64,000 nt of DNA, from positions 1,963,501-2,027,500 of the forward strand of contig NC_012778.1 in NCBI RefSeq assembly GCF_000146185.1, in the 5' to 3' direction. Origin of the DNA: [Eubacterium] eligens ATCC 27750. Its GTDB lineage: Bacteria; Bacillota; Clostridia; Lachnospirales; Lachnospiraceae. The position numbers were made by a program, and so were the translations under genes. A model generated the notes under the pieces. It worked only from the letters and a program-made list of their open reading frames with translations, was not told the DNA's origin and searched no databases. Below are positions 1 to 64,000 of the stretch, piece after piece; position 1 is the first letter of the stretch; every line of letters starts with the position of its first letter.

Positions 1-33
1 TAATCAATAAATATATTCCTATAATCTTAAGCA

Positions 34-516
34 TTACCTCTCTGTAAACGCATAATTCCAAGTCTTTGCGCCGTCTGGCTTATTCTGAACAATTGACATA
101 TTCCACTTGTCATTGCCATTAATTGAGTAATATGGCGACTTCACACTGTCCGACATATAGATTATGACGCTGTCTCCTTTCGCATCTGGTGTATCCATTG
201 TACCATAGAATACGTAAGATGCATATGAATACGCCTCATCTCCCGCCTTTACATAACTGATATATTCAGAATTTGTCTCAGGTTCATACTCCTCTACACT
301 CATTTCGCACTTATCAATCACAAGACTACGGTAATATACCTTAAGATACTCTTCAGCCTCCTTCTGTGTCTGCTCCGAAACCTCTGCCCTGTTATTATCC
401 TTAACCTTGAAAATCACTGGTTTAATAAGCACTATAATAACAATGACTGCAAGCAGAAATACTGCAAATGCAATAGCAAGAGTTACCCTTTTCTTAACAA
501 CATTTTTATCATCCAT
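34..516 (-). CDS. Hypothetical single-pass membrane-anchored protein
   Basis: This 160-residue protein is not one I recognise. A short positively charged N-terminus (about residues 1-10, with KKR) precedes one strongly hydrophobic segment at about residues 11-32. The rest is a polar extracytoplasmic domain rich in Tyr, Ser, Asp and Glu. It has no lipobox cysteine, so the helix is probably an uncleaved signal anchor. The gene starts at ATG behind an AGGAGGGC-like ribosome site and ends close to the window edge. It is divergent from queT. Membrane topology is fairly clear; function is unknown. Confidence 0.6.
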   Translation of the reverse strand: MDDKNVVKKRVTLAIAFAVFLLAVIVIIVLIKPVIFKVKDNNRAEVSEQTQKEAEEYLKVYYRSLVIDKCEMSVEEYEPETNSEYISYVKAGDEAYSYASYVFYGTMDTPDAKGDSVIIYMSDSVKSPYYSINGNDKWNMSIVQNKPDGAKTWNYAFTER

Positions 517-690
517 AAATCTTGCCCTCCTTTTTCAATGTCTCTTATTAAAAATGTGCTTCTTTATTTACCACAATTATATAACACGAAACTTACATCC
601 AGCTTACATTCGCATATAATATACATTTGTACTTGCCAATCTCATGATAATCTGCTAAACTACACAGGCTGTGTTATGACACAGTAACAA

Positions 691-738
691 ATCGTGTGTT
701 CGAGACCTTCCACACGCAAAACAAAACTAAAGGAGATA
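691..738 (+). promoter_or_regulatory. preQ1-I riboswitch upstream of queT
   Basis: A perfect 6-bp stem CGUGUG/CACACG (693-698 with 711-716) closes a 12-nt loop that begins UUCGAG, matching the UUC-N-AG loop start of class I preQ1 aptamers. An A-rich tail ending ACUAAAGGAG (717-735) follows, as in the pseudoknot-forming tail of that class. The tail contains the AGGAG ribosome site (731-735) of queT, so ligand binding would hide it and repress translation. The adjacent gene is a queuosine-precursor transporter, which agrees with the assignment. Confidence 0.8.
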
Positions 739-745
739 ATTGAAT

Positions 746-1240
746 ATGAAGAAAAAAGGAATGAGTGTGAAATTCATCACACAGGCCGCTGTTATCGCAG
801 CAATCTATGTCGTACTTGTAGTAATCTTTAACTACATCAGTTTCGGACCAGTGCAGTTCAGAATTGCGGAGGCACTCACAATACTGCCTTACTTTACACC
901 TGCAGCAATCCCTGGATTATTTGTTGGCTGTATAATTGCTAACATCCTTGGTGGCGCAATTGTATGGGATGTAGTATTTGGAAGCATTGCAACACTTATC
1001 GGTGCAATCGGAACATACCTCTTAAGAAAAAATAAGTGGCTTGCCCCAGTTCCACCAATTGTTGCTAACACAATCATTGTGCCATTCGTGCTTAAGTTCG
1101 CTTATGGTTCAGAAGGCATGTTTGCAATGTTCTTCGTTACAGTTGGTGCTGGCGAGATAATTGTTTGCGGAATTATCGGAATGATACTTTTATATGCACT
1201 TACACCAGTAAGACATGTAATATTCGGTGATGAAAAGTAA
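746..1240 (+). CDS. queT: QueT family queuosine precursor transporter (ECF S component)
   Basis: The 164-residue protein is almost wholly hydrophobic, with about five or six membrane segments, and fits the QueT family of ECF-type substrate-binding subunits thought to import preQ1 or preQ0. I recognise the family pattern FRIAEALTILPYF near residues 43-55 followed by an AIPGLFVGC segment. The ATG at 746 is 10 bases after AGGAG (731-735); a TTG at 740 would be too close. The gene stands alone between a riboswitch and a terminator. It would need an ECF energising module encoded elsewhere. Confidence 0.88.
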   Translation: MKKKGMSVKFITQAAVIAAIYVVLVVIFNYISFGPVQFRIAEALTILPYFTPAAIPGLFVGCIIANILGGAIVWDVVFGSIATLIGAIGTYLLRKNKWLAPVPPIVANTIIVPFVLKFAYGSEGMFAMFFVTVGAGEIIVCGIIGMILLYALTPVRHVIFGDEK

Positions 1241-1316
1241 TTCTAAAATACCAGCCCGCATACCGATTAATATGGTAACATAATATAAAACACTCAACTA
1301 TAATAATTTATAAGAC

Positions 1317-1370
1317 AAGGCAGAAGAAATACTTGTAGGAAATCCCTGCAGGTAAATCTTCTGCCTTTTC
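1317..1370 (+). terminator. Rho-independent terminator after queT
   Basis: The arms AAGGCAGAAG (1317-1326) and CTTCTGCCTT (1358-1367) are perfectly complementary and are followed by a short T stretch. A smaller hairpin lies in the loop. It ends queT transcription and, read on the other strand, could also stop minus-strand transcripts coming from the permease operon. Confidence 0.75.
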
Positions 1371-1484
1371 ATATTAAAGGCAAGGCTGCACTTCTCATGT
1401 AATCCCCCCTATATGATATTCCCACGGATATCTTATTAAGATTATTATGTCACTTTTTGTAACATATATCAAATCTTTCATTAA
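1371..1484. other. Short intergenic stretch, nothing recognised
   Basis: The stretch between the queT terminator and the permease stop is AT-rich. I see no clear promoter, repeat or RNA gene. Confidence 0.4.
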
Positions 1485-3626
1485 TCAAAAAAGTTTTACA
1501 ACTTTTGAATTAAGAATCACTCCGGCAAGCACCACTCCAACTATTATGCATATTTGTAAAACCGATATTCCACCATAAAAATCAATATATGTTACAATTC
1601 CCGGAAATGTATAATAATGCAGTACATTAACACCTATTTTATAAATATAATACAGAACATTTATGGACAGACACGCCAACACGCCCACTCTGTAATTAAT
1701 TTTTGCCGACAAATATGTAGCAATTGATGCAAATATATTTATTCCTAATATAGCCGTAACTATATTAACAATTATGTAACCTCTTACAGATATGTTAAAA
1801 GGATAATCTGCAAATGCCTGAATGCTTTGAATTAATATATCATACCTTTGAATATCTAACACCTTGGTAACACTATGATAATAGTAACAATATACACCTG
1901 CACACATTACTGTATTAACCACTGCATTAATAAGCAGCTTCCTTATTATCCACCTCTTTCTGTTCCTTCCTGTCCTTACCAATGCAAGAACATTCTCGTC
2001 CTTTTCAAATGAAATCACTCCTACATTAAGCAGGCATGCTGTTATAAGACATATGCACATCAATAGTTCCTTATTATCACGCTGTCTTTCATCAAATAAT
2101 TTATTATATTCATATTGATTTATAAGAGAAACATTTACGCCGTCATCATGCTTTTCATTTACATAATGAACCAGATTAATTTCATGATTAAGTATTACCA
2201 TCTGTGCATTATTGTCTTTCTCTGCCTGCATTAATTGATATTCCTGTATGAGTTCTTCCTCCAGACTATATAATTCGCTTTCTGATAAGGCACTATTATT
2301 CTGACAAAATGTATACACCGTACTTTCAACCATATTATACTTGAGCTTATATGCAAATGTATAACTGCTGACTATAACAATCATAAGGCAATACACTATC
2401 AGCATCCGCCGTTTTATCAGAATTTTCCACAATTCCTTCATAAAAACAGGAAAATTTGAAAATATCCTGTTAAACTGTAGGCTGATTTTCCCAAGAAGCC
2501 TTTCGATAACCCCTGCCTTTCGCTGTGTCTTTTTGAGACTACATGCGAAAGCCATCATCGTTGATAATAATATTATTATCAAACCTACCAATACTGTGCT
2601 CTCCTGTACATCACTTATAAAATATGTGTAACCCCAGTTCTCATATTTAAACCATATTGTATTATCTACAAGATTACTGATATTAATATATTTAATACCT
2701 CTGAATATGCTTTTTGCTGAAATCAATTTAGCAAGCAGAAGTTCTATTCCAACTATTATTACAGAAAATGATAAACCTATATTCTTATTATCAAATAAAT
2801 TAATTAAAGCATATAAAAATACTGACATTGCAAATGTAACTGCCACTGTCTTAAAAGCAACAGTCAAAACCAGTCCCACTCTGCTCATCCCCATAGAAAC
2901 AAGATAAATTTCTGAATCCGACCCTGACATTCCATGAATTGAACTCCAGTCATTATATACAAATAATGAAGTCATTGTAATCGCTGTATACGATAATAGT
3001 ACTACAGCAATAGACAATATAAGCAGCACGATTATACGCTTCAGCTCTAATATCATCCTGCCATTAGGAGCACTTTTTACAATATACTGCATTTTTTTCG
3101 AATCTGACTGCATTCCATAGATAAATATAAGCATTATTACAATGATAAAATATCCCATATATTTATATTCTGCCATACTTCTCAGCCATACATCACTACT
3201 ATAATCGACATCATAATCATATGCCTTCTGCAAATCATTCTGTGTCTTTATTAATTCCAGTCTGCTTTCCCCTGATTGTGCATACATGGCATTATTTTTA
3301 TATCTGTCTATATTCACCAGCTTATTCTCTATATTAATCTTATAATTTCTGACAAATTCCACTTTTTCAGAAAAGAGCGTTTTAGCTTCTATATACTGTT
3401 CATTATCTGTAATATCAGGATTATCTGATTCATATTGTCTTATATATCCATGATAATCACTTATATTTCCCTCATTTAATTCCCTGTTATATTCTTTCAG
3501 CATATTATCATATATTTTGTATGAATACTGTCCGTTATTAATAATGCAGAATAAAACTATATTAAGCACAATTATGAGAACTGCTGTCAGAATTCTTTTT
3601 AAAGATATTACCTTAACTAATTCCAT
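1485..3626 (-). CDS. ABC-2-like multi-membrane-span permease
   Basis: This protein of about 713 residues has roughly twelve hydrophobic segments in two similar halves. Each half starts with one membrane helix, then a long charged Glu/Lys/Asn-rich extracytoplasmic loop, then a block of five or six helices. That is the layout of ABC-2 or FtsX-like exporter permeases from Clostridia. The ATG at 3626 is chosen because GGGGG lies 6-7 bases before it; an ATG two codons upstream touches the ribosome site. The lipoprotein gene lies just upstream in the same direction. No ATPase gene is nearby, which is unusual for this family. The substrate is unknown. Confidence 0.6.
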   Translation of the reverse strand: MELVKVISLKRILTAVLIIVLNIVLFCIINNGQYSYKIYDNMLKEYNRELNEGNISDYHGYIRQYESDNPDITDNEQYIEAKTLFSEKVEFVRNYKINIENKLVNIDRYKNNAMYAQSGESRLELIKTQNDLQKAYDYDVDYSSDVWLRSMAEYKYMGYFIIVIMLIFIYGMQSDSKKMQYIVKSAPNGRMILELKRIIVLLILSIAVVLLSYTAITMTSLFVYNDWSSIHGMSGSDSEIYLVSMGMSRVGLVLTVAFKTVAVTFAMSVFLYALINLFDNKNIGLSFSVIIVGIELLLAKLISAKSIFRGIKYINISNLVDNTIWFKYENWGYTYFISDVQESTVLVGLIIILLSTMMAFACSLKKTQRKAGVIERLLGKISLQFNRIFSNFPVFMKELWKILIKRRMLIVYCLMIVIVSSYTFAYKLKYNMVESTVYTFCQNNSALSESELYSLEEELIQEYQLMQAEKDNNAQMVILNHEINLVHYVNEKHDDGVNVSLINQYEYNKLFDERQRDNKELLMCICLITACLLNVGVISFEKDENVLALVRTGRNRKRWIIRKLLINAVVNTVMCAGVYCYYYHSVTKVLDIQRYDILIQSIQAFADYPFNISVRGYIIVNIVTAILGINIFASIATYLSAKINYRVGVLACLSINVLYYIYKIGVNVLHYYTFPGIVTYIDFYGGISVLQICIIVGVVLAGVILNSKVVKLF

Positions 3627-3698
3627 TCGCATCCCCCTTGTTCCCTCTCAATTTACATAATGCCAGCCTTACCGTTTTCACGAAAGACTGGCATTTTA

Positions 3699-5081
3699 TT
3701 ATTTACTCCATTGATATATTTTTTTCGCAGTACTTCCCTGCATATCTTTATCAGATAAATCTATAGCGTAGACAGAATATGTATTCACATATGGTTCAAC
3801 TTTATTATCAAAAAATTCGATATTATTATTTTTCCAGCCTTTTGCATTATTACGCTGCATTCCTACATAGATATTATTGTTATCAATACCTTTAATTTCT
3901 ATGCCGGAAAATGTTCCATCGCTTGATCCGTCACCAGCAAAACTGCATGTCCACACTACCTGTTTATCCGCATTTACAGCCTTTATATTCCCTTCATTAT
4001 GTAAAGCCTCATAGAAGTATATATCCCCATTAATATATCTTAGTGATGATATTTCTAATGCTTCCGGATTGTTATATATTTCCTCTGTTTTTCCATCAAC
4101 TGATACTTTAATAATCCGCTTATTGTCTGTAACAAAATATAACGAATCATTATCATCCGCTGTTATAGAAGTCACTTTACTTATTATACCTGTCTGGCTG
4201 CCAAGTATATCTGTTGCATTATCAGTATTAATGTTAAGCTTTTCCTCAAATTTTCCATTATAGATGTCATATCTGTAGATTCTGTACTGCACCGGAGTAT
4301 TCTTTGAACCATATCTTGTATCTCCACCGGCTATATAATATACACACTTATCTCCGACGCATACCTTACAGCATGCCATATTAAACAATTCGTAATCTAT
4401 TGGAAATATAAAGCTGCCTAATTCTTCCACTTTAGAATTACCATTAATTGCAATTCTGTTACAGCTCACCTTAGTATTGTAATCATCCTCAACAAGATTC
4501 TGTGCATTCGTTGGCTGTACAGAATAATAATACAGGTAATTCTCATGCATGGCAGCCACCGTTGAAGTATTCGCAGATGCTATTCCCACAATCTTTCCGT
4601 CTGACGCAAGACATGCTACCTTACTTTCATTATTAAACTTTTCATCATATTCCATAAGATAATCGCCAGACTCGTCCCTTTTTATCATATAAATATGATT
4701 ATCCTTATACCATACCATATTACCAAGACAATTTACTGATACACCATTTAAGTCATATGGATCATAATCCATCTTATCTGCTGCAAATGCTTTGCACTTA
4801 CTATCCTTATGTGAGCATGTCATATCCGGACACATCGGAACTGCTTCATTATCAGTCATATCATAAAAATACAGAATTCCATTTGTCAAAAAAATGAATC
4901 CGTTATCAGTAAATGCCGCACTGTTGCTCACAGATTTTTCATATAAATCATGATTATATGTGTAATTAATTGTCTGCTCCTGCGTAACATGATTGTCTGC
5001 ATCCTTAGCCGTTGTACATCCACATAATATTGTTGATATACTTAGTGCTATCATTGTAAGATTTTTAAGCCTTTTATTCAT
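3699..5081 (-). CDS. Lipoprotein with probable beta-propeller domain
   Basis: The 460-residue product begins with a lipoprotein signal peptide: MNKRLKN, a hydrophobic stretch and a lipobox L-C-G-C with the acylated Cys at about position 22. The rest contains repeated strands of the YYYS / VYYIAGG / LYFVTD type, spaced as in DUF5050-like propeller lipoproteins of Lachnospiraceae. A CPDMTCSHKDSKC segment near residues 90-100 could bind metal or form disulfides. The start at 5081 lies 6 bases after AGGAGGT; an upstream TTG would swallow the ribosome site. It probably works at the outer membrane face with the downstream permease. Exact function is unknown. Confidence 0.62.
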   Translation of the reverse strand: MNKRLKNLTMIALSISTILCGCTTAKDADNHVTQEQTINYTYNHDLYEKSVSNSAAFTDNGFIFLTNGILYFYDMTDNEAVPMCPDMTCSHKDSKCKAFAADKMDYDPYDLNGVSVNCLGNMVWYKDNHIYMIKRDESGDYLMEYDEKFNNESKVACLASDGKIVGIASANTSTVAAMHENYLYYYSVQPTNAQNLVEDDYNTKVSCNRIAINGNSKVEELGSFIFPIDYELFNMACCKVCVGDKCVYYIAGGDTRYGSKNTPVQYRIYRYDIYNGKFEEKLNINTDNATDILGSQTGIISKVTSITADDNDSLYFVTDNKRIIKVSVDGKTEEIYNNPEALEISSLRYINGDIYFYEALHNEGNIKAVNADKQVVWTCSFAGDGSSDGTFSGIEIKGIDNNNIYVGMQRNNAKGWKNNNIEFFDNKVEPYVNTYSVYAIDLSDKDMQGSTAKKIYQWSK

Positions 5082-5101
5082 GCCCATACCTCCTCTTTCA
5101 A

Positions 5102-5188
5102 TCAATGTTCTTTTTCTTCTTCAGTAATCACATCCTTAGACACAAAAAAATCAGCTATAACCAATGCAACTGAATGAATCATATACAT
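5102..5188 (-). CDS. 28-codon ORF resembling the start of AgrB (remnant or signal peptide gene)
   Basis: An ATG at 5188, with GAAAGGA 5 bases upstream, opens a 28-codon frame ending in TGA at 5102. It encodes a hydrophobic N-terminus, then IADFFVSKDVITEEEKEH. That closely resembles the opening of clostridial AgrB proteins (IA-x-x-hydrophobic-x-x-K-x-I-I-x-EEEKE), which normally continue with Y-x-YG and five more membrane helices. Here the frame stops just where that Tyr would come. It lies between an AgrC/AgrA-like pair and the lipoprotein, directly downstream of a LytTR-type promoter. It could be an agrB relic, a signal peptide gene or a leader peptide. The similarity is from memory and unverified. 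Confidence 0.4.
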   Translation of the reverse strand: MYMIHSVALVIADFFVSKDVITEEEKEH

Positions 5189-5225
5189 AATTCCTTTCAC
5201 TTTATACATTGATTATAGCTGATTT
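5148..5225 (-). repeat. 19-bp inverted repeat around the mini-ORF start
   Basis: The arms 5148-5166 and 5207-5225 are complementary at 18 of 19 positions and are separated by 40 bases. On the minus strand the downstream arm runs into seven T residues, so a transcript entering from the kinase gene could form a long terminator-like hairpin. The upstream arm contains the TATAAT of the local promoter, so a transcript starting at that promoter would lack this arm. That suggests either a read-through terminator or a protein-binding palindrome. Confidence 0.6.
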
Positions 5226-5274
5226 AATTTTTTAAAAAAGTAGTTTGGCATATTCGGTAATATATGGCATATTC
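5205..5274 (-). promoter_or_regulatory. LytTR-type promoter with paired 10-bp direct repeats
   Basis: On the minus strand the 10-mer GAATATGCCA occurs twice (rc of 5265-5274 and of 5246-5255), 19 bases apart. Immediately downstream are a poor -35 (5235-5240) and a perfect TATAAT -10 (5212-5217) at 17-bp spacing. Direct repeats just upstream of a weak -35 are the usual layout of AgrA/ComE-type LytTR promoters, although those repeats are normally about 21 bases apart. The neighbouring regulator at 6600 is of this family and is the obvious candidate to bind. The promoter would drive the mini-ORF, the lipoprotein and the permease. Confidence 0.5.
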
Positions 5275-5298
5275 TGCACAATTTTATTTATCAAAAAA

Positions 5299-6603
5299 CT
5301 ATTGACAAACCTTTTCTAATGTGCATCTGCACATCAGATAATTATCTCCCTGCTGTTCATAGTTGATAGTTCCATTATATTTATCAATAATATCTCTGAT
5401 ATTCATAATTCCGAAACCATGCATGTTCTTATCCTTCTTGGTTGTATTCATGTGTGGATTGTTATTTAACACATTACCACTTGTGGTATTACCTATGTCT
5501 ATATACATGCTGGCATTATCCTCTGCTATCTGGAGCTTAATTGATGGCTTCTCACATTGTCCTGCTGCTTCAATAGCATTATCACACAGATTCTCAAGAA
5601 GTATATATAAGTCCATATCATCAACACCTGCAATATTCCACAGTACATAACATGCCATGTCAATTCCAGCCTCACGGCACTGGTTAATCTTTCTGTTCAG
5701 CAGATAATTAAGCACAATATTATTACTTACAATCTCTGTAACATTAATGTTATTATAACCTGTACGATATTTATCAAGCACCTCAAGTGCCTTTGAATAC
5801 TTCTCATCCTGAATAAGCTCACTGATAAGGATCAGGACATTATTAATGTCATGTCTTTGCTTACTGTTCTGCTTCTGCATATCAAGTATCGATTCAATAT
5901 CTTTCTCCTTCTGCTGATATGCGCTAAGCATAACCTGCTGACGGGTTTTCTGTTCATATACCTTCTGTTCCATAATAAGCAGTAATACACTTATAACATT
6001 AATTATTATAATGCCCGCCATGGCAATAAATGTATATATTACATTCATCTCATAGCTCTTATCTGAACGATATACCATAAAACAGCATACTATGACCGAT
6101 ATAGCTGGTATCAAGGACATTATAAGCATGTATTGATTATCTTTTTCCTTTAAAAACACCTTTAATTTTATAATGAATCCCAAAAACAGCATAAGTAATA
6201 TCTGTACAAATATAACACTTACATATCTTGAACCCGTTCCATATCTATGTGCATTAAGAAAATCTTTCTTAACAACAAGTGATACCAATCCACCACCTAG
6301 TAACGAACTTCCAGCCAGACAGCATATCATCATGACGTTGTAGAATATCTTCTCAATAACACTTCCGCCCAATACTACAAAACTGAATATCAGTGAATAT
6401 ACCATATATACATATATTGCCACACTCTCAAAGTATACAATATGGTTAGATACAGTAAGATATATGAATGTAATCAATATCCCGGCAGCACTGACACATT
6501 TCTTATTATACTTATCCTTACAACCAAGACTAATAATAAGGAACACGGTCACAACTACACTCTGAAACAGATTTATGAAACTTTCGAATATTATATCTGT
6601 CAT
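5299..6603 (-). CDS. AgrC-like sensor histidine kinase (GHKL)
   Basis: The 434-residue kinase has about six membrane helices in residues 1-215, with no large outside domain, as in peptide-sensing class 10 kinases. The phospho-acceptor motif RHDINN places the His at residue 251. The ATP-binding part has an N-box LCDNAIEAA (Asn at about 342) and a G-box HGFGIMNI (residues 395-402). Its ATG overlaps the stop of the response regulator by 4 bases, indicating coupled translation. It would phosphorylate that regulator. The signal could be a small peptide, but no complete agrB or agrD is seen nearby. Confidence 0.9.
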   Translation of the reverse strand: MTDIIFESFINLFQSVVVTVFLIISLGCKDKYNKKCVSAAGILITFIYLTVSNHIVYFESVAIYVYMVYSLIFSFVVLGGSVIEKIFYNVMMICCLAGSSLLGGGLVSLVVKKDFLNAHRYGTGSRYVSVIFVQILLMLFLGFIIKLKVFLKEKDNQYMLIMSLIPAISVIVCCFMVYRSDKSYEMNVIYTFIAMAGIIIINVISVLLLIMEQKVYEQKTRQQVMLSAYQQKEKDIESILDMQKQNSKQRHDINNVLILISELIQDEKYSKALEVLDKYRTGYNNINVTEIVSNNIVLNYLLNRKINQCREAGIDMACYVLWNIAGVDDMDLYILLENLCDNAIEAAGQCEKPSIKLQIAEDNASMYIDIGNTTSGNVLNNNPHMNTTKKDKNMHGFGIMNIRDIIDKYNGTINYEQQGDNYLMCRCTLEKVCQ

Positions 6604-7286
6604 ATGAACATTCTCCTTATCTCATCGACTCTGCTTCTGCTTATGTGATAGACTGTGCCATCCTTCATAATAAGATTATCCTTTTTTCTTTCTTTAACAT
6701 AATCCTTATTGACCATCTCGCCCTGTGATATCTTAATGAAACCGAACTGCTTTAGCTGCTCTTCATATGTACTTAGGTTGGCTCTTATTTTTCTCTCGCC
6801 ATTAACACCTTTGAATATAAGGTCATGTTTTATAACATTCACAGACACAATATCTGAAAGTCTTATTATATCGCCTTTCTCAATTACAAGTATTTTCTTT
6901 TTTCCTCTGAGAAAATCCATAATATTATACATTGTCTGTACAATATCGTTTTCAATATTATTCTTTCTTATAAAATCAATAGGAGTAAGACCGAATACCT
7001 GATACACATAATTGCTATGTGATGTGCAGAATACTATTCCTGCATTTTTATTTAATCTGCGTATCTCCTTTGCAATATCTAATCCGCTTGACTTTCCACA
7101 CTCAATATCAAGTATGAATATATCTGTGTCTTCTATCGCTTCATCAAGCATTTCTTGCGGAGACTGATATATCACAACTTCTGCTATATCAGTCTCTGGC
7201 ATGTGCTTTGCATATTCAGTCTTTATATATTTACCTATTAATCTGCCATGCTCCGGCTCATCATCGCATATAGTAAATCTCGTCAA
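6600..7286 (-). CDS. LytTR family response regulator (AgrA-like)
   Basis: The 228-residue protein has a receiver domain (about 1-120) with the acidic pair D8-D9 and phospho-acceptor D60 in FILDIE. A LytTR DNA-binding domain (about 130-228) follows, recognisable from FIKISQGEMVNKDYVKE and DGTVYHISRSR. The start is TTG behind GGGGGAAGG. Only 24 bases separate it from the end of iorB, with no terminator between, so it may be co-transcribed with the indolepyruvate oxidoreductase genes. Its likely target is the repeat-bearing promoter near 5205-5274, by analogy with AgrA. Confidence 0.9.
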   Translation of the reverse strand: MTRFTICDDEPEHGRLIGKYIKTEYAKHMPETDIAEVVIYQSPQEMLDEAIEDTDIFILDIECGKSSGLDIAKEIRRLNKNAGIVFCTSHSNYVYQVFGLTPIDFIRKNNIENDIVQTMYNIMDFLRGKKKILVIEKGDIIRLSDIVSVNVIKHDLIFKGVNGERKIRANLSTYEEQLKQFGFIKISQGEMVNKDYVKERKKDNLIMKDGTVYHISRSRVDEIRRMFI

Positions 7287-7310
7287 ATGCCTTCCCCCTG
7301 TGTGTATTAT

Positions 7311-7883
7311 CTAAGCATTTCTTCCCAGTTCAAATGCCTTCCTGTTAAGCTCAAGGAATTTAGCAGGAACATTTTTCTCTATGGCATCCTGCCACTGTTC
7401 GTCTGTTATGTCAGGGAAGTATGTTGAGAATCTTCCCATAAGTGCTATATTAACAGCCTTAGAAGAACCTGCCTCCTCAGCGAGTGCAAGGAAATCCTTC
7501 GCATCAACCTTGGCGCCTGCTGCTGTAAGCTTCTCAATAAGTCCTTCCGGATACTCTGCTGCCCCTGTAATTACAGGCATTGGCTCCATCTTCTGCGTAT
7601 TGGTGATGATAACTCCGTCTTTCTTTAAGAATTCAACCCATCTTGCAGCCTCTAACTGCTCAAATGAAATGATAACATCAGCCTCACCTTTATCGATTAC
7701 CGGTGAATATACCTTCTCGCCGTATCTTACATAAGTTACAACCGAACCGCCTCTCTGGCTCATTCCGTGTACCTCGGAAACCTTAACATCATATCCCTGC
7801 TTTAATAATACATATCCTAACATCTTGCTGGCAAGAAGTGTTCCCTGTCCGCCAACACCAACTATCATAATATTCTTTGTCAT
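7311..7883 (-). CDS. iorB: Indolepyruvate:ferredoxin oxidoreductase, beta subunit
   Basis: The 190-residue protein matches the gamma-type domain of 2-oxoacid:acceptor oxidoreductases, with the opening VGVGGQGTLLASK and the motif SEVHGMSQRGGSV near residue 37. With IorA it oxidatively decarboxylates aryl pyruvates made from aromatic amino acids, giving aryl-acetyl-CoA and reduced ferredoxin. It lies 31 bases downstream of iorA on the same strand, in the usual order. Full family length, cytoplasmic. Confidence 0.93.
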   Translation of the reverse strand: MTKNIMIVGVGGQGTLLASKMLGYVLLKQGYDVKVSEVHGMSQRGGSVVTYVRYGEKVYSPVIDKGEADVIISFEQLEAARWVEFLKKDGVIITNTQKMEPMPVITGAAEYPEGLIEKLTAAGAKVDAKDFLALAEEAGSSKAVNIALMGRFSTYFPDITDEQWQDAIEKNVPAKFLELNRKAFELGRNA

Positions 7884-7913
7884 ATTGAATCTCCCTTCAG
7901 TTACCTGTCTAAA

Positions 7914-9659
7914 CTACATTCCTATTGCATCGAATCTGCACATCTGCTTGCACACTTCACATCCGATACATAATGTTGGGTCAATATGTGCTTTCTTATC
8001 CTTGAATGATATAGCAGGACAGCCAATCTGCATACATGCCTTACAGCCTTTACATTTGTCCTGATTAATTGCTATTGCAGGCTTGTGGACAGTTCCCTTA
8101 ATCATTACACATGGTCTTCTGCTTATGATTATAGACGGTTCTTTAGCTGCAAGCTCCTCTGTTACTGCTGTCTCAACTGCTGCGAGGTCGTATGGGTCAA
8201 CAACTCTTACTCTGTTAAAGCCTAAAGCCCTGCATAATGCTTCAAGGTCAACTTTGCCTGCAGGCTCACCTCTTAAGTTCTTACCAGTTGTAGGATTCTG
8301 CTGATGTCCTGTCATACCTGTGATTGAGTTATCAAGAATAATTACTGTTGAATTACTCATGTTGTAAGATATGTCTGTAATTCCAGTCATTCCTGAATGC
8401 ATAAATGTTGAATCTCCGATAACACCTACGCTGTTACTCTCGCCTGCTTCTCCCATAGCCTTGTTAAAGCCATGAAGTCCTGAGCATGACGCACCCATGC
8501 AGACATTAAGATCCATTGCATTAAGTGGTGCAACTGCGCCCAATGTATAACATCCGATATCTCCGTATACCATAATCTTCTTCTTGTGAAGAATGTAGAA
8601 TATTCCTCTGTGTGGACAGCCGGCACACATAACTGGTGGTCTGCCCGGAATCTGTGCGTCTATTGTTGTGTATTCAGGTTCTTCCATTCCCATACATTTT
8701 TTAATAAGATTCTGTGAGAATTCTCCACATATTGGAAATGTATCCTTACCATGAACCTGTATTCCTAACTGCCTGCAGTGGTTCTCAATGATTGGGTCAA
8801 GCTCCTCTATTACATAGATTTCGTCCTTACCCTCTGCAAAATCTTTGATAAGCTTCTCTGGAAGTGGATATACCATGCCAAGCTTAAGTACGCTTACCTT
8901 ATCTCCAAATACTTCCTTAGTATACTGGTATGATGTTGATGATGTGATTACACCTATCTTCTTTCCATTGACAAGGCTTCCCTCTGCACACTCTTCAATT
9001 CTGTTAATTCCACTTGTCTCTGCATACTGTATAAGGTCAAGTGTTCTCTGCTCAACTCTTACATGTGCATCTCTTGAATTCTTAGTCATCATGACCTTAG
9101 TTGGGTCTTTTACATAAGGGACCTGTGCAGGCTCTACTCTTTCTTCAGGACATACAACACTCTGTGAATGTGCAACTCTTGTACACATTTTGATAAATAC
9201 TGGTGTATTGTACTTCTCTGATATCTCATATGCTTCCTTAACGAAAAGTCTTGATTCTTCTGAATCTGCAGGCTCAAGCATAGGTACTTTGGCTGCAAAT
9301 GCATAATGTCTTGAATCCTGTTCGTTCTGTGATGAGTGCATTCCCGGGTCATCTGCTACACAGATTACAAGTCCTGCGTTAAGTCCCTGATATGATATTG
9401 TAAATAATGGGTCTGCTGCCACATTTAAACCAACATGCTTCATTGCACATGCTGCTCTTACTCCACCGAGTGTTGCTCCGTGTGCTGCCTCTAATGCAAC
9501 CTTTTCATTAGGCGCCCACTCGCAGTATATCTCATCATATTTTGCTGCTTCTTCTGTTATCTCTGTACTTGGTGTTCCCGGATAACTTGATATTACCTTA
9601 CAGCCTGCTTCATACATTCCTCTTGCAACTGCCTTATTGCCCAGCATTAATTCTCTCAT
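7914..9659 (-). CDS. iorA: Indolepyruvate:ferredoxin oxidoreductase, alpha subunit
   Basis: The product is about 581 residues. The N-terminal pyrimidine-binding half opens MRELMLGNKAVARG and carries YPGTPSTEI. The thiamine-diphosphate half has GDIGCYTLG, with GDSTFMHSG and a following D-N-S for metal binding. The C-terminus has two 4Fe-4S motifs, C-x2-C-x2-C-x3-CP and C-x2-C-x2-C-x3-C. The ATG at 9659 is preferred because GGAG lies 6 bases before it and the N-terminus then matches the family; an ATG four codons upstream lacks a site. It forms an operon with the upstream acyl-CoA ligase and downstream iorB for fermentative use of aromatic amino acids. Confidence 0.95.
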   Translation of the reverse strand: MRELMLGNKAVARGMYEAGCKVISSYPGTPSTEITEEAAKYDEIYCEWAPNEKVALEAAHGATLGGVRAACAMKHVGLNVAADPLFTISYQGLNAGLVICVADDPGMHSSQNEQDSRHYAFAAKVPMLEPADSEESRLFVKEAYEISEKYNTPVFIKMCTRVAHSQSVVCPEERVEPAQVPYVKDPTKVMMTKNSRDAHVRVEQRTLDLIQYAETSGINRIEECAEGSLVNGKKIGVITSSTSYQYTKEVFGDKVSVLKLGMVYPLPEKLIKDFAEGKDEIYVIEELDPIIENHCRQLGIQVHGKDTFPICGEFSQNLIKKCMGMEEPEYTTIDAQIPGRPPVMCAGCPHRGIFYILHKKKIMVYGDIGCYTLGAVAPLNAMDLNVCMGASCSGLHGFNKAMGEAGESNSVGVIGDSTFMHSGMTGITDISYNMSNSTVIILDNSITGMTGHQQNPTTGKNLRGEPAGKVDLEALCRALGFNRVRVVDPYDLAAVETAVTEELAAKEPSIIISRRPCVMIKGTVHKPAIAINQDKCKGCKACMQIGCPAISFKDKKAHIDPTLCIGCEVCKQMCRFDAIGM

Positions 9660-9685
9660 AACAATCTCCATTCTATGTATTCTTA

Positions 9686-11320
9686 TCAGCCTTTATTTTC
9701 CTGTTCTACAAGTCTGTCTGCGCCGTACATCTTACGAAGCTTCGGCTTCTCAATCTTTCCTGTAGCATTACGCGGAATATCTGCAAATATAATCTCTTTC
9801 GGACGCTTGTATCTTGGAAGCTCCATGCAAAAGTCTTCTATCTCTTCCTTTGTACATGTAACTCCGTCCTTAACTTCTATGATAGCCGCTGTCTTTTCAC
9901 CCAGTCTGTGGTCTGGAAGACCGATAACAGCTACATCTTTAACTTTATTAAATCTTCTGATGAAGTCCTCTATCTGAACCGGATAAATGTTTTCTCCACC
10001 GCTTACGATAACGTCTTTCTTTCTGTCTACAAGGAAGTAGAAACCGTCCTCGTCCTGCATAGCCATATCACCTGTATATAACCAGCCGTCCTTAAGAACC
10101 TCCTTAGTAGCTTCCTCGTTGCGGTAATAACATGTCATGACACCCGGTCCTTTAACACAGAGTTCTCCGACATCTCCCTGTTTTACTGTATTACCGTCTT
10201 CATCAACTATCTTACATTCCCATCTGTAACCCGGAATTCCGATAGCACCAACCTTATTGATATTCTCCACACCAAGATGTACACAGCCCGGACCTGTTGA
10301 TTCTGAAAGTCCGTAGTTGGTATCGTACTGGTGCTTAGGGAAGTATTCCTTCCATCTCTTGATAAGTGAAGGTGGAACCGGCTGCGCACCTATATGCATA
10401 AGTCTCCACTGGTCAAGTCTGTAATCTGATAACTTGATGTCTCCTCTGTCAAGTGCATCTAATATATCCTGAGCCCAAGGCACTAACAGCCACACGATTG
10501 TACATTCTTCATCTGATACAGCCTTAAGGATTGTCTCAGGCTTAGTTCCCTTAAGAAGTACAGCCTTGCTTCCTGCCACAAGACTTCCCATCCAGTGGAA
10601 CTTGGCTCCTGTATGGTAAAGTGGAGGAATACATAAAAATGTGTCATATCTTCCCGTTCCATGGTGCTTCTGCTCCATCTCGGCAGCCTGTGTAAGGCTT
10701 CTGTGCTTATGAAGAATAGCCTTAGGAAATCCTGTTGTTCCTGATGAGAAATATATTGCACCGTAATCATCTTCTGTTATTGTTACATCAGGTGCTTTGC
10801 TTGAACAGTCAGCAACCAGTTCACGGTAGCTTTCTGCAAAGCTTGGACAGTTATCTCCCACATAGATAAGAAGTCTGCCCTTTGATAATCTCTCAGCATT
10901 TACCTCAATTCGTCCTATAAACTGTGGTCCAAATACAATAACATCTACCTCTGCAAGCTCTGCGCAGTAATAGATTTCGTCTGAATCATATCTGAAGTTG
11001 AAAGGCACTGCTATCGCACCTGTCTTTAACACTCCGAAATATATAGGAAGCCATTCAAGGCAGTTATACATAATAATAGCTACCTTATCGCCCTTCTTGA
11101 TCCCTCTGCTGATAAGCATGTTGGCGAATCTGTTCGCTTTCTCGTTAAATACACTCCATGTAATCTCTCTGCGGTATGGAGAATAAGTTGTAGGCTCAAT
11201 AAGCCCGAACTCCTTCCATGTCGTTCTTCTCGTATCCTTTTCATCAGGATTGAGTTCTACCAATGCAACCTCGTCTGGATATTCTCTTGCATTGCGCTCT
11301 AAGTACTCTGTAACTGGCAT
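9686..11320 (-). CDS. AMP-forming acyl-CoA synthetase / class I adenylate-forming ligase
   Basis: The 544-residue enzyme has the adenylation signature YFSSGTTGFPKA, the YGLSEST motif, GWLYTGD with the hinge region DRKKDVIVSGGENIYP, and the C-terminal catalytic lysine motif PRNATGKIEK. It activates a carboxylic acid with ATP and CoA. Its position directly before iorA suggests an aryl-acetate or similar product of amino-acid fermentation; this substrate is inferred only from context. The ATG at 11320 follows GGGAAGGA and gives the usual N-terminus. The longer frame from 11362 would start upstream of the likely transcript start. Confidence 0.88.
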   Translation of the reverse strand: MPVTEYLERNAREYPDEVALVELNPDEKDTRRTTWKEFGLIEPTTYSPYRREITWSVFNEKANRFANMLISRGIKKGDKVAIIMYNCLEWLPIYFGVLKTGAIAVPFNFRYDSDEIYYCAELAEVDVIVFGPQFIGRIEVNAERLSKGRLLIYVGDNCPSFAESYRELVADCSSKAPDVTITEDDYGAIYFSSGTTGFPKAILHKHRSLTQAAEMEQKHHGTGRYDTFLCIPPLYHTGAKFHWMGSLVAGSKAVLLKGTKPETILKAVSDEECTIVWLLVPWAQDILDALDRGDIKLSDYRLDQWRLMHIGAQPVPPSLIKRWKEYFPKHQYDTNYGLSESTGPGCVHLGVENINKVGAIGIPGYRWECKIVDEDGNTVKQGDVGELCVKGPGVMTCYYRNEEATKEVLKDGWLYTGDMAMQDEDGFYFLVDRKKDVIVSGGENIYPVQIEDFIRRFNKVKDVAVIGLPDHRLGEKTAAIIEVKDGVTCTKEEIEDFCMELPRYKRPKEIIFADIPRNATGKIEKPKLRKMYGADRLVEQENKG

Positions 11321-11358
11321 CTTAATTCCTTCCCTGCTGCCCCCGACAGCATGCAATT

Positions 11359-11374
11359 TCATTAAATTATATCA
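11359..11374 (-). promoter_or_regulatory. Extended -10 promoter of the acyl-CoA ligase-ior operon
   Basis: On the minus strand TGATATAAT (rc of 11366-11374) is a perfect extended -10 element; the -35 is only a T-run. Transcription would begin near 11359, leaving a leader of about 40 bases before the chosen ATG at 11320. This supports the shorter start of the ligase gene. Confidence 0.55.
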
Positions 11375-11486
11375 TACTATATTTTGCCAAAAAAATCCAT
11401 AAAACAGCCCGCCTTTCAGCCACGCTTTCGTCAAACTTCCCCTTTAATTCCAACTTAAAAAATGCTATGATTAAGTTAGTTAATTT

Positions 11487-11727
11487 GCGCATGTGTATCC
11501 GGCTGTCCGGCACCTGTCTGTGGTGCAGGAATGAATTGTGACGAGCTGTGCAGGAGTTAAGCCGCTGTCTGCAAAAGCTAATCGCACAAAAGCTCGTCCA
11601 AGCGAAGCGCGTTTGCTTTTGTGCGATGTAATAAACTCTGCAGACAGCGGCTTTTACTCCTGCTAAGCGAGGAAAACCTGAGTTCCAGCGCCACAGACAG
11701 GTGTCGGACAGCCTGATACACACACGC
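11487..11727. repeat. 241-bp nested palindromic intergenic element
   Basis: This stretch fills most of the gap between the ligase and GltD-like genes. Outer arms 11487-11531 and 11683-11727 match over about 45 bases with some six mismatches. Inside, CAGGAG...GCCGCTGTCTGCA (from 11551) pairs with TGCAGACAGCGGC...CTCCTG (to 11661). At the centre ATCGCACAAAAGC pairs with GCTTTTGTGCGAT. The whole unit can fold into one long interrupted hairpin on either strand. It is richer in G+C than its surroundings and encodes no credible protein. It looks like a MITE-like or REP-like element; a transcript processing role is also possible. Confidence 0.75.
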
Positions 11728-11767
11728 AGCTTACTACTACTTAACATTTTTTAAAGGGGGATATATT

Positions 11768-13003
11768 ATGGCGTTACATGTTATGGACGAGGCCAACCGC
11801 TGCTTACAGTGCAAAGTGCCTCAGTGTCAGAAGGGATGTCCTATCAACACTAACATTCCTATGGCAATCCGTTTACTTAAAGAGAACAAGCTTAACGAAG
11901 CTGGTAAAATGCTTTTCGAGAACAACCCACTTACTACCGTGTGCAGTCTTATCTGCAATCATGAGAACCAGTGTGAAGGTCACTGTGTACTTGGAAGAAA
12001 GGGCGCTCCTGTACATTTTTCTACTATTGAAAATTATATCTCAAGTACATATGCCAACCAGATGACTGAAGGTCCTAAGCCTTCTAACGGCATGAGAGTC
12101 GCAATCATCGGTTCGGGCCCTGCCGGTATCACTATTGCAATTATTCTTGCAAGATACGGATATCAGGTTACTATATTTGAAGGAAAGGACAAGATTGGCG
12201 GCGTATTAAGATACGGTATTCCGGAATTCAGACTTCCTAAGACTGTTCTTGACGATATTGAATACAGACATCTTGCCTTGAAGGGCATTAAGATTCGTCC
12301 GAATACAACTATCGGTGGTGCAATCGGAATTGATGATTTGTTCCGTGATGGCTACAAGTCTATATTTATAGGTACAGGCGTATGGAAGCCTAACTCTCTT
12401 CATATTAAAGGAGAGACTTTCGGTAATGTCCACTTTGGTATCAATTACCTCAATAACCCTGACAGCTATCACCTTGGTGAAACTGTTATTGTTATCGGTG
12501 CCGGTAATGCCGCTATGGACGTTGCAAGAACTGCCAAGAGAAAAGGCTCCCGCAATGTCATCTGTTTCTCTATCACTAAGGAAGTTGCTGCAAGCAAATA
12601 TGAATTCAGCTATGCACAGCTTGAAGGAATCACATTTGAATATAACAAACGCCCCGTTGAGATTAAGGATGACGGTGTTATATTCAGGGATATTATTGAG
12701 AATGAAGATGGAACTTTCACTGATGTAGAAGGAACTGATACACTTCACCACTCAGACAGTGTTATCATCTCTATCAGTCAGGGACCTCAGAACCGTATTG
12801 TTAACACAACAACAGGTCTTAAGGCTACTGCAAGAGGACTTCTTGACGCAGACGAGACTGGTCACACAAGCCGTCCGGGTATATTTGCATCAGGTGATGT
12901 TGTCAACGGTGCAAGAACCGTAGTAGAAGCTGTTGCACACAGCAAGATTGTGGCAGAATCAATGCATCAGTATATGCAGTCTCTGCCGAAGGATGAAGAA
13001 TAA
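11768..13003 (+). CDS. GltD-like NAD(P)-dependent flavoprotein oxidoreductase
   Basis: The 411-residue protein has an N-terminal iron-sulfur domain (C-L-Q-C-x3-Q-C-x3-C-P near residues 13-26, then CSLICNHENQCEGHC), an FAD Rossmann motif GSGPAGITIA and an NADPH motif VIGAGNAAMDVA. It ends with the family GIFASGDV segment. This is the architecture of glutamate synthase small subunit, NfnB and related transferases. No gltB large subunit and no nfnA neighbour are present, so it may act as a stand-alone electron transfer enzyme. The ATG follows AAAGGGGG. Family is sure, exact reaction is not. Confidence 0.88.
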   Translation: MALHVMDEANRCLQCKVPQCQKGCPINTNIPMAIRLLKENKLNEAGKMLFENNPLTTVCSLICNHENQCEGHCVLGRKGAPVHFSTIENYISSTYANQMTEGPKPSNGMRVAIIGSGPAGITIAIILARYGYQVTIFEGKDKIGGVLRYGIPEFRLPKTVLDDIEYRHLALKGIKIRPNTTIGGAIGIDDLFRDGYKSIFIGTGVWKPNSLHIKGETFGNVHFGINYLNNPDSYHLGETVIVIGAGNAAMDVARTAKRKGSRNVICFSITKEVAASKYEFSYAQLEGITFEYNKRPVEIKDDGVIFRDIIENEDGTFTDVEGTDTLHHSDSVIISISQGPQNRIVNTTTGLKATARGLLDADETGHTSRPGIFASGDVVNGARTVVEAVAHSKIVAESMHQYMQSLPKDEE

Positions 13004-13023
13004 AGATATTATTTTTAGCAATA

Positions 13024-13075
13024 AAAATCGTCTATGACACAGCTCTTAAATTGAGTTTCTGTCATAGACGATTTT
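13024..13075. terminator. Bidirectional terminator between GltD-like gene and small ORF
   Basis: The arms 13024-13038 and 13061-13075 (AAAATCGTCTATGAC and its complement) form a 15-bp stem with A-rich and T-rich flanks on both sides. It can end the plus-strand oxidoreductase transcript and the convergent minus-strand gene. Confidence 0.8.
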
Positions 13076-13098
13076 ATTTATCTCTCATTAGCTTTTAA

Positions 13099-13326
13099 TT
13101 ACATATCTGCAAGCAATTCCTTTGCCTTGTCCATAGAATCCATATGAACATAGATATCACACTTAGAATTCTTGCTGTTATTAAGGAACTTGAACACGCC
13201 TGTGTGGAAATTCCACTTCTCAAAATATGATATATTGTTTCTTCTAAGCACTCTCTCTATCTTTCTGCTTTCTTCTAATGTTACATCAGAACGCAATAAA
13301 CGTTCATTAGTTCCGACTTCTGACAT
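13099..13326 (-). CDS. Small hypothetical protein
   Basis: The 75-residue protein is soluble and charged. A pattern such as RKIERVLRRNNISYF, then a D-I-Y-V-H-strand and DKAKELLAD, suggests a small alpha/beta fold like the DUF2007 'signal-transducing' family, but this is only a resemblance. It lies between a bidirectional terminator and the ilvE terminator, so it is probably transcribed alone. Confidence 0.5.
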   Translation of the reverse strand: MSEVGTNERLLRSDVTLEESRKIERVLRRNNISYFEKWNFHTGVFKFLNNSKNSKCDIYVHMDSMDKAKELLADM

Positions 13327-13403
13327 ACTGCTGCACCTCTTTACTAACGTCTGTTATATTAGTATGTTACCACATTTTAAATGTAAAATCCACTTTAGAA
13401 AAT

Positions 13404-13437
13404 TAAAAAATCGGTCTGAACACTTGTCCAGACCGAA
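13404..13437 (-). terminator. Terminator downstream of ilvE
   Basis: TCGGTCTG (13411-13418) and CAGACCGA (13429-13436) form a perfect 8-bp stem. On the minus strand it is followed by six T residues, just after the ilvE stop codon. Confidence 0.85.
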
Positions 13438-13458
13438 TAAACATTTAAAGAATATCAA

Positions 13459-14484
13459 TTAAGCGATTGTGTAAATCCATCCCTTAGGAGCTTCAATCTT
13501 GCCCATCTGGATACCTGTTAATGTATCATAGAGCTTCTGGATTGTAGGACCCATCTTCTCCATTCCGCTTGGGAAGCAGATTTCCTTACCATGGTCGTTA
13601 ATCTTTCCAACAGGTGAGATAACTGCAGCTGTACCGCAAAGACCACACTCTGCAAAATCCTTAACTTCATCAAAGAGAACTTCTCTTTCCTCAACCTCTA
13701 ATCCAAGATATTCCTTAGCAACAACCATTAATGAACGGCGTGTGATTGATGGAAGAATTGAATTAGACTTTGGTGTTACGAACTTACCATCTTTAGTGAT
13801 GAATATGAAGTTAGCACCACCTGTCTCCTCAACCTTAGTTCTTGTTGCTGGGTCAAGGTACATATTCTCTGCAAATCCTTCTTCATGTGCTGTCATAATT
13901 GCATGTAAGCTCATAGCATAGTTAAGTCCAGCCTTGATATGTCCTGTTCCGTGTGGTGCTGCTCTATCAAAATCTGAAACCTTGATAGTAATAGGCTTGG
14001 CACCGCCCTTGAAGTAAGGACCTACTGGAGTTGTAAGTACTCTGAACTGATATTCATCAGCAGGCTTAACTCCGATAACAGGGTTGCTTCCGAACATGTA
14101 TGGACGGACATAAAGTGTTGCACCTGAACCAAAAGGTGGTACCCATGCTGCATTAGCTTCTACTGTCTTAGCAACTGCCTCTACCCACTTATCTTCTGGG
14201 TAAACTGGCATCTCAAGTCTCTCACATGAATCTTTCATTCTTGCTGCATTCAGATCTGGGCGGAACATAACAATGTGACCATCCTCTGTTGTATAAGCCT
14301 TAAGACCTTCAAAACATGTCTGTGCATACTGAAGGACACCTGCACACTCGTTAATGACAACCTTGTCATCCTCTGTAAGTGTTCCGTTATCCCATGCGCC
14401 ATCTTTATAGTTGGCTACGAATCTCTTGTCAGTCTTGATGTAACCAAAGCCAAGGCTTGACCAATCAATATTCTTCTTTTCCAT
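13459..14484 (-). CDS. ilvE: Branched-chain amino acid aminotransferase
   Basis: The 341-residue fold-type IV aminotransferase transfers amino groups between glutamate and Leu/Ile/Val keto acids using pyridoxal phosphate. The PLP lysine is K184 in GHIKAGLNYA. The family segments QTCFEGLKAY, FRPDLNAARM and LYVRPYMFG are present, as is the late TKVEETGGANFIF region. Length fits the long class II form common in Firmicutes. It has its own promoter directly behind the aldolase gene and a strong terminator, so it is monocistronic. Confidence 0.96.
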   Translation of the reverse strand: MEKKNIDWSSLGFGYIKTDKRFVANYKDGAWDNGTLTEDDKVVINECAGVLQYAQTCFEGLKAYTTEDGHIVMFRPDLNAARMKDSCERLEMPVYPEDKWVEAVAKTVEANAAWVPPFGSGATLYVRPYMFGSNPVIGVKPADEYQFRVLTTPVGPYFKGGAKPITIKVSDFDRAAPHGTGHIKAGLNYAMSLHAIMTAHEEGFAENMYLDPATRTKVEETGGANFIFITKDGKFVTPKSNSILPSITRRSLMVVAKEYLGLEVEEREVLFDEVKDFAECGLCGTAAVISPVGKINDHGKEICFPSGMEKMGPTIQKLYDTLTGIQMGKIEAPKGWIYTIA

Positions 14485-14516
14485 TGTTAGTACTTCCTTT
14501 CATCTAAAGATACCAA

Positions 14517-14576
14517 TGTAAAAAATGTTTTACACGATTTTGAGCATATTTTACGCTCTTAAAAATGTCATGTCAA
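14517..14576 (-). promoter_or_regulatory. ilvE promoter with a leader hairpin
   Basis: On the minus strand TTGACA (rc 14571-14576), a 17-bp spacer and TAAAAT (rc 14548-14553) make a near-consensus sigma-A promoter. Just downstream, TGTAAAA/TTTTACA (14517-14523 with 14528-14534) forms a 7-bp stem with a 4-base loop before the ribosome site. The palindrome could be an operator or a small leader hairpin. Confidence 0.65.
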
Positions 14577-14583
14577 CATTTCA

Positions 14584-15564
14584 TTACTCATCTCCGGTAA
14601 TTTCTGTGTAATATTTAGCATAATCGGTTCTTTCTGCCTTAGTAAATGCAATTGCTGTTCTTGGATGCTGGTTAGTCTGACCGGTAAGCATGTACTGTAC
14701 ATCACATCCCCACACAACACCTGATGCTTTAAGTGGAACCATATGCTTTTCAATAAACTTAAGCACTGGAACAATATTAAACTTAGGATTTCTTAAGAAC
14801 CCTAATAATAATTCTGAATAGCAGTTACCTGCACCTCTTCCCATTCCGCTTACTGTTGCATCAAGAAGGCTTACGCCGATTGAGCATGCCTCAATTGTAT
14901 TGGCAAATGCAAGCTGCTGGTTGTTATGTGCATGTATACCAACACTTTTTCCATACTTCTCTGCTATCTTAATGTATTTGTCAGCAAGTCTTCTTACCTG
15001 CTCCGGGTATAATGAACCATAGCTGTCAACAAGGTATATGTACTGTGCCTTGCTCTGTGATGCAAGAAGCTCTAATGCAAGGTCTAACTCATTCTCACCT
15101 GCTGTCGATATCGCCATAATATTGACTGTAACCTCATATCCCATATCTGAACAGTAGTTAGCCATCTCAATAGCTGCCGGAATGGTATTAATATATGTTG
15201 CAACTCTCACCATATCAACAACTGACTCTGACTTAGGTGGAATATCTCTCTTCATATTAGTTCTTCCGACATCAGCCATAACTGATATCTTAAGTGGTGT
15301 ATCATTCTCGCCAACAATAGCTCTGATATCTTCTTCCTTACAGAACTTCCACTTTCCGAATTCTTTCTCATCAAATATATCCTTATCAGCCTTATATCCA
15401 AATTCCATATAATCAACGCCTGCTGCCACATTAGCTTCATAAAGATCTTTAACAAACTCATCAGTGAATTCAAAATTATTCACAAGACCTCCATCTCTTA
15501 ATGTACAGTCCATAACCTTGATGTCTGGTCTGTAAGAAGTCAAATTACCCCTGTTTTCTGCCAT
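14584..15564 (-). CDS. HMG-CoA lyase-like aldolase domain protein
   Basis: The 326-residue TIM-barrel enzyme has the DRE-TIM metallolyase opening MDCTLRDGGL (catalytic Arg and metal Asp), the barrel strand IYLVDSYGSLYP and the metal ligands GIHAHNNQQLA. A DATVSGMGRGAGNC segment follows. These fit the 4-hydroxy-2-oxovalerate aldolase / isopropylmalate synthase superfamily, but the short form without a second domain is typed only as an aldolase of unknown substrate. The ATG at 15564 follows AGGAGGAAACAGGTT. A second AGGAGG lies 15 bases upstream. Neighbouring ilvE is separately promoted. Confidence 0.82.
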   Translation of the reverse strand: MAENRGNLTSYRPDIKVMDCTLRDGGLVNNFEFTDEFVKDLYEANVAAGVDYMEFGYKADKDIFDEKEFGKWKFCKEEDIRAIVGENDTPLKISVMADVGRTNMKRDIPPKSESVVDMVRVATYINTIPAAIEMANYCSDMGYEVTVNIMAISTAGENELDLALELLASQSKAQYIYLVDSYGSLYPEQVRRLADKYIKIAEKYGKSVGIHAHNNQQLAFANTIEACSIGVSLLDATVSGMGRGAGNCYSELLLGFLRNPKFNIVPVLKFIEKHMVPLKASGVVWGCDVQYMLTGQTNQHPRTAIAFTKAERTDYAKYYTEITGDE

Positions 15565-15645
15565 AACCTGTTTCCTCCTGTAAAATTTCCTCCTGGAATT
15601 GTTTCGCTTTAAACCGTTACGCTTTAAAGTGTTAAACTGTTTTGA

Positions 15646-15673
15646 ATTATAACACATCTATCAAGGTTGTCAA
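15646..15673 (-). promoter_or_regulatory. Promoter of the aldolase gene
   Basis: TTGACA (rc 15668-15673), a 16-bp spacer and TATAAT (rc 15646-15651) match both sigma-A hexamers exactly. Transcription would start near 15640 and give a leader of about 75 bases containing short repeated TTTAAAGCG-like motifs. Confidence 0.75.
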
Positions 15674-15690
15674 CTGTTGATGTGAGATTT

Positions 15691-18600
15691 TTACTTCACC
15701 ATCAGCCTCTCCATAAACACATCCATCAACGCATTAAGCCCCTTAAGGTATTCCTTCGCATTAGTGAATTTCTTCTTAGTTACAGTCCATATAAATGCAG
15801 GATTGGCGTCTACTCTCATCTGGATTGCACCGCCATACTCGTCAAGAAGCTTCTTTATAGCATCCGGGTCTAATTCAGCCTTAGGATAAACTGTCATAAC
15901 TGTACGCCATACTGCTGTTCCTGATTCCTGATGCGCAACGCCGCCCTTTATCTCTATCATGCCAAGTTTATGTGCCTTTGACTTGATAAGCGCAATCATA
16001 AGCAGATTGTCGGCGCATGATGGCACACTTCCGTATCTGTCTGATAACTCGTCCCTCATATCTGATAATTCATCCATGTTCTCAAGTGCAGCAATTCTCT
16101 TATATATATCAAGCTTCTGGTACTCACTCTTAATATATGTTGCCGGAATATAAGCGTCCACATCTACATCTATTGTTGTCTCAAACTCATACTCATTCTT
16201 AATTCCCTTAAGATTGTTGACTGCCTGATTAAGCATTTTACAGTACAGGTCGTATCCTACAGCCGCCATGTGACCATGCTGGCTGTTTCCAAGCACATTT
16301 CCTGCACCTCGGATTTCCAGATCCTTCATCGCAATCTTAAAGCCCGAACCGAAATCCGCAAATTCCCTGATTACGCTGAGTCGCTTCTCCGCTACCTCTG
16401 TCAGTACCTTATCTCTTCTGTACAGTAAAAATGCATACGCAGTCCTTGAGCTTCTGCCAACTCTTCCTCTTAGCTGATAAAGCTGAGAAAGTCCAAAACG
16501 ATCTGCATCTTCAATTATCATTGTGTTGCAGTTGGATATATCCATACCTGTTTCAATTATAGTTGTAGACACCAACACATCTATCTCACCATTAACGAAA
16601 TCACACATTATCTTCTCAAGCTCCCGTTTAGCCATCTGACCGTGGGCATATGCCACATTTGCATCAGGAACAAGCTCCTGAATGTGTGCAGCCGCCTCAT
16701 CAATGCTTCTTACACGGTTGTATACATAGTAGACCTGACCGTTTCTGGCAAGCTCCCTTGTGATTGCCTCTCGTATCATCTCATCATTATGCTCTGTAAC
16801 GAAAGTCTGTATCGGAACACGGTCAACCGGAGGCTCTTCAAGAACACTCATATCCCTGATTCCCGCAAGGCTCATGTGAAGCGTTCTTGGAATCGGAGTG
16901 GCACTGAGCGTAAGCACATCAACATTATTCTTTAACTTCTTAATCTTCTCCTTGTGTGTAACACCAAAACGCTGTTCCTCATCAATAATAAGAAGTCCCA
17001 GATCCTTGAACACCACGTCTTTAGAAAGAAGCCTGTGTGTGCCTATTACAATGTCAACCATGCCCTTCTTAAGTTCCTCAATGGTCTCCTTATTCTGTGC
17101 TGAGGTTCTGAAGCTTGACAACTGGGCTACCGTAACCGGAAAGTCCTTCATTCTCTGTTCAAATGTGGTAAAATGCTGACTTGCAAGTACTGTTGTAGGT
17201 ACAAGATAAGCAACCTGCTTTCCTTCCTGAACCGCCTTAAATGCTGCTCTTATCGCAATCTCTGTCTTACCATAGCCCACATCTCCACATATAAGTCTGT
17301 CCATTACCCTGCGGCTTTCCATGTCATGCTTCGTGTCTTCTATCGCATTTAACTGGTCTGTTGTCTCCTCATAAGGGAACATTTCCTCAAATTCCTGCTG
17401 CCATACCGTATCCGGTCCAAACTGGTATCCTTCTATTCTCTGTCTTGTGGCATACAGCTCAACAAGGTCTTTAGCCACTTCTTCAACGGCTGAATGAACC
17501 TTTGACTTAGTCTTTCCCCACTCTGAACCACCAATCTTATTAAGCTTTGGCTTTTTCTCTACATCTGAACCGGCAAATTTCTGCAGACGGTCAAGCTGTG
17601 TTGCGAGCACATAAAGGTTGCTGTTATCTGCGTAAGATATCTTGATGTAATCCTTCTCAACACCTTCAACCTTAATCTTCTCAATGCCCTTGTACTGGCC
17701 TATACCGTAATTCTCATGAACAACATAATCGCCAATATTAAGTTCATTAAAGCCGGCAATATTCTTGCCATCATACTCCTTCTTCTTAACCCTCTTGCGC
17801 TTCTTCTCTGTAAATATGTCATTTTCGGCAATGCACACAAATCCCTGCAGCGGATACTCAAATCCCCTGTGAAGGCTTCCGTAAGTAACCATCACAAGTC
17901 CGCCTGCCATGGATTTATTGCTGTCCTCTGTATAGAAGCTCTCAATTCCAAGCCTTCCAAGATCATCAACAATTCTGTTAGCTCTTGTTCTTGAGCTGCA
18001 CACAAGAAGAACTGCGTATTTATTACGTTTATACTTCCTTATGTCATCTGAAAGATATTCAAAGCTGTTATTATATGAGCTTATGCTTCTCGCTTCAATA
18101 TGCATTGAATAATCTATCCCAAAGAATTCAGGTGTGTATTCAAGTGTTGTCAGCACAAGCTGCTTATGTCCGTTCATTGAAAGAACGGCTGTCTCCATAT
18201 CCATAAACATATGTGTCTGACTTGGTAGCACATAACCGCTTTCTAATCTGTTCTTCATACTCTCACTGTACTCATAGAAAGTCATGTCGCTGTGTTCCTT
18301 AAGCCTTACAGGTTCGTCCACGACAATAAGAGTATCTCCCTTAGGGAAATACTCTGCCAGGCTGCTCACTCTGTCTGCAAATGTATATATGAATTTGCTG
18401 TAATCTCCTGTCCTTAACGCGTCATCAAACATTCTGTTAAGATGATTGCCAGCCTCTATCTGTTCCTTAGTACGCTTCCTTTTATCTGCTCCGAACAGCT
18501 TCATCTGTTCGTCTTTTTCATGTCTGATTTTTTCAATCCCCTGCTCTATTTCATCCTCAGTAAAAAGGAACTCTGTTGCAGGAAATACCGTATAACTCTT

Positions 18601-19311
18601 ATAATTCTCAATGGAACGCTGGCTGTCTGCATCAAACGCCCTTATTGAGTCTATCTCATCATCCCACAATTCAATTCTCACAGGTGCTTCATCTGTATAT
18701 GAAAATATATCTATTATTCCGCCTCTTATGGCAAACTGTCCTTTGGCTTCAACCATTCCGAATCTCTCGAATCCCATAGCTGTAAGTTTCTTTGCCATAT
18801 CCTCTACATCGAGTATGTCACCCTTCTTAAGGTTAATGACTGCCCGCTTGAATCTGTCGACTGGAAGAAGCATATCTGATATTCCATCAATGGTTGTCAC
18901 AATTGTAAGCGGTCCGTCTGAAGCTTCCTCTGTTGATTTCTCTGTTCCAGATTTTACAATGTCCGATTTATTCAATCTGTCAATTATGGCTGCTATACAT
19001 CTGATTCGCTCTCCGGCAATCTGTCGTCCCTGCACATCTGCGTTATAAAATATTACATCTTTCGCAGGATAATACATTACATTTCCGCCGTTAAAGAATC
19101 TGGCATCCTCCGCCATATCCCTTGCTTTCCCCTCGTCACTGGTTATAACAAGCTGGAAATTATAATTGCTGGCTATGGCACTTGAAAAATGCAGCTTCTG
19201 CGTGTCAATACAGCCACTTACCATTACTGTTCTGCCACCATCTTTAGCAAGCTCTTTATTAAGTTGTTCCACACCGGCTGTATTATACACCGGCTCAAAT
19301 ATTGCTTTCAT
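15691..19311 (-). CDS. mfd: Transcription-repair coupling factor
   Basis: The 1206-residue protein releases stalled RNA polymerase and recruits UvrA. Order of parts: UvrB-like N-terminal region (FARFFNGG... VFYNADVQGRQIAGERI), RNA polymerase-interacting domain near residues 530-600 (GDYVVHENYGIGQYKGIE), then a superfamily 2 translocase with Walker A GDVGYGKTE, DEEQ box LLIIDEEQRFG and QLRGRVGRS. The C-terminal regulatory domain closes it. Slightly longer than the usual 1150-1180. It sits downstream of pth on the same strand, 13 bases away, as in many Firmicutes. Confidence 0.97.
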   Translation of the reverse strand: MKAIFEPVYNTAGVEQLNKELAKDGGRTVMVSGCIDTQKLHFSSAIASNYNFQLVITSDEGKARDMAEDARFFNGGNVMYYPAKDVIFYNADVQGRQIAGERIRCIAAIIDRLNKSDIVKSGTEKSTEEASDGPLTIVTTIDGISDMLLPVDRFKRAVINLKKGDILDVEDMAKKLTAMGFERFGMVEAKGQFAIRGGIIDIFSYTDEAPVRIELWDDEIDSIRAFDADSQRSIENYKSYTVFPATEFLFTEDEIEQGIEKIRHEKDEQMKLFGADKRKRTKEQIEAGNHLNRMFDDALRTGDYSKFIYTFADRVSSLAEYFPKGDTLIVVDEPVRLKEHSDMTFYEYSESMKNRLESGYVLPSQTHMFMDMETAVLSMNGHKQLVLTTLEYTPEFFGIDYSMHIEARSISSYNNSFEYLSDDIRKYKRNKYAVLLVCSSRTRANRIVDDLGRLGIESFYTEDSNKSMAGGLVMVTYGSLHRGFEYPLQGFVCIAENDIFTEKKRKRVKKKEYDGKNIAGFNELNIGDYVVHENYGIGQYKGIEKIKVEGVEKDYIKISYADNSNLYVLATQLDRLQKFAGSDVEKKPKLNKIGGSEWGKTKSKVHSAVEEVAKDLVELYATRQRIEGYQFGPDTVWQQEFEEMFPYEETTDQLNAIEDTKHDMESRRVMDRLICGDVGYGKTEIAIRAAFKAVQEGKQVAYLVPTTVLASQHFTTFEQRMKDFPVTVAQLSSFRTSAQNKETIEELKKGMVDIVIGTHRLLSKDVVFKDLGLLIIDEEQRFGVTHKEKIKKLKNNVDVLTLSATPIPRTLHMSLAGIRDMSVLEEPPVDRVPIQTFVTEHNDEMIREAITRELARNGQVYYVYNRVRSIDEAAAHIQELVPDANVAYAHGQMAKRELEKIMCDFVNGEIDVLVSTTIIETGMDISNCNTMIIEDADRFGLSQLYQLRGRVGRSSRTAYAFLLYRRDKVLTEVAEKRLSVIREFADFGSGFKIAMKDLEIRGAGNVLGNSQHGHMAAVGYDLYCKMLNQAVNNLKGIKNEYEFETTIDVDVDAYIPATYIKSEYQKLDIYKRIAALENMDELSDMRDELSDRYGSVPSCADNLLMIALIKSKAHKLGMIEIKGGVAHQESGTAVWRTVMTVYPKAELDPDAIKKLLDEYGGAIQMRVDANPAFIWTVTKKKFTNAKEYLKGLNALMDVFMERLMVK

Positions 19312-19324
19312 ATTATACCACCAG

Positions 19325-19885
19325 TTATCCGTTATATTTATTCATACCACTTTCTATTCCATCTGTAAGTATGCATTCTACAGCTTCACAGGCTTTCTTA
19401 TTAGCCTCTCTTAATGTTGCATATTCCTCTGCAGGAAATTTCCCAAGCACCCAGTCTGCAAGATCCCAGTTCTTAGGCTTATCGCCGACTCCGAACTTTA
19501 TTCTCTTGAACTTGTCGCTTCCAAGATGTGCTATTATACTCTTGATTCCATTGTGTCCACCTGCACTTCCCTTTGCACGGAGTCTTAGCTTACCTACATC
19601 AAGACTTATATCATCAAAGATAACAAGAAAATCATCTATATCACATTTGTAATAATCCATAACTTCTCTTATACACTCGCCTGAATTATTCATATATGTC
19701 ATAGGCTTAACAAGTATTACTTTCTGACCTGCTATTACGCCTTTTCCGATAAGTCCCTTGTGCTTTGCTGTGTCCACACTGATATTATATTTGTCTGCAA
19801 GCTCGTCTATTACTGAAAATCCTGCATTGTGTCTTGTTCCCATATATTCTTTACCCGGATTACCAAGTCCCGCTATTATATACAT
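19325..19885 (-). CDS. pth: Peptidyl-tRNA hydrolase
   Basis: The 186-residue enzyme frees tRNA from peptidyl-tRNA dropped by ribosomes. It opens IAGLGNPGKEYMGTRHNAGF, which holds the catalytic His, and contains KPMTYMNNSG, FDDISLDVGKLRLR and GSAGGHNGIKSI. Length and motifs fit the bacterial family. It is immediately upstream of mfd and probably shares its transcript. Confidence 0.97.
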   Translation of the reverse strand: MYIIAGLGNPGKEYMGTRHNAGFSVIDELADKYNISVDTAKHKGLIGKGVIAGQKVILVKPMTYMNNSGECIREVMDYYKCDIDDFLVIFDDISLDVGKLRLRAKGSAGGHNGIKSIIAHLGSDKFKRIKFGVGDKPKNWDLADWVLGKFPAEEYATLREANKKACEAVECILTDGIESGMNKYNG

Positions 19886-19952
19886 TGTGTTTTCCTCTCT
19901 TTTTATTATAACATTTATTGAGATTATACTTATTCAATAAATTTAAAGCAAG

Positions 19953-19985
19953 TACAAAAGAGCCAGTCTGCTTTCACAGGCTGGC
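19953..19985 (-). terminator. Terminator downstream of spoVG
   Basis: GCCAGTCTG (19962-19970) and CAGGCTGGC (19977-19985) pair with one mismatch around a 6-base loop. On the minus strand a TCTTTTGT tail follows, placing it right after the spoVG stop codon and before pth. Confidence 0.7.
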
Positions 19986-20011
19986 CCTTACTCATCTTGT
20001 ATCCGACTGCT

Positions 20012-20278
20012 TTACTCTTCTACATACTCTGCCTTTTCGTAAGCTTCAAGAACAATCTTCTGCAGCTTATCCCTTGTCTGAGTATTAATTGGATGAGCGA
20101 TGTCCCGATACTCTCCGTCTGATGATTTTCTGCTTGGCATTGCAATAAACAATCCCTTCTCTCCCTCAATCACCTTAATATCATGTACAACGAATTCATC
20201 ATCTATTGTGATTGACACAACAGCTCTCATCTTACCTTCTTTAGCAATCTTTCTAACCCTTACATCTGTTATATTCAT
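20012..20278 (-). CDS. spoVG: SpoVG family RNA/DNA-binding regulator
   Basis: The 88-residue protein starts [11 protein letters not shown] and contains [21 protein letters not shown] and the conserved YRDIAHPI segment, all typical of SpoVG. In Firmicutes it is a global nucleic-acid-binding regulator of sporulation or virulence. It is monocistronic here, between glgD and a terminator. Confidence 0.95.
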
Positions 20279-20351
20279 AACGCACCCCTTCTAAAACCTT
20301 ATGGTTCCTGTTATACTTTAGTCCAAACACCTTCTGTTGCAATTCTTATTC

Positions 20352-21467
20352 TTAATAGTATAATGGACTGTCCTCCACAACAATCCTTACACCATTCTCA
20401 CCTACATATCTTGAATTAGCCTTTATTGTACTATTGCTTTCAACAATACAGTTCTCAATATATGCATTGTCTCCAATATATGCATTGTTAAGAATAATTG
20501 AATTCTTGATTACACTGTTATTACCAATATATATCTTCTTGAATAACACTGAATCTTCAACAGTTCCGTTCACTATACATCCACTTGAAACAAGGCTGTT
20601 TCTTACATTAGCACCAAAATTGTACTTTGCTGGTGGTAAATCCTCAACCTTAGAATATACATCCGGATACTGCTTGAAGAAATAATCTCTTACATCCTTT
20701 TTAAGGAAGTCCATATTAGTCTTATAATAAGAATCTACTGTTGATATATTGCTCCAGTATGTATCAAGCTTATATCCATATATCTTCTTGACATTCTTAT
20801 ATCTTACAAGAATATCTCTTACAAACTCATGTCTGTCTTCTTCAGCAGCCTTCTCAAGAAGTTCAATAAGAAGTCTTCTTCTTATCACATAGATACCTGT
20901 TGAAACTGTTGAAAGATTAGTCTCTAATGGCTTCTCATCAATATCTGTGATTCTTCCTTCCTCTGTCATGGCTACTACACCATAACGGCCTATTTCTGAA
21001 CGATCTTCTAAATTCTTGACGACAACTGTAATATCAGCCTTCTTCTCAATATGATACTGAAGCACCTTATTATAATCGAGCTTATATATACCATCACCTG
21101 ATGCAATAACTACATATGGCTCATGGCTCTGCTTTAAAAACTGCATGTTCTGATATAATGAATCTGCTGTTCCTCTGTACCAGTTACTGCTCTCTGCTGT
21201 GATTGTAGGAGTGAATACAAATAATCCTCCCTGCTTTCTTCCGAAATCCCACCACTTAGATGAGCTTAAATGTTCATTAAGTGATCTTGCGTTGTACTGT
21301 GTAATAACTGCAACCTTCTGGATTCTTGAATTAGTCATATTGCTCAATGCAAAATCTATGGCGCGATAACTTCCGGCAATCGGCATGGCTGCAATGGCTC
21401 TCTTATTAGATAGTTCACGCATCATTCTGTTATTTCCGCCAGCTAATATAATACCTATTGCTTTCAT
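20352..21467 (-). CDS. glgD: Glucose-1-phosphate adenylyltransferase subunit GlgD
   Basis: The 371-residue protein has a nucleotidyltransferase domain opening GIILAGGNNRMMRELSNKRA, in which the GGxGxRL loop of active enzymes is changed, and a left-handed helix of hexapeptide repeats after residue 280. This is the non-catalytic or modulating partner that with GlgC makes ADP-glucose for glycogen. Its ATG shares one base with the glgC stop (TAATG), so the two are translationally coupled. Confidence 0.94.
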   Translation of the reverse strand: MKAIGIILAGGNNRMMRELSNKRAIAAMPIAGSYRAIDFALSNMTNSRIQKVAVITQYNARSLNEHLSSSKWWDFGRKQGGLFVFTPTITAESSNWYRGTADSLYQNMQFLKQSHEPYVVIASGDGIYKLDYNKVLQYHIEKKADITVVVKNLEDRSEIGRYGVVAMTEEGRITDIDEKPLETNLSTVSTGIYVIRRRLLIELLEKAAEEDRHEFVRDILVRYKNVKKIYGYKLDTYWSNISTVDSYYKTNMDFLKKDVRDYFFKQYPDVYSKVEDLPPAKYNFGANVRNSLVSSGCIVNGTVEDSVLFKKIYIGNNSVIKNSIILNNAYIGDNAYIENCIVESNSTIKANSRYVGENGVRIVVEDSPLYY

Positions 21468-22738
21468 TAATTATCACCTGCCTTAATTATTATGCCTCCG
21501 CCTGGTAACTCACCATTAGGGTAATCCTGTAATGTTGTCTCTCCTGATATGGCTGTATTCTTTCCAACCTTAACATTGTCTGGAATAACAGACCACTCAC
21601 CGACGGTAACAAGTCCGGAATTATATATCTTAGGGAACTTAACATTCTCTGCTTCTTCACCAACTCCAAGTTCAACATTCTCTCCAATCGTTACATCTTC
21701 TGCGATTATTGACTTGGTTATTGTTGTGTTCTTTCCGATGTGTGAATTATTCATAATAATTGAGTCTCGGATTACACAGCCTTCTTCAATAACAACTCCC
21801 GAACCTATTACAGAATTAAATACTCTTCCGTATACTTCAGTTCCATCACCTATGATACTCTTCTCTATATAGGCATCTTTAGCAATATACTGTGGTGGGA
21901 TTGTATCTGTCTTGGTGTATATCTTCCAGAATTCCTCATAAAGATTAAATATAGGAATAATATCTATAAGTTCCATATTAGCTTCCCAGTATGAGCTTAA
22001 TGTTCCTACATCCTTCCAGTATCCGTTGTATTCGTAAGCAAATATTCTCTTATTATTATTAAAGCAGTATGGAATTACATGCTTTCCGAAATCGCATTCC
22101 TGCTGATCCTTAAGCTTGATAAGTGCATCCTTAAGAACCTTCCAGCTGAATATGTATATACCCATTGACGCAAGATTGCTCTTTGGATGTTCAGGCTTTT
22201 CTTCAAACTCTGTAATCTTATTATCGTTATCTGTAACAACCACGCCAAATCTGCTTGCTTCTTCCATAGGTACAGGCATCGCAGCAATTGTAATATCCGC
22301 ATTGTTAGCCTTATGATAATCAAGCATTATCTTGTAATCCATCTTGTATATATGGTCACCTGAAAGAATAAGTACATATTCCGGATGATACTGCTCCATA
22401 TACTCCAGATTCTGGTAAATGGCATTAGCTGTTCCTGTATACCATTCACTGTTCTGGCTCTTCTCATAAGGTGGAAGAACTGATACTCCTCCTACATTAC
22501 GGTCAAGATCCCAAGGAATACCAATTCCTATATGCGTATTAAGACGAAGTGGCTGATACTGTGTTAATACTCCCACTGTATCTATTCCTGAGTTAATACA
22601 GTTACTGAGAGGAAAGTCGATTATTCTATACTTTCCACCAAATGCTACTGCCGGCTTTGCCACTTTAGAAGTAAGTACTCCTAATCTGCTTCCCTGGCCA
22701 CCAGCTAACAGCATTGCAATCATTTCTTTTTTAATCAT
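21467..22738 (-). CDS. glgC: Glucose-1-phosphate adenylyltransferase (ADP-glucose pyrophosphorylase)
   Basis: The 423-residue catalytic subunit has the loop [11 protein letters not shown] (residues 10-20), the substrate segment [11 protein letters not shown], the GTANAIYQN motif and the sugar-phosphate region [11 protein letters not shown] hexapeptide-repeat C-terminus follows. It makes ADP-glucose from ATP and glucose-1-phosphate. It is the first gene of a glgC-glgD operon. The start follows AGAGGTGATAGC. Confidence 0.96.
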
Positions 22739-22783
22739 GCTATCACCTCTGATGTTAAATTTTTACTGCTTTTAGATATTTTG

Positions 22784-22812
22784 ATTATATCATACTATTC
22801 TCATTAAGTAAA
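22784..22812 (-). promoter_or_regulatory. glgCD promoter
   Basis: On the minus strand TTTACT (rc 22807-22812), a 17-bp spacer and TATAAT (rc 22784-22789), preceded by TGA as an extended -10, form a strong sigma-A promoter about 45 bases upstream of glgC. Confidence 0.65.
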
Positions 22813-22946
22813 AAGAATTTCGAGTTTTTTATACACATTTTTATGCACATTTTCTAAATCGTATATTATATAATAAGAAAGGTTTGAAAAATAAGCCGAT
22901 AAGACATACAATATAACAAACAATAATTTCAAGGAAGGAAAATATC

Positions 22947-24326
22947 ATGTACAAGATTGATTTCAACAACCCTATCCATATTCACTTCATTGGCATAGGT
23001 GGTATAAGTATGAGTGGGCTTGCCAAGATTCTTTTATCTAAAGGTTTTTCTGTTTCAGGTTCCGATTCACACTCATCAGCACTTACTGACGAACTCATTG
23101 GGGACGGATGTCTGGTATCTGTTCCACAAAGTGCCGGTAACATAACTAATGATATAGATCTTGTTGTATATACAGCAGCAATTCATCCTGATAATCCAGA
23201 ATTCAAGGCAGCTAAAGAAGCAGGACTTCCTATGCTTACCCGTGCAGAGCTTCTTGGCCAGATTATGACCGTCTATAAGAATGCAATTAATATTGCCGGT
23301 ACTCATGGAAAGACAACAACTACTTCCATGGTCTCTGAGATACTGCTTGCTGCCAGCATGGATCCTACTATATCTGTGGGCGGTATACTTAACAGCATTG
23401 GTGGCAACACCAGAGTAGGCGGTGATAATTATTTTGTAGCAGAAGCCTGCGAATATACTAACAGCTTTTTATCATTTAATCCAACTATGAACATTATTCT
23501 CAATGTCAAGGAAGATCATCTTGATTTCTTCAAGGATATTGATGATATCCGTCATTCTTTTAAGCTTTTTACTGAAAAGCTGCCTTCTGACGGAACTCTT
23601 ATCATCAACACTGACATTGATAATTATGAATATTTCTATCAGGATACTGACTGCGAGGTCATTACATTTGGCTCTGACCCTGCAAAGAGCATGTACAGTG
23701 CTTCTGATATCGCTTATGACGAGCTTGGAAGATGCACTTATTCTCTTCTTATTAATGGAGAGAAGGCTGACACTATAACTCTTGGTGTACCGGGGCTTCA
23801 CAATGTTTACAATTCTCTTGCTGCTATTGCCGCTACAAGAAAGCTATCTGTTGATATGGAGCATATCAAGGCAGGTCTTTCTAACTTTAAGGGTACTAAC
23901 AGAAGATTTGAGAAGAAAGGCACATTTAACGGTGTTACTGTCATTGATGATTATGCCCATCACCCTGATGAAATCCGTGCTACTTTAAGTTCTGCCGCAC
24001 ACTATCCACATAACCGTGTATGGGTAGTTTTCCAGCCTCATACATATTCGCGTACGAAGCTTTTATTTAATGAGTTTGCTGATGCATTAAGCCACGCTGA
24101 CAAAGTTGTCCTCGCCAAGATATACGCTGCAAGAGAGACTGATACGCTTGGAATCAGCTCTGCTGACCTGTGCGAGAAGATTAAATCTCTCGGTAAGGAA
24201 TGTGTATACATTGACAATTTTGAGGACATTGAAAAATATTTATTAAAAAATTGTATCAACGGTGACTTGTTAATAACTATGGGGGCCGGTGACATATATA
24301 AAGTCGGTGAGGACTTGCTTAAATAG
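22947..24326 (+). CDS. murC: UDP-N-acetylmuramate--L-alanine ligase
   Basis: The 459-residue Mur ligase adds L-Ala to UDP-MurNAc in peptidoglycan synthesis. Visible parts are the UDP-binding GIGGISMSGLAKILL, the ATP P-loop GTHGKTTTTSM (near residue 115), EACEYTNSFL with the catalytic acid, and DDYAHHPDEI in the C-terminal domain. AAGGAAGG precedes the ATG. It is divergent from glgC and upstream of the DnaA-box array. Confidence 0.97.
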   Translation: MYKIDFNNPIHIHFIGIGGISMSGLAKILLSKGFSVSGSDSHSSALTDELIGDGCLVSVPQSAGNITNDIDLVVYTAAIHPDNPEFKAAKEAGLPMLTRAELLGQIMTVYKNAINIAGTHGKTTTTSMVSEILLAASMDPTISVGGILNSIGGNTRVGGDNYFVAEACEYTNSFLSFNPTMNIILNVKEDHLDFFKDIDDIRHSFKLFTEKLPSDGTLIINTDIDNYEYFYQDTDCEVITFGSDPAKSMYSASDIAYDELGRCTYSLLINGEKADTITLGVPGLHNVYNSLAAIAATRKLSVDMEHIKAGLSNFKGTNRRFEKKGTFNGVTVIDDYAHHPDEIRATLSSAAHYPHNRVWVVFQPHTYSRTKLLFNEFADALSHADKVVLAKIYAARETDTLGISSADLCEKIKSLGKECVYIDNFEDIEKYLLKNCINGDLLITMGAGDIYKVGEDLLK

Positions 24327-24330
24327 TCGG

Positions 24331-24507
24331 TTTTCCACCTGCCTGAATTTTTTCAACAAAGTTATCCACATTATCCACAATTTTCTGTTACTTAATTGTG
24401 CAGAATGGTTGTGGATAATTTTTTATTATAGTCTTTTTTTAATTCCGCTTTTTACACGGTTCTCTGTATCTGTTTTTAATTTATCCACATTTTCCACATT
24501 TTCCACA
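24331..24507. promoter_or_regulatory. DnaA-box cluster upstream of dnaD
   Basis: The perfect DnaA box TTATCCACA occurs at 24362-24370, 24371-24379 and 24481-24489, and its complement TGTGGATAA at 24410-24418. Near-matches TTTTCCACA stand at 24490-24498 and 24499-24507, with TTTTCCACC at 24331-24339. Boxes at 24362/24371 and 24481/24490/24499 are in exact 9-bp tandem. The array lies in the gap between murC and dnaD. DnaA itself is not encoded in this window, so transcriptional control of the helicase-loading genes or DnaA titration is more likely than a main origin. Confidence 0.8.
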
Positions 24508-24533
24508 AACCTCCTTTCCGCGCTGAACGCGCT

Positions 24534-24561
24534 TTGCATTTATTTTTTTCAGTGGTATAAT
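24534..24561 (+). promoter_or_regulatory. dnaD promoter
   Basis: TTGCAT (24534-24539), a 16-bp spacer and TATAAT (24556-24561), with TGG in front as an extended -10, lie 32 bases before the dnaD start. The -35 begins 27 bases after the last DnaA-like box. Confidence 0.65.
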
Positions 24562-24593
24562 CTGCTCATAACTTTTTTGGGGAGAATGATACC

Positions 24594-25709
24594 ATGAATA
24601 ATCTGAATTTATCTTCAGAGACTGCATCCGGTTATACAGCAGTTTCTGATCTTTTTATAGACGAATATGTTCCTTCTGCGAACGGTGATTTTGTTAAAGT
24701 ATATCTTTATCTTTTAAGACTGCTTTCAAGAAAGAATAGTGATTTGAGTATCTCCTCTCTTGCTGATACATTTAACCAGACAGAGAATGATGTCATGAGA
24801 GCATTACGATACTGGGATAAGCTGGGGCTTTTAACTCTTTCCTATGACAGTAATAAAGAATTGTCCGGAATTACTTTCAGACAGCCTGATAATAAGCCTT
24901 CAGCACCTGACCCTGATGATACGAATATTATACATACTACTTTTAATGAAGCTTCTGACAGCATTCCTGATGCTAAGCCTGCGAAAGAACCTGAAAAGAT
25001 TCCTTTAAAAGAATCTGTAGAACCTTCCAGAGTTACTGTTTCGCCTGATAAGCTCAGCGAATTATCATCTAATGATGATTTTTCAATGCTTGTCTTTGTT
25101 GTCCAGACATATCTTGGAAAGACTTTATCTGAAGGAGAAATTAATGCCATTGTTTACTTCTATGACACATTACATTTTCCGGCAGATCTCATCGAATACC
25201 TTATTGAATACTGCGTCTCTAAAGGCAAGACTTCTTTAAGGTATATAGAGAAGGTTGCTTTAGCATGGGCAGATGAAGGCATCAGCACCGTAGAAGCAGC
25301 TAAGGAAGAGGTTTCTAACCACAACGAGGTTGCTTACCGTATAATGCGTGCATTCGGAATAACAGGAAGAGAACCCGGTCAGGCAGAAAAGCAGCTTATT
25401 TCCAAGTGGACTGATGTATTCTGCTTTGATTCTGACATGATTATTGAAGCATGTAACAGAACTCTTAAAGCTACTCACCAGCCGAGCTTTGAATATGCTG
25501 ATTCTATTCTTACAAAATGGAACTCTTCTAATATCCGTAATTCTGAAGATGTTAAAAAATCAGATGCCCAGTATGAGGCCTCTAAAGCAGCCAAGGTAAT
25601 TAAGAACCCGGCATCACTAAAGCAGAATGCCAACCGTTTTAACAATTATCAGCAGCGCCCTAAGAAATCTGATGATTTTTACAATTCATTATTAAGCAAT
25701 AATAATTAA
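24594..25709 (+). CDS. dnaD: DnaD domain-containing replication initiation protein
   Basis: The 371-residue protein has an N-terminal winged-helix region (VYLYLLRLLS... SSLADTFNQTENDVMRALRYWDKLGLL, residues 36-84). A variable acidic/Pro-rich linker (about 95-150) is followed by two DnaD/DnaB-like C-terminal domains (EINAIVYFYDTLHF... EYCVSKGKTSLRYIEKVALAWADEGI), the second ending near residue 310. DnaD helps load the replicative helicase at DnaA-opened DNA. It is followed by the helicase loader gene 17 bases later. The family is clear; the two-module C-terminus is longer than in Bacillus DnaD. Confidence 0.88.
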   Translation: MNNLNLSSETASGYTAVSDLFIDEYVPSANGDFVKVYLYLLRLLSRKNSDLSISSLADTFNQTENDVMRALRYWDKLGLLTLSYDSNKELSGITFRQPDNKPSAPDPDDTNIIHTTFNEASDSIPDAKPAKEPEKIPLKESVEPSRVTVSPDKLSELSSNDDFSMLVFVVQTYLGKTLSEGEINAIVYFYDTLHFPADLIEYLIEYCVSKGKTSLRYIEKVALAWADEGISTVEAAKEEVSNHNEVAYRIMRAFGITGREPGQAEKQLISKWTDVFCFDSDMIIEACNRTLKATHQPSFEYADSILTKWNSSNIRNSEDVKKSDAQYEASKAAKVIKNPASLKQNANRFNNYQQRPKKSDDFYNSLLSNNN

Positions 25710-25726
25710 TTAGAAAGGAGTGTGTT

Positions 25727-26725
25727 ATGCCTCTAACTAATACCCAGTATGACTCAATAATGAGAATATATGATGATATCCGCACAACCAACAGACATAT
25801 TCAGGCTGACCGTTATAATGAAGCTGTTTCCGCTTGTCCATCTATAGCAGATATTGATTCTGATATCATAGATATGTCTGTTAAAAATGCCAGAGCCCGC
25901 ATAGACACTGGTTCATCTGACACGACTACTGATGAACTGGCTGCTGCACTTAAGACACTTCATGAAAAAAGAGTATCTGCCCTGGCTTCAATTGGTAAGC
26001 CTGCTGATTATCTTGATGATATATATACCTGTCCTTATTGCAAAGATTCCGGGTATGTTAACGGAAAAAGATGTACATGCTTTAACAAAAAAGCTATTGA
26101 TCTTATATATAAGGACTCTAATCTCAAGAACATAACTGAGAATGAGAATTTTGATACATTTTCATATAACTGGTATAATAACATCGATGTAGATCCTGCC
26201 ACAGGACTCACACCTTATAATAATATGCAGAAGGTTGTCAGCATATGCCATGATTTTGTTGATAATTTTGATAAGAATTTTTCTAATCTGTTATTTATCG
26301 GTCAGACAGGTGTAGGCAAAACATTTCTTTCTAACTGCATTGCCAAAGCTCTTATGGATTCTTATCACAGTATTATATATTTGACTGCCGGTGAGTTCTT
26401 TGATTCATTTAAAAGCGGTGATTTTAAAGAGTATGGTAACTCTAAATTCGATACATCTTTCTTTACTGAATGTGACCTGCTTATAATTGATGACTTAGGA
26501 ACGGAGAATTCTTCCAGCTATAATTTGTCGAATCTGTTTTACATTATTAATGAAAGGCTTCTTAGAAAGAAAAGTGTTATTATCTCTTCTAACCTTGATA
26601 TGCCTGATATTGAAAGCAGATATTCTCAGCGTATCTTTTCAAGGCTTGTAAGTGCCTATTCTATTTTAAGAATTTTTGGTGATGACATCCGGTGTATGAA
26701 GAAATTATCAGCTAAAAACTCTTAA
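25727..26725 (+). CDS. dnaC: DnaC-like helicase loader ATPase
   Basis: The 332-residue AAA+ protein has a helical N-terminus, then a zinc-binding-like C-P-Y-C-x8-C-x-C motif near residues 103-116. The ATPase core has Walker A GQTGVGKT (about residue 192) and Walker B LLIIDDLGTE (about 252), with a sensor region IISSNLDMPDIESRYSQRIFSRL. This is the DnaC/DnaI/IstB-like group that loads DnaB. Operon partnership with dnaD and a dnaB gene in the same window support it. The ATG follows AAAGGAGTG. Confidence 0.9.
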   Translation: MPLTNTQYDSIMRIYDDIRTTNRHIQADRYNEAVSACPSIADIDSDIIDMSVKNARARIDTGSSDTTTDELAAALKTLHEKRVSALASIGKPADYLDDIYTCPYCKDSGYVNGKRCTCFNKKAIDLIYKDSNLKNITENENFDTFSYNWYNNIDVDPATGLTPYNNMQKVVSICHDFVDNFDKNFSNLLFIGQTGVGKTFLSNCIAKALMDSYHSIIYLTAGEFFDSFKSGDFKEYGNSKFDTSFFTECDLLIIDDLGTENSSSYNLSNLFYIINERLLRKKSVIISSNLDMPDIESRYSQRIFSRLVSAYSILRIFGDDIRCMKKLSAKNS

Positions 26726-26747
26726 CGATTATTTATGTCAAATATAT

Positions 26748-26776
26748 CATTGACTTATTTCGCGTCAATGTTTATA
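26748..26776 (+). terminator. Weak terminator-like hairpin after helicase loader gene
   Basis: CATTGAC (26748-26754) and GTCAATG (26764-26770) make a 7-bp stem with a 9-base loop, followed by an imperfect T-rich tail. It may partly separate the dnaD-dnaC transcript from the PRPP synthetase gene. Confidence 0.4.
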
Positions 26777-26825
26777 TTTTTATATGTATGTTTAATTATT
26801 ATACTTTTATGGAGGATTATTTATT

Positions 26826-28010
26826 ATGCCACGTGATGAAAGACACACAGAAACTATTCCCTACGGAACTTTAGGTATTATCCCATTAGCAAGCTGCACT
26901 GAAATGGGTAAGAAAGTTGACGAGTACCTTGTAAAGTGGAGAGAGCAGCGTCAGAATGAGAATACTTCTACCCTTAATTTTGCAGGATATAAGAGAGACA
27001 GTTACATTGTAAACGCTAAGACTCCTAGATTCGGTTCAGGAGAAGGAAAGGGCGTTCTTGTAGATTCTGTCCGTGGTCATGACTTATATATTATGCTTGA
27101 TGTCTGCAACTACAGCCTTGAATACACTGTATGTGGTTTCAAGAATCATATGTCTCCTGATGATCACTATGCTGACCTCAAGAGAGTTATTGCTGCTGCA
27201 GGTGGTAAGGCAAGAAGAATTAATGTAATCATGCCTTTCCTTTATGAATCAAGACAGCACAAGAGAACAGGAAGAGAATCTCTTGACTGTGCACTTATGC
27301 TTCAGGAACTTACAGATATGGGTGTCGAGAATATTATTACTTTTGATGCTCACGACCCTAGAGTTCACAATGCAATTCCTCTTAAGGGATTTGAATCTGT
27401 ATCATGCACATATCAGTTTATCAAGTATCTTCTTCTTAATGTAGATGACCTTCATATTGACAGCGAGCATATGATGGTTATCAGCCCTGATGAAGGTGGT
27501 ATGGGACGTGCTGTTTACTTTGCCAATGTTCTTGGTCTTGACATGGGTATGTTCTACAAGAGAAGAGATTACACTAGGATTGTTAATGGTCGAAATCCTA
27601 TCGTTGCACATGAGTTCCTTGGAACTAATGTTGAGGGCAAGGATGTTATCATCATTGATGATATGATTTCTTCTGGTGAAAGTATGATTGATGTTGCTTC
27701 TGAGCTTAAGAAGCGTGGCGCAAGCAGAGTATTCTGTGCTACTACATTCGGTCTTTTCACTAACGGCTTTAAGAAGTTTGATGAGGCATATGAGAATGGC
27801 ATTATTGACAGAATCCTTACAACTAACCTTGTATACCAGCCATCAGAACTTCTCTCTAAGCCTTGGTACATCAATGTTGATATGAGCAAATATATGGCTC
27901 TTCTTATTGATACACTTAACCATGATTCTTCAATCAGCAATCTCTTAAGCCCGGTTGAAAGAATCCAGCAGAGAGTTAAGGAATATAACGAACTTCATTA
28001 CGGAAAGTAA
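26826..28010 (+). CDS. prs: Ribose-phosphate pyrophosphokinase (divergent long form)
   Basis: The enzyme makes PRPP from ribose-5-phosphate and ATP for nucleotide, His and Trp synthesis. The PRPP-binding loop is DVIIIDDMISSGESM (about residues 275-289), and the ATP/flexible region is ESRQHKRTGRESLD. DAHDPRVHNAIP matches the metal/ribose-phosphate region. At 394 residues it is about 75 longer than the usual 310-320, with extra sequence at the N-terminus and between early strands. The SRQHKR motif replaces the common RQDRK. Divergence could mean altered regulation by ADP. Confidence 0.9.
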   Translation: MPRDERHTETIPYGTLGIIPLASCTEMGKKVDEYLVKWREQRQNENTSTLNFAGYKRDSYIVNAKTPRFGSGEGKGVLVDSVRGHDLYIMLDVCNYSLEYTVCGFKNHMSPDDHYADLKRVIAAAGGKARRINVIMPFLYESRQHKRTGRESLDCALMLQELTDMGVENIITFDAHDPRVHNAIPLKGFESVSCTYQFIKYLLLNVDDLHIDSEHMMVISPDEGGMGRAVYFANVLGLDMGMFYKRRDYTRIVNGRNPIVAHEFLGTNVEGKDVIIIDDMISSGESMIDVASELKKRGASRVFCATTFGLFTNGFKKFDEAYENGIIDRILTTNLVYQPSELLSKPWYINVDMSKYMALLIDTLNHDSSISNLLSPVERIQQRVKEYNELHYGK

Positions 28011-28020
28011 TTAATAACAG

Positions 28021-28056
28021 AAATGGAATCTGACACATTTAAGCCAGATTCCATTT
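28021..28056. terminator. Bidirectional terminator between prs and PBP gene
   Basis: AAATGGAATCTG (28021-28032) and CAGATTCCATTT (28045-28056) form a perfect 12-bp stem followed by T residues on the plus strand. The genes on either side converge on it. Confidence 0.88.
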
Positions 28057-28057
28057 T

Positions 28058-30280
28058 TTAATTTCTTATTGCAGCATCATTCTTTGTTTCCGCTGGTCTG
28101 TCTGTACCAGAATTATTTCCAGCAGCTGTACTATCCTGCTTAGTGCTTGCAGTTGCATCATTATCCCTTACCGTTCCTGTTTCCATCTGACTTGAAGCCT
28201 GTGTATAATGATGACTGCTACTATTTTGCGTCTGCGTTACTGATTGTGTTTCTGTCTGTGTCTGTGTTACTGACTGAGTTTCTGTCTGCGTCTCTGTCTG
28301 TGTTTCCTCTTGATTTTCTTTGTGGCTATACTTTGGAAAATCTTTCTTTGCAAGACCATTATGTGCCTGTTCCATAAACTGTCTGAATATTTTCAAAGTC
28401 GCATTCTGAGGTATTGATGCCGGATAATCATATCCCTGCCATACTGCCAGTGTATAATATGCACTATATCCACAAAACCATGAATCATAATTAGAATTCG
28501 TCGTACCTGTCTTGCCCGCAACAATGGCATTTTCAGGTGCTGCTCCTCTTCCGGTTCCTTCTGTCACAACAGTTTTTAACATATCTGTCATCATCCTGCA
28601 TGACTCTGAATCATATATATTCTCCTCACGGTTAGAAGTATCAAGCACCAGCTTTCCTCTATTATCGTATATTGAAACTATACATGTTACACGCCGGTAC
28701 TTTCCATCATTAACTATCGTTGTATAAGCTCCCGCCATCTCTTCAGTTGATACTCCATATGTGAAACCACCGATAGCAATGGCATTATAATCCTTATCCA
28801 TCCATATTTTATGGAATCCCTGATTAAGAAGATATGAACTGCCAACCTTGGGAGTTATCTCTTTAAGAACATTCCACGCAACAGTATTTCTTGAAAGGCT
28901 TACCGCTGTTCTTAAAGTTATATTTCCCATATAAGTTCCATCAGCATTTTTAGGACCATCCTGTATATACTCATCTGATACTATCGTATCAGGTGTATTC
29001 CCCTTTTGAAGATATGGAATATAGTCTAATATTGGCTTAATTGAACTTCCAGGCTGTCTGTAGCTTTGATATGCCCTGTTAAGTGTGTATCCCTCCAGCT
29101 CCTGACTTCTTGAACCTACAATAGCAACCACATTTCCTGTCATATTATCAATACATGTTGCTGCTGCCTGCATCTCATATATTCCATCCTTCATCGAAGT
29201 ATAACTGTCCAGATTATCATCAACTGCTGACTGCAGCTTTTTCTGGATATTCATGTCTATGCTTGTATATACACTATATCCCCCTGATAATAATTTCTGC
29301 TGATACATCGTATAACTTTCTTCATAAAGCTTCTTATACTGGTCATAATCATCATCATTAATAAAATTTGTTCTGAATATAAATCCGCCTGCCTGCATCA
29401 TTCCTTCCGTAGCACAATGTCTGGCATATGTTTCAACTGAATTATTCCTTGACGAAACAGGCTGCCTAGACAGCTCAACTTGTGAATCAAGTGCTGTATA
29501 ATAATTCATTGAATTAATTATATCTTCATTATACAGTCTGGCCAGAATATTATCCCGTCGTTCTACAGTGTTATCAAAGTTAGTCAGAGGATTATATCTT
29601 GTAGGATTATTAGGTATTGCCGCTATAAATGCCTGTTCCGAAAGAGTAAGGTCTTTTACTTCTTTCCCAAAATATCCCTTTGCCGCAGCTCCTACACCAT
29701 AATACCCATTACTAAAATATATGTTATTAAGGTAAAATTCCAGTATCTGCTCCTTGGAATATTTCTTTTCAATATCTCTCGCTACAAATATTTCTTTAAC
29801 CTTTCGTTCCCATGTAACTTCCTGTGTAAGAAAAATATTCTTTGCCAGCTGCTGTGTAATAGTACTTGCTCCCTGCACTATCTCGTCATTTTCAGTATTT
29901 GCTATAACAGCCCTTATAATTGCTTTGAAATCAATTCCCTTATGTTTATAGAAATCCTTATCTTCCATCACTATAAAGGCCTGTTCTAATGTATCCGGGA
30001 TATCTTCAATTCCCACATAATACATATCCTTAGATTCTCTCATTGTACAGAGTTCATTGCCGTCTGCATCATATATAACCGTAGTTCCCGACTCCATAAA
30101 TGTACTGACAGAACTTTCATTAACCATTGTCTTTGCATCCTGTGCAAGACTGATTACTCTTATTATCTTCGGTAAAAACAACAGCAGGCCTGTAGCAATG
30201 CCTAACAAAAACACCAGCAGTATAATTCTTCTTATTAATCTGCGTCTTCTTTTCTTTTTTGATAATCTCTTTTTTGCCAT
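28058..30280 (-). CDS. Class A penicillin-binding protein (PBP1A type)
   Basis: The 740-residue bifunctional enzyme polymerises and cross-links peptidoglycan outside the membrane. An Arg/Lys-rich start and one membrane helix (about 17-38) precede the glycosyltransferase domain (EDKDFYKHKGID, QGASTITQQLAKN). The transpeptidase domain has the catalytic SIKP (Ser near residue 415), the SRN triad and KTGTT. The last 100 residues are a low-complexity Thr/Glu/Gln/Ser tail with repeated ETQTETQSVTQTQ units, likely a flexible surface extension. Confidence 0.94.
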   Translation of the reverse strand: MAKKRLSKKKRRRRLIRRIILLVFLLGIATGLLLFLPKIIRVISLAQDAKTMVNESSVSTFMESGTTVIYDADGNELCTMRESKDMYYVGIEDIPDTLEQAFIVMEDKDFYKHKGIDFKAIIRAVIANTENDEIVQGASTITQQLAKNIFLTQEVTWERKVKEIFVARDIEKKYSKEQILEFYLNNIYFSNGYYGVGAAAKGYFGKEVKDLTLSEQAFIAAIPNNPTRYNPLTNFDNTVERRDNILARLYNEDIINSMNYYTALDSQVELSRQPVSSRNNSVETYARHCATEGMMQAGGFIFRTNFINDDDYDQYKKLYEESYTMYQQKLLSGGYSVYTSIDMNIQKKLQSAVDDNLDSYTSMKDGIYEMQAAATCIDNMTGNVVAIVGSRSQELEGYTLNRAYQSYRQPGSSIKPILDYIPYLQKGNTPDTIVSDEYIQDGPKNADGTYMGNITLRTAVSLSRNTVAWNVLKEITPKVGSSYLLNQGFHKIWMDKDYNAIAIGGFTYGVSTEEMAGAYTTIVNDGKYRRVTCIVSIYDNRGKLVLDTSNREENIYDSESCRMMTDMLKTVVTEGTGRGAAPENAIVAGKTGTTNSNYDSWFCGYSAYYTLAVWQGYDYPASIPQNATLKIFRQFMEQAHNGLAKKDFPKYSHKENQEETQTETQTETQSVTQTQTETQSVTQTQNSSSHHYTQASSQMETGTVRDNDATASTKQDSTAAGNNSGTDRPAETKNDAAIRN

Positions 30281-30304
30281 TCTTCACCAATTTTTAATAT
30301 CTGA

Positions 30305-32842
30305 TTATTTGTAATATGTTACATAAACATTTCCACCCTGTGAAAACATTTTAGCGGCATCATTCATGGAAATATTTTTCTGCTCTCCGGTTAATGGTAC
30401 AATATAAGCTATTTCACTTGAATTATATGCCACAATAACAATATATTCATTAGCTGCAACCTTTGCAATAACAGGATTTCCATTAGAAACACAGCTAAGC
30501 ATTTCATCATATGACACACCAGAAACACTTATTCCCTTAACTCCATTTATCTTATTTAAAATATCAACTGCAGATTCTCCCTGCTGCATATATTCATATG
30601 CATTGATACCACCACCAAGATAATTACAAAGCATCTGAACAGCACTGGTAAGCGAATTTCCTGCTGACACAGCCGCAACTCCATCCACAGATGCCTGACT
30701 GCTTCTATATCTTTTCCACACAACCTTTGAATCACTGTCAATTACAGTTCCATATGTGTTGTTTGCAAGAATTATTGCAGATCCAAGCCCTGTTCTGCTG
30801 CCCTGAAACCTTCCATAACCATACACATAATACAAGCCTTCCCATACAAATGTATCATCAAGCTGAAGTTCAGTATTATTCTTAAATATAATTTCACCTG
30901 AAGTCCTTAAGCTGACATTTATATCAGCCACCTTAGTTGTTAGATCAATATACAATTCCTGTTTTCGTGCATCTGTGCTTATTGTTTCAGTACCTACGCT
31001 GTTATCAGCTACATTTTCATCCTTATTAATAAGCTGATCAATGCTTATTGAAGTATAACCATCCTCTGATTTAACAACTCTTGATAAGGTAATACGCATA
31101 CCCTCAACCTCTGTTCCTGAAACATATATCCCCGGCTGCTCATACTCTTTTATTGTATTATAGTCGACATCAATAATGCCAACCTTATACATCGCATATA
31201 CGCTGTTTCCATCCTGGGCAGATATTATATCTGACTTATGCGCCACACCATATATAAAATCCGACTGGATATAACCAAGTGCCCTCAGTGTATCACCATC
31301 TTCCGCCTTTATCTCAAAAGCACTGTCATTACTCATATTAAGTACTCTTATTGTATCTGTATTATAAATATCTCCTGAAACACTGTATGCAATAGCATCA
31401 CCATTATCTGAAACAGCATATGTTCCATCCTTGAGATTATCTATCTCAATCATAAGCTCCTTACTGTCAAGGTCTACAGAAAATAATGTATCATCTATAA
31501 GAATATAAAATTTATCTGATGATACATATGCCACACCGCCCACATTCTCCGAAAGAATATTATATGGAACTGCAAGTGGTATAAAGAGCCTTTCTGTAAC
31601 ATCATTGTCAGCATACGAATATCTGCACATAGATACGCCTGTCTGCCCCTCGTGCTCACCCCTGTTCATATATCCTTTAACTATAAATGTACAATCACCA
31701 TTCTCCTGTATATCGATAATCTTAATTGTATGAGCATCATAAGACTCCCGCACGGTATCCGTTTCTGCTCCATCAAAAGAAAATACCTTTGTAAACACCT
31801 TATTGCTGCTATTAAAACACCACAATGATCCCTGATTAACGAAATATGTATATATTCCTTTCTCGTCTGAATCACATAAAGCCTGTGTCGATGAATTAAT
31901 TCCAAGGTTTATCTTTGATGAAGATGTAAGATCATTTTTAGCATCAAACACCTGATTCATTTCTCTTTCATAATTAAGAAGATAAAATCCGGTTGCAGTC
32001 TGCCTTATCCTATAGTACTCACTAACCCTGTATGTATCATTAGAGTCATAATCATTAGCTGCACCCACTCTGTATTCAAGCCTGATAATTGCTACATCAT
32101 CCGTTATAGATATAATTTCCGGAATAATATCACTTTCAACAAATGGATCCAGATTTCCCCAATTTACCTGACTTATAGAACTATTAATATTAACCTTTCC
32201 ATAGTTAGTATTATCCCCTATACTCGAAGTCTCAAGATATCCCGCAATTTCCTTGCTTCTGCTCTGGTCAAATGTAGCTGAATTAAAATCCAGAACAAAA
32301 TCAATCTTCTTCTGCAAATCATACTCGCCACCATACATAATTCTAGTATAGTAGTATATTTCATCATGTTTTTCTGTCTTTAAAACAATCTCTAATGCAT
32401 ACTCTTTTCCTGTATCAATAAGATTCTTAATATTTAGGACACCTTCTATTGTACTTCCACTTTCAGAATAATTAGTGACCTCTGTATTCTCGATAAGTGA
32501 CTTATCATCAAGTGCTCTTATCCTGTAAGCTACACCTTCTATCTGCTCCCCATATGTATGAATAATAACAGGCAGCTTCCTGTCCTTATTCACTGGGGTA
32601 ATATTACCATAGAATAAAGTTGAATCAATCTCCATAGTATATCCATGAAGCAGATTAAACTCTCCCCCATTATCAGTTTTCATGGAAACTGTTGGAAGTG
32701 TAGCATCTGCCATTGTAGTAGCTGATGGCATTATCTGCTCAAATTTCATTGATATAAATGTTACGATAACTGTAACTAAAAATATAACTCCAAGTATAAA
32801 ATACTTAGATCCTGATAGATTATAATTCCTGATTCTTTTCAA
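30305..32842 (-). CDS. Large membrane-anchored surface protein with C39-like pseudo-domain
   Basis: The 845-residue protein has one N-terminal membrane anchor (about residues 15-35) and a long outside region with repeated beta-strand blocks from about 100 to 690, probably a propeller. The last 140 residues follow the pattern of peptidase C39-like domains (NSLTSAVQMLCNYLGG, then GNPVIAKVAANEYIVIVAYN). The positions where the catalytic Cys and the His of GH would be expected are replaced. Translation starts at TTG after GGAGG, which lies inside the end of the methyltransferase gene, so the two are coupled. Function unknown. Confidence 0.6.
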   Translation of the reverse strand: MKRIRNYNLSGSKYFILGVIFLVTVIVTFISMKFEQIMPSATTMADATLPTVSMKTDNGGEFNLLHGYTMEIDSTLFYGNITPVNKDRKLPVIIHTYGEQIEGVAYRIRALDDKSLIENTEVTNYSESGSTIEGVLNIKNLIDTGKEYALEIVLKTEKHDEIYYYTRIMYGGEYDLQKKIDFVLDFNSATFDQSRSKEIAGYLETSSIGDNTNYGKVNINSSISQVNWGNLDPFVESDIIPEIISITDDVAIIRLEYRVGAANDYDSNDTYRVSEYYRIRQTATGFYLLNYEREMNQVFDAKNDLTSSSKINLGINSSTQALCDSDEKGIYTYFVNQGSLWCFNSSNKVFTKVFSFDGAETDTVRESYDAHTIKIIDIQENGDCTFIVKGYMNRGEHEGQTGVSMCRYSYADNDVTERLFIPLAVPYNILSENVGGVAYVSSDKFYILIDDTLFSVDLDSKELMIEIDNLKDGTYAVSDNGDAIAYSVSGDIYNTDTIRVLNMSNDSAFEIKAEDGDTLRALGYIQSDFIYGVAHKSDIISAQDGNSVYAMYKVGIIDVDYNTIKEYEQPGIYVSGTEVEGMRITLSRVVKSEDGYTSISIDQLINKDENVADNSVGTETISTDARKQELYIDLTTKVADINVSLRTSGEIIFKNNTELQLDDTFVWEGLYYVYGYGRFQGSRTGLGSAIILANNTYGTVIDSDSKVVWKRYRSSQASVDGVAAVSAGNSLTSAVQMLCNYLGGGINAYEYMQQGESAVDILNKINGVKGISVSGVSYDEMLSCVSNGNPVIAKVAANEYIVIVAYNSSEIAYIVPLTGEQKNISMNDAAKMFSQGGNVYVTYYK

Positions 32843-32843
32843 T

Positions 32844-33992
32844 TTAATCCTCCAAAAGCTTCTTTAGCGTAAGGTCAATATTAAGCGCCCTGCTCATATT
32901 CTGTACTTCCTCATAAGCCTTTGCATCAGGCTTTCCAGTCTTAACAGCTCTTATAAGCAGATTCTTTGGTGTATGCTCCATGTCTATGAATTCGAGTATC
33001 TGTGTCTGGTAACCCTTGGATTCTAAAAGCTTTGCCCTTGCGCCATCAGTCGCTATTGCTGCAAATCTTTCCTTTAAGATTCCATAATCCATGACAGGTG
33101 AGAGAGTTTCATCCGCAATTGTTCTGTTTGCCTCATGCTGACAACAAGGCACAGAAAGTATAACCTTCGCCCCCCATTTTACCGCTTTGGCAAGTGCATA
33201 ATCTGTAGCCGTATCACATGCATGAAGTGTTACAACCATGTCTACAGACTCAACACCCTTGTAAGAAGCAATATCTCCCTCATAGAAATCGAGTCTCTCA
33301 TAACCATATTTCGTTCTTAACCGGTTGCAATGCTCAATAACATCTTTCTTTAAATCCAGTCCAATTATTCTTATATTGTATCCCTTAAGAACCTTAAGAT
33401 AATAATACATTGCAAATGTAAGATATGATTTTCCACATCCAAAATCAATTATTGTCTGTTCTTTATCCTTATCTAACTGTGGCAGAATATCCTCTATAAA
33501 TTCAAGGAATCTGTTAATCTGCCTGAACTTATCATATCTTGTTCTTACAATTGCCCCCTCTTTAGTCATAACTCCAAGATCAACAAGAAAATCCACCTTC
33601 TCGCCCTCTTTAAGAATATATGTCTTGGTTCTGTTGTGTGACATATCCTTCTGGCTCTTTATCTGTGCAAGCCTTTTATACTTACAGGTACATGCGCCCT
33701 TCTTAGAGCTAAGCACTGTAGCAGACGCATCTGTCATATTAAACTGCGCCTGTTTAAATGTGTTCTGCATATATTCTATAATTCTCGTCTTAATCTCTTC
33801 CTCTGAATAATTAGCATGAAGCACCTTTTTCCCTACGAATTCTGATGCCTGATATTTTATCTCATCTTTCAGCTGGACAGGACGTATCTTAACCCTCATC
33901 GCAGCTTCTTCATTCTTTACCCTCTGTCCGCTTATTGTAAGATCAATAAGCCTGTCATTAATACATTTATCTAAAAGCTCTTTTAATTCCAT
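32844..33992 (-). CDS. SAM-dependent methyltransferase (class I, probably RNA-modifying)
   Basis: The 382-residue protein has a variable N-terminal half and a Rossmann methyltransferase core with motif I IIDFGCGKSYLTFA (about residues 179-192), an acidic end of strand 2 in IGLDLKKDV, and THLACD-like VTLHACDTATDYAL. A VPCCQHE motif follows. This combination is known in the methyltransf_32 group related to tRNA or small-molecule methyltransferases. The real substrate cannot be told. It is coupled to the next gene, whose ribosome site lies in its last codons. Confidence 0.82.
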   Translation of the reverse strand: MELKELLDKCINDRLIDLTISGQRVKNEEAAMRVKIRPVQLKDEIKYQASEFVGKKVLHANYSEEEIKTRIIEYMQNTFKQAQFNMTDASATVLSSKKGACTCKYKRLAQIKSQKDMSHNRTKTYILKEGEKVDFLVDLGVMTKEGAIVRTRYDKFRQINRFLEFIEDILPQLDKDKEQTIIDFGCGKSYLTFAMYYYLKVLKGYNIRIIGLDLKKDVIEHCNRLRTKYGYERLDFYEGDIASYKGVESVDMVVTLHACDTATDYALAKAVKWGAKVILSVPCCQHEANRTIADETLSPVMDYGILKERFAAIATDGARAKLLESKGYQTQILEFIDMEHTPKNLLIRAVKTGKPDAKAYEEVQNMSRALNIDLTLKKLLED

Positions 33993-34095
33993 ATCTGCCT
34001 CATCTTTTCTTGATTTATCCTCTGGATATACATAGTTATTTTAATCTCTTTAGACAAAAACCACAATAGCAAGTTTTATGCCTTAAAAATCATCA

Positions 34096-34821
34096 TCAGA
34101 AATCCTCATTATATATCGGTGTTGAAAGCTGTATATCCGTCACTCCCCTTGTCTCGTCATAATTCATTGTTATATTAACATTTATCTTGTTCTTTCCTAT
34201 GCTTACAGAATCCTTAACGCTTTTAGCGTAAGCATACACAACATATGAATCCTGTATCTGTCCCGTAGTCACAGTCTTTGCACCCAGCATCTTAAGCATT
34301 CTGCCGCTGACCTCGCTCTTATCATACTGTGACATATCCCCAGCAATGCTTCCTTTCATGCTGACTGTTACATGAGTATCTATTCCATATTCCTCTAACA
34401 CCTGTTTCATCAGCTTTTCATAATCTGAAGTGCTCTCAAATCCCTTATACAGTTCTATATCAGTTATAAAATATTCTCCTGTACTGCTCTTTTTTATTGA
34501 TATATCTGCACTCCCATTAACTGATTGCTGTGTAAGATATATTCCTGTTTCATCCTCCGTTATATTATATCTGTTAAGTCCCAGAGTCTTTGCCATCTGT
34601 GTCATCATCAGCTTCTTTGCAGTATCCGACATTCCATTGTCAAGCTTTCCTGTCGCTGATATATCGGCGCTTATATCATAGTAAACATTTTCACAAAATG
34701 TATCTACAACATCCATTGTCTCACCCTTTATGCCCTTGTATACAAGTCTGCCGGCAAATACTGCCCATATAATTACTGCGGCTGCTATCATCAGCCTCTG
34801 AAATCTATATATCTTTACCAT
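34096..34821 (-). CDS. YwmB family TATA-box-binding-fold protein
   Basis: The 241-residue protein has an N-terminal membrane anchor (about residues 8-28) followed by a soluble domain with alternating strands and helices, e.g. ISADISATGKLDNGMSD and EYGIDTHVTVSMKGSIAGD. The pattern and the position just after atpC agree with the YwmB family, whose gene lies between the atp operon and murA in Bacillus. Function is not established. It lies 59 bases after atpC and may be the last gene of the operon. Confidence 0.7.
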   Translation of the reverse strand: MVKIYRFQRLMIAAAVIIWAVFAGRLVYKGIKGETMDVVDTFCENVYYDISADISATGKLDNGMSDTAKKLMMTQMAKTLGLNRYNITEDETGIYLTQQSVNGSADISIKKSSTGEYFITDIELYKGFESTSDYEKLMKQVLEEYGIDTHVTVSMKGSIAGDMSQYDKSEVSGRMLKMLGAKTVTTGQIQDSYVVYAYAKSVKDSVSIGKNKINVNITMNYDETRGVTDIQLSTPIYNEDF

Positions 34822-34880
34822 ATAAAAAACCTCCCATCACCTGAAATATTCCCAGATAATGGAAGGTTTATACATATTAT

Positions 34881-35285
34881 TTAATTAACAGCCTTAATTC
34901 TCGCAAGCGATCTCTTAAGCGCTGTCTCTGCTCTTACCATATCCAGATTAGAATCATGGCTGGCAAGTCTCTTTTCAGCTCGCAGTCTCGCCTCATTAGC
35001 TCTTTCTACATCGATTTCATCTGACCATTCTGCCACCTCAGCAAGAATAGTTATCTTATCCTTGAGAATCTCTATAATTCCACCGTGTACCGCAGCTTTC
35101 TTTACATCATTACCATTGTGTATGCTAAGAACACAAGGAACAACAACTGCAGTAAGCGGAATATGTCCCGGATAAACACCTATATCGCCTTCACTGGTAG
35201 AAAGTTCAACAAATGTAGCGTCATCATGGTAGAAAACTCTGTCCGGCGTATTAACCAGAAGCTTTATTGTCTGTAAATCTGCCAT
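34881..35285 (-). CDS. atpC: ATP synthase F1 epsilon subunit
   Basis: The 134-residue protein has the N-terminal beta-sandwich (FVELSTSEGDIGVYPGHIPL) and two C-terminal helices (ERANEARLRAEKRLASHD... ALKRSLARIKA). It links the central stalk to the c-ring and can inhibit ATP hydrolysis. It closes the atpB-E-F-H-A-G-D-C series. Confidence 0.95.
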   Translation of the reverse strand: MADLQTIKLLVNTPDRVFYHDDATFVELSTSEGDIGVYPGHIPLTAVVVPCVLSIHNGNDVKKAAVHGGIIEILKDKITILAEVAEWSDEIDVERANEARLRAEKRLASHDSNLDMVRAETALKRSLARIKAVN

Positions 35286-35298
35286 TACAACCTCTTTT

Positions 35299-37573
<2,275 letters not shown>

Positions 37574-37599
37574 AAATTATTACCTCCATTCCAAAACAT

Positions 37600-39132
<1,533 letters not shown>

Positions 39133-39159
39133 TTAATTAAACTAACCTGTCTGATATTC

Positions 39160-39705
39160 CTATAACTGAATCTTCATCAGACTTCTGGAAAGTTCGTCTA
39201 TTTTATGCTTAATACTGCTGTCTACTACACGGTCACCGATTCTTATTACCATTCCGCCAATAAGACTTTCATCAACCGAATAATGCATCTGGAAATCAAC
39301 ATATCCTGTAGTTTCTAACAGCTTCCCAGCAACAGCCTTCTTCTGTTCATCAGTGAGTGGCTTTGCTGTGCTTACATAAGCAATTCCTATTTTCTTGTAT
39401 TCGAGAACTCTCTTTCGAAAATACTCAAGTGTATCAACAATCTTTTTCTGTCTGTCCTTTGAGACCATGGTTATCAACAAACCTGTCATATCTCCTGAAA
39501 CAAACTGAGAGAAAATGTTATTAATAAGTCCTTCCTTTTCTCCCTTTTCAACTTCTGGATGATTGAGCAGTCTGCCAAACTCCGGATTATCATTAAATGC
39601 TTCAATGACAGCCCCGGCCTCATCATACAGAGAATCCACCCTGGACTCTTCTACGGCAAGCTCAAATAAAGCATCACCGTATGTTGCTTCAATTAGCTTA
39701 GCCAT
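39160..39705 (-). CDS. atpH: ATP synthase F1 delta subunit
   Basis: The 181-residue stator subunit has the helical N-terminal bundle (TYGDALFELAVEESRVD) and the conserved C-terminal segment VDESLIGGMVIRIGDRVVDSSI. It joins the b subunits to the top of F1. Its start overlaps the end of atpF by 13 bases. Confidence 0.94.
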   Translation of the reverse strand: MAKLIEATYGDALFELAVEESRVDSLYDEAGAVIEAFNDNPEFGRLLNHPEVEKGEKEGLINNIFSQFVSGDMTGLLITMVSKDRQKKIVDTLEYFRKRVLEYKKIGIAYVSTAKPLTDEQKKAVAGKLLETTGYVDFQMHYSVDESLIGGMVIRIGDRVVDSSIKHKIDELSRSLMKIQL

Positions 39706-40247
39706 GTTTTCTCACCCATTTCATTCAAAGTCTCTTCAATAAGAGCATTGCTGTCCTTCTCATCAATAGATCTGGCAACTAACTTAGATGCCATAACAGC
39801 TGCTACAGTTACAATCTGCTGTTTAACCTCATCAGCAACCTTCTGCTTCTCAAGTTCAGCTTCAACATTAGCTCTTTCTATAATTCTTGCTGCCTCAGCC
39901 TTGGCTTCATCAATGATTTTGGTCTCATTGTGCATAGCAGTCTTTCTTGCATCACTAAGAATCTGTTCTGCCTCCTTGTGGGCATCCTTTAACTTAGCCT
40001 CATATTCTGCTTTAAGGGCACCCGCTTCCTTCTTATCGTTCTCAGCGTTCTCCCTGTCACTTGTTATCTTGTCCTGTCTCTTCTTTAACATATTCCTTAC
40101 AGGATTGAAAAGAATAAATGTAAGTAAAAGAAACAGTACAAATACATTGACTGCAGTTACTGCTGCATCAAAAAGGAGCTGCGGATCCAGACCGAATAAT
40201 CGTCCATCAGCCGCTATGGCAACAAATGTATTTCCTGACAAATTCAA
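39693..40247 (-). CDS. atpF: ATP synthase Fo b subunit
   Basis: The 184-residue peripheral-stalk protein has one membrane helix (about residues 26-46, FVLFLLLTFILFNPVRNML) followed by a long charged coiled coil rich in Lys, Glu and Ala. Only one b gene is present, so b2 is a homodimer. It overlaps atpH and follows atpE by 36 bases. Confidence 0.94.
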   Translation of the reverse strand: MNLSGNTFVAIAADGRLFGLDPQLLFDAAVTAVNVFVLFLLLTFILFNPVRNMLKKRQDKITSDRENAENDKKEAGALKAEYEAKLKDAHKEAEQILSDARKTAMHNETKIIDEAKAEAARIIERANVEAELEKQKVADEVKQQIVTVAAVMASKLVARSIDEKDSNALIEETLNEMGEKTWLS

Positions 40248-40283
40248 TTGTAGGCCTCCTTTCTATTATCTTCGCACCTCTTC

Positions 40284-40541
<258 letters not shown>

Positions 40542-40575
40542 TTAAAAATCCTCCGTCTAATAAAAATATTTGCCG

Positions 40576-41298
40576 TTAATCGGCTATCTTGTCGTTAACA
40601 TAAACCATAGTTAACATGCAGAATACATACGCCTGAATGCAGCCTGAGAATAAATCAAAGTACGCATGCAGAACTGCCGGGTATGCAACTGTAAATGGAC
40701 TGAGCAAATCATATATCAATCCCATAAGAACTGTTCCTGACATTACATTACCGAAAAGACGTAATGATAATGATAACGGAACTGCAAATTCACCAATAAG
40801 GTTAATCGGGAATAAAAACCATATCGGTTGGAATAATGCTGTAAAGTGCTTAATCCTGTTCTTCTTGATACCATTGAACTGAACCAGTATAAATGTTATC
40901 AGACCAAGACACAGAGTAACACCATAATCAGCCGTTGGTGGTCTTAACCCAAACAGACCGGATATGTTAGATATTATTATAAACAAGAATAATGTGGATA
41001 TATAATTCACAAACTTGTTGGCATTCTTACCCATAATACCATCAACCATAGTGCCTAACATCTCAACGATGATTTCTATGGCATTCTGGAACATTCCCGG
41101 TGTATCTGAAGCATCGACTTTATTAATCTTAATCCTTGCTATTACAGCCATAACAAGAATAAAGACTGATACCAGCAGCAGAGCCACATGTGTTGTGTCA
41201 ATGTTCAATGAAACGCCATTCAGCTTAAATGTGTACAGCGTCTTAATCATGAAACTTGAATCTCCGGCCACCATCGCAGTCAAACTCTCGCTTCCCAC
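40576..41298 (-). CDS. atpB: ATP synthase Fo a subunit
   Basis: The 240-residue membrane protein has about five or six helices and the conserved helix FPINLIGEFAVPLSLSLRLFGNVMSG (about residues 164-190), with the essential Arg in SLRLFGN. It forms the ion half-channels against the c-ring. The end AYVFCMLTMVYV is the family C-terminal helix. Confidence 0.94.
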   Translation of the reverse strand: MGSESLTAMVAGDSSFMIKTLYTFKLNGVSLNIDTTHVALLLVSVFILVMAVIARIKINKVDASDTPGMFQNAIEIIVEMLGTMVDGIMGKNANKFVNYISTLFLFIIISNISGLFGLRPPTADYGVTLCLGLITFILVQFNGIKKNRIKHFTALFQPIWFLFPINLIGEFAVPLSLSLRLFGNVMSGTVLMGLIYDLLSPFTVAYPAVLHAYFDLFSGCIQAYVFCMLTMVYVNDKIAD

Positions 41299-41751
41299 CT
41301 ACTCACTCTCCTTTTCTATTATATTTTTATCAGTCTGCGGAAACTCCCCAGTACTGTTTTCCCCTTTTGTGGACCTGTTCTTGTCCAGTAAAGGCGACAG
41401 ATATGCCGCTATCTTCTCTGAGAACATGCCAATAATTGCACACAACAGATCTCCTGCCTTAAAGATATACAATAATGCAAGCAGTATTATCATTACAAGA
41501 AATCTTACAATGTACCCAAATACAAGTGTTGAAGACTGCTTATGCCCGCCATACACAACCTTTCGTATAGTAAAGCTTAAATGAAATGAACTGAATACGG
41601 CATATATAACACCTGCCAGCAGTCCCACTGCACACATTATCTTATTCGGAACAGCAATAAATATAATTATCTGGGCAACAACAAGATAAATACATTCTAT
41701 AAGCAGCATTCCCGGAAGAGCTTCATTAATATCTTTAATTCTTTTTAACAT
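41299..41751 (-). CDS. atpI: ATP synthase subunit I-like membrane protein
   Basis: The 150-residue protein has about four membrane helices and a charged C-terminus. It is at the place where Firmicutes encode AtpI or its relatives, which help c-ring assembly. Sequence identity to the family is only partial, but position directly before atpB and membrane layout support it. Its stop is adjacent to the atpB start. Confidence 0.7.
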   Translation of the reverse strand: MLKRIKDINEALPGMLLIECIYLVVAQIIIFIAVPNKIMCAVGLLAGVIYAVFSSFHLSFTIRKVVYGGHKQSSTLVFGYIVRFLVMIILLALLYIFKAGDLLCAIIGMFSEKIAAYLSPLLDKNRSTKGENSTGEFPQTDKNIIEKESE

Positions 41752-41754
41752 AAA

Positions 41755-42063
41755 TCACCTCTTAATTTCACTGGAATCTTTTTCCTGCCTCTTTCTGTAT
41801 TCCTCTACCTTTCTGTCGATTTCATCCTGCTGTGCCTTATCTTTCTTAAGCTTCTCCTGTCGTATTGTGTCCATTGCCAGAACATATGCATTTCTTGCAC
41901 CTGCTGCCATCCCGATAAAAAGCAGCGGAACCGTAAACCATGTTCCAAACCTTTTATCAAGCCATATTCCAAGTGCCAGACATAAAAATGTTGGCACCAT
42001 CACACATATAGCGAGCTGGGATATCAGTACAATATTTCGTAATGCTTTACTATCATTCTTCAT
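41755..42063 (-). CDS. AtpZ/AtpI-type small membrane protein
   Basis: The 102-residue protein has two membrane helices (about 10-31 and 39-60) around WLDKRFGTWFTVPLLFIGMAAGARN, which matches the AtpZ/AtpI pattern. A strongly charged Lys/Glu/Gln tail follows. It is the first gene of the atp operon. AtpZ has been linked to ion uptake with the ATP synthase; here the role is inferred from position. Confidence 0.78.
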   Translation of the reverse strand: MKNDSKALRNIVLISQLAICVMVPTFLCLALGIWLDKRFGTWFTVPLLFIGMAAGARNAYVLAMDTIRQEKLKKDKAQQDEIDRKVEEYRKRQEKDSSEIKR

Positions 42064-42091
42064 ATCATGTTCCTCACAAAAGTCTGCATTA

Positions 42092-42121
42092 ATTTTACCA
42101 ATTTATAGGTATATTTTTCAA
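42092..42121 (-). promoter_or_regulatory. atp operon promoter
   Basis: On the minus strand TTGAAA (rc 42116-42121), an 18-bp spacer and TAAAAT (rc 42092-42097) lie about 30 bases before the first gene of the operon. Confidence 0.55.
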
Positions 42122-42130
42122 CCCTTTTTA

Positions 42131-42159
42131 TTGAAATTTAATTAATCTGCTGATATAAT
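42131..42159 (+). promoter_or_regulatory. Promoter of the DUF402 gene
   Basis: TTGAAA (42131-42136), a 17-bp spacer and TATAAT (42154-42159) form a near-perfect sigma-A promoter. It faces away from the atp promoter, with only about 10 bases between the two -35 elements. Confidence 0.75.
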
Positions 42160-42212
42160 TTTGTCATTATATTTTGTGTATTATTAACTATACCCGAAAA
42201 GGGGGATTTTAT

Positions 42213-42683
42213 ATGCCTACATTATACAGAAAAAGACTTATTCCTGATGAATGCGTTAATCTTAAGGACGATAACATAATATTCTTAGATTCTGATGCTA
42301 TTATGACCAGCTGGAACACATTTCGTCCAAAAGCTGAATTCACACATGGAACATCATATTATGTTATTAACGAAGGTTTTAAGATAAGCAAATTCTATAA
42401 AGCAGATAACTCTCTTGCATATATCTATTGTGACATTATTGACACTTCTTATGATGCTGTCTCTGATACATATATATTCACTGATCTTCTCGCTGATGTC
42501 ATAATTGAGAATGACGGGCGCGTCCGTGTTGTCGACCTTGATGAATTAGGAGATGCACTTACAGAGAATATCATAAGCTGTGAACTTATGTCTGATGCGC
42601 TTCACAAGCTTAACAAGCTTCTTACCGCCATCTATAACGGAACCTTTAATGAATACATCAGGATTCTTGAATCTCATGAATAA
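42213..42683 (+). CDS. DUF402 domain-containing protein (YgaC-like)
   Basis: The 156-residue beta-barrel-type protein has WNTFRPKAEF near residue 34, YCDIIDTSY and VDLDELGDAL, the metal-binding acidic pattern of DUF402. Relatives include nucleoside tri/diphosphatases and FomD. The ATG at 42213 follows AAAGGGGG; an upstream frame reaching 42174 contains this ribosome site and is unlikely. It is monocistronic, ending at a strong terminator. Confidence 0.82.
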   Translation: MPTLYRKRLIPDECVNLKDDNIIFLDSDAIMTSWNTFRPKAEFTHGTSYYVINEGFKISKFYKADNSLAYIYCDIIDTSYDAVSDTYIFTDLLADVIIENDGRVRVVDLDELGDALTENIISCELMSDALHKLNKLLTAIYNGTFNEYIRILESHE

Positions 42684-42693
42684 CAAGCTCTAA

Positions 42694-42733
42694 AGGGTCT
42701 GGAAACCTTATTCGTTTCCAGACCCCTTTTTAC
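42694..42733. terminator. Bidirectional terminator between DUF402 gene and dCMP deaminase
   Basis: GGGTCTGGAAA (42695-42705) pairs perfectly with TTTCCAGACCC (42715-42725), followed by T residues on the plus strand. The two flanking genes are convergent. Confidence 0.88.
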
Positions 42734-43209
42734 ATGTCAATTGTTATTGTGCGACCTGTTCTTTCATACTTGTAATATCTGACACCTGCGGCATTAAGCA
42801 TTCTCTTTGATGCAATTACAGATGCAGTATCTGCATATTTGTCACAGTCATATACAACAGTCTTAATTCCTGCCTGAATAATTGCCTTAGCACATTCGTT
42901 ACATGGAAAAAGTGTAACATAAAGCTTGGCATTATCAAGGCTTCCGCCTCTGTAATTAAGAATTGCATTAAGCTCACTATGAGTTGTGTAAAAATACTTA
43001 TTATCTTCGCCATCTCTGTTCCATGGAAACTCATCATCAGAACAGCCCCTTGGAAGTCCGTTATACCCCATGGATAATATCTTATTATCCTGACTTACTA
43101 TACACGCACCAACCTGTGTATTAGGATCCTTTGACCTCATACCGGAAAGTGTTGCAATTCCCATGAAATATTCATCCCATGATATATAATCTTTTCTCTT
43201 ATCGCCCAT
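42730..43209 (-). CDS. dCMP deaminase family protein
   Basis: The 159-residue zinc enzyme has the catalytic motif H-S-E in TTHSELNAIL (near residue 78) and the second zinc motif PCNECAKAI (near 103). SKDPNTQVGACIV and GYNGLPRG are typical of dCMP deaminases (ComEB-like). It would feed dUMP synthesis. The HSE form in place of HAE is common in this group. It forms an operon with rpiB, 3 bases downstream of its stop. Confidence 0.92.
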   Translation of the reverse strand: MGDKRKDYISWDEYFMGIATLSGMRSKDPNTQVGACIVSQDNKILSMGYNGLPRGCSDDEFPWNRDGEDNKYFYTTHSELNAILNYRGGSLDNAKLYVTLFPCNECAKAIIQAGIKTVVYDCDKYADTASVIASKRMLNAAGVRYYKYERTGRTITIDM

Positions 43210-43212
43210 TTA

Positions 43213-43641
43213 TTAATCCTCTAACATACTGATTCTTCTTATATGTCTCTCATCATTAGAAAACTTGGAATCTAAAAATGTATCTGCTATTCTGAAAGCA
43301 AGCTCTGGTCCGATAACCCTTGCACCCATACACAATACATTGGCATTGTTATGTTCCTTAGTAGCCTGTGCTGAGAAGCAGTCGCTGCATAATGCCGCTC
43401 TGATTCCCTTAATCTTATTAGCTGCCATGCTCATTCCAATTCCTGTTCCACAAAGAAGAATTCCTTCCTCACACTCACCAGAAAGAACAGCCTCAGCCAC
43501 TTTCTTTGCATATACAGGATAATCACATGAATCCTTAGTATATGTTCCATAATCCTTGCACTCAATGCCTCTCTTCTTAAGATGCTCTATAAGCTGTTCC
43601 TTTAATTCTAATGCTCCGTGATCACAACCGATTGCTATCAT
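43213..43641 (-). CDS. rpiB: Ribose-5-phosphate isomerase B
   Basis: The 142-residue RpiB/LacAB fold enzyme starts MIAIGCDHGA, has the catalytic Cys at about position 64 in LLCGTGIGMSM and the phosphate-binding EHNNANVLCMGARVIG. It interconverts ribose-5-phosphate and ribulose-5-phosphate. The start overlaps the arginine-phosphatase stop by one base. Confidence 0.95.
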   Translation of the reverse strand: MIAIGCDHGALELKEQLIEHLKKRGIECKDYGTYTKDSCDYPVYAKKVAEAVLSGECEEGILLCGTGIGMSMAANKIKGIRAALCSDCFSAQATKEHNNANVLCMGARVIGPELAFRIADTFLDSKFSNDERHIRRISMLED

Positions 43642-44123
43642 TATTCTTCTCCTTTATCCTTATCTTCTTTTTCTTCTGATAACCCATCCAGATACTCTGC
43701 AACATTGCTGACTAACCTGTATATCAGTTCAAAACATGCACTATACTCTTCAATGCCTTTGCCATATGGGTCTTTAATCTCCTGTTCCGGCTCTCCCGCA
43801 TACTCACTCAGAGTATATACATTAATTGCCTCGCTGTATTCATCGTATATCTTCTGTTTCATATGCGAATTCATAGCCAGTACAAGTGTATCATTTCCGA
43901 AATCCTCATTCAACAACTGTTTTGCTGAATTGTTCGGAATTATCATATTATGCTTGGCTGCGACTGCAACCGCCTTCGGATTATAGGGTTCTGGGAAAAG
44001 CACCACCATTCCTCTGGATTCCGATATAATATCCTGTTTAAGATTGGCCATAACAGTTGCCGCCATTGGACTTCTGCATGTATTTCCATTACATACGAAT
44101 ATCACCTTGTCAAATGTGTTCAT
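43641..44123 (-). CDS. Low-molecular-weight protein arginine phosphatase (YwlE type)
   Basis: The 160-residue LMW phosphatase has the P-loop C11-N-G-N-T-C16-R17-S near its N-terminus and a D-P-Y/G acid loop (KDPYGKG, about residue 118). Thr at loop position 15 (GNT) is the residue that in YwlE selects phospho-arginine rather than phospho-tyrosine. The operon ywlC-ywlE-rpiB is conserved in Firmicutes. A mecA-like gene elsewhere in the window fits a ClpC-linked arginine-phosphate system; no mcsB is visible here. Confidence 0.85.
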   Translation of the reverse strand: MNTFDKVIFVCNGNTCRSPMAATVMANLKQDIISESRGMVVLFPEPYNPKAVAVAAKHNMIIPNNSAKQLLNEDFGNDTLVLAMNSHMKQKIYDEYSEAINVYTLSEYAGEPEQEIKDPYGKGIEEYSACFELIYRLVSNVAEYLDGLSEEKEDKDKGEE

Positions 44124-44158
44124 AGGAAATCCTCATATCTTCATTAATTAAAAATATA

Positions 44159-45214
44159 TTAATCCAGTTTAACTATTTTGTGCCCGGCTGCCTTGATAAG
44201 TCTGTTCATAACAGCCTGTCCCACATTCTTTGTCTCAAAGCTTTCTGAGTAAACAAACTCTATGTTCTGCTTGTCAAAGTCCCTTAATATCGCATACAGG
44301 TTTCTTGCAACACTAAGCTCATCATCCTTATGTCCTGCTGAAACAATATCACTGCATATATATTTATCTTTTGTCTCATCAGTTGCCATAACTGCACATC
44401 TATGACCTTCTGCTTCCTTTTCTGCAATCTGGGCGTTAATATACTGAACAACCTTTTCATGCTGACCTTCAACAATAGTCACATCAGCATTAGGTGCATA
44501 GTGCTTGTATTTCATTCCCGGTGCTTTAGGTACAACCCCTTCTTTAAGGCTTCCCATAATAGCAGGATCAATTATCGTCTTTCCTATAGCTTCCTCAAAC
44601 ATAGCCTGTGTGATATATCCAGGTCTTAATATAGTCGGAACTTCCTCGCTCAAATCAATAATTGTAGATTCCACACCTATATCTACAGTATCATCCTGAA
44701 TAATCATATCTATTCTTCCAGATAAATCATTAATTACATGCTCTGCCCTTGTTGGGCTTGGCTTTCCTGATGTATTGGCACTTGGTGCAGCTATATATAC
44801 TCCTGAGCTTCTTATAAGTTCTGCCGCAACAGGGTGGCTTGGCATTCTTATAGCAACCGTTCCAAGACCTCCTGTTATAGAATCAGGTACTTTATCCTTT
44901 TTCTTAAGAATCATTGTAAGCGGACCCGGCCAGAATTTTTCTGCCAGCACAAGTGCCTTATCTGGTACCTCTTTGGCTAAGTCATACAATGCATTAACAT
45001 CTGCAATATGCACTATAAGCGGATTATCAGAAGGTCTTCCCTTTGCTGCATATATTTTGGCTGAAGCTTTTGCATCAAGTGCATCCGCACCAAGTCCGTA
45101 TACAGTCTCCGTAGGAAATGCCACAAGCCCTCCCTCTCTTAGAATCTGTCCTGCCTGTTCATATATTTTCTTATCTTCTTCTGTGTGTGTTATCTTCTTT
45201 ATTATTGTTTCCAT
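44159..45214 (-). CDS. L-threonylcarbamoyladenylate synthase (Sua5/YwlC)
   Basis: The 351-residue protein has the TsaC/YrdC domain (residues 1-210: GGLVAFPTETVYGLGADA, KGRPSDNPLIVHI, GPLTMILKKK) and the extra C-terminal Sua5 domain. It makes the activated precursor of the t6A base of tRNAs reading A-starting codons. Long form as in Bacillus YwlC. Confidence 0.94.
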   Translation of the reverse strand: METIIKKITHTEEDKKIYEQAGQILREGGLVAFPTETVYGLGADALDAKASAKIYAAKGRPSDNPLIVHIADVNALYDLAKEVPDKALVLAEKFWPGPLTMILKKKDKVPDSITGGLGTVAIRMPSHPVAAELIRSSGVYIAAPSANTSGKPSPTRAEHVINDLSGRIDMIIQDDTVDIGVESTIIDLSEEVPTILRPGYITQAMFEEAIGKTIIDPAIMGSLKEGVVPKAPGMKYKHYAPNADVTIVEGQHEKVVQYINAQIAEKEAEGHRCAVMATDETKDKYICSDIVSAGHKDDELSVARNLYAILRDFDKQNIEFVYSESFETKNVGQAVMNRLIKAAGHKIVKLD

Positions 45215-45235
45215 AAAACCTTTCGCCAGCTTTCA

Positions 45236-46024
45236 TTACTTCATATTCATCATCAGATATTCTATTATACCACAATACAGAGCATCAGCCACTTTTTCCT
45301 GATATTCTTCCGTACACAGTCTCTGCTCCTCTTCCGGATTAGACAAGAAACCACACTCTGATATAATTGTCGGCAGCTTGGAATGAAGCAGTATGTAATA
45401 ATTAACATCTGACTTAATCTGCCTTGTTGTACCTAACTTCTCACCAAGAATCCCCTGCATTATCTGCGCTATTCTTTTACTTTCCTCAGACTTCTTATAA
45501 TAAAATACCTGTGCACCTTCTGCCTTAGGTGTGACATAACTGTTCTGATGGATACTGATTACCATATCAGCACCACTGCTATTGATTATATCACATCTTC
45601 TTTCCAGGTCAGCTTTCTTTTTACTCTTATCGGACTCCACACTTAAATCATCATCCGTGTCCCTTGTCATAATAACATTAATCTGGGCATCTTCAAGCCG
45701 TTCCTGTAATTTTTTTGCAATTGCAAGATTAATCTCTTTTTCATTTGTTCCCGCAACCCCTACTTTACCTGGGTCTGCGCCACCATGCCCACTATCAATA
45801 ACAATACATTTTTCAGAAAAATTAATATTCATCTCAACGACTTCACCATCACCTGCATCATCTGACAAATGTTGTCTCTCCTGCACATCTTCACTTTCTT
45901 TGCTGCCTTTGCCATTGGCCTTTAATGGAAGAAGTACATTGGCTGTCATGTAAACAGCAACAAGAAGTATTATTGACATAAACGGCAGAAGAAGTGTCCT
46001 GCTTATATCAGCTTTTTCTGGCAT
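45236..46024 (-). CDS. cwlD: N-acetylmuramoyl-L-alanine amidase (CwlD-like)
   Basis: The 262-residue protein has a signal anchor (about residues 10-30) and an Amidase_3 zinc domain: IVIDSGHGGADPGKVG with the first zinc His, NEKEINLAIAKKLQERL, HQNSY with the second, and SECGFLSNPEEE with the catalytic Glu. CwlD removes stem peptides to make the spore cortex lactam in spore-formers; elsewhere it is a general wall amidase. It is in the same direction as the ywlC operon and 21 bases before it. Confidence 0.88.
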   Translation of the reverse strand: MPEKADISRTLLLPFMSIILLVAVYMTANVLLPLKANGKGSKESEDVQERQHLSDDAGDGEVVEMNINFSEKCIVIDSGHGGADPGKVGVAGTNEKEINLAIAKKLQERLEDAQINVIMTRDTDDDLSVESDKSKKKADLERRCDIINSSGADMVISIHQNSYVTPKAEGAQVFYYKKSEESKRIAQIMQGILGEKLGTTRQIKSDVNYYILLHSKLPTIISECGFLSNPEEEQRLCTEEYQEKVADALYCGIIEYLMMNMK

Positions 46025-46085
46025 AACGACTCCGAAACCTGTAATTCTCTACTAATTTATTACAGAAGGTTTATGCATATTACTT

Positions 46086-47609
46086 TTATTTATTATATTT
46101 GCTGATAACTGACCATACTGATGACTTCTCAAGACCTAACTTCCAGCCTGCAACACCTGCCACATTATTTTCCTGTATAATCTGCATCTTGGCCTCTATT
46201 GATTTCTCTTCTTCAAACCATATCTGTCTTGTGGAATTTCCTACAGTATATGAAGCAACATACTGTCCACAGTCATCATTCCACAATGCAACCTGTCCAT
46301 CACTGTTTAACTGGTCAACTGCTGCCTGCATACCAACAGCCCTGCTTGTTGTATTTCCATCTGTTGTTGTCCATATTCTTGTATAAAATGGAATACCTGC
46401 TATTACATGTTCCTTGCCAACAAGCTGTACTGTAGCCTCAACTGCCTCCTTTACAAATGGAAGTGAAGCTACAGAACCGGCATCTGTTCCTGCATAGTGT
46501 TCATCATATGCCATTACAATAACATAATCAACGAATCTTGACTGTTCTTTTAAATTATAGCATCTGTTATATGCCTCCGGTTTATAGTTATCTGTTGACA
46601 ACACAAGACCTTTTCTTTCACATGCAATTGACAATTCTCTTACAAACTGCAGATAATCTTTGGCATATGCGCTCTTAATATTCTCAAAATCAAGATTAAT
46701 TCCGTCAAATCCATACTTTTCAGCATCATTAATAAGTGTATTAACCATATTGGTTCTTGCCTTCTTACTTGAATAAAGTGCTGCAAAATCCACATTTGTA
46801 TCAAAATCACTTACAAGTGCCCATACATCTGTTCCTCTCTGATGCATTTTGTTAACCAGCCCGGCCGATGCATAACATGACATACTGCCTGATGAATCTG
46901 TAACTGAATACCATGTTGGTGCAAGCACATTAACACCTGACGCTGTAGCAATATTATTGTCTATTCCTGAATTGCCAGCCACTCCGCTTACCTGAAACCA
47001 GGCAAGCGTAACCTTGTCATCTTTCATATTATAATTATGAGTCTCATAATTCTTTTCTTCTCTTATATATTCAAATGTATCTGATGCCTCTGTTTTCTTT
47101 ATATATCCTGTATAACCTGTCGCAGTTGTTACCTTTATCCAGTCGTCAAGGTCATCCTCGTAAACTAATCTGTCCCCCTTCTGCACATACTCAAGAACAG
47201 GACTTTTAATTCCTCCCCTGTATCTTACAGCAGACTTCTTTTTAACTGTAACACACTGCTTGTTTTCTCTTTCAATACTGATATTAATTCTTTCCGGTTC
47301 ACTTCCATAAGCGTATTCACAATCTGTATGCTCTGCAATATACTCCCATGCAATAAAGCATTCTCCATTGATATCAATCACAACCGGATAATCTGTATTA
47401 TATGTCTTTCCTGTATCATCCGTGTATACATTTTTACCACTCATATATGTATACATATATGATGAATCTGAATATAATACAGCCTGTGATTCTTTATCAT
47501 AATAAAATCCGGCATTTATATTATCTGCAACAAATTCCTGTGGCAGATAATGTCTTCCATCTGTCACAACTCCGGTATCTGAATACTGTTTTCCATCTAT
47601 AATAACCAT
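46086..47609 (-). CDS. GH18 family glycosidase with SH3-like domain (main part, frameshifted)
   Basis: The 507-residue frame holds an SH3-like region (about 125-180, VKKKSAVRYRGGIKSPVLEYVQKGDRL...) and a GH18 barrel. Its active-site motif is YGFDGINLDFENI (near residue 298), as in YaaH/SafA-type chitinase-like wall enzymes. A VIVMAYDEHY motif follows. The first ATG has no ribosome site. The frame upstream in +1 register encodes a signal anchor that reads smoothly into this one if one T is added to a T7 run, so this is the body of a larger gene. See the 47597-47773 entry. Confidence 0.8.
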   Translation of the reverse strand: MVIIDGKQYSDTGVVTDGRHYLPQEFVADNINAGFYYDKESQAVLYSDSSYMYTYMSGKNVYTDDTGKTYNTDYPVVIDINGECFIAWEYIAEHTDCEYAYGSEPERINISIERENKQCVTVKKKSAVRYRGGIKSPVLEYVQKGDRLVYEDDLDDWIKVTTATGYTGYIKKTEASDTFEYIREEKNYETHNYNMKDDKVTLAWFQVSGVAGNSGIDNNIATASGVNVLAPTWYSVTDSSGSMSCYASAGLVNKMHQRGTDVWALVSDFDTNVDFAALYSSKKARTNMVNTLINDAEKYGFDGINLDFENIKSAYAKDYLQFVRELSIACERKGLVLSTDNYKPEAYNRCYNLKEQSRFVDYVIVMAYDEHYAGTDAGSVASLPFVKEAVEATVQLVGKEHVIAGIPFYTRIWTTTDGNTTSRAVGMQAAVDQLNSDGQVALWNDDCGQYVASYTVGNSTRQIWFEEEKSIEAKMQIIQENNVAGVAGWKLGLEKSSVWSVISKYNK

Positions 47610-47773
47610 TGTTTTATCTGTGGATTTATCCAGGTTAAAAAAACATAACCGTTCATCTTTTCCTTTGTCGGTGTATATCTTACTATCATAAACATTGCTG
47701 CCATAACCACAATCAGTATTACAAATGCAGCTACAATAACAATTCTTTTCTTTCCTGCCGTACTTTTATTCAT
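47597..47773 (-). pseudogene. 5' fragment of the GH18 gene (signal anchor), separated by a frameshift
   Basis: The fragment has a lysine-rich start (MNKSTAGKKRIV), one membrane helix (IVIVAAFVILIVVMAAMFMIV) and a short outside segment. On the minus strand it enters a run of seven T (plus-strand A at 47637-47643). One more T gives a reading NLDKSTDKT that flows straight into the downstream frame's MVIIDGKQYSDTG. So the gene is broken by a one-base deletion, a slippage site or a sequencing error. The full product would be about 560 residues. The ATG at 47773 follows AAAGGCAGAG. Confidence 0.75.
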
Positions 47774-47837
47774 TTCTCTGCCTTTCCTTTGCACATTATT
47801 ATTATAATTGTACCACTATGCATATAAATCATGCAAT

Positions 47838-47885
47838 AAAAAGGCACACCTTTATAATTGCCCAATCAATCATAAAAATGTGCCT
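47838..47885 (-). terminator. Terminator downstream of the ParA-like gene
   Basis: AGGCACA (47842-47848) and TGTGCCT (47879-47885) form a 7-bp stem with a 30-base AT-rich loop. On the minus strand it is followed by T residues. It ends the kinase/ParA-like transcription unit before the GH18 gene. Confidence 0.5.
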
Positions 47886-47969
47886 GCGGTCGTACGCAAA
47901 GGTATTCCATAAGACCGTATTCGTGATATATTATTGACTTTCCAGATGCTTTACTGCATAAATAAACTT

Positions 47970-48641
47970 TTAAGTTACTACCCGCTTAAGCATCATGACA
48001 GCCTCTCCATTCATTTCAAAAGGATCCATCTGCATTGGCGCTTTATATGCTTTAAGTTCAAATTCACGTTCCATGTTTTTTGCCCTTTTTTCCTGCCATG
48101 TCATAGAAACAACCGGCATATTTTTTATACTATAAATCCGTCTTATTCTTCCAAGCCTTTTAATACACTCGCCATATTTCCATGGCACCATTGATCCAAC
48201 AAGAACCCGGCACTCACAAGACATTACATCCCTTAAACCATCAGCAAGTCTGTCCTTCATATCTGCAAGATTCACCTCTACTATCACCACATCATAATAT
48301 TCTGTAATGATGTGGACGAAACCTTGTCTTACTCCACTAAAGAAGTCTATCCCCTTATATGAAAATCCTTTTCTGCTACCTGCATAATTCTTCACCTTAC
48401 AAGTCTGCACTTCTTCTTTTATTCTGTCAAAAGCATCATCATAGCAAGAACTTACGATAGCTGTTTTCAGATGAAGTCCATTAGAGAAATAATTTGCAAG
48501 CATAACACCAAGCTGTGTTGTTCCGGCACCGCTGCATAATCCAATCAGTCCGACAGTCTTATAATTTATTACAGCTGTGTTCCTGCTTTTTCTTCTTTTT
48601 TCTAAACCACTTAATAACCCTGAAATTTCTAACTTTTTCAT
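47970..48641 (-). CDS. ParA/CpaE-like pseudo-ATPase
   Basis: The protein of about 223 residues has a MinD/ParA fold pattern: a first strand and loop VGLIGLCSGAGTTQLGVMLANYF, then KTAIVSSCYDDAF and DVVIVEVNLAD. The P-loop is changed: both lysines of the usual K-G-G-x-G-K-T/S are missing. CpaE-type pilus proteins show similar losses. Its 5' end overlaps the kinase gene by about 83 bases in another frame, an unusually long overlap. An ATG at 48641 follows GGAAGG; TTG at 48653 follows AAAGGAG and is the alternative. Function unknown. Confidence 0.6.
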   Translation of the reverse strand: MKKLEISGLLSGLEKRRKSRNTAVINYKTVGLIGLCSGAGTTQLGVMLANYFSNGLHLKTAIVSSCYDDAFDRIKEEVQTCKVKNYAGSRKGFSYKGIDFFSGVRQGFVHIITEYYDVVIVEVNLADMKDRLADGLRDVMSCECRVLVGSMVPWKYGECIKRLGRIRRIYSIKNMPVVSMTWQEKRAKNMEREFELKAYKAPMQMDPFEMNGEAVMMLKRVVT

Positions 48642-50055
48642 ATAGCCTTCCAATACACTCCTTTATTCTGTGAGGTCTGTAACCTTTCATTATCCCTGTA
48701 AGGTTATCCTGTAAGAAATCATTCATTGTTTCGTCAAATATAGGATTTGCTTCATTCCAGTTATATATGCATGGTATTCTATAACATTTCTTTCCTTTAT
48801 ACACACTGTTTACAAGTTCATAAAATTGTCTTGCCCCTACAAGGTTCAGCATAATAATATCTTTATCATCCATCTTCTTCCCGCTGCAATGTGTAGCCTT
48901 TCCAACTATAAAAACCCGTATACATGTATAATTATCCCCAGTAATATCCGTAATTTTAACCTCTCTGCTCTTATTAAAATCACATCCGCAGTCTATAATT
49001 ACAATTCTGCTTCTCACTCCATTTACAGATATTGCATTATAATAATCCGGTATAACTTTTATATTATCATAAAGATAAAATCCTTCTGGCATTAATGTGC
49101 TCCTCACAATTTCCCTGTGCAGATAATCGTTACCAGATTTATCAACAACAACACAATCATATTGATTATTCCGAAAAAAATGTGCCATACTCATAACTGC
49201 ATTAGTAACACCTATACCGGGTTTTTCTCCTGCAACCTGAATGACATAAGAGAGTTTTTCAAATGTACCGCCACCCATTTTCATTATAGATTCCAGTTCT
49301 TCACGAACCAATGTAACACTTTCATACCTCAATCCCCATTGATGATGCAGTGATTTGTTAATTAAGTGATACAATACTGAATATCTTTCAGCTGCTCCTG
49401 ATAAGTTATGATTCTCATATGTCCTGATTTTTCCATGAGAAATCATAAATAGGATGACCATTCCCACACTATATATATCTGACTGCTCCACGGCATCTTC
49501 ACCTGAGTATTGTTCAGGTGCTGCAAATAACAGACTTCCATTATTTACCTGCATACCGCATCCTGCAATGACTGCATTGTCAAAATCTATAAGTTTAACT
49601 TTTCCGTAATTATCAAGCATAATATTATCAGGCTTAATATCCATATGTAATATTCCTTCACCATTAAAGCTGTGAAGATATTCCAGTATACAACACAATT
49701 CTATGCCAATACGGCATATTTCATGGATATCCAGGCAGCCATTAGTCTCTGTTTCATCATTAACATATTGCCGCAAAGATTTACCATCAATATATTCTTC
49801 GATAATGCAGATACTATCATTATCTTCTCCAATATTCTGTTCAATATCATAAATTACAGGAATGTGGGGATGTTTCAAATTCTTAATAAGATGGGCCTCA
49901 TTCAGAAGTCGTTCTGATTCCTCATGACTGCCCGTAAATATCTTGGCTACACGATATACATCTAGTATAACATGCCTTACCAGATAAATTTTAGAATGAT
50001 TGGAACTTGCAAGTTCCTTAATGATTTCATATTTCTCGTAAAATCGGTTATCCAC
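48559..50055 (-). CDS. Serine/threonine protein kinase fused to a MinD-like pseudo-ATPase domain
   Basis: The 498-residue protein has a kinase domain (about 1-260) with the VAK lysine (K38), HMDIKPDN (D139) and DFD (residues 157-159) in place of the usual HRD and DFG, and AAPEQY in the activation segment. The glycine-rich loop is degenerate (ELASSNHSKIY). From about residue 268 a MinD/CpaE-like domain begins at VIQVAGEKPGIGVT: one signature Lys is kept (K278) but the P-loop Lys is Val. There is no membrane helix, unlike PASTA kinases. The start is GTG overlapping GGAGGTG. A ParA-like partner follows. Targets are unknown. Confidence 0.75.
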   Translation of the reverse strand: MDNRFYEKYEIIKELASSNHSKIYLVRHVILDVYRVAKIFTGSHEESERLLNEAHLIKNLKHPHIPVIYDIEQNIGEDNDSICIIEEYIDGKSLRQYVNDETETNGCLDIHEICRIGIELCCILEYLHSFNGEGILHMDIKPDNIMLDNYGKVKLIDFDNAVIAGCGMQVNNGSLLFAAPEQYSGEDAVEQSDIYSVGMVILFMISHGKIRTYENHNLSGAAERYSVLYHLINKSLHHQWGLRYESVTLVREELESIMKMGGGTFEKLSYVIQVAGEKPGIGVTNAVMSMAHFFRNNQYDCVVVDKSGNDYLHREIVRSTLMPEGFYLYDNIKVIPDYYNAISVNGVRSRIVIIDCGCDFNKSREVKITDITGDNYTCIRVFIVGKATHCSGKKMDDKDIIMLNLVGARQFYELVNSVYKGKKCYRIPCIYNWNEANPIFDETMNDFLQDNLTGIMKGYRPHRIKECIGRLYEKVRNFRVIKWFRKKKKKQEHSCNKL

Positions 50056-50177
50056 CTCCTCTTACGACGATACATGAAAAACATCTCCTAAACATAGGAT
50101 ACACTATAATAATTTAATTTTCAATATATTTTTTCAAAAAATTTATATTTATTTTACTACTGCTTTCTTACACCGCC

Positions 50178-50206
50178 TTTACATATCCATAAAAAATGGG
50201 TATTAT
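50178..50206 (+). promoter_or_regulatory. mecA promoter
   Basis: TTTACA (50178-50183), a 17-bp spacer and TATTAT (50201-50206) precede the mecA ATG by about 40 bases. Confidence 0.55.
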
Positions 50207-50245
50207 ATCTTTACGATAATTAACAAATTTAGTCAGAGGTGGCTT

Positions 50246-51094
50246 ATGAAAATAGAAAGACTTAATGAAAATCAGATCAGATGCACACTTAACAAGTCCG
50301 ATCTGGCTTCAAGACATTTGAAAATCAACGAGCTTGCCTATGGCAGCGATAAAGCGAAAGAACTTTTTCGTGATATGATGCAGCAGGCATCGTATGAATT
50401 AGGCTTTGAAGCAGAGGACACTCCTTTAATGATAGAGGCAATTCCTGTTTCAGCAGAATGTATTGTTCTTATTGTTACTAAAGTTGATAATCCTGAAGAA
50501 CTTGATACCCGTTTTTCCCGTTTCTCACCGTCAGATTCTGATGATGATGACGGCTTTGATTTTGATGATATAGAGACAATTGAAAGCAACGGCTACTCAT
50601 CCTATTCTCCTCCTAAAGCTAACGAAGAACTTGATGAAGAAAGCGCCGCTACTGAGGAAGATAATAACATTTCAGAAGATAATCTTATGAATATATTAGA
50701 CCGTGTTAAGGAGTATTTTAATAATAAAGAAACTTCCGGCAAAAAATCCGGTGAGTCTGACACCTCAGAAAACAAACCTACTGTTAAAGAAGCATCCAGC
50801 CATATTGTCAGAGTGTTTTCATTCGGTTCACTTGATGATATCAGTAGTGCTGCCCGGATAATTAACCGCTTTTACCACGATAATAACTCTGTTTATAAGA
50901 ATCCATCTGATAAGCGTTATTATCTCACAATTTCCAAAAACAAAACATCTTCTAAAGATTTTAATAAAGTATGCAACATTCTTTCTGAATATGGTAATAA
51001 AGAAGCTGCATTCGATAATTATACAGGTTTCTTTTCAGAGCATTGTGAATGTATTGTAAAAGAACATGCCATTCATATTCTAAGCAGACTATAA
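50246..51094 (+). CDS. mecA: MecA-like ClpC adaptor protein
   Basis: The 282-residue protein has the N-terminal substrate-binding domain (MKIERLNENQIRCTLNKSDL... FRDMMQQASYELGFE, residues 1-85). A long acidic Asp/Glu/Ser linker (about 90-185, including SDSDDDDGFDFDD) follows. The C-terminal ClpC-binding domain (HIVRVFSFGSLDDI... YNNYTGFF-like ending) is about 190-282. It presents proteins to ClpCP for degradation. The linker is longer than in Bacillus MecA, whose length is about 220. Monocistronic, with its own promoter and terminator. Confidence 0.88.
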   Translation: MKIERLNENQIRCTLNKSDLASRHLKINELAYGSDKAKELFRDMMQQASYELGFEAEDTPLMIEAIPVSAECIVLIVTKVDNPEELDTRFSRFSPSDSDDDDGFDFDDIETIESNGYSSYSPPKANEELDEESAATEEDNNISEDNLMNILDRVKEYFNNKETSGKKSGESDTSENKPTVKEASSHIVRVFSFGSLDDISSAARIINRFYHDNNSVYKNPSDKRYYLTISKNKTSSKDFNKVCNILSEYGNKEAAFDNYTGFFSEHCECIVKEHAIHILSRL

Positions 51095-51141
51095 TAACAG
51101 AGCCGGAGCAATTAAATCTAATGCTCCGGCTCTGTTATTAT
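51093..51141. terminator. Strong bidirectional terminator after mecA
   Basis: AATAACAGAGCCGGAGCA and TGCTCCGGCTCTGTTATT form a perfect 18-bp stem around a 13-base AT-rich loop, between the convergent mecA and DUF1858 genes. Confidence 0.88.
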
Positions 51142-51157
51142 CACTCATTGTCTGTAT

Positions 51158-51364
51158 TTATCCAATAGACTGAAGATAATTCTGAATCTCCTCAATAAGC
51201 ATATCTGGATCAATACCATGAACCATAGCAGCTTCCTCTAATGTCTCGCCTGCTGATGATGGGCATCCAACACAATGCATACCAATTCCCATAAGAATAG
51301 GTATAATTCCTGCATCTATCTGAAGAGCTTCTCCAATTGTAGTGTCCTTAGTAATTCTTGTCAT
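51158..51364 (-). CDS. DUF1858 domain-containing protein
   Basis: The 68-residue protein matches the DUF1858 pattern: ITKDTTIGEALQ, then GMHCVGCPSSAGETLEEAA with a C-x2-C pair that could bind metal or act as a redox switch. Relatives are often fused or near hybrid-cluster and iron-sulfur proteins. It is divergent from the ferredoxin gene. A strong promoter is present. Confidence 0.85.
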   Translation of the reverse strand: MTRITKDTTIGEALQIDAGIIPILMGIGMHCVGCPSSAGETLEEAAMVHGIDPDMLIEEIQNYLQSIG

Positions 51365-51393
51365 ACTGACCTCCTGTTATTAGGTTAATATTA

Positions 51394-51451
51394 TCGGTAC
51401 TTTTGTACCGCTCAACATACCTACTATAATATTGCCCCGGATAAATGTCAA
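51394..51451 (-). promoter_or_regulatory. Promoter and leader hairpin of the DUF1858 gene
   Basis: TTGACA (rc 51446-51451), a 17-bp spacer and TATAGT (rc 51423-51428) are a near-consensus promoter. Just downstream, CGGTAC-TTTT-GTACCG (about 51399-51414) is a perfect palindrome within the leader, possibly an operator. Confidence 0.65.
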
Positions 51452-51519
51452 TAATACACTAATTTTGCTTTACTATTCTATCTCAAGTTAGTTATACCTA
51501 ACAGCAATAATGTATTTTA

Positions 51520-51564
51520 TTGATAAAAATTCATATTGAATTTTATCAAAGGCTATCGTATAAT
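51520..51564 (+). promoter_or_regulatory. Ferredoxin promoter overlapped by a palindrome
   Basis: TTGAAT (51536-51541), a 17-bp spacer and TATAAT (51559-51564) form a strong promoter. The arms TTGATAAAAATTCA (51520-51533) and TGAATTTTATCAA (51537-51549) are complementary except for one extra A and cover the -35. A repressor bound there would block polymerase. No regulator is identified. Confidence 0.65.
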
Positions 51565-51622
51565 ATCACTAAAGCGACTGCCAAAGCAGTTAATAAAGAG
51601 ATTATTAAGGAGGATATATACT

Positions 51623-51793
51623 ATGGCATATGTAATTAATGATGATTGTATCAGTTGTGGTGCTTGTGCAGCAGGATGTCCTGTTGAAGCAATCAGCGAG
51701 GGTGCTGCTCATTACGAAATCAACGCTGATGTTTGTGTTGATTGTGGTGCTTGTGCTGGAACATGTCCAGTTGGCGCTCCTAACCCACAGTAG
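51623..51793 (+). CDS. 2[4Fe-4S] ferredoxin
   Basis: The 56-residue clostridial-type ferredoxin has two cluster motifs, C-I-S-C-G-A-C-x3-CP and C-V-D-C-G-A-C-x3-CP, in two related halves. It carries low-potential electrons, for example to or from 2-oxoacid oxidoreductases such as IorAB. The ATG at 51623 follows AAGGAGGATATA. It has its own promoter and terminator. Confidence 0.97.
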   Translation: MAYVINDDCISCGACAAGCPVEAISEGAAHYEINADVCVDCGACAGTCPVGAPNPQ

Positions 51794-51857
51794 TCTGAAC
51801 AAGATACAGATTAATGTTCACCAGATGGTGTTCAATGTACCTGAACGGTACTTACAT

Positions 51858-51899
51858 AAAACCCCGGACCAGTTTAATACTGATTCGGGGTTTTTTTTG
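51858..51899 (+). terminator. Terminator downstream of ferredoxin
   Basis: AAAACCCCG (51858-51866) and CGGGGTTTT (51886-51894) with inner pairing ACCAGT/ACTGAT form a stem followed by a T8 run. Confidence 0.9.
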
Positions 51900-51908
51900 C
51901 ATGTTCAA

Positions 51909-53255
51909 TTACTGTCTTAAGTCTCTTGAAAGATCTGCAAATCTTGTCTGTTCCGGCAGCCATGCCATCTTAACAGTTCCAATAGGACCGTTACGCTGCT
52001 TGGCAATAATAATCTCTGCAATACCCTTCTGCTCTGTATCCTTATTGTAATAATCATCTCTGTAAAGGAACATAACAACGTCGGCATCCTGCTCGATAGC
52101 TCCTGACTCTCGAAGATCCGAAAGCATAGGTCTGTGGTCTGGTCTCTGCTCTACTGCACGGCTTAACTGTGAAAGTGTTACTACTGGTACATTTAACTCT
52201 CTCGCAAGTGCCTTTAACGCTCTGGATATGTCAGATACTTCCTGCTGTCTTCCCTCAGAACGTCCGCTTCCACTGCCACTCATAAGCTGGAGGTAATCGA
52301 TAATAATAAGTCCAAGATTATTCTCCATCTTGTATTTCCTGCATTTACTACGTAATTCTGCGATTGAGATACCCGGCGTATCATCAATTATAAGCTTCGA
52401 CTTGGCAATGCTGTCCGCACCCTCTATAAGCTTGCCCCAGTCATTAGAATCCAGATGTCCTTTTCTTATCTTGTCCGCATCCACTGTTGATTCAAGTGAT
52501 AACATACGATTTACAAGCTGGACATTAGACATCTCCAAGCTGAATACAACTGTTGTAATCTGCTGCTTGATAGCTACATTTTCAGCAACATTAAGGACAA
52601 ATGCGGTCTTACCCATTGAAGGTCTGGCTGCAACAAGAATAAAATCTGACGGCTGCAGACCTGACAGATAAGTATCTAAGTCCTTGAACCCTGTAGGAAC
52701 ACCTGTTACAGCACCTTTAGTCTTTGCTGCCGCAGATATTCTGTCAAGTGCCTCAAGAACAACCTTATCAATAGGTGTATATTCCTTTCCACCCTTATTC
52801 TTAACAAGCTCAAATATCTTCTTTTCAGTATCAGCAAGTATATCTTCAGTCTTTTCCTTGCCCGCATAACACTGATTGGCAATATCATCATTAACTCTTA
52901 TGATATTCCTGAGTACTGCTTTTTCCTTAACAATACCCGCATACTGTCTTATATTAGCCGATGTTGGCACTGATGATAACAGTTCTCTTACAAACTCTAT
53001 ACTATAGACTTCAGCCGGTACATCTGTCTCCTTCAATCTTGCCTGCAGAGTAACTATATCTACAGGTTTTCCCTCGTTATTCATGTCTACCATCGTCTGG
53101 AACATAGTTCCATACTGCCTGTAGTAGAAATCATCCTGCCTTAAGATTTCAGCGGCAGTTATAATTGCCTGTCTGTCCAGAATCATTGAACCAACAACAG
53201 ACTGCTCAGCTTCAATGCTGTTAGGCATCACCCGTGTTACCACTGACTCATCCAT
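51909..53255 (-). CDS. dnaB: Replicative DNA helicase
   Basis: The 448-residue RecA-fold helicase unwinds DNA at the fork. The N-terminal domain opens NSIEAEQSVVGSMILD; the helicase part has Walker A ARPSMGKTAF (about residue 209) and Walker B LIIIDYLQLM, with SQLSRAVEQRPDHRP and LRESGAIEQDADVV. It follows gdpP and rplI in the common Firmicute order. It would be loaded by the DnaD/DnaC-type pair at 24.6-26.7 kb. Confidence 0.97.
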   Translation of the reverse strand: MDESVVTRVMPNSIEAEQSVVGSMILDRQAIITAAEILRQDDFYYRQYGTMFQTMVDMNNEGKPVDIVTLQARLKETDVPAEVYSIEFVRELLSSVPTSANIRQYAGIVKEKAVLRNIIRVNDDIANQCYAGKEKTEDILADTEKKIFELVKNKGGKEYTPIDKVVLEALDRISAAAKTKGAVTGVPTGFKDLDTYLSGLQPSDFILVAARPSMGKTAFVLNVAENVAIKQQITTVVFSLEMSNVQLVNRMLSLESTVDADKIRKGHLDSNDWGKLIEGADSIAKSKLIIDDTPGISIAELRSKCRKYKMENNLGLIIIDYLQLMSGSGSGRSEGRQQEVSDISRALKALARELNVPVVTLSQLSRAVEQRPDHRPMLSDLRESGAIEQDADVVMFLYRDDYYNKDTEQKGIAEIIIAKQRNGPIGTVKMAWLPEQTRFADLSRDLRQ

Positions 53256-53290
53256 AGTAATTCCCCTTCTTACAAATGTATCTTATATAT

Positions 53291-53737
53291 TTATTTCTCA
53301 ACAACCTTAACAGTCAGCTCAGCTGTTACATCTTTATGAAGCTTTATCTGGATAATGTAATTACCTAAAGCCTTAATTGGCACATCAAGCTTCATTTTCT
53401 TCTTGTCAATATCAAGACCTAACTGCTTCTTAGCTTCTTCTGCAACTTCCTTAGTTGAAACAGTTCCAAATGTTCTTCCACCTTCGCCTGTTTTCATGGA
53501 AACAGTAACTGTGCACTCTTTAATCTTAGCCGCAAGCTCCTTTGCTGCTGCAAGCTCTTCTGCTGCCTCTTTTTCTTCTCTCTTCCTGGCTAACTTAAGG
53601 TCATTAAGATTCTTTGCTGTTGCCTCAATTCCAAGCTTCTTTGGAAGCACATAATTTCTTGCATAACCGTCATTAATCTTAACAATCTGTCCCTTTTTTC
53701 CTAATGTCTTAACATCCTCTAATAAAATAACATCCAT
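53291..53737 (-). CDS. rplI: 50S ribosomal protein bL9
   Basis: The 148-residue protein starts [19 protein letters not shown] and has the N-terminal RNA-binding domain ([15 protein letters not shown]), a long helix rich in Lys, Glu and Ala, and the C-terminal domain. Its start shares one base with the end of gdpP. Confidence 0.96.
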
Positions 53738-55800
53738 TAAATTTCACCATCCTTAATCATATTATCAAGTGTAAGCTTAATTTTATTAACTGCCTGATCA
53801 ATTGTACAATCTGTAAGCTGAGCTCCTGCAATACTCATATGACCACCTCCGCCCAGCTTTTCCATAACAAGCTGTACATTAACCTCATCTATAGACCTTG
53901 CACTCACATATATCTTATCCTCGTAAGGAGTGATAACAAAAGACGCCTTGATTCCAGATATATCAAGCAAATCATTGGCTGTCTTGGCACCGCCAACAGT
54001 TGGTGTGTCAATTCCATCGCCATTAAATATTGATATTGCAAATGCGTCCTTATAAATCTCCACACGGCTTACAGCCTTTGCAATCTCCTTATATTCATTC
54101 ATATTACTTCGAAGCATTTTTCTTACTCTTGTTACATCTGCACCATGTCTTCTTAAGAATGCTGCTGCCTCAAAAGTTCTTGGTCCTGACTTACTGTTAA
54201 ATCCGTCAGTATCAATATTAATTCCGGCATAAAGTGCATCTGCCTCAAATGCTTTAAGCTTAATATTGTCATCAACATACTGTATCATCTCTGTAATCAT
54301 CTCACTGGCAGATGACGCATATGGGTCGACATACGAAAGAACTGCTCCTGTTATTGTGTCACTCTGTCTTCTGTGGTGATCAAATACAACAACTGTCTTG
54401 CATTTTTCAAGAAGCTCTGGACACTCTGTTCTCTGTGGTCTGTTAACATCAACAACAATAACTACTGTTGATGCATTTATTCTGGAAGACGCATCCTCTG
54501 GCTTTATAAACATATCATCCGGATACTCTTCCTTGCCTATGAATCTGTTCACAAAAGGCCGTACGCTGCTTGTAACCTCTCCAAGAACAATATGTGCCTC
54601 CTTGCCAAGCTTCTTAGCAATAACATATATACCCAGAGCTGAACCAAATGCATCAATATCCGCAAGTGTATGTCCCATAACAAGCACATTACTGTTATTA
54701 TCAAGAATCTGTCTTAATGCATGAGCTTTAACACGCACCTTAACTCTTGTATTCTTCTCCATCTGCTGACTCTTGCCACCATAATAAAGAATCTTCTCAC
54801 CATCCTTGACTACCGCCTGGTCTCCTCCTCGTCCAAGAGCAAGATCCATCGCTGCCTTAGCCACATCATAATTCTTAGAATACTCTGCCGAACCCGTTCC
54901 TATACCCATGCTGAGTGTAAGAGTCATCTCATTACCAATCTTAATGCTCTTAATCTCTTCAAGCAGGCTGAATCTGTCCTGCATAAGCTTCTCTAAGAAA
55001 TTATATCTGAAAACAACAATATATTTATCCTTCTCCAGTTTTCTTACAATTGCTGAACCCGGAGAAAAATACTTATTAACCCTCTTATCAATAAGACCTG
55101 CAAGAAGCGACCTTCTTACATCGTCAGTACTATCAAGGGCTTCCTCATAATTATCTATATACACAAGTCCCACAACGAATCTTTCATCCTTTAACTTCTG
55201 TATATATGTATTAATATCAGTCTCATCAAAAAGATACATTACATACATTGAAGAATCCATGCTTTTCTCTATTATATCAACACCCTCTGCTATAGAATCT
55301 GCGTCAATATTCTTTAATTCAGCCTTATAATCCCTGTCCTGAAATGTAAGTCGTATCTCCTTAAATCCAATCTCACTATCTGGAAATATACTTGGTGTAA
55401 CTTCTGGAAGAACAGTATTGATATTCTTTCTGAAATCCTTCTTAATTCCTATGCAGTCCTGCATTGCCTTATTAGTCCACATAACATTTCCATTATTATC
55501 CAAAAGGCAGTATGGCACACTCAGATTATATAAAAGCTGCTTCTGAACCTGAGAATAATTGGCTGCAAATTCAACCATTCCATACATTATTCTTGGTCTT
55601 AAGTAGAAATACATCAATCCGCACGCCAGCAGATATATAACCATAAAAATACTTATAATTGTTGCTGCCATAACATTAATGCAGAACATAACAGTACATA
55701 TTATAATCAGAATTGCACCAATATACAAAGGCCATGCAAAAAAAGACCTTAAAAGTCCACTATATTTAAATGCTTTTTTCCCATTTTTATTATCTGGCAT
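53737..55800 (-). CDS. gdpP: DHH family phosphoesterase GdpP (c-di-AMP phosphodiesterase)
   Basis: The product is about 687 residues. Two membrane helices (about 15-60) are followed by a PAS-like domain (about 85-165), a degenerate GGDEF-like domain (about 170-310), and a DHH/DHHA1 phosphoesterase. The motifs [39 protein letters not shown] and [11 protein letters not shown] are all visible. It degrades c-di-AMP and so affects osmolyte and wall control. ATG at 55800 follows TGGAGATGGG; the longer frame to 55815 lacks a ribosome site. Confidence 0.94.
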
Positions 55801-55849
55801 AATACCCATCTCCATAATCGAATTAGAATAATTATATCATGTATACAAA

Positions 55850-56066
55850 TATACTACAAGCATACTTTGTGCAAGCACATTCTGGATTGCACGGCTCACT
55901 GCTGCGGGCAGCATACTTTGTAAGCCAAGTCTCTCCGTAGCTTCGCTACTCCCGAGCCTTGATAATTCACAACTCCCGGTCTTCGACCTTCGTTGTTCAT
56001 TATTGGCGCTCGCCGTATAATCCAGAATCTGTGCAAGCACATTCTGGATTGCACGGCTCACTGCTT
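55850..56066. repeat. Structured GC-rich repeat element
   Basis: A 36-bp sequence (TGTGCAAGCACATTCTGGAT...) occurs identically at 55868-55903 and 56030-56065. Between them lie several inverted repeats: ATTCTGGATT with AATCCAGAAT, GTAGC-TTC-GCTAC, and ATAATTCACAAC with GTTGTTCATTAT. GCATACTTTGT also occurs twice (about 55858 and 55911). It is GC-richer than its neighbours, and its open frames look like chance. It lies after rpsR and before gdpP. It resembles an interspersed intergenic repeat rather than an insertion sequence. Confidence 0.65.
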
Positions 56067-56068
56067 AC

Positions 56069-56101
56069 AAAAAAAGCCGTAGCAGGGAAACCTGCTACGG
56101 C
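56069..56101 (-). terminator. Terminator of the rpsF-ssb-rpsR operon
   Basis: GCCGTAGCAGG (56076-56086) and CCTGCTACGGC (56091-56101) make a perfect 11-bp stem with a 4-base loop; on the minus strand seven T residues follow. Confidence 0.93.
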
Positions 56102-56119
56102 TCGTATTCTTAATATATA

Positions 56120-56383
56120 TTAGTCTACTGAATATGGAAGAAGAGCTACATGTCTTGCTCTCTTAACAGCTACAGTAAGAGCTCTCTGATGCTTTGCACA
56201 GTTTCCTGTAATTCTTCTTGGAAGAATCTTTCCTCTCTCAGAAACATAATGCTTAAGTGTAGCAACATCCTTATAATCTAATACCTTGTTGGCATCTGCA
56301 CAAAATGCGCAAACTTTCTTTCTTCTACGCATTGGTCTTCTTCTCATCTGACCCTCTGGTCTCTCAGCCTTCTTATCTGGCAT
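56120..56383 (-). CDS. rpsR: 30S ribosomal protein bS18
   Basis: The 87-residue protein has the bS18 core [32 protein letters not shown]. It keeps C-x2-C (VCAFC) and a later C-x2-H, the zinc-binding 'C+' form. A basic Arg/Lys start is typical. It is the last gene of the rpsF-ssb-rpsR operon. Confidence 0.97.
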
Positions 56384-56400
56384 GGTTTTTACCTCCTATC

Positions 56401-56865
56401 TTAGTTGAAAGGCAAACCCTCATCATCTACTCCGTCAGGAATAGCCATAAATCCATCTCCAGCCGCCTGGCTTGGTTCTGGTCTTGATGGTGTGTACGCA
56501 GCATAATTAGAGTCTCCTCCATTACCTGCTGCTGCGGATTTGCTTTCTGCAAATTCCTGTTCTTCAACAACTACATCGGTTGTATAAACTCTCTGACCAT
56601 CTTTGTTAGTATAACTACCTGTCTGGATTCTGCCAGTAACAACAATCTTTGTTCCCTGATGAAGATACTTCTCAGCGAATTCTCCTGATCTTCCAAAAGC
56701 AACACAGCTTATGAAATCAGCAGACTGCTCATTATCACTGTTTCTTCCACGTCTTCTGTCTACAGCCAATGTATATCTGGCAACTGCCATAGAACCTTCT
56801 GCATTCTGTGAATATCTTACATCTGGTTCTCTTGTCAATCTTCCCATTAAAATAACTTTGTTCAT
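56401..56865 (-). CDS. ssb: Single-stranded DNA-binding protein
   Basis: The 154-residue protein starts MNKVILMGRLTREPDVRYS, continues the OB-fold through FISCVAFGRSGEFAEKYL and GRIQTGSYTNKDG, then a Gly/Ala/Ser/Pro linker and the acidic tail ending DDEGLPFN. It protects single-stranded DNA and recruits partners. It lies between rpsF and rpsR. Confidence 0.97.
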   Translation of the reverse strand: MNKVILMGRLTREPDVRYSQNAEGSMAVARYTLAVDRRRGRNSDNEQSADFISCVAFGRSGEFAEKYLHQGTKIVVTGRIQTGSYTNKDGQRVYTTDVVVEEQEFAESKSAAAGNGGDSNYAAYTPSRPEPSQAAGDGFMAIPDGVDDEGLPFN

Positions 56866-56931
56866 ACTTTATCTCCTCTTCTATAAAGAGTTGCAAGTCA
56901 AACGTCATCTTTAAAAATCGGGATTAATAAA

Positions 56932-57219
56932 TTACTCTCCGTCTTTAACGATTAAGAATCTTAATACATTATCCATGATACGGATTCTGCTTTCAATCTC
57001 AGCTGGAGCAGCAGCTTCTGCTTCAAACTTAATGAAACTATAGAATCCTTCGCTCATATGCTGGATATCGTATGCAAGCTTCTTCTTCTCGCTTGTGCCT
57101 GGATCTGTAATAGTACCACCGAAACGAGTAATTAACTCATTAACCTTCTCGATAGTAGCTGTTCTTACTTCATCCTCGACGTTTGCGCTAACAACTAATG
57201 CTAATTCATACTTATTCAT
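56932..57219 (-). CDS. rpsF: 30S ribosomal protein bS6
   Basis: The 95-residue protein starts MNKYELALVVSANVEDE and has the paired strands FEAEAAAPAEIESRIRIMDNVLRFLIVK. It pairs with bS18. First gene of the operon. The upstream gap to the DUF951 gene is about 115 bases. Confidence 0.96.
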   Translation of the reverse strand: MNKYELALVVSANVEDEVRTATIEKVNELITRFGGTITDPGTSEKKKLAYDIQHMSEGFYSFIKFEAEAAAPAEIESRIRIMDNVLRFLIVKDGE

Positions 57220-57335
57220 CTACGTCGCACCTCCTTCTGGTCTTTTGGTCCCTTCTATCCTTATACATATAAATGTAAATGAAGGAACAAGGATTAAAAA
57301 TATATCACAAGACAAAATCTTATCATATCCAGAAG

Positions 57336-57533
57336 TTAATTACAAGCCTTTTTTAATTTTTTTGTATTTTTTTGTACCAGTGATCTTTTAATAATAACTT
57401 CATGACCGCAACCCATGCACTTCATTTTAATGTCTGCACCAGCCTTAAGAATTTCCCATTCGCTGCTTCCACATGGGTGCTTTTTTTTCATTTCTACAAT
57501 ATCACCAGGTTCGTATGGAATAATACCCGCCAT
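57336..57533 (-). CDS. DUF951 family zinc-ribbon-like protein
   Basis: The 65-residue protein has EPGDIVEMKKKHPCGSSEWEI with one Cys, then MKCMGCGHEVIIKRS with C-x2-C, matching DUF951. The fold is a small SH3/zinc ribbon. It is usually encoded near rpsF/ssb in Firmicutes, as here. Function unknown. Confidence 0.88.
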   Translation of the reverse strand: MAGIIPYEPGDIVEMKKKHPCGSSEWEILKAGADIKMKCMGCGHEVIIKRSLVQKNTKKLKKACN

Positions 57534-57556
57534 TCACAATCTCCGTTATATATTAA

Positions 57557-58273
57557 TCACATAAAATTCTTAAATACATCTGCAAGTGGTGCATTTATAA
57601 GAATATCAGCCCTGTTGTCATAAGGTGTTGCTGACTTATTAATAAGAACAAGCTTGTCTCCCCTATAATAATCTATAAGTCCTGCCGCTGGATATACACC
57701 AAGAGATGTACCGCCGACTATAAGCATATCTGCTTGTTTTATACAATTCACAGCATTTGTTACATTGTTATCATCAAGGCCTTCTTCATACAATACAACA
57801 TCAGGTTTTATCCTTCCACCGCAGTCACACATTGGAATGCCTTCAGAATTAATTATCTTATCGATACCATAGAACTTATGACATCTTTCACAATAATTTC
57901 TAAGCACTGATCCATGCAGTTCAATTACATTGCTGCTTCCAGCTTTCTGATGAAGTCCGTCAATATTTTGTGTAACAACTGCTTTCAGCTTTCCTTCTTT
58001 TTCAAGCTTTGCCAATGCCAGATGTGTAATTCCAGGCTTTGCGTCAGGATAAAGCATTTTATCCTTGTAAAATCTATAGAATTCCTCTGGATATCTCTGG
58101 TAAAAAGAATGACTGATAATCGTTTCTGGTGGATATTTGTATTTCTGGTTATATAATCCGTCCGGACTTCTGAAATCAGGAATCCCACTCTCTGTAGATA
58201 CTCCCGCCCCACCGAAAAAAACAATATTATCACATTCATGCACTAATTTAATAAACTTATCAACATTATTCAT
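57557..58273 (-). CDS. cobB: NAD-dependent protein deacylase (sirtuin)
   Basis: The 238-residue sirtuin has FFGGAGVSTESGIPDFR (NAD binding), TQNIDGLHQKAG, the catalytic His in ELHGS, and zinc ligands C-x2-C then C-x-C (YCERCHKFY, MCDCGG). It removes acyl groups from lysines, releasing nicotinamide. It overlaps the end of the degenerate BY-kinase-like gene by 8 bases, so it is translationally linked to that locus. Confidence 0.95.
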   Translation of the reverse strand: MNNVDKFIKLVHECDNIVFFGGAGVSTESGIPDFRSPDGLYNQKYKYPPETIISHSFYQRYPEEFYRFYKDKMLYPDAKPGITHLALAKLEKEGKLKAVVTQNIDGLHQKAGSSNVIELHGSVLRNYCERCHKFYGIDKIINSEGIPMCDCGGRIKPDVVLYEEGLDDNNVTNAVNCIKQADMLIVGGTSLGVYPAAGLIDYYRGDKLVLINKSATPYDNRADILINAPLADVFKNFM

Positions 58274-58850
58274 TAATTACCACACCTAACACATTACATT
58301 TATTACTTTCCAACTCATTTTTGTAATTCTGTGCTGCATATTCACCGAATTCACTTTCGTTGTAGATAATGACTGTTCCATCGCAGTATTTAGCTATTCT
58401 TCCCTCTTCATCTGAACTCATTACAATCCTGTCATAATCCGCTGAATAGATAAATATAAGCTTCTTCATCATTTCTTCTTCATCTTCAGATATAACACCA
58501 TCATCTAAAACACCTGTAAATATAATGTCCATATCTGCATTATTGGTTTTACATATAAGATCATTTTGCTTTTCTGGATTACGCATAAAGTCTGCAACAC
58601 CTTTAAGATTTTTACCAAGTTTGTATTTCCCAAGGAAAATCTCAGACATAATATCTGCATCTATAAACAATACCTTCTCACCCGTTGCAACAAAACTATA
58701 TGCAATTTTAAATGCACTCAGTCCATCTTTTGTAACAGCCAGACACTTGCTTGTTCCCAACTCAGATTTAAGAGTCTTTACCAGTTCTTCATAACATTTT
58801 CTTTCATTATCAGTCATATCAACAATCTTATCAATATTAACACTAAACAT
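58266..58850 (-). CDS. Degenerate CpsD/BY-kinase-like pseudo-ATPase
   Basis: The 194-residue protein looks like the ATPase part of tyrosine kinases that work with Wzz-like proteins: an upstream helix with LKSELG, a first strand CLAVTK, then GEKVLFIDADIM, which matches Walker A'. The P-loop GEGKS/T is replaced by GLSAFKI, so ATP binding is doubtful. There is no C-terminal Tyr cluster. It follows the Wzz-like gene by about 25 bases and overlaps cobB. Probable role: a polysaccharide export or synthesis regulator. Confidence 0.6.
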   Translation of the reverse strand: MFSVNIDKIVDMTDNERKCYEELVKTLKSELGTSKCLAVTKDGLSAFKIAYSFVATGEKVLFIDADIMSEIFLGKYKLGKNLKGVADFMRNPEKQNDLICKTNNADMDIIFTGVLDDGVISEDEEEMMKKLIFIYSADYDRIVMSSDEEGRIAKYCDGTVIIYNESEFGEYAAQNYKNELESNKCNVLGVVINE

Positions 58851-58874
58851 CCTGTATTCCTCCTCCCCTATATA

Positions 58875-60386
58875 TTACTTTACTATTCTTCCGAGAATCT
58901 TTACATTAAATACAGGTTCTGGTTCTATAAATGGCTCTGGTTCTACGACATCTTCCTCTGATTGTACTGCAAATGCTTTTGCAATCACATCTTCTGCCTC
59001 ATCTGGCTCTGCTTCTGCCTGTACTTCTGGTTCTGCTTCTATCTCCGGCTCTGCTTCCACCTGCACTTCCGGTTCTGCCTCTGGCTCCGGCTCTGCTTCT
59101 TCCTGCACTTCCGGTTCTGCCTCTGGCTCCGGCTCTGCTTCTTCCTGTACTTCTGGTTCTGCTTCTATCTCAGGCTCTGCTTCCACTTGCACTTCTGGTT
59201 CTGCTTCTATCTCAGGCTCTGCTTCCACTTGCACTTCTGGTTCTGCCTCTGGCTCCGGCTCTGCTTCTTCCTGCACTTCCGGTTCTGCCTCTGGCTCAGG
59301 TTCTGCTTCCACCTGCACTTCCGGTTCTGCCTCTGGCTCCGGCTCTGCTTCTTCCTGCACTTCCGGTTCTGCCTCTGGCTCCGGCTCTGCTTCTTCCTGC
59401 ACTTCCGGTTCTGCCTCTGGCTCAGGTTCTGCTTCCACCTGCACTTCCGGTTCTGCCTCTGGCTCAGGCTCTGCTTCTTCCTTTACTTCTGATTCATACT
59501 CTACCTTTATTGGTGCTTCCTGTTTACTAACGGTCTCTGACTCAATCTTTATTTCCTGATTTAATATTGGCTCAGACTCGGACTCTCTTGCAACAGCTGC
59601 TTCCTTTTTAAAAGTTTCGTCATGCTTATCAACCGCATTTTTAGTAAGAAAATCTATATTGTCATCATCATCGTCATCGTCATCAAATGCTGCTAAAATA
59701 TCATCCGTACCAGCCTTCTTGGTATTGTCGTGTGGTAATCTGTGCTGTTCTGAATCAATTAACTCCTGCCTTGGATAAACATATCTTCCAAATCTTGCTT
59801 CATATTCATACTCATCATCACTGTGATCCTCTTTTTTCTTAAATGCGCATAATATAAGGCACACAACAAGTTCAATAAATATACATACTGCACTTGCCAT
59901 ACCAGCAATTATAACTGTATTTCTATACAAATTTGGTTTAAATGCGTTACCTGTGCTTGTTCCTTCAGACAAAATCTGCATTGACTCAACTGGAATTATT
60001 GTTGTTGTCTTAACAGCAGTCTTTGCTATCGCATCTACATATGTTTTAGCAGTATTCTGGTCCGGATTGATAACCTTTAATTCTACAATGTTACTATCTG
60101 CTGGAGATGTAACAGTAAGATATTCAGAAATATCCTCCGATGTACCAGCAATCCTCTGAGCAGCTTCAATAACAACATTACTTGAAAAAATTATCATAAA
60201 ATCCTTATTAAGACCGCCATCCTTCGCCCTTATTGATGCCTCACTGTCACTTCCCGGAACCACATAAATTTTTGATACAGACTCATACATTGGTGTTATT
60301 GTACTATCCTCATAAAAATATCCGCCAACTACGCTTAGAATAACGACCAAAATAAGTATCAATAAACATCTTGCAAATTTCTTCAT
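58875..60386 (-). CDS. Wzz/CpsC-like chain-length determinant protein with 14-residue repeat tail
   Basis: The 503-residue protein has a membrane helix (about 5-25), an extracytoplasmic Wzz-like domain (ITPMYESVSKIYVV... VTSPADSNIVELKVINPDQN) and a second helix (about 153-180), the layout of polysaccharide co-polymerases. Then comes a charged cytoplasmic tail. Residues 303-456 are eleven 14-residue units of the type EEAEPEPEAEPEVQ. The C-terminus VEPEPFIEPEPVF is related. It likely regulates surface polysaccharide with the next gene. Confidence 0.7.
   Translation of the reverse strand: MKKFARCLLILILVVILSVVGGYFYEDSTITPMYESVSKIYVVPGSDSEASIRAKDGGLNKDFMIIFSSNVVIEAAQRIAGTSEDISEYLTVTSPADSNIVELKVINPDQNTAKTYVDAIAKTAVKTTTIIPVESMQILSEGTSTGNAFKPNLYRNTVIIAGMASAVCIFIELVVCLILCAFKKKEDHSDDEYEYEARFGRYVYPRQELIDSEQHRLPHDNTKKAGTDDILAAFDDDDDDDDNIDFLTKNAVDKHDETFKKEAAVARESESEPILNQEIKIESETVSKQEAPIKVEYESEVKEEAEPEPEAEPEVQVEAEPEPEAEPEVQEEAEPEPEAEPEVQEEAEPEPEAEPEVQVEAEPEPEAEPEVQEEAEPEPEAEPEVQVEAEPEIEAEPEVQVEAEPEIEAEPEVQEEAEPEPEAEPEVQEEAEPEPEAEPEVQVEAEPEIEAEPEVQAEAEPDEAEDVIAKAFAVQSEEDVVEPEPFIEPEPVFNVKILGRIVK
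59019..59480 (-). repeat. Minisatellite: eleven 42-bp in-frame units
   Basis: The repeat begins after KVEYESEVK in the Wzz-like protein and ends at QAEAEPDEAED. Units vary at two sites only: the first residue is Glu or Val, and the sixth of the unit's middle is Pro or Ile (EPEPE or EPEIE). Perfect period of 42 bases keeps the reading frame. High identity between copies would allow copy-number change by slippage or recombination. Confidence 0.9.
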
Positions 60387-60404
60387 AATAATCCTTCCTC
60401 TCCT

Positions 60405-61175
60405 TTATTTCTGTTCTGGATAATAAAACCATGAAATAGCTGTAATTTTACCATTATTGTCAACTTCAAAATTAATTGTTGCAAAATCATCATCAACAGA
60501 TGCTCTGTCGCCTTTATATTTGCTATCAAAATATGTAAATTCTATATTATAGCTCTTTGCTGTCTCCAGACTACTGTAGCCATTATAATTAACCAATCCA
60601 TAGGCAATTGCATCTTTTGTATTAATTTTATCCAACTCCGCCATTGTAAAATCACCATAAATGAATTTACCATAAGTCAGTGTTTTGTCCTCTGACATAT
60701 ACAAATGATTTTGATAATCGTTGTCTCTGTAATATGCTTTTAATATATCATCTACAGAATCCCCGACATTCATATTTCGGGAAAATTTATCATTGTTCTT
60801 TATTGATGCTGCCTGTGTGACCTTATATGTACCATTTGAATCAGGTCTGTTATTGTCATCTAGTTTTTCAAAACCAATCGACATTTCATTATAAGAATAA
60901 ATCTTTTCATTATTATTTTCTGTCTCCTCAGACGGCTTTCCAAATATAGATTTCACTTGATCTTCTGACATAAGATATGTTATATTCCCTATTTTCAAAT
61001 CTTTATATGTAAATATATCTTCATGACTTTCTTCCAATGTAGGATATTCTGTACCAGCTTCTGTAATATCCTCTCCATCACTAATTACAGCTTCTGTCCT
61101 TTTTCCACATGCCCCCAGAGCCATTGCAGTAAAACATAGAATTGCAAACACTCTGCTTTTTTTTAATCTAATCAT
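60405..61175 (-). CDS. SmpA/OmlA-like lipoprotein
   Basis: The 256-residue protein has a lipoprotein signal (IRLKKSRV, hydrophobic core, lipobox A-L-G-A-C at about residue 23). DLKIGNITYLMSEDQVKSIFGKPSEE follows, the usual first strand-helix of the BamE/SmpA-like fold, and a second similar half later (NMNVGDSVDDILKAYYRD). It is anchored outside the membrane. It lies 18 bases upstream of the Wzz-like gene in the same direction and may belong to that locus. Function unknown. Confidence 0.65.
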   Translation of the reverse strand: MIRLKKSRVFAILCFTAMALGACGKRTEAVISDGEDITEAGTEYPTLEESHEDIFTYKDLKIGNITYLMSEDQVKSIFGKPSEETENNNEKIYSYNEMSIGFEKLDDNNRPDSNGTYKVTQAASIKNNDKFSRNMNVGDSVDDILKAYYRDNDYQNHLYMSEDKTLTYGKFIYGDFTMAELDKINTKDAIAYGLVNYNGYSSLETAKSYNIEFTYFDSKYKGDRASVDDDFATINFEVDNNGKITAISWFYYPEQK

Positions 61176-61223
61176 TAAATTCCTCCCTACTGCACATTTC
61201 AGTTAATTATAACATACATATTA

Positions 61224-62411
61224 TTATTCAGAAAGAAAATGTTTTATAATTCTCTCTCCAACATTATTCCATGTGTAATTTTTTTTGTATTCTTCATGAG
61301 CTCTGTATACCATATTTTCATAATATGCTGTATCATTCAACAATTTATCTGCTTTTGCGCATATATCATCAACATCATTAATACTATACATTTCTGCTAC
61401 ATTATCTAAAATATTCATTCTATATTTATTAGAATCTGTCATGACTACAGTATTATTAGCCATTCCTGCATATATCCTGTCATGCACTCCCATTTTAAAA
61501 AAAGGTGATGAGTCTGCTAACACTCTGCTTTGTGCGATTATTTCAAATGATTTCTCAAACGATACGGGTTTAATTATTTTTACATTTTTCTTACATGACT
61601 TATCATATTTTTCCCACCATTCACCTGCAATTTTTAAAGGGAAACCGTTATCAGCCAGCGTATCTATCAATTTCTTTCTATAATAATTTCTTATATACAT
61701 TTCTACAAGATAATATTTATTTAACAGTTCAGCTTTAGGCTCTATATTGATAGAATCTTCTATACTTAATTCTTCATTATTCATAATTCTGTCTATCATT
61801 GACAACATATCATTTTTCTCTCTGATTCCACATCTCAATATGTGTTTCATATACACATCTGGTTTTCTGAATGTCCCCATAAATAATATGTTTTTTTCTT
61901 TCTTATTTATATCTGATGTACACACATGTTCAGCTCCAAGATTAATCTGATACGCATCCTTAATCCATGGATAATATTTTTTTATATATTCGCAATGATT
62001 CCCGTCTACAGAAAACACATAATAATTATTCAGCCGACACGATAAAGTTGTGTGATGATACAACGGATGATCCAATATAAAATTATAAAATGGTGCATCA
62101 ATGTTATCCAGATAATAACTATCATCATCCATTATTAGCCTGGGTAATTTCGAGTTGAAATCTATTATGGCATCAAATTTTTTATTCACATACCTTTGTA
62201 ACAAATCTTCTGCCGACCGTTCAATTATTTTATCTGAATTTATTGATGCTGGTTGTGCAATTTCTGTTCCTGCTGATGGTATTGAATATTCTGGGATTTC
62301 ACAAAATTCACACTGACACCCATAATTTTGCAATGCTTCAATGATTTTTTCTGCAAAATATCTTCCGCTGTTATAACATAACTGTCTTGTCACAAATATT
62401 AATATTCTCAT
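61224..62411 (-). CDS. Glycosyltransferase-like protein (CgeB-type)
   Basis: The 395-residue protein starts MRILIFVTRQLCYNSGRYFAEKI, a GT-B N-terminal strand-loop-helix. It has a C-terminal part KNILFMGTFRKPDVY and RVLADSSPFFKMGVHDRIYAGMANNTVVMTDSN, the pattern of CgeB-like (glyco_trans_1_2) enzymes. Sugar donor and acceptor are unknown. ATG at 62411 has no strong ribosome site; TTG at 62435 lies in the terminator T-run, so the ATG is preferred. It may belong to the polysaccharide locus downstream. Confidence 0.7.
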   Translation of the reverse strand: MRILIFVTRQLCYNSGRYFAEKIIEALQNYGCQCEFCEIPEYSIPSAGTEIAQPASINSDKIIERSAEDLLQRYVNKKFDAIIDFNSKLPRLIMDDDSYYLDNIDAPFYNFILDHPLYHHTTLSCRLNNYYVFSVDGNHCEYIKKYYPWIKDAYQINLGAEHVCTSDINKKEKNILFMGTFRKPDVYMKHILRCGIREKNDMLSMIDRIMNNEELSIEDSINIEPKAELLNKYYLVEMYIRNYYRKKLIDTLADNGFPLKIAGEWWEKYDKSCKKNVKIIKPVSFEKSFEIIAQSRVLADSSPFFKMGVHDRIYAGMANNTVVMTDSNKYRMNILDNVAEMYSINDVDDICAKADKLLNDTAYYENMVYRAHEEYKKNYTWNNVGERIIKHFLSE

Positions 62412-62443
62412 TTTACAATCTGTCCCAATTCTCAAAAAAATCG

Positions 62444-62478
62444 AAAAAAAAGCTTTAACCCATTCGGATTAAAGCTTT
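62444..62478 (-). terminator. Terminator of the tRNA cluster
   Basis: AAAGCTTTAA (62449-62458) and TTAAAGCTTT (62469-62478) form a perfect 10-bp stem; seven T follow on the minus strand, right after tRNA-Cys. Confidence 0.88.
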
Positions 62479-62481
62479 AAG

Positions 62482-62552
62482 AGGCGACAACCAGATTCGA
62501 ACTGGTGATCAGGGTGTTGCAGACCCACGCCTTACCACTTGGCTATGTCGCC
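62482..62552 (-). tRNA. tRNA-Cys (GCA)
   Basis: Reading the minus strand, GGCGACA pairs with TGTCGCC, a T discriminator follows, and the anticodon arm GTGGGTCTGCAACACCC gives anticodon GCA. TTCGAATC T-loop present. No CCA is encoded. Confidence 0.95.
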
Positions 62553-62566
62553 TTATTATTAATAAA

Positions 62567-62638
62567 TGACTCCAAGGGGATTTGAACCCCTGATACCACC
62601 GTGAAAGGGTGGTGTCTTAACCGCTTGACCATGGAGCC
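62567..62638 (-). tRNA. tRNA-Glu (TTC)
   Basis: GGCTCCA pairs with TGGAGTC; anticodon loop CTTTCAC gives TTC; T-loop TTCAAAT. It lies 15 bases upstream of tRNA-Cys in the same transcript. Confidence 0.95.
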
Positions 62639-62681
62639 GTAATAAAGAATTCATGGGCAAGTGCATGCCACTTATTCTTAG

Positions 62682-62753
62682 CTCCCCGAGTAGGGCTCGA
62701 ACCTACAACAACTCGGTTAACAGCCGAGTGCTCTACCATTGAGCTATCGAGGA
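62682..62753 (-). tRNA. tRNA-Asn (GTT)
   Basis: TCCTCGA pairs with TCGGGGA, with G as discriminator; anticodon loop CTGTTAA gives GTT; T-loop TTCGAGC. First tRNA after the 23S gene. Confidence 0.95.
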
Positions 62754-62778
62754 TTATCACTAATGTTTCCATTATGTG

Positions 62779-62806
62779 AAAAAATGTAAGCCACATAGCA
62801 GCTTAC
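62779..62806 (-). terminator. Hairpin with T-run between 23S rRNA and tRNA-Asn
   Basis: GTAAGC (62786-62791) and GCTTAC (62801-62806) form a 6-bp stem; on the minus strand six T follow. It lies between the rRNA and the first tRNA, so it may be a partial terminator or a processing site. Confidence 0.5.
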
Positions 62807-62939
62807 TTTTAAAAGGATTGCTCCTTCAAAACTGCACATTAAATATATCATATCGTATCTGTCTTTGCAAATATTTTTCATCCGATTACTCTTAAGAATA
62901 ACTCTCTTTGTTCTATCCAAACCGTCTTAACCTTTTCTC

Positions 62940-64000
<1,061 letters not shown>

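Follow-up and report, generated by a model that had tools for sequence, protein, structure and literature searches.

A conserved kinase–partner gene pair of Lachnospiraceae that may work like a CpaE/TadZ-type regulator carrying a Ser/Thr kinase

What does a protein kinase fused to a MinD-like domain do together with a second MinD-like protein, if both MinD-like domains lack the P-loop lysine? Two overlapping genes of [Eubacterium] eligens ATCC 27750 raise this question. We analysed them in a stretch of 64,000 nucleotides (NC_012778.1, positions 1,963,501 to 2,027,500; hereafter the window), taken from a genome of 2.83 Mb in three contigs. The pair comprises the following features, numbered by window position:

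48559..50055, minus strand: kinase gene, 498 aa, GTG start; its product has a Hanks-type kinase domain followed by a C-terminal MinD/ParA-like domain
49321..50055, minus strand: kinase domain, residues ~1–245, with Lys38, Glu53, HMD Asp139 and DFD Asp157; non-RD
48706..49260, minus strand: MinD/ParA-like domain of the kinase, residues ~266–450
49198..49230, minus strand: Lys-less P-loop of that domain, GEKPGIGVTNA
48562..48705, minus strand: C-terminal basic tail of the kinase, a long helix of low confidence in the model, partly within the gene overlap
47970..48641, minus strand: partner gene, a ParA/MinD-fold protein of 223 aa, ATG start; residues 1–23 have pLDDT <50 in the model
48510..48542, minus strand: Lys-less P-loop of the partner, GLCSGAGTTQL
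48559..48641, minus strand: overlap of the kinase and partner genes, 83 bp

The kinase domain matches Pfam Pkinase with an E value of 7.7e-30 and 104.6 bits (curated cut-off 31.7); outside this region no Pfam or NCBIfam family covers the protein, and the Pfam search gave no PASTA match. Its best PDB sequence match is StkP. A first-pass annotation had described the HRD and DFG motifs as altered, and they indeed read HMD and DFD. We aligned the window kinase with those of 31 other loci and found that the catalytic Lys, the αC Glu, the HxD Asp and the DxG Asp are all kept in 32/32 sequences. The HRD Arg position holds Leu in 27 of the 32, Arg in two and other residues in three (Met in the window kinase); the catalytic-loop Lys position is Lys in 19, Gln in 12 and His in one, the catalytic-loop Asn position Asn in 24 and His in eight, and the DFG Gly position Gly in 23, Asp in eight and Asn in one. 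These counts make the altered motifs a family trait of a non-RD kinase. Among 18 kinase relatives outside Lachnospiraceae, Y-R-D stands at the HRD site in 17, and the 18th was unmatched by the search pattern. Judged by its sequence, the window kinase is probably catalytically active; the minority of kinases in which the catalytic-loop Lys or Asn is replaced may have weak activity or have lost it.

The annotated start codon of the kinase is uncertain: its GTG directly abuts a Shine-Dalgarno-like AGGAGG with zero spacing (window 50040–50090), as in three close relatives (GGGAGG in one), and an out-of-frame ATG lies just 5′ of the GTG in three of these four. At the other end of the protein, the basic tail was considered as an amphipathic membrane-targeting helix of the MinD kind: its best helical moment (0.64) equals the maximum of the protein body (0.64), the helix is modelled with low confidence and the tails of relatives vary. 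A Lachnospira eligens MAG protein is 49% identical to the window kinase, compared over the C-terminal region only; P0004, a 596-aa kinase from a Lachnospira eligens MAG, has an internal tandem duplication in its MinD-like domain, possibly an assembly artefact.

The partner is covered by no Pfam and no NCBIfam family. A ParA/MinD fold was found both for it and for the MinD-like domain of the kinase, with FlhG among the structural matches, and PDB searches by sequence returned nothing meaningful for the partner, the partner profile, two wider relatives or the TadZ of the window genome. As the first-pass annotation had noticed, the P-loop Lys is missing from both window domains; it is likewise missing from all related domains with a readable P-loop (0/96), among which G-x-G-[T/V/C/A]-T-H prevails. 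In either domain, the columns of the P-loop Gly, Gly and Thr and of the D-x-G motif belong to the best conserved of the alignment. Since the Lys-less P-loop is family-wide and highly conserved, the site appears remodelled rather than decayed. The window genome departs from the prevailing form in having Asn (kinase) or Gln (partner) for the P-loop His, which counts against the reading favoured below, and its partner has Glu in place of a conserved Asp.

The earlier description of the two domains as inactive partner ATPases is therefore unsupported as worded: the Lys-less P-loop is conserved, and PMC10482377, citing earlier work, reports that E. rectale TadZ keeps ATPase activity without either lysine, a Lys of an adjacent helix compensating. 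The conservation of the P-loop Gly, Gly and Thr and of D-x-G, and the report on TadZ, would fit a persisting nucleotide switch, in which the MinD-like domains bind ATP, and perhaps hydrolyse it, through a Lys or Arg supplied from elsewhere and dimerise in a nucleotide-dependent manner, as E. rectale TadZ does. Most members, however, have His where the second P-loop Thr would stand, and this exchange, together with the Glu of the window partner, makes us consider such a switch rather doubtful.

How the two MinD-like domains relate to each other was addressed in a tree of 83 domains, which separates kinase-type domains (36 plus one from a solo kinase) from partner-type domains (31, plus seven from solo kinases and eight from other contexts) with support of 100/99. 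When outgroups are added, the kinase-type clade stays single except for its one solo row (99/96), in a tree whose deep nodes on the non-kinase-type side are weak and whose bootstrap has not settled. By these trees the two MinD-like domains are paralogous clades. Seven of the eight solo kinases in the tree (two further solo proteins, L141 and L143, were left out, and two solo rows come from one genus) carry the partner-type domain themselves, and an adjacent partner gene was not found at the solo loci. By the Rosetta-stone argument, this fusion of the partner-type domain to the kinase is a sign that kinase and partner function jointly.

We then asked how widely the pair occurs. Among 397 Lachnospiraceae genomes, the profile of the kinase C-terminal domain matches 72 and the close partner profile 64; a wider partner profile matches 174 at E 0.01 and 109 at E 1e-10, a few of them in other contexts. 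We compared 41 loci, namely the window and 40 chosen, not at random, from the profile hits. A separate partner ORF is present at 37 of them, on the strand of the kinase in all 37 and overlapping the kinase gene in 24, a rough count because partner starts outside the window are longest-ORF starts; for the window itself, the 83 bp agree with the overlap of more than 80 bases read earlier. In a scan of named genomes the partner ORF adjoins the kinase at 18/19 loci (one truncated at the end of its contig); the remaining locus is that of a Methylovulum kinase, without an adjacent partner ORF. The closest named locus is that of Eubacterium sp. AF22-9 (94%); Lactobacillus (Lachnospira) rogosae ATCC 27753, [Clostridium] fimetarium DSM 9179, Mobilisporobacter senegalensis and Velocimicrobium porci are further carriers, and Lachnoclostridium phytofermentans is the source of a named partner protein. 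The first-pass annotation had looked to the recurrence of the pair in Lachnospiraceae, and took a lack of co-occurrence elsewhere as the point that would speak against its module; since the two genes recur together, that objection does not apply.

The pair lies between two neighbours that are kept with it:

50246..51094, plus strand: mecA, the divergent neighbour kept in the locus
46086..47609, minus strand: GH18/SH3 gene, conserved downstream of the pair; the part for its N-terminus is upstream, in a different frame

Divergent mecA, then the kinase, then GH18 is the arrangement at 37/41 loci; in L076 the GH18 gene lies on the far side of mecA, in L089 mecA is absent from the stretch, and in L105 and L109 GH18 is. 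The window GH18 gene has its N-terminal signal-anchor segment out of frame with the remainder, near a T run (window 47570–47780), and its counterpart in AF22-9 (L112) is an intact ORF of 569 aa; the frame break in the window may be a sequencing error, decay or phase variation.

We also examined mecA regions of genomes that have no strong match to the partner, using 20 genomes, 15 without a match to the wider partner profile and five with a weak one. A mecA gene was found in 19 of these, and 20 of 23 mecA places were covered (one each in G002, G022 and G078 was left out, and some stretches are cut by contig ends). No kinase was found in any of the 20 regions: the two genes occur, or are missing, as a unit. 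We conclude that they form a real, conserved two-protein unit, and the earlier term 'undescribed' holds for the literature that we searched, which gave no description of the pair.

Two alternative roles bear on this setting. PADLOC kinase models match the kinase domain, as would be expected of an anti-phage defence kinase; yet the best 25 of 34 PADLOC matches are all confined to the generic kinase domain, no PADLOC model matches the partner, and most defence islands do not keep so fixed a place on the chromosome, leaving a defence role very improbable. The constant flanks could instead point to envelope signalling linked to the neighbours, in which the kinase would control MecA/ClpC or wall enzymes (GH18 and amidase) and no pilus-type machine. 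Against this, GH18 stays close to mecA in 16 of the 20 pair-less regions, so that mecA and GH18 do not need the pair.

Relatives outside the family suggest a different setting. A search of the class matched 43/391 genomes at E 1e-8, and all 18 kinase–MinD fusions considered outside Lachnospiraceae (L178 6161–7600, L176, L179–L182 and L209–L220; 17 from one family and one from another) lie in one operon type; a 147-aa fragment (G468) and 15 matches with shorter open frames were left out of this count. The operon encodes (i) the kinase–MinD fusion, (ii) a SAF protein, (iii) a protein of ~215 aa, (iv) a ParA-like protein, (v) a TadA-like ATPase of ~620 aa and (vi) a polytopic protein of ~680 aa, in exactly this order in 17/18 loci. 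SAF domains occur in CpaB of Tad pili. For the L178 set, the SAF match exceeds its Pfam cut-off and the AAA_31 (ParA-like) and T2SSE matches stay below theirs, the label TadA-like being drawn also from CpaF matches and from a TadA-family NCBIfam row below cut-off; the MinD domain of the L178 fusion has matches below cut-off to CbiA (E 0.0015) and to a CpaE-homolog model (E 2.5e-4). The operon looks like a minimal Tad-like machine, of which we found no description. The ~215-aa MinD-like gene was considered as the ortholog of the partner and dropped, its match reaching a probability of only 52%. Next to the operon, L178 has SLH and DUF5704 proteins and L176 has an RHS protein. Neither mecA nor GH18 was matched in the stretches around the 18 fusions, which counts further against signalling tied to these neighbours.

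Relatives of the domain without a kinase lie near CpaF-like ATPases in L183, L187, L188, L137 and, weakly, L151; no such ATPase was found near those of L134, L135, L136, L139, L140, L146, L177, L184 and L185. A Lys-less MinD-like protein stands near a VirB4/TraG-like protein in L151 (5993–7126) and another near a T2SSE ATPase in L137 (5636–8326). Lys-less MinD-like proteins of this type may be used by more than one transfer or secretion system. The earlier suggestion to look for neighbouring tad or secretion genes thus stands for the relatives, which lie beside pilus- or secretion-type ATPases, and fails for the window pair, which is not part of a tad locus: the CpaF gene of the tad locus is ~36 kb away and the pair sits between mecA and GH18. 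That tad locus (L009 2300–12414; G000 C1 ~2042299–2052413) encodes, besides CpaF, a protein that is FHA-like by eye and a TadZ with a degenerate P-loop.

We compared 40 carriers (strong match to the wider partner profile) with 40 non-carriers (no match, or a weak one with E above 1e-6), a set of 78 genera trimmed from 100 genomes before results were seen and analysed without a species tree; several features were tested, and the p values are given without multiple-test correction. The profile of the polytopic protein matches 14/80 genomes, 13/40 carriers vs 1/40 non-carriers (Fisher p 7e-4, phylogeny ignored). At the 13 machine loci of 12 of these 14 genomes (G150 and G182 were left out), the TadA-like ATPase and the ParA-like protein are present in 13/13, the SAF protein in 5/13 and the 215-aa protein in 8/13, and the kinase in none within the stretches examined. 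In those Lachnospiraceae that have the machine, the kinase heading the operon elsewhere is therefore encoded at the mecA locus.

The marker is unmatched in 27/40 carriers, among them the window genome and both other members of its genus that were searched. This also speaks for signalling linked to mecA and GH18, which we nevertheless regard as unlikely in view of the pair-less regions and the outside operons. For a regulator of the TadA-type machine, it means that the target in the window genome must be something else. Two ORFs of that genome, of 651 and 351 aa, have T2SSE matches (profile E 0.0031 and 6.4e-7) and were rejected as candidates for the machine ATPase; the polytopic protein is unmatched in the 3-kb stretches around them.

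Classical Tad itself does not track the pair, since CpaF is present in 80/80 genomes, carriers or not, and gives no co-occurrence signal; the TadZ proteins of Tad loci (20 genomes) are weakly related to the MinD-like domains of the pair. A link to sporulation was dropped (Spo0A in 33/40 carriers vs 27/40 non-carriers, p 0.20). Flagellin is found in 30/40 carriers vs 14/40 non-carriers (Fisher p 6e-4, phylogeny ignored), and FlhG is among the structural matches noted above, as would suit a motility regulator in which a MinD/FlhG-like platform lets the kinase act on flagella; given that 10/40 carriers have no flagellin match, we consider this improbable.

We favour, with a probability of roughly 40%, a regulator that resembles CpaE/TadZ and acts on a TadA-type envelope machine, a kinase replacing the receiver domain. 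Kinase and partner would together make up one such regulator, built from two MinD-like halves, with the Ser/Thr kinase sitting where CpaE/TadZ has its receiver domain. The kinase-type and partner-type domains would pair into a platform, presumably a heterodimer, and the remodelled G-x-G-[T/V]-T-H site may bind a ligand or hold the dimer together without a normal ATP switch. This platform would bring the kinase to an envelope machine with a TadA/CpaF-type ATPase, where it could phosphorylate machine components or their partners. Other Clostridia would have the fused gene within the machine operon, and in Lachnospiraceae the kinase would act in trans from the mecA–GH18 locus, with the partner-type domain usually in a separate, often overlapping gene. 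A sharper version, which would amount to a new class of regulator, is tentative: the kinase would be held on a heteromeric MinD-like pair whose rebuilt P-loop (Lys to Thr/Val, Thr to His) senses a ligand that is not cycled like ATP and gates kinase output onto an undescribed minimal TadA-type machine (SAF, ParA/MinD-like proteins, TadA-like ATPase, polytopic platform) that is encoded in cis in other Clostridia but in trans in Lachnospiraceae. If the favoured regulator exists, positioning factors of the CpaE/TadZ type can bear a Ser/Thr kinase, which would connect protein phosphorylation with how a pilus-type machine is assembled or placed, and a P-loop conserved without its Lys can still function. 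For common gut Lachnospiraceae, the pair provides a kinase that is open to testing and has a defined partner; some species also offer a candidate for the machine.

Among known systems, PknB/PrkC-type Hanks kinases share with the window kinase the kinase fold and the catalytic Lys, Glu, Asp and Asp, whereas the window kinase lacks a PASTA match, is non-RD and is fused to a MinD-like domain. The deviant Walker A ATPases MinD, ParA and FlhG share the fold, unlike the pair family in their P-loop, where the latter has no Lys and mostly the His-containing form. A MinD protein that activates and positions a kinase has a precedent in B. subtilis, where, according to PMC4205851, MinD binds PtkA, switching it on and directing its location, and is also in contact with the Hanks kinase YabT. 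PtkA, however, is a BY-kinase that is itself MinD-like with a catalytic P-loop Lys, and its MinD is the ordinary division protein; the intact P-loop Lys of BY-kinases (PtkA/CapB) is not present in the window proteins. Closest in concept is CpaE/TadZ. PMC13170226 presents models with CpaE dimers arranged around CpaF and describes E. rectale TadZ as an atypical ATPase domain with an atypical receiver domain. The window pair shares the atypical MinD-like ATPase domain, and some non-kinase relatives of its domain clade lie near CpaF-like ATPases. It differs in having two paralogous halves and, in place of a receiver-like domain, a kinase domain or, in the partner, an N-terminus of ~27 residues; it also lies outside the tad operon, whereas all 18 outside relatives are in a Tad-type operon with a TadA-like ATPase. 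Lacking a receiver-like domain and a Tad-type operon here, the pair is, from its sequence and context, not a CpaE/TadZ member; most likely, it works like a CpaE/TadZ regulator equipped with a kinase.
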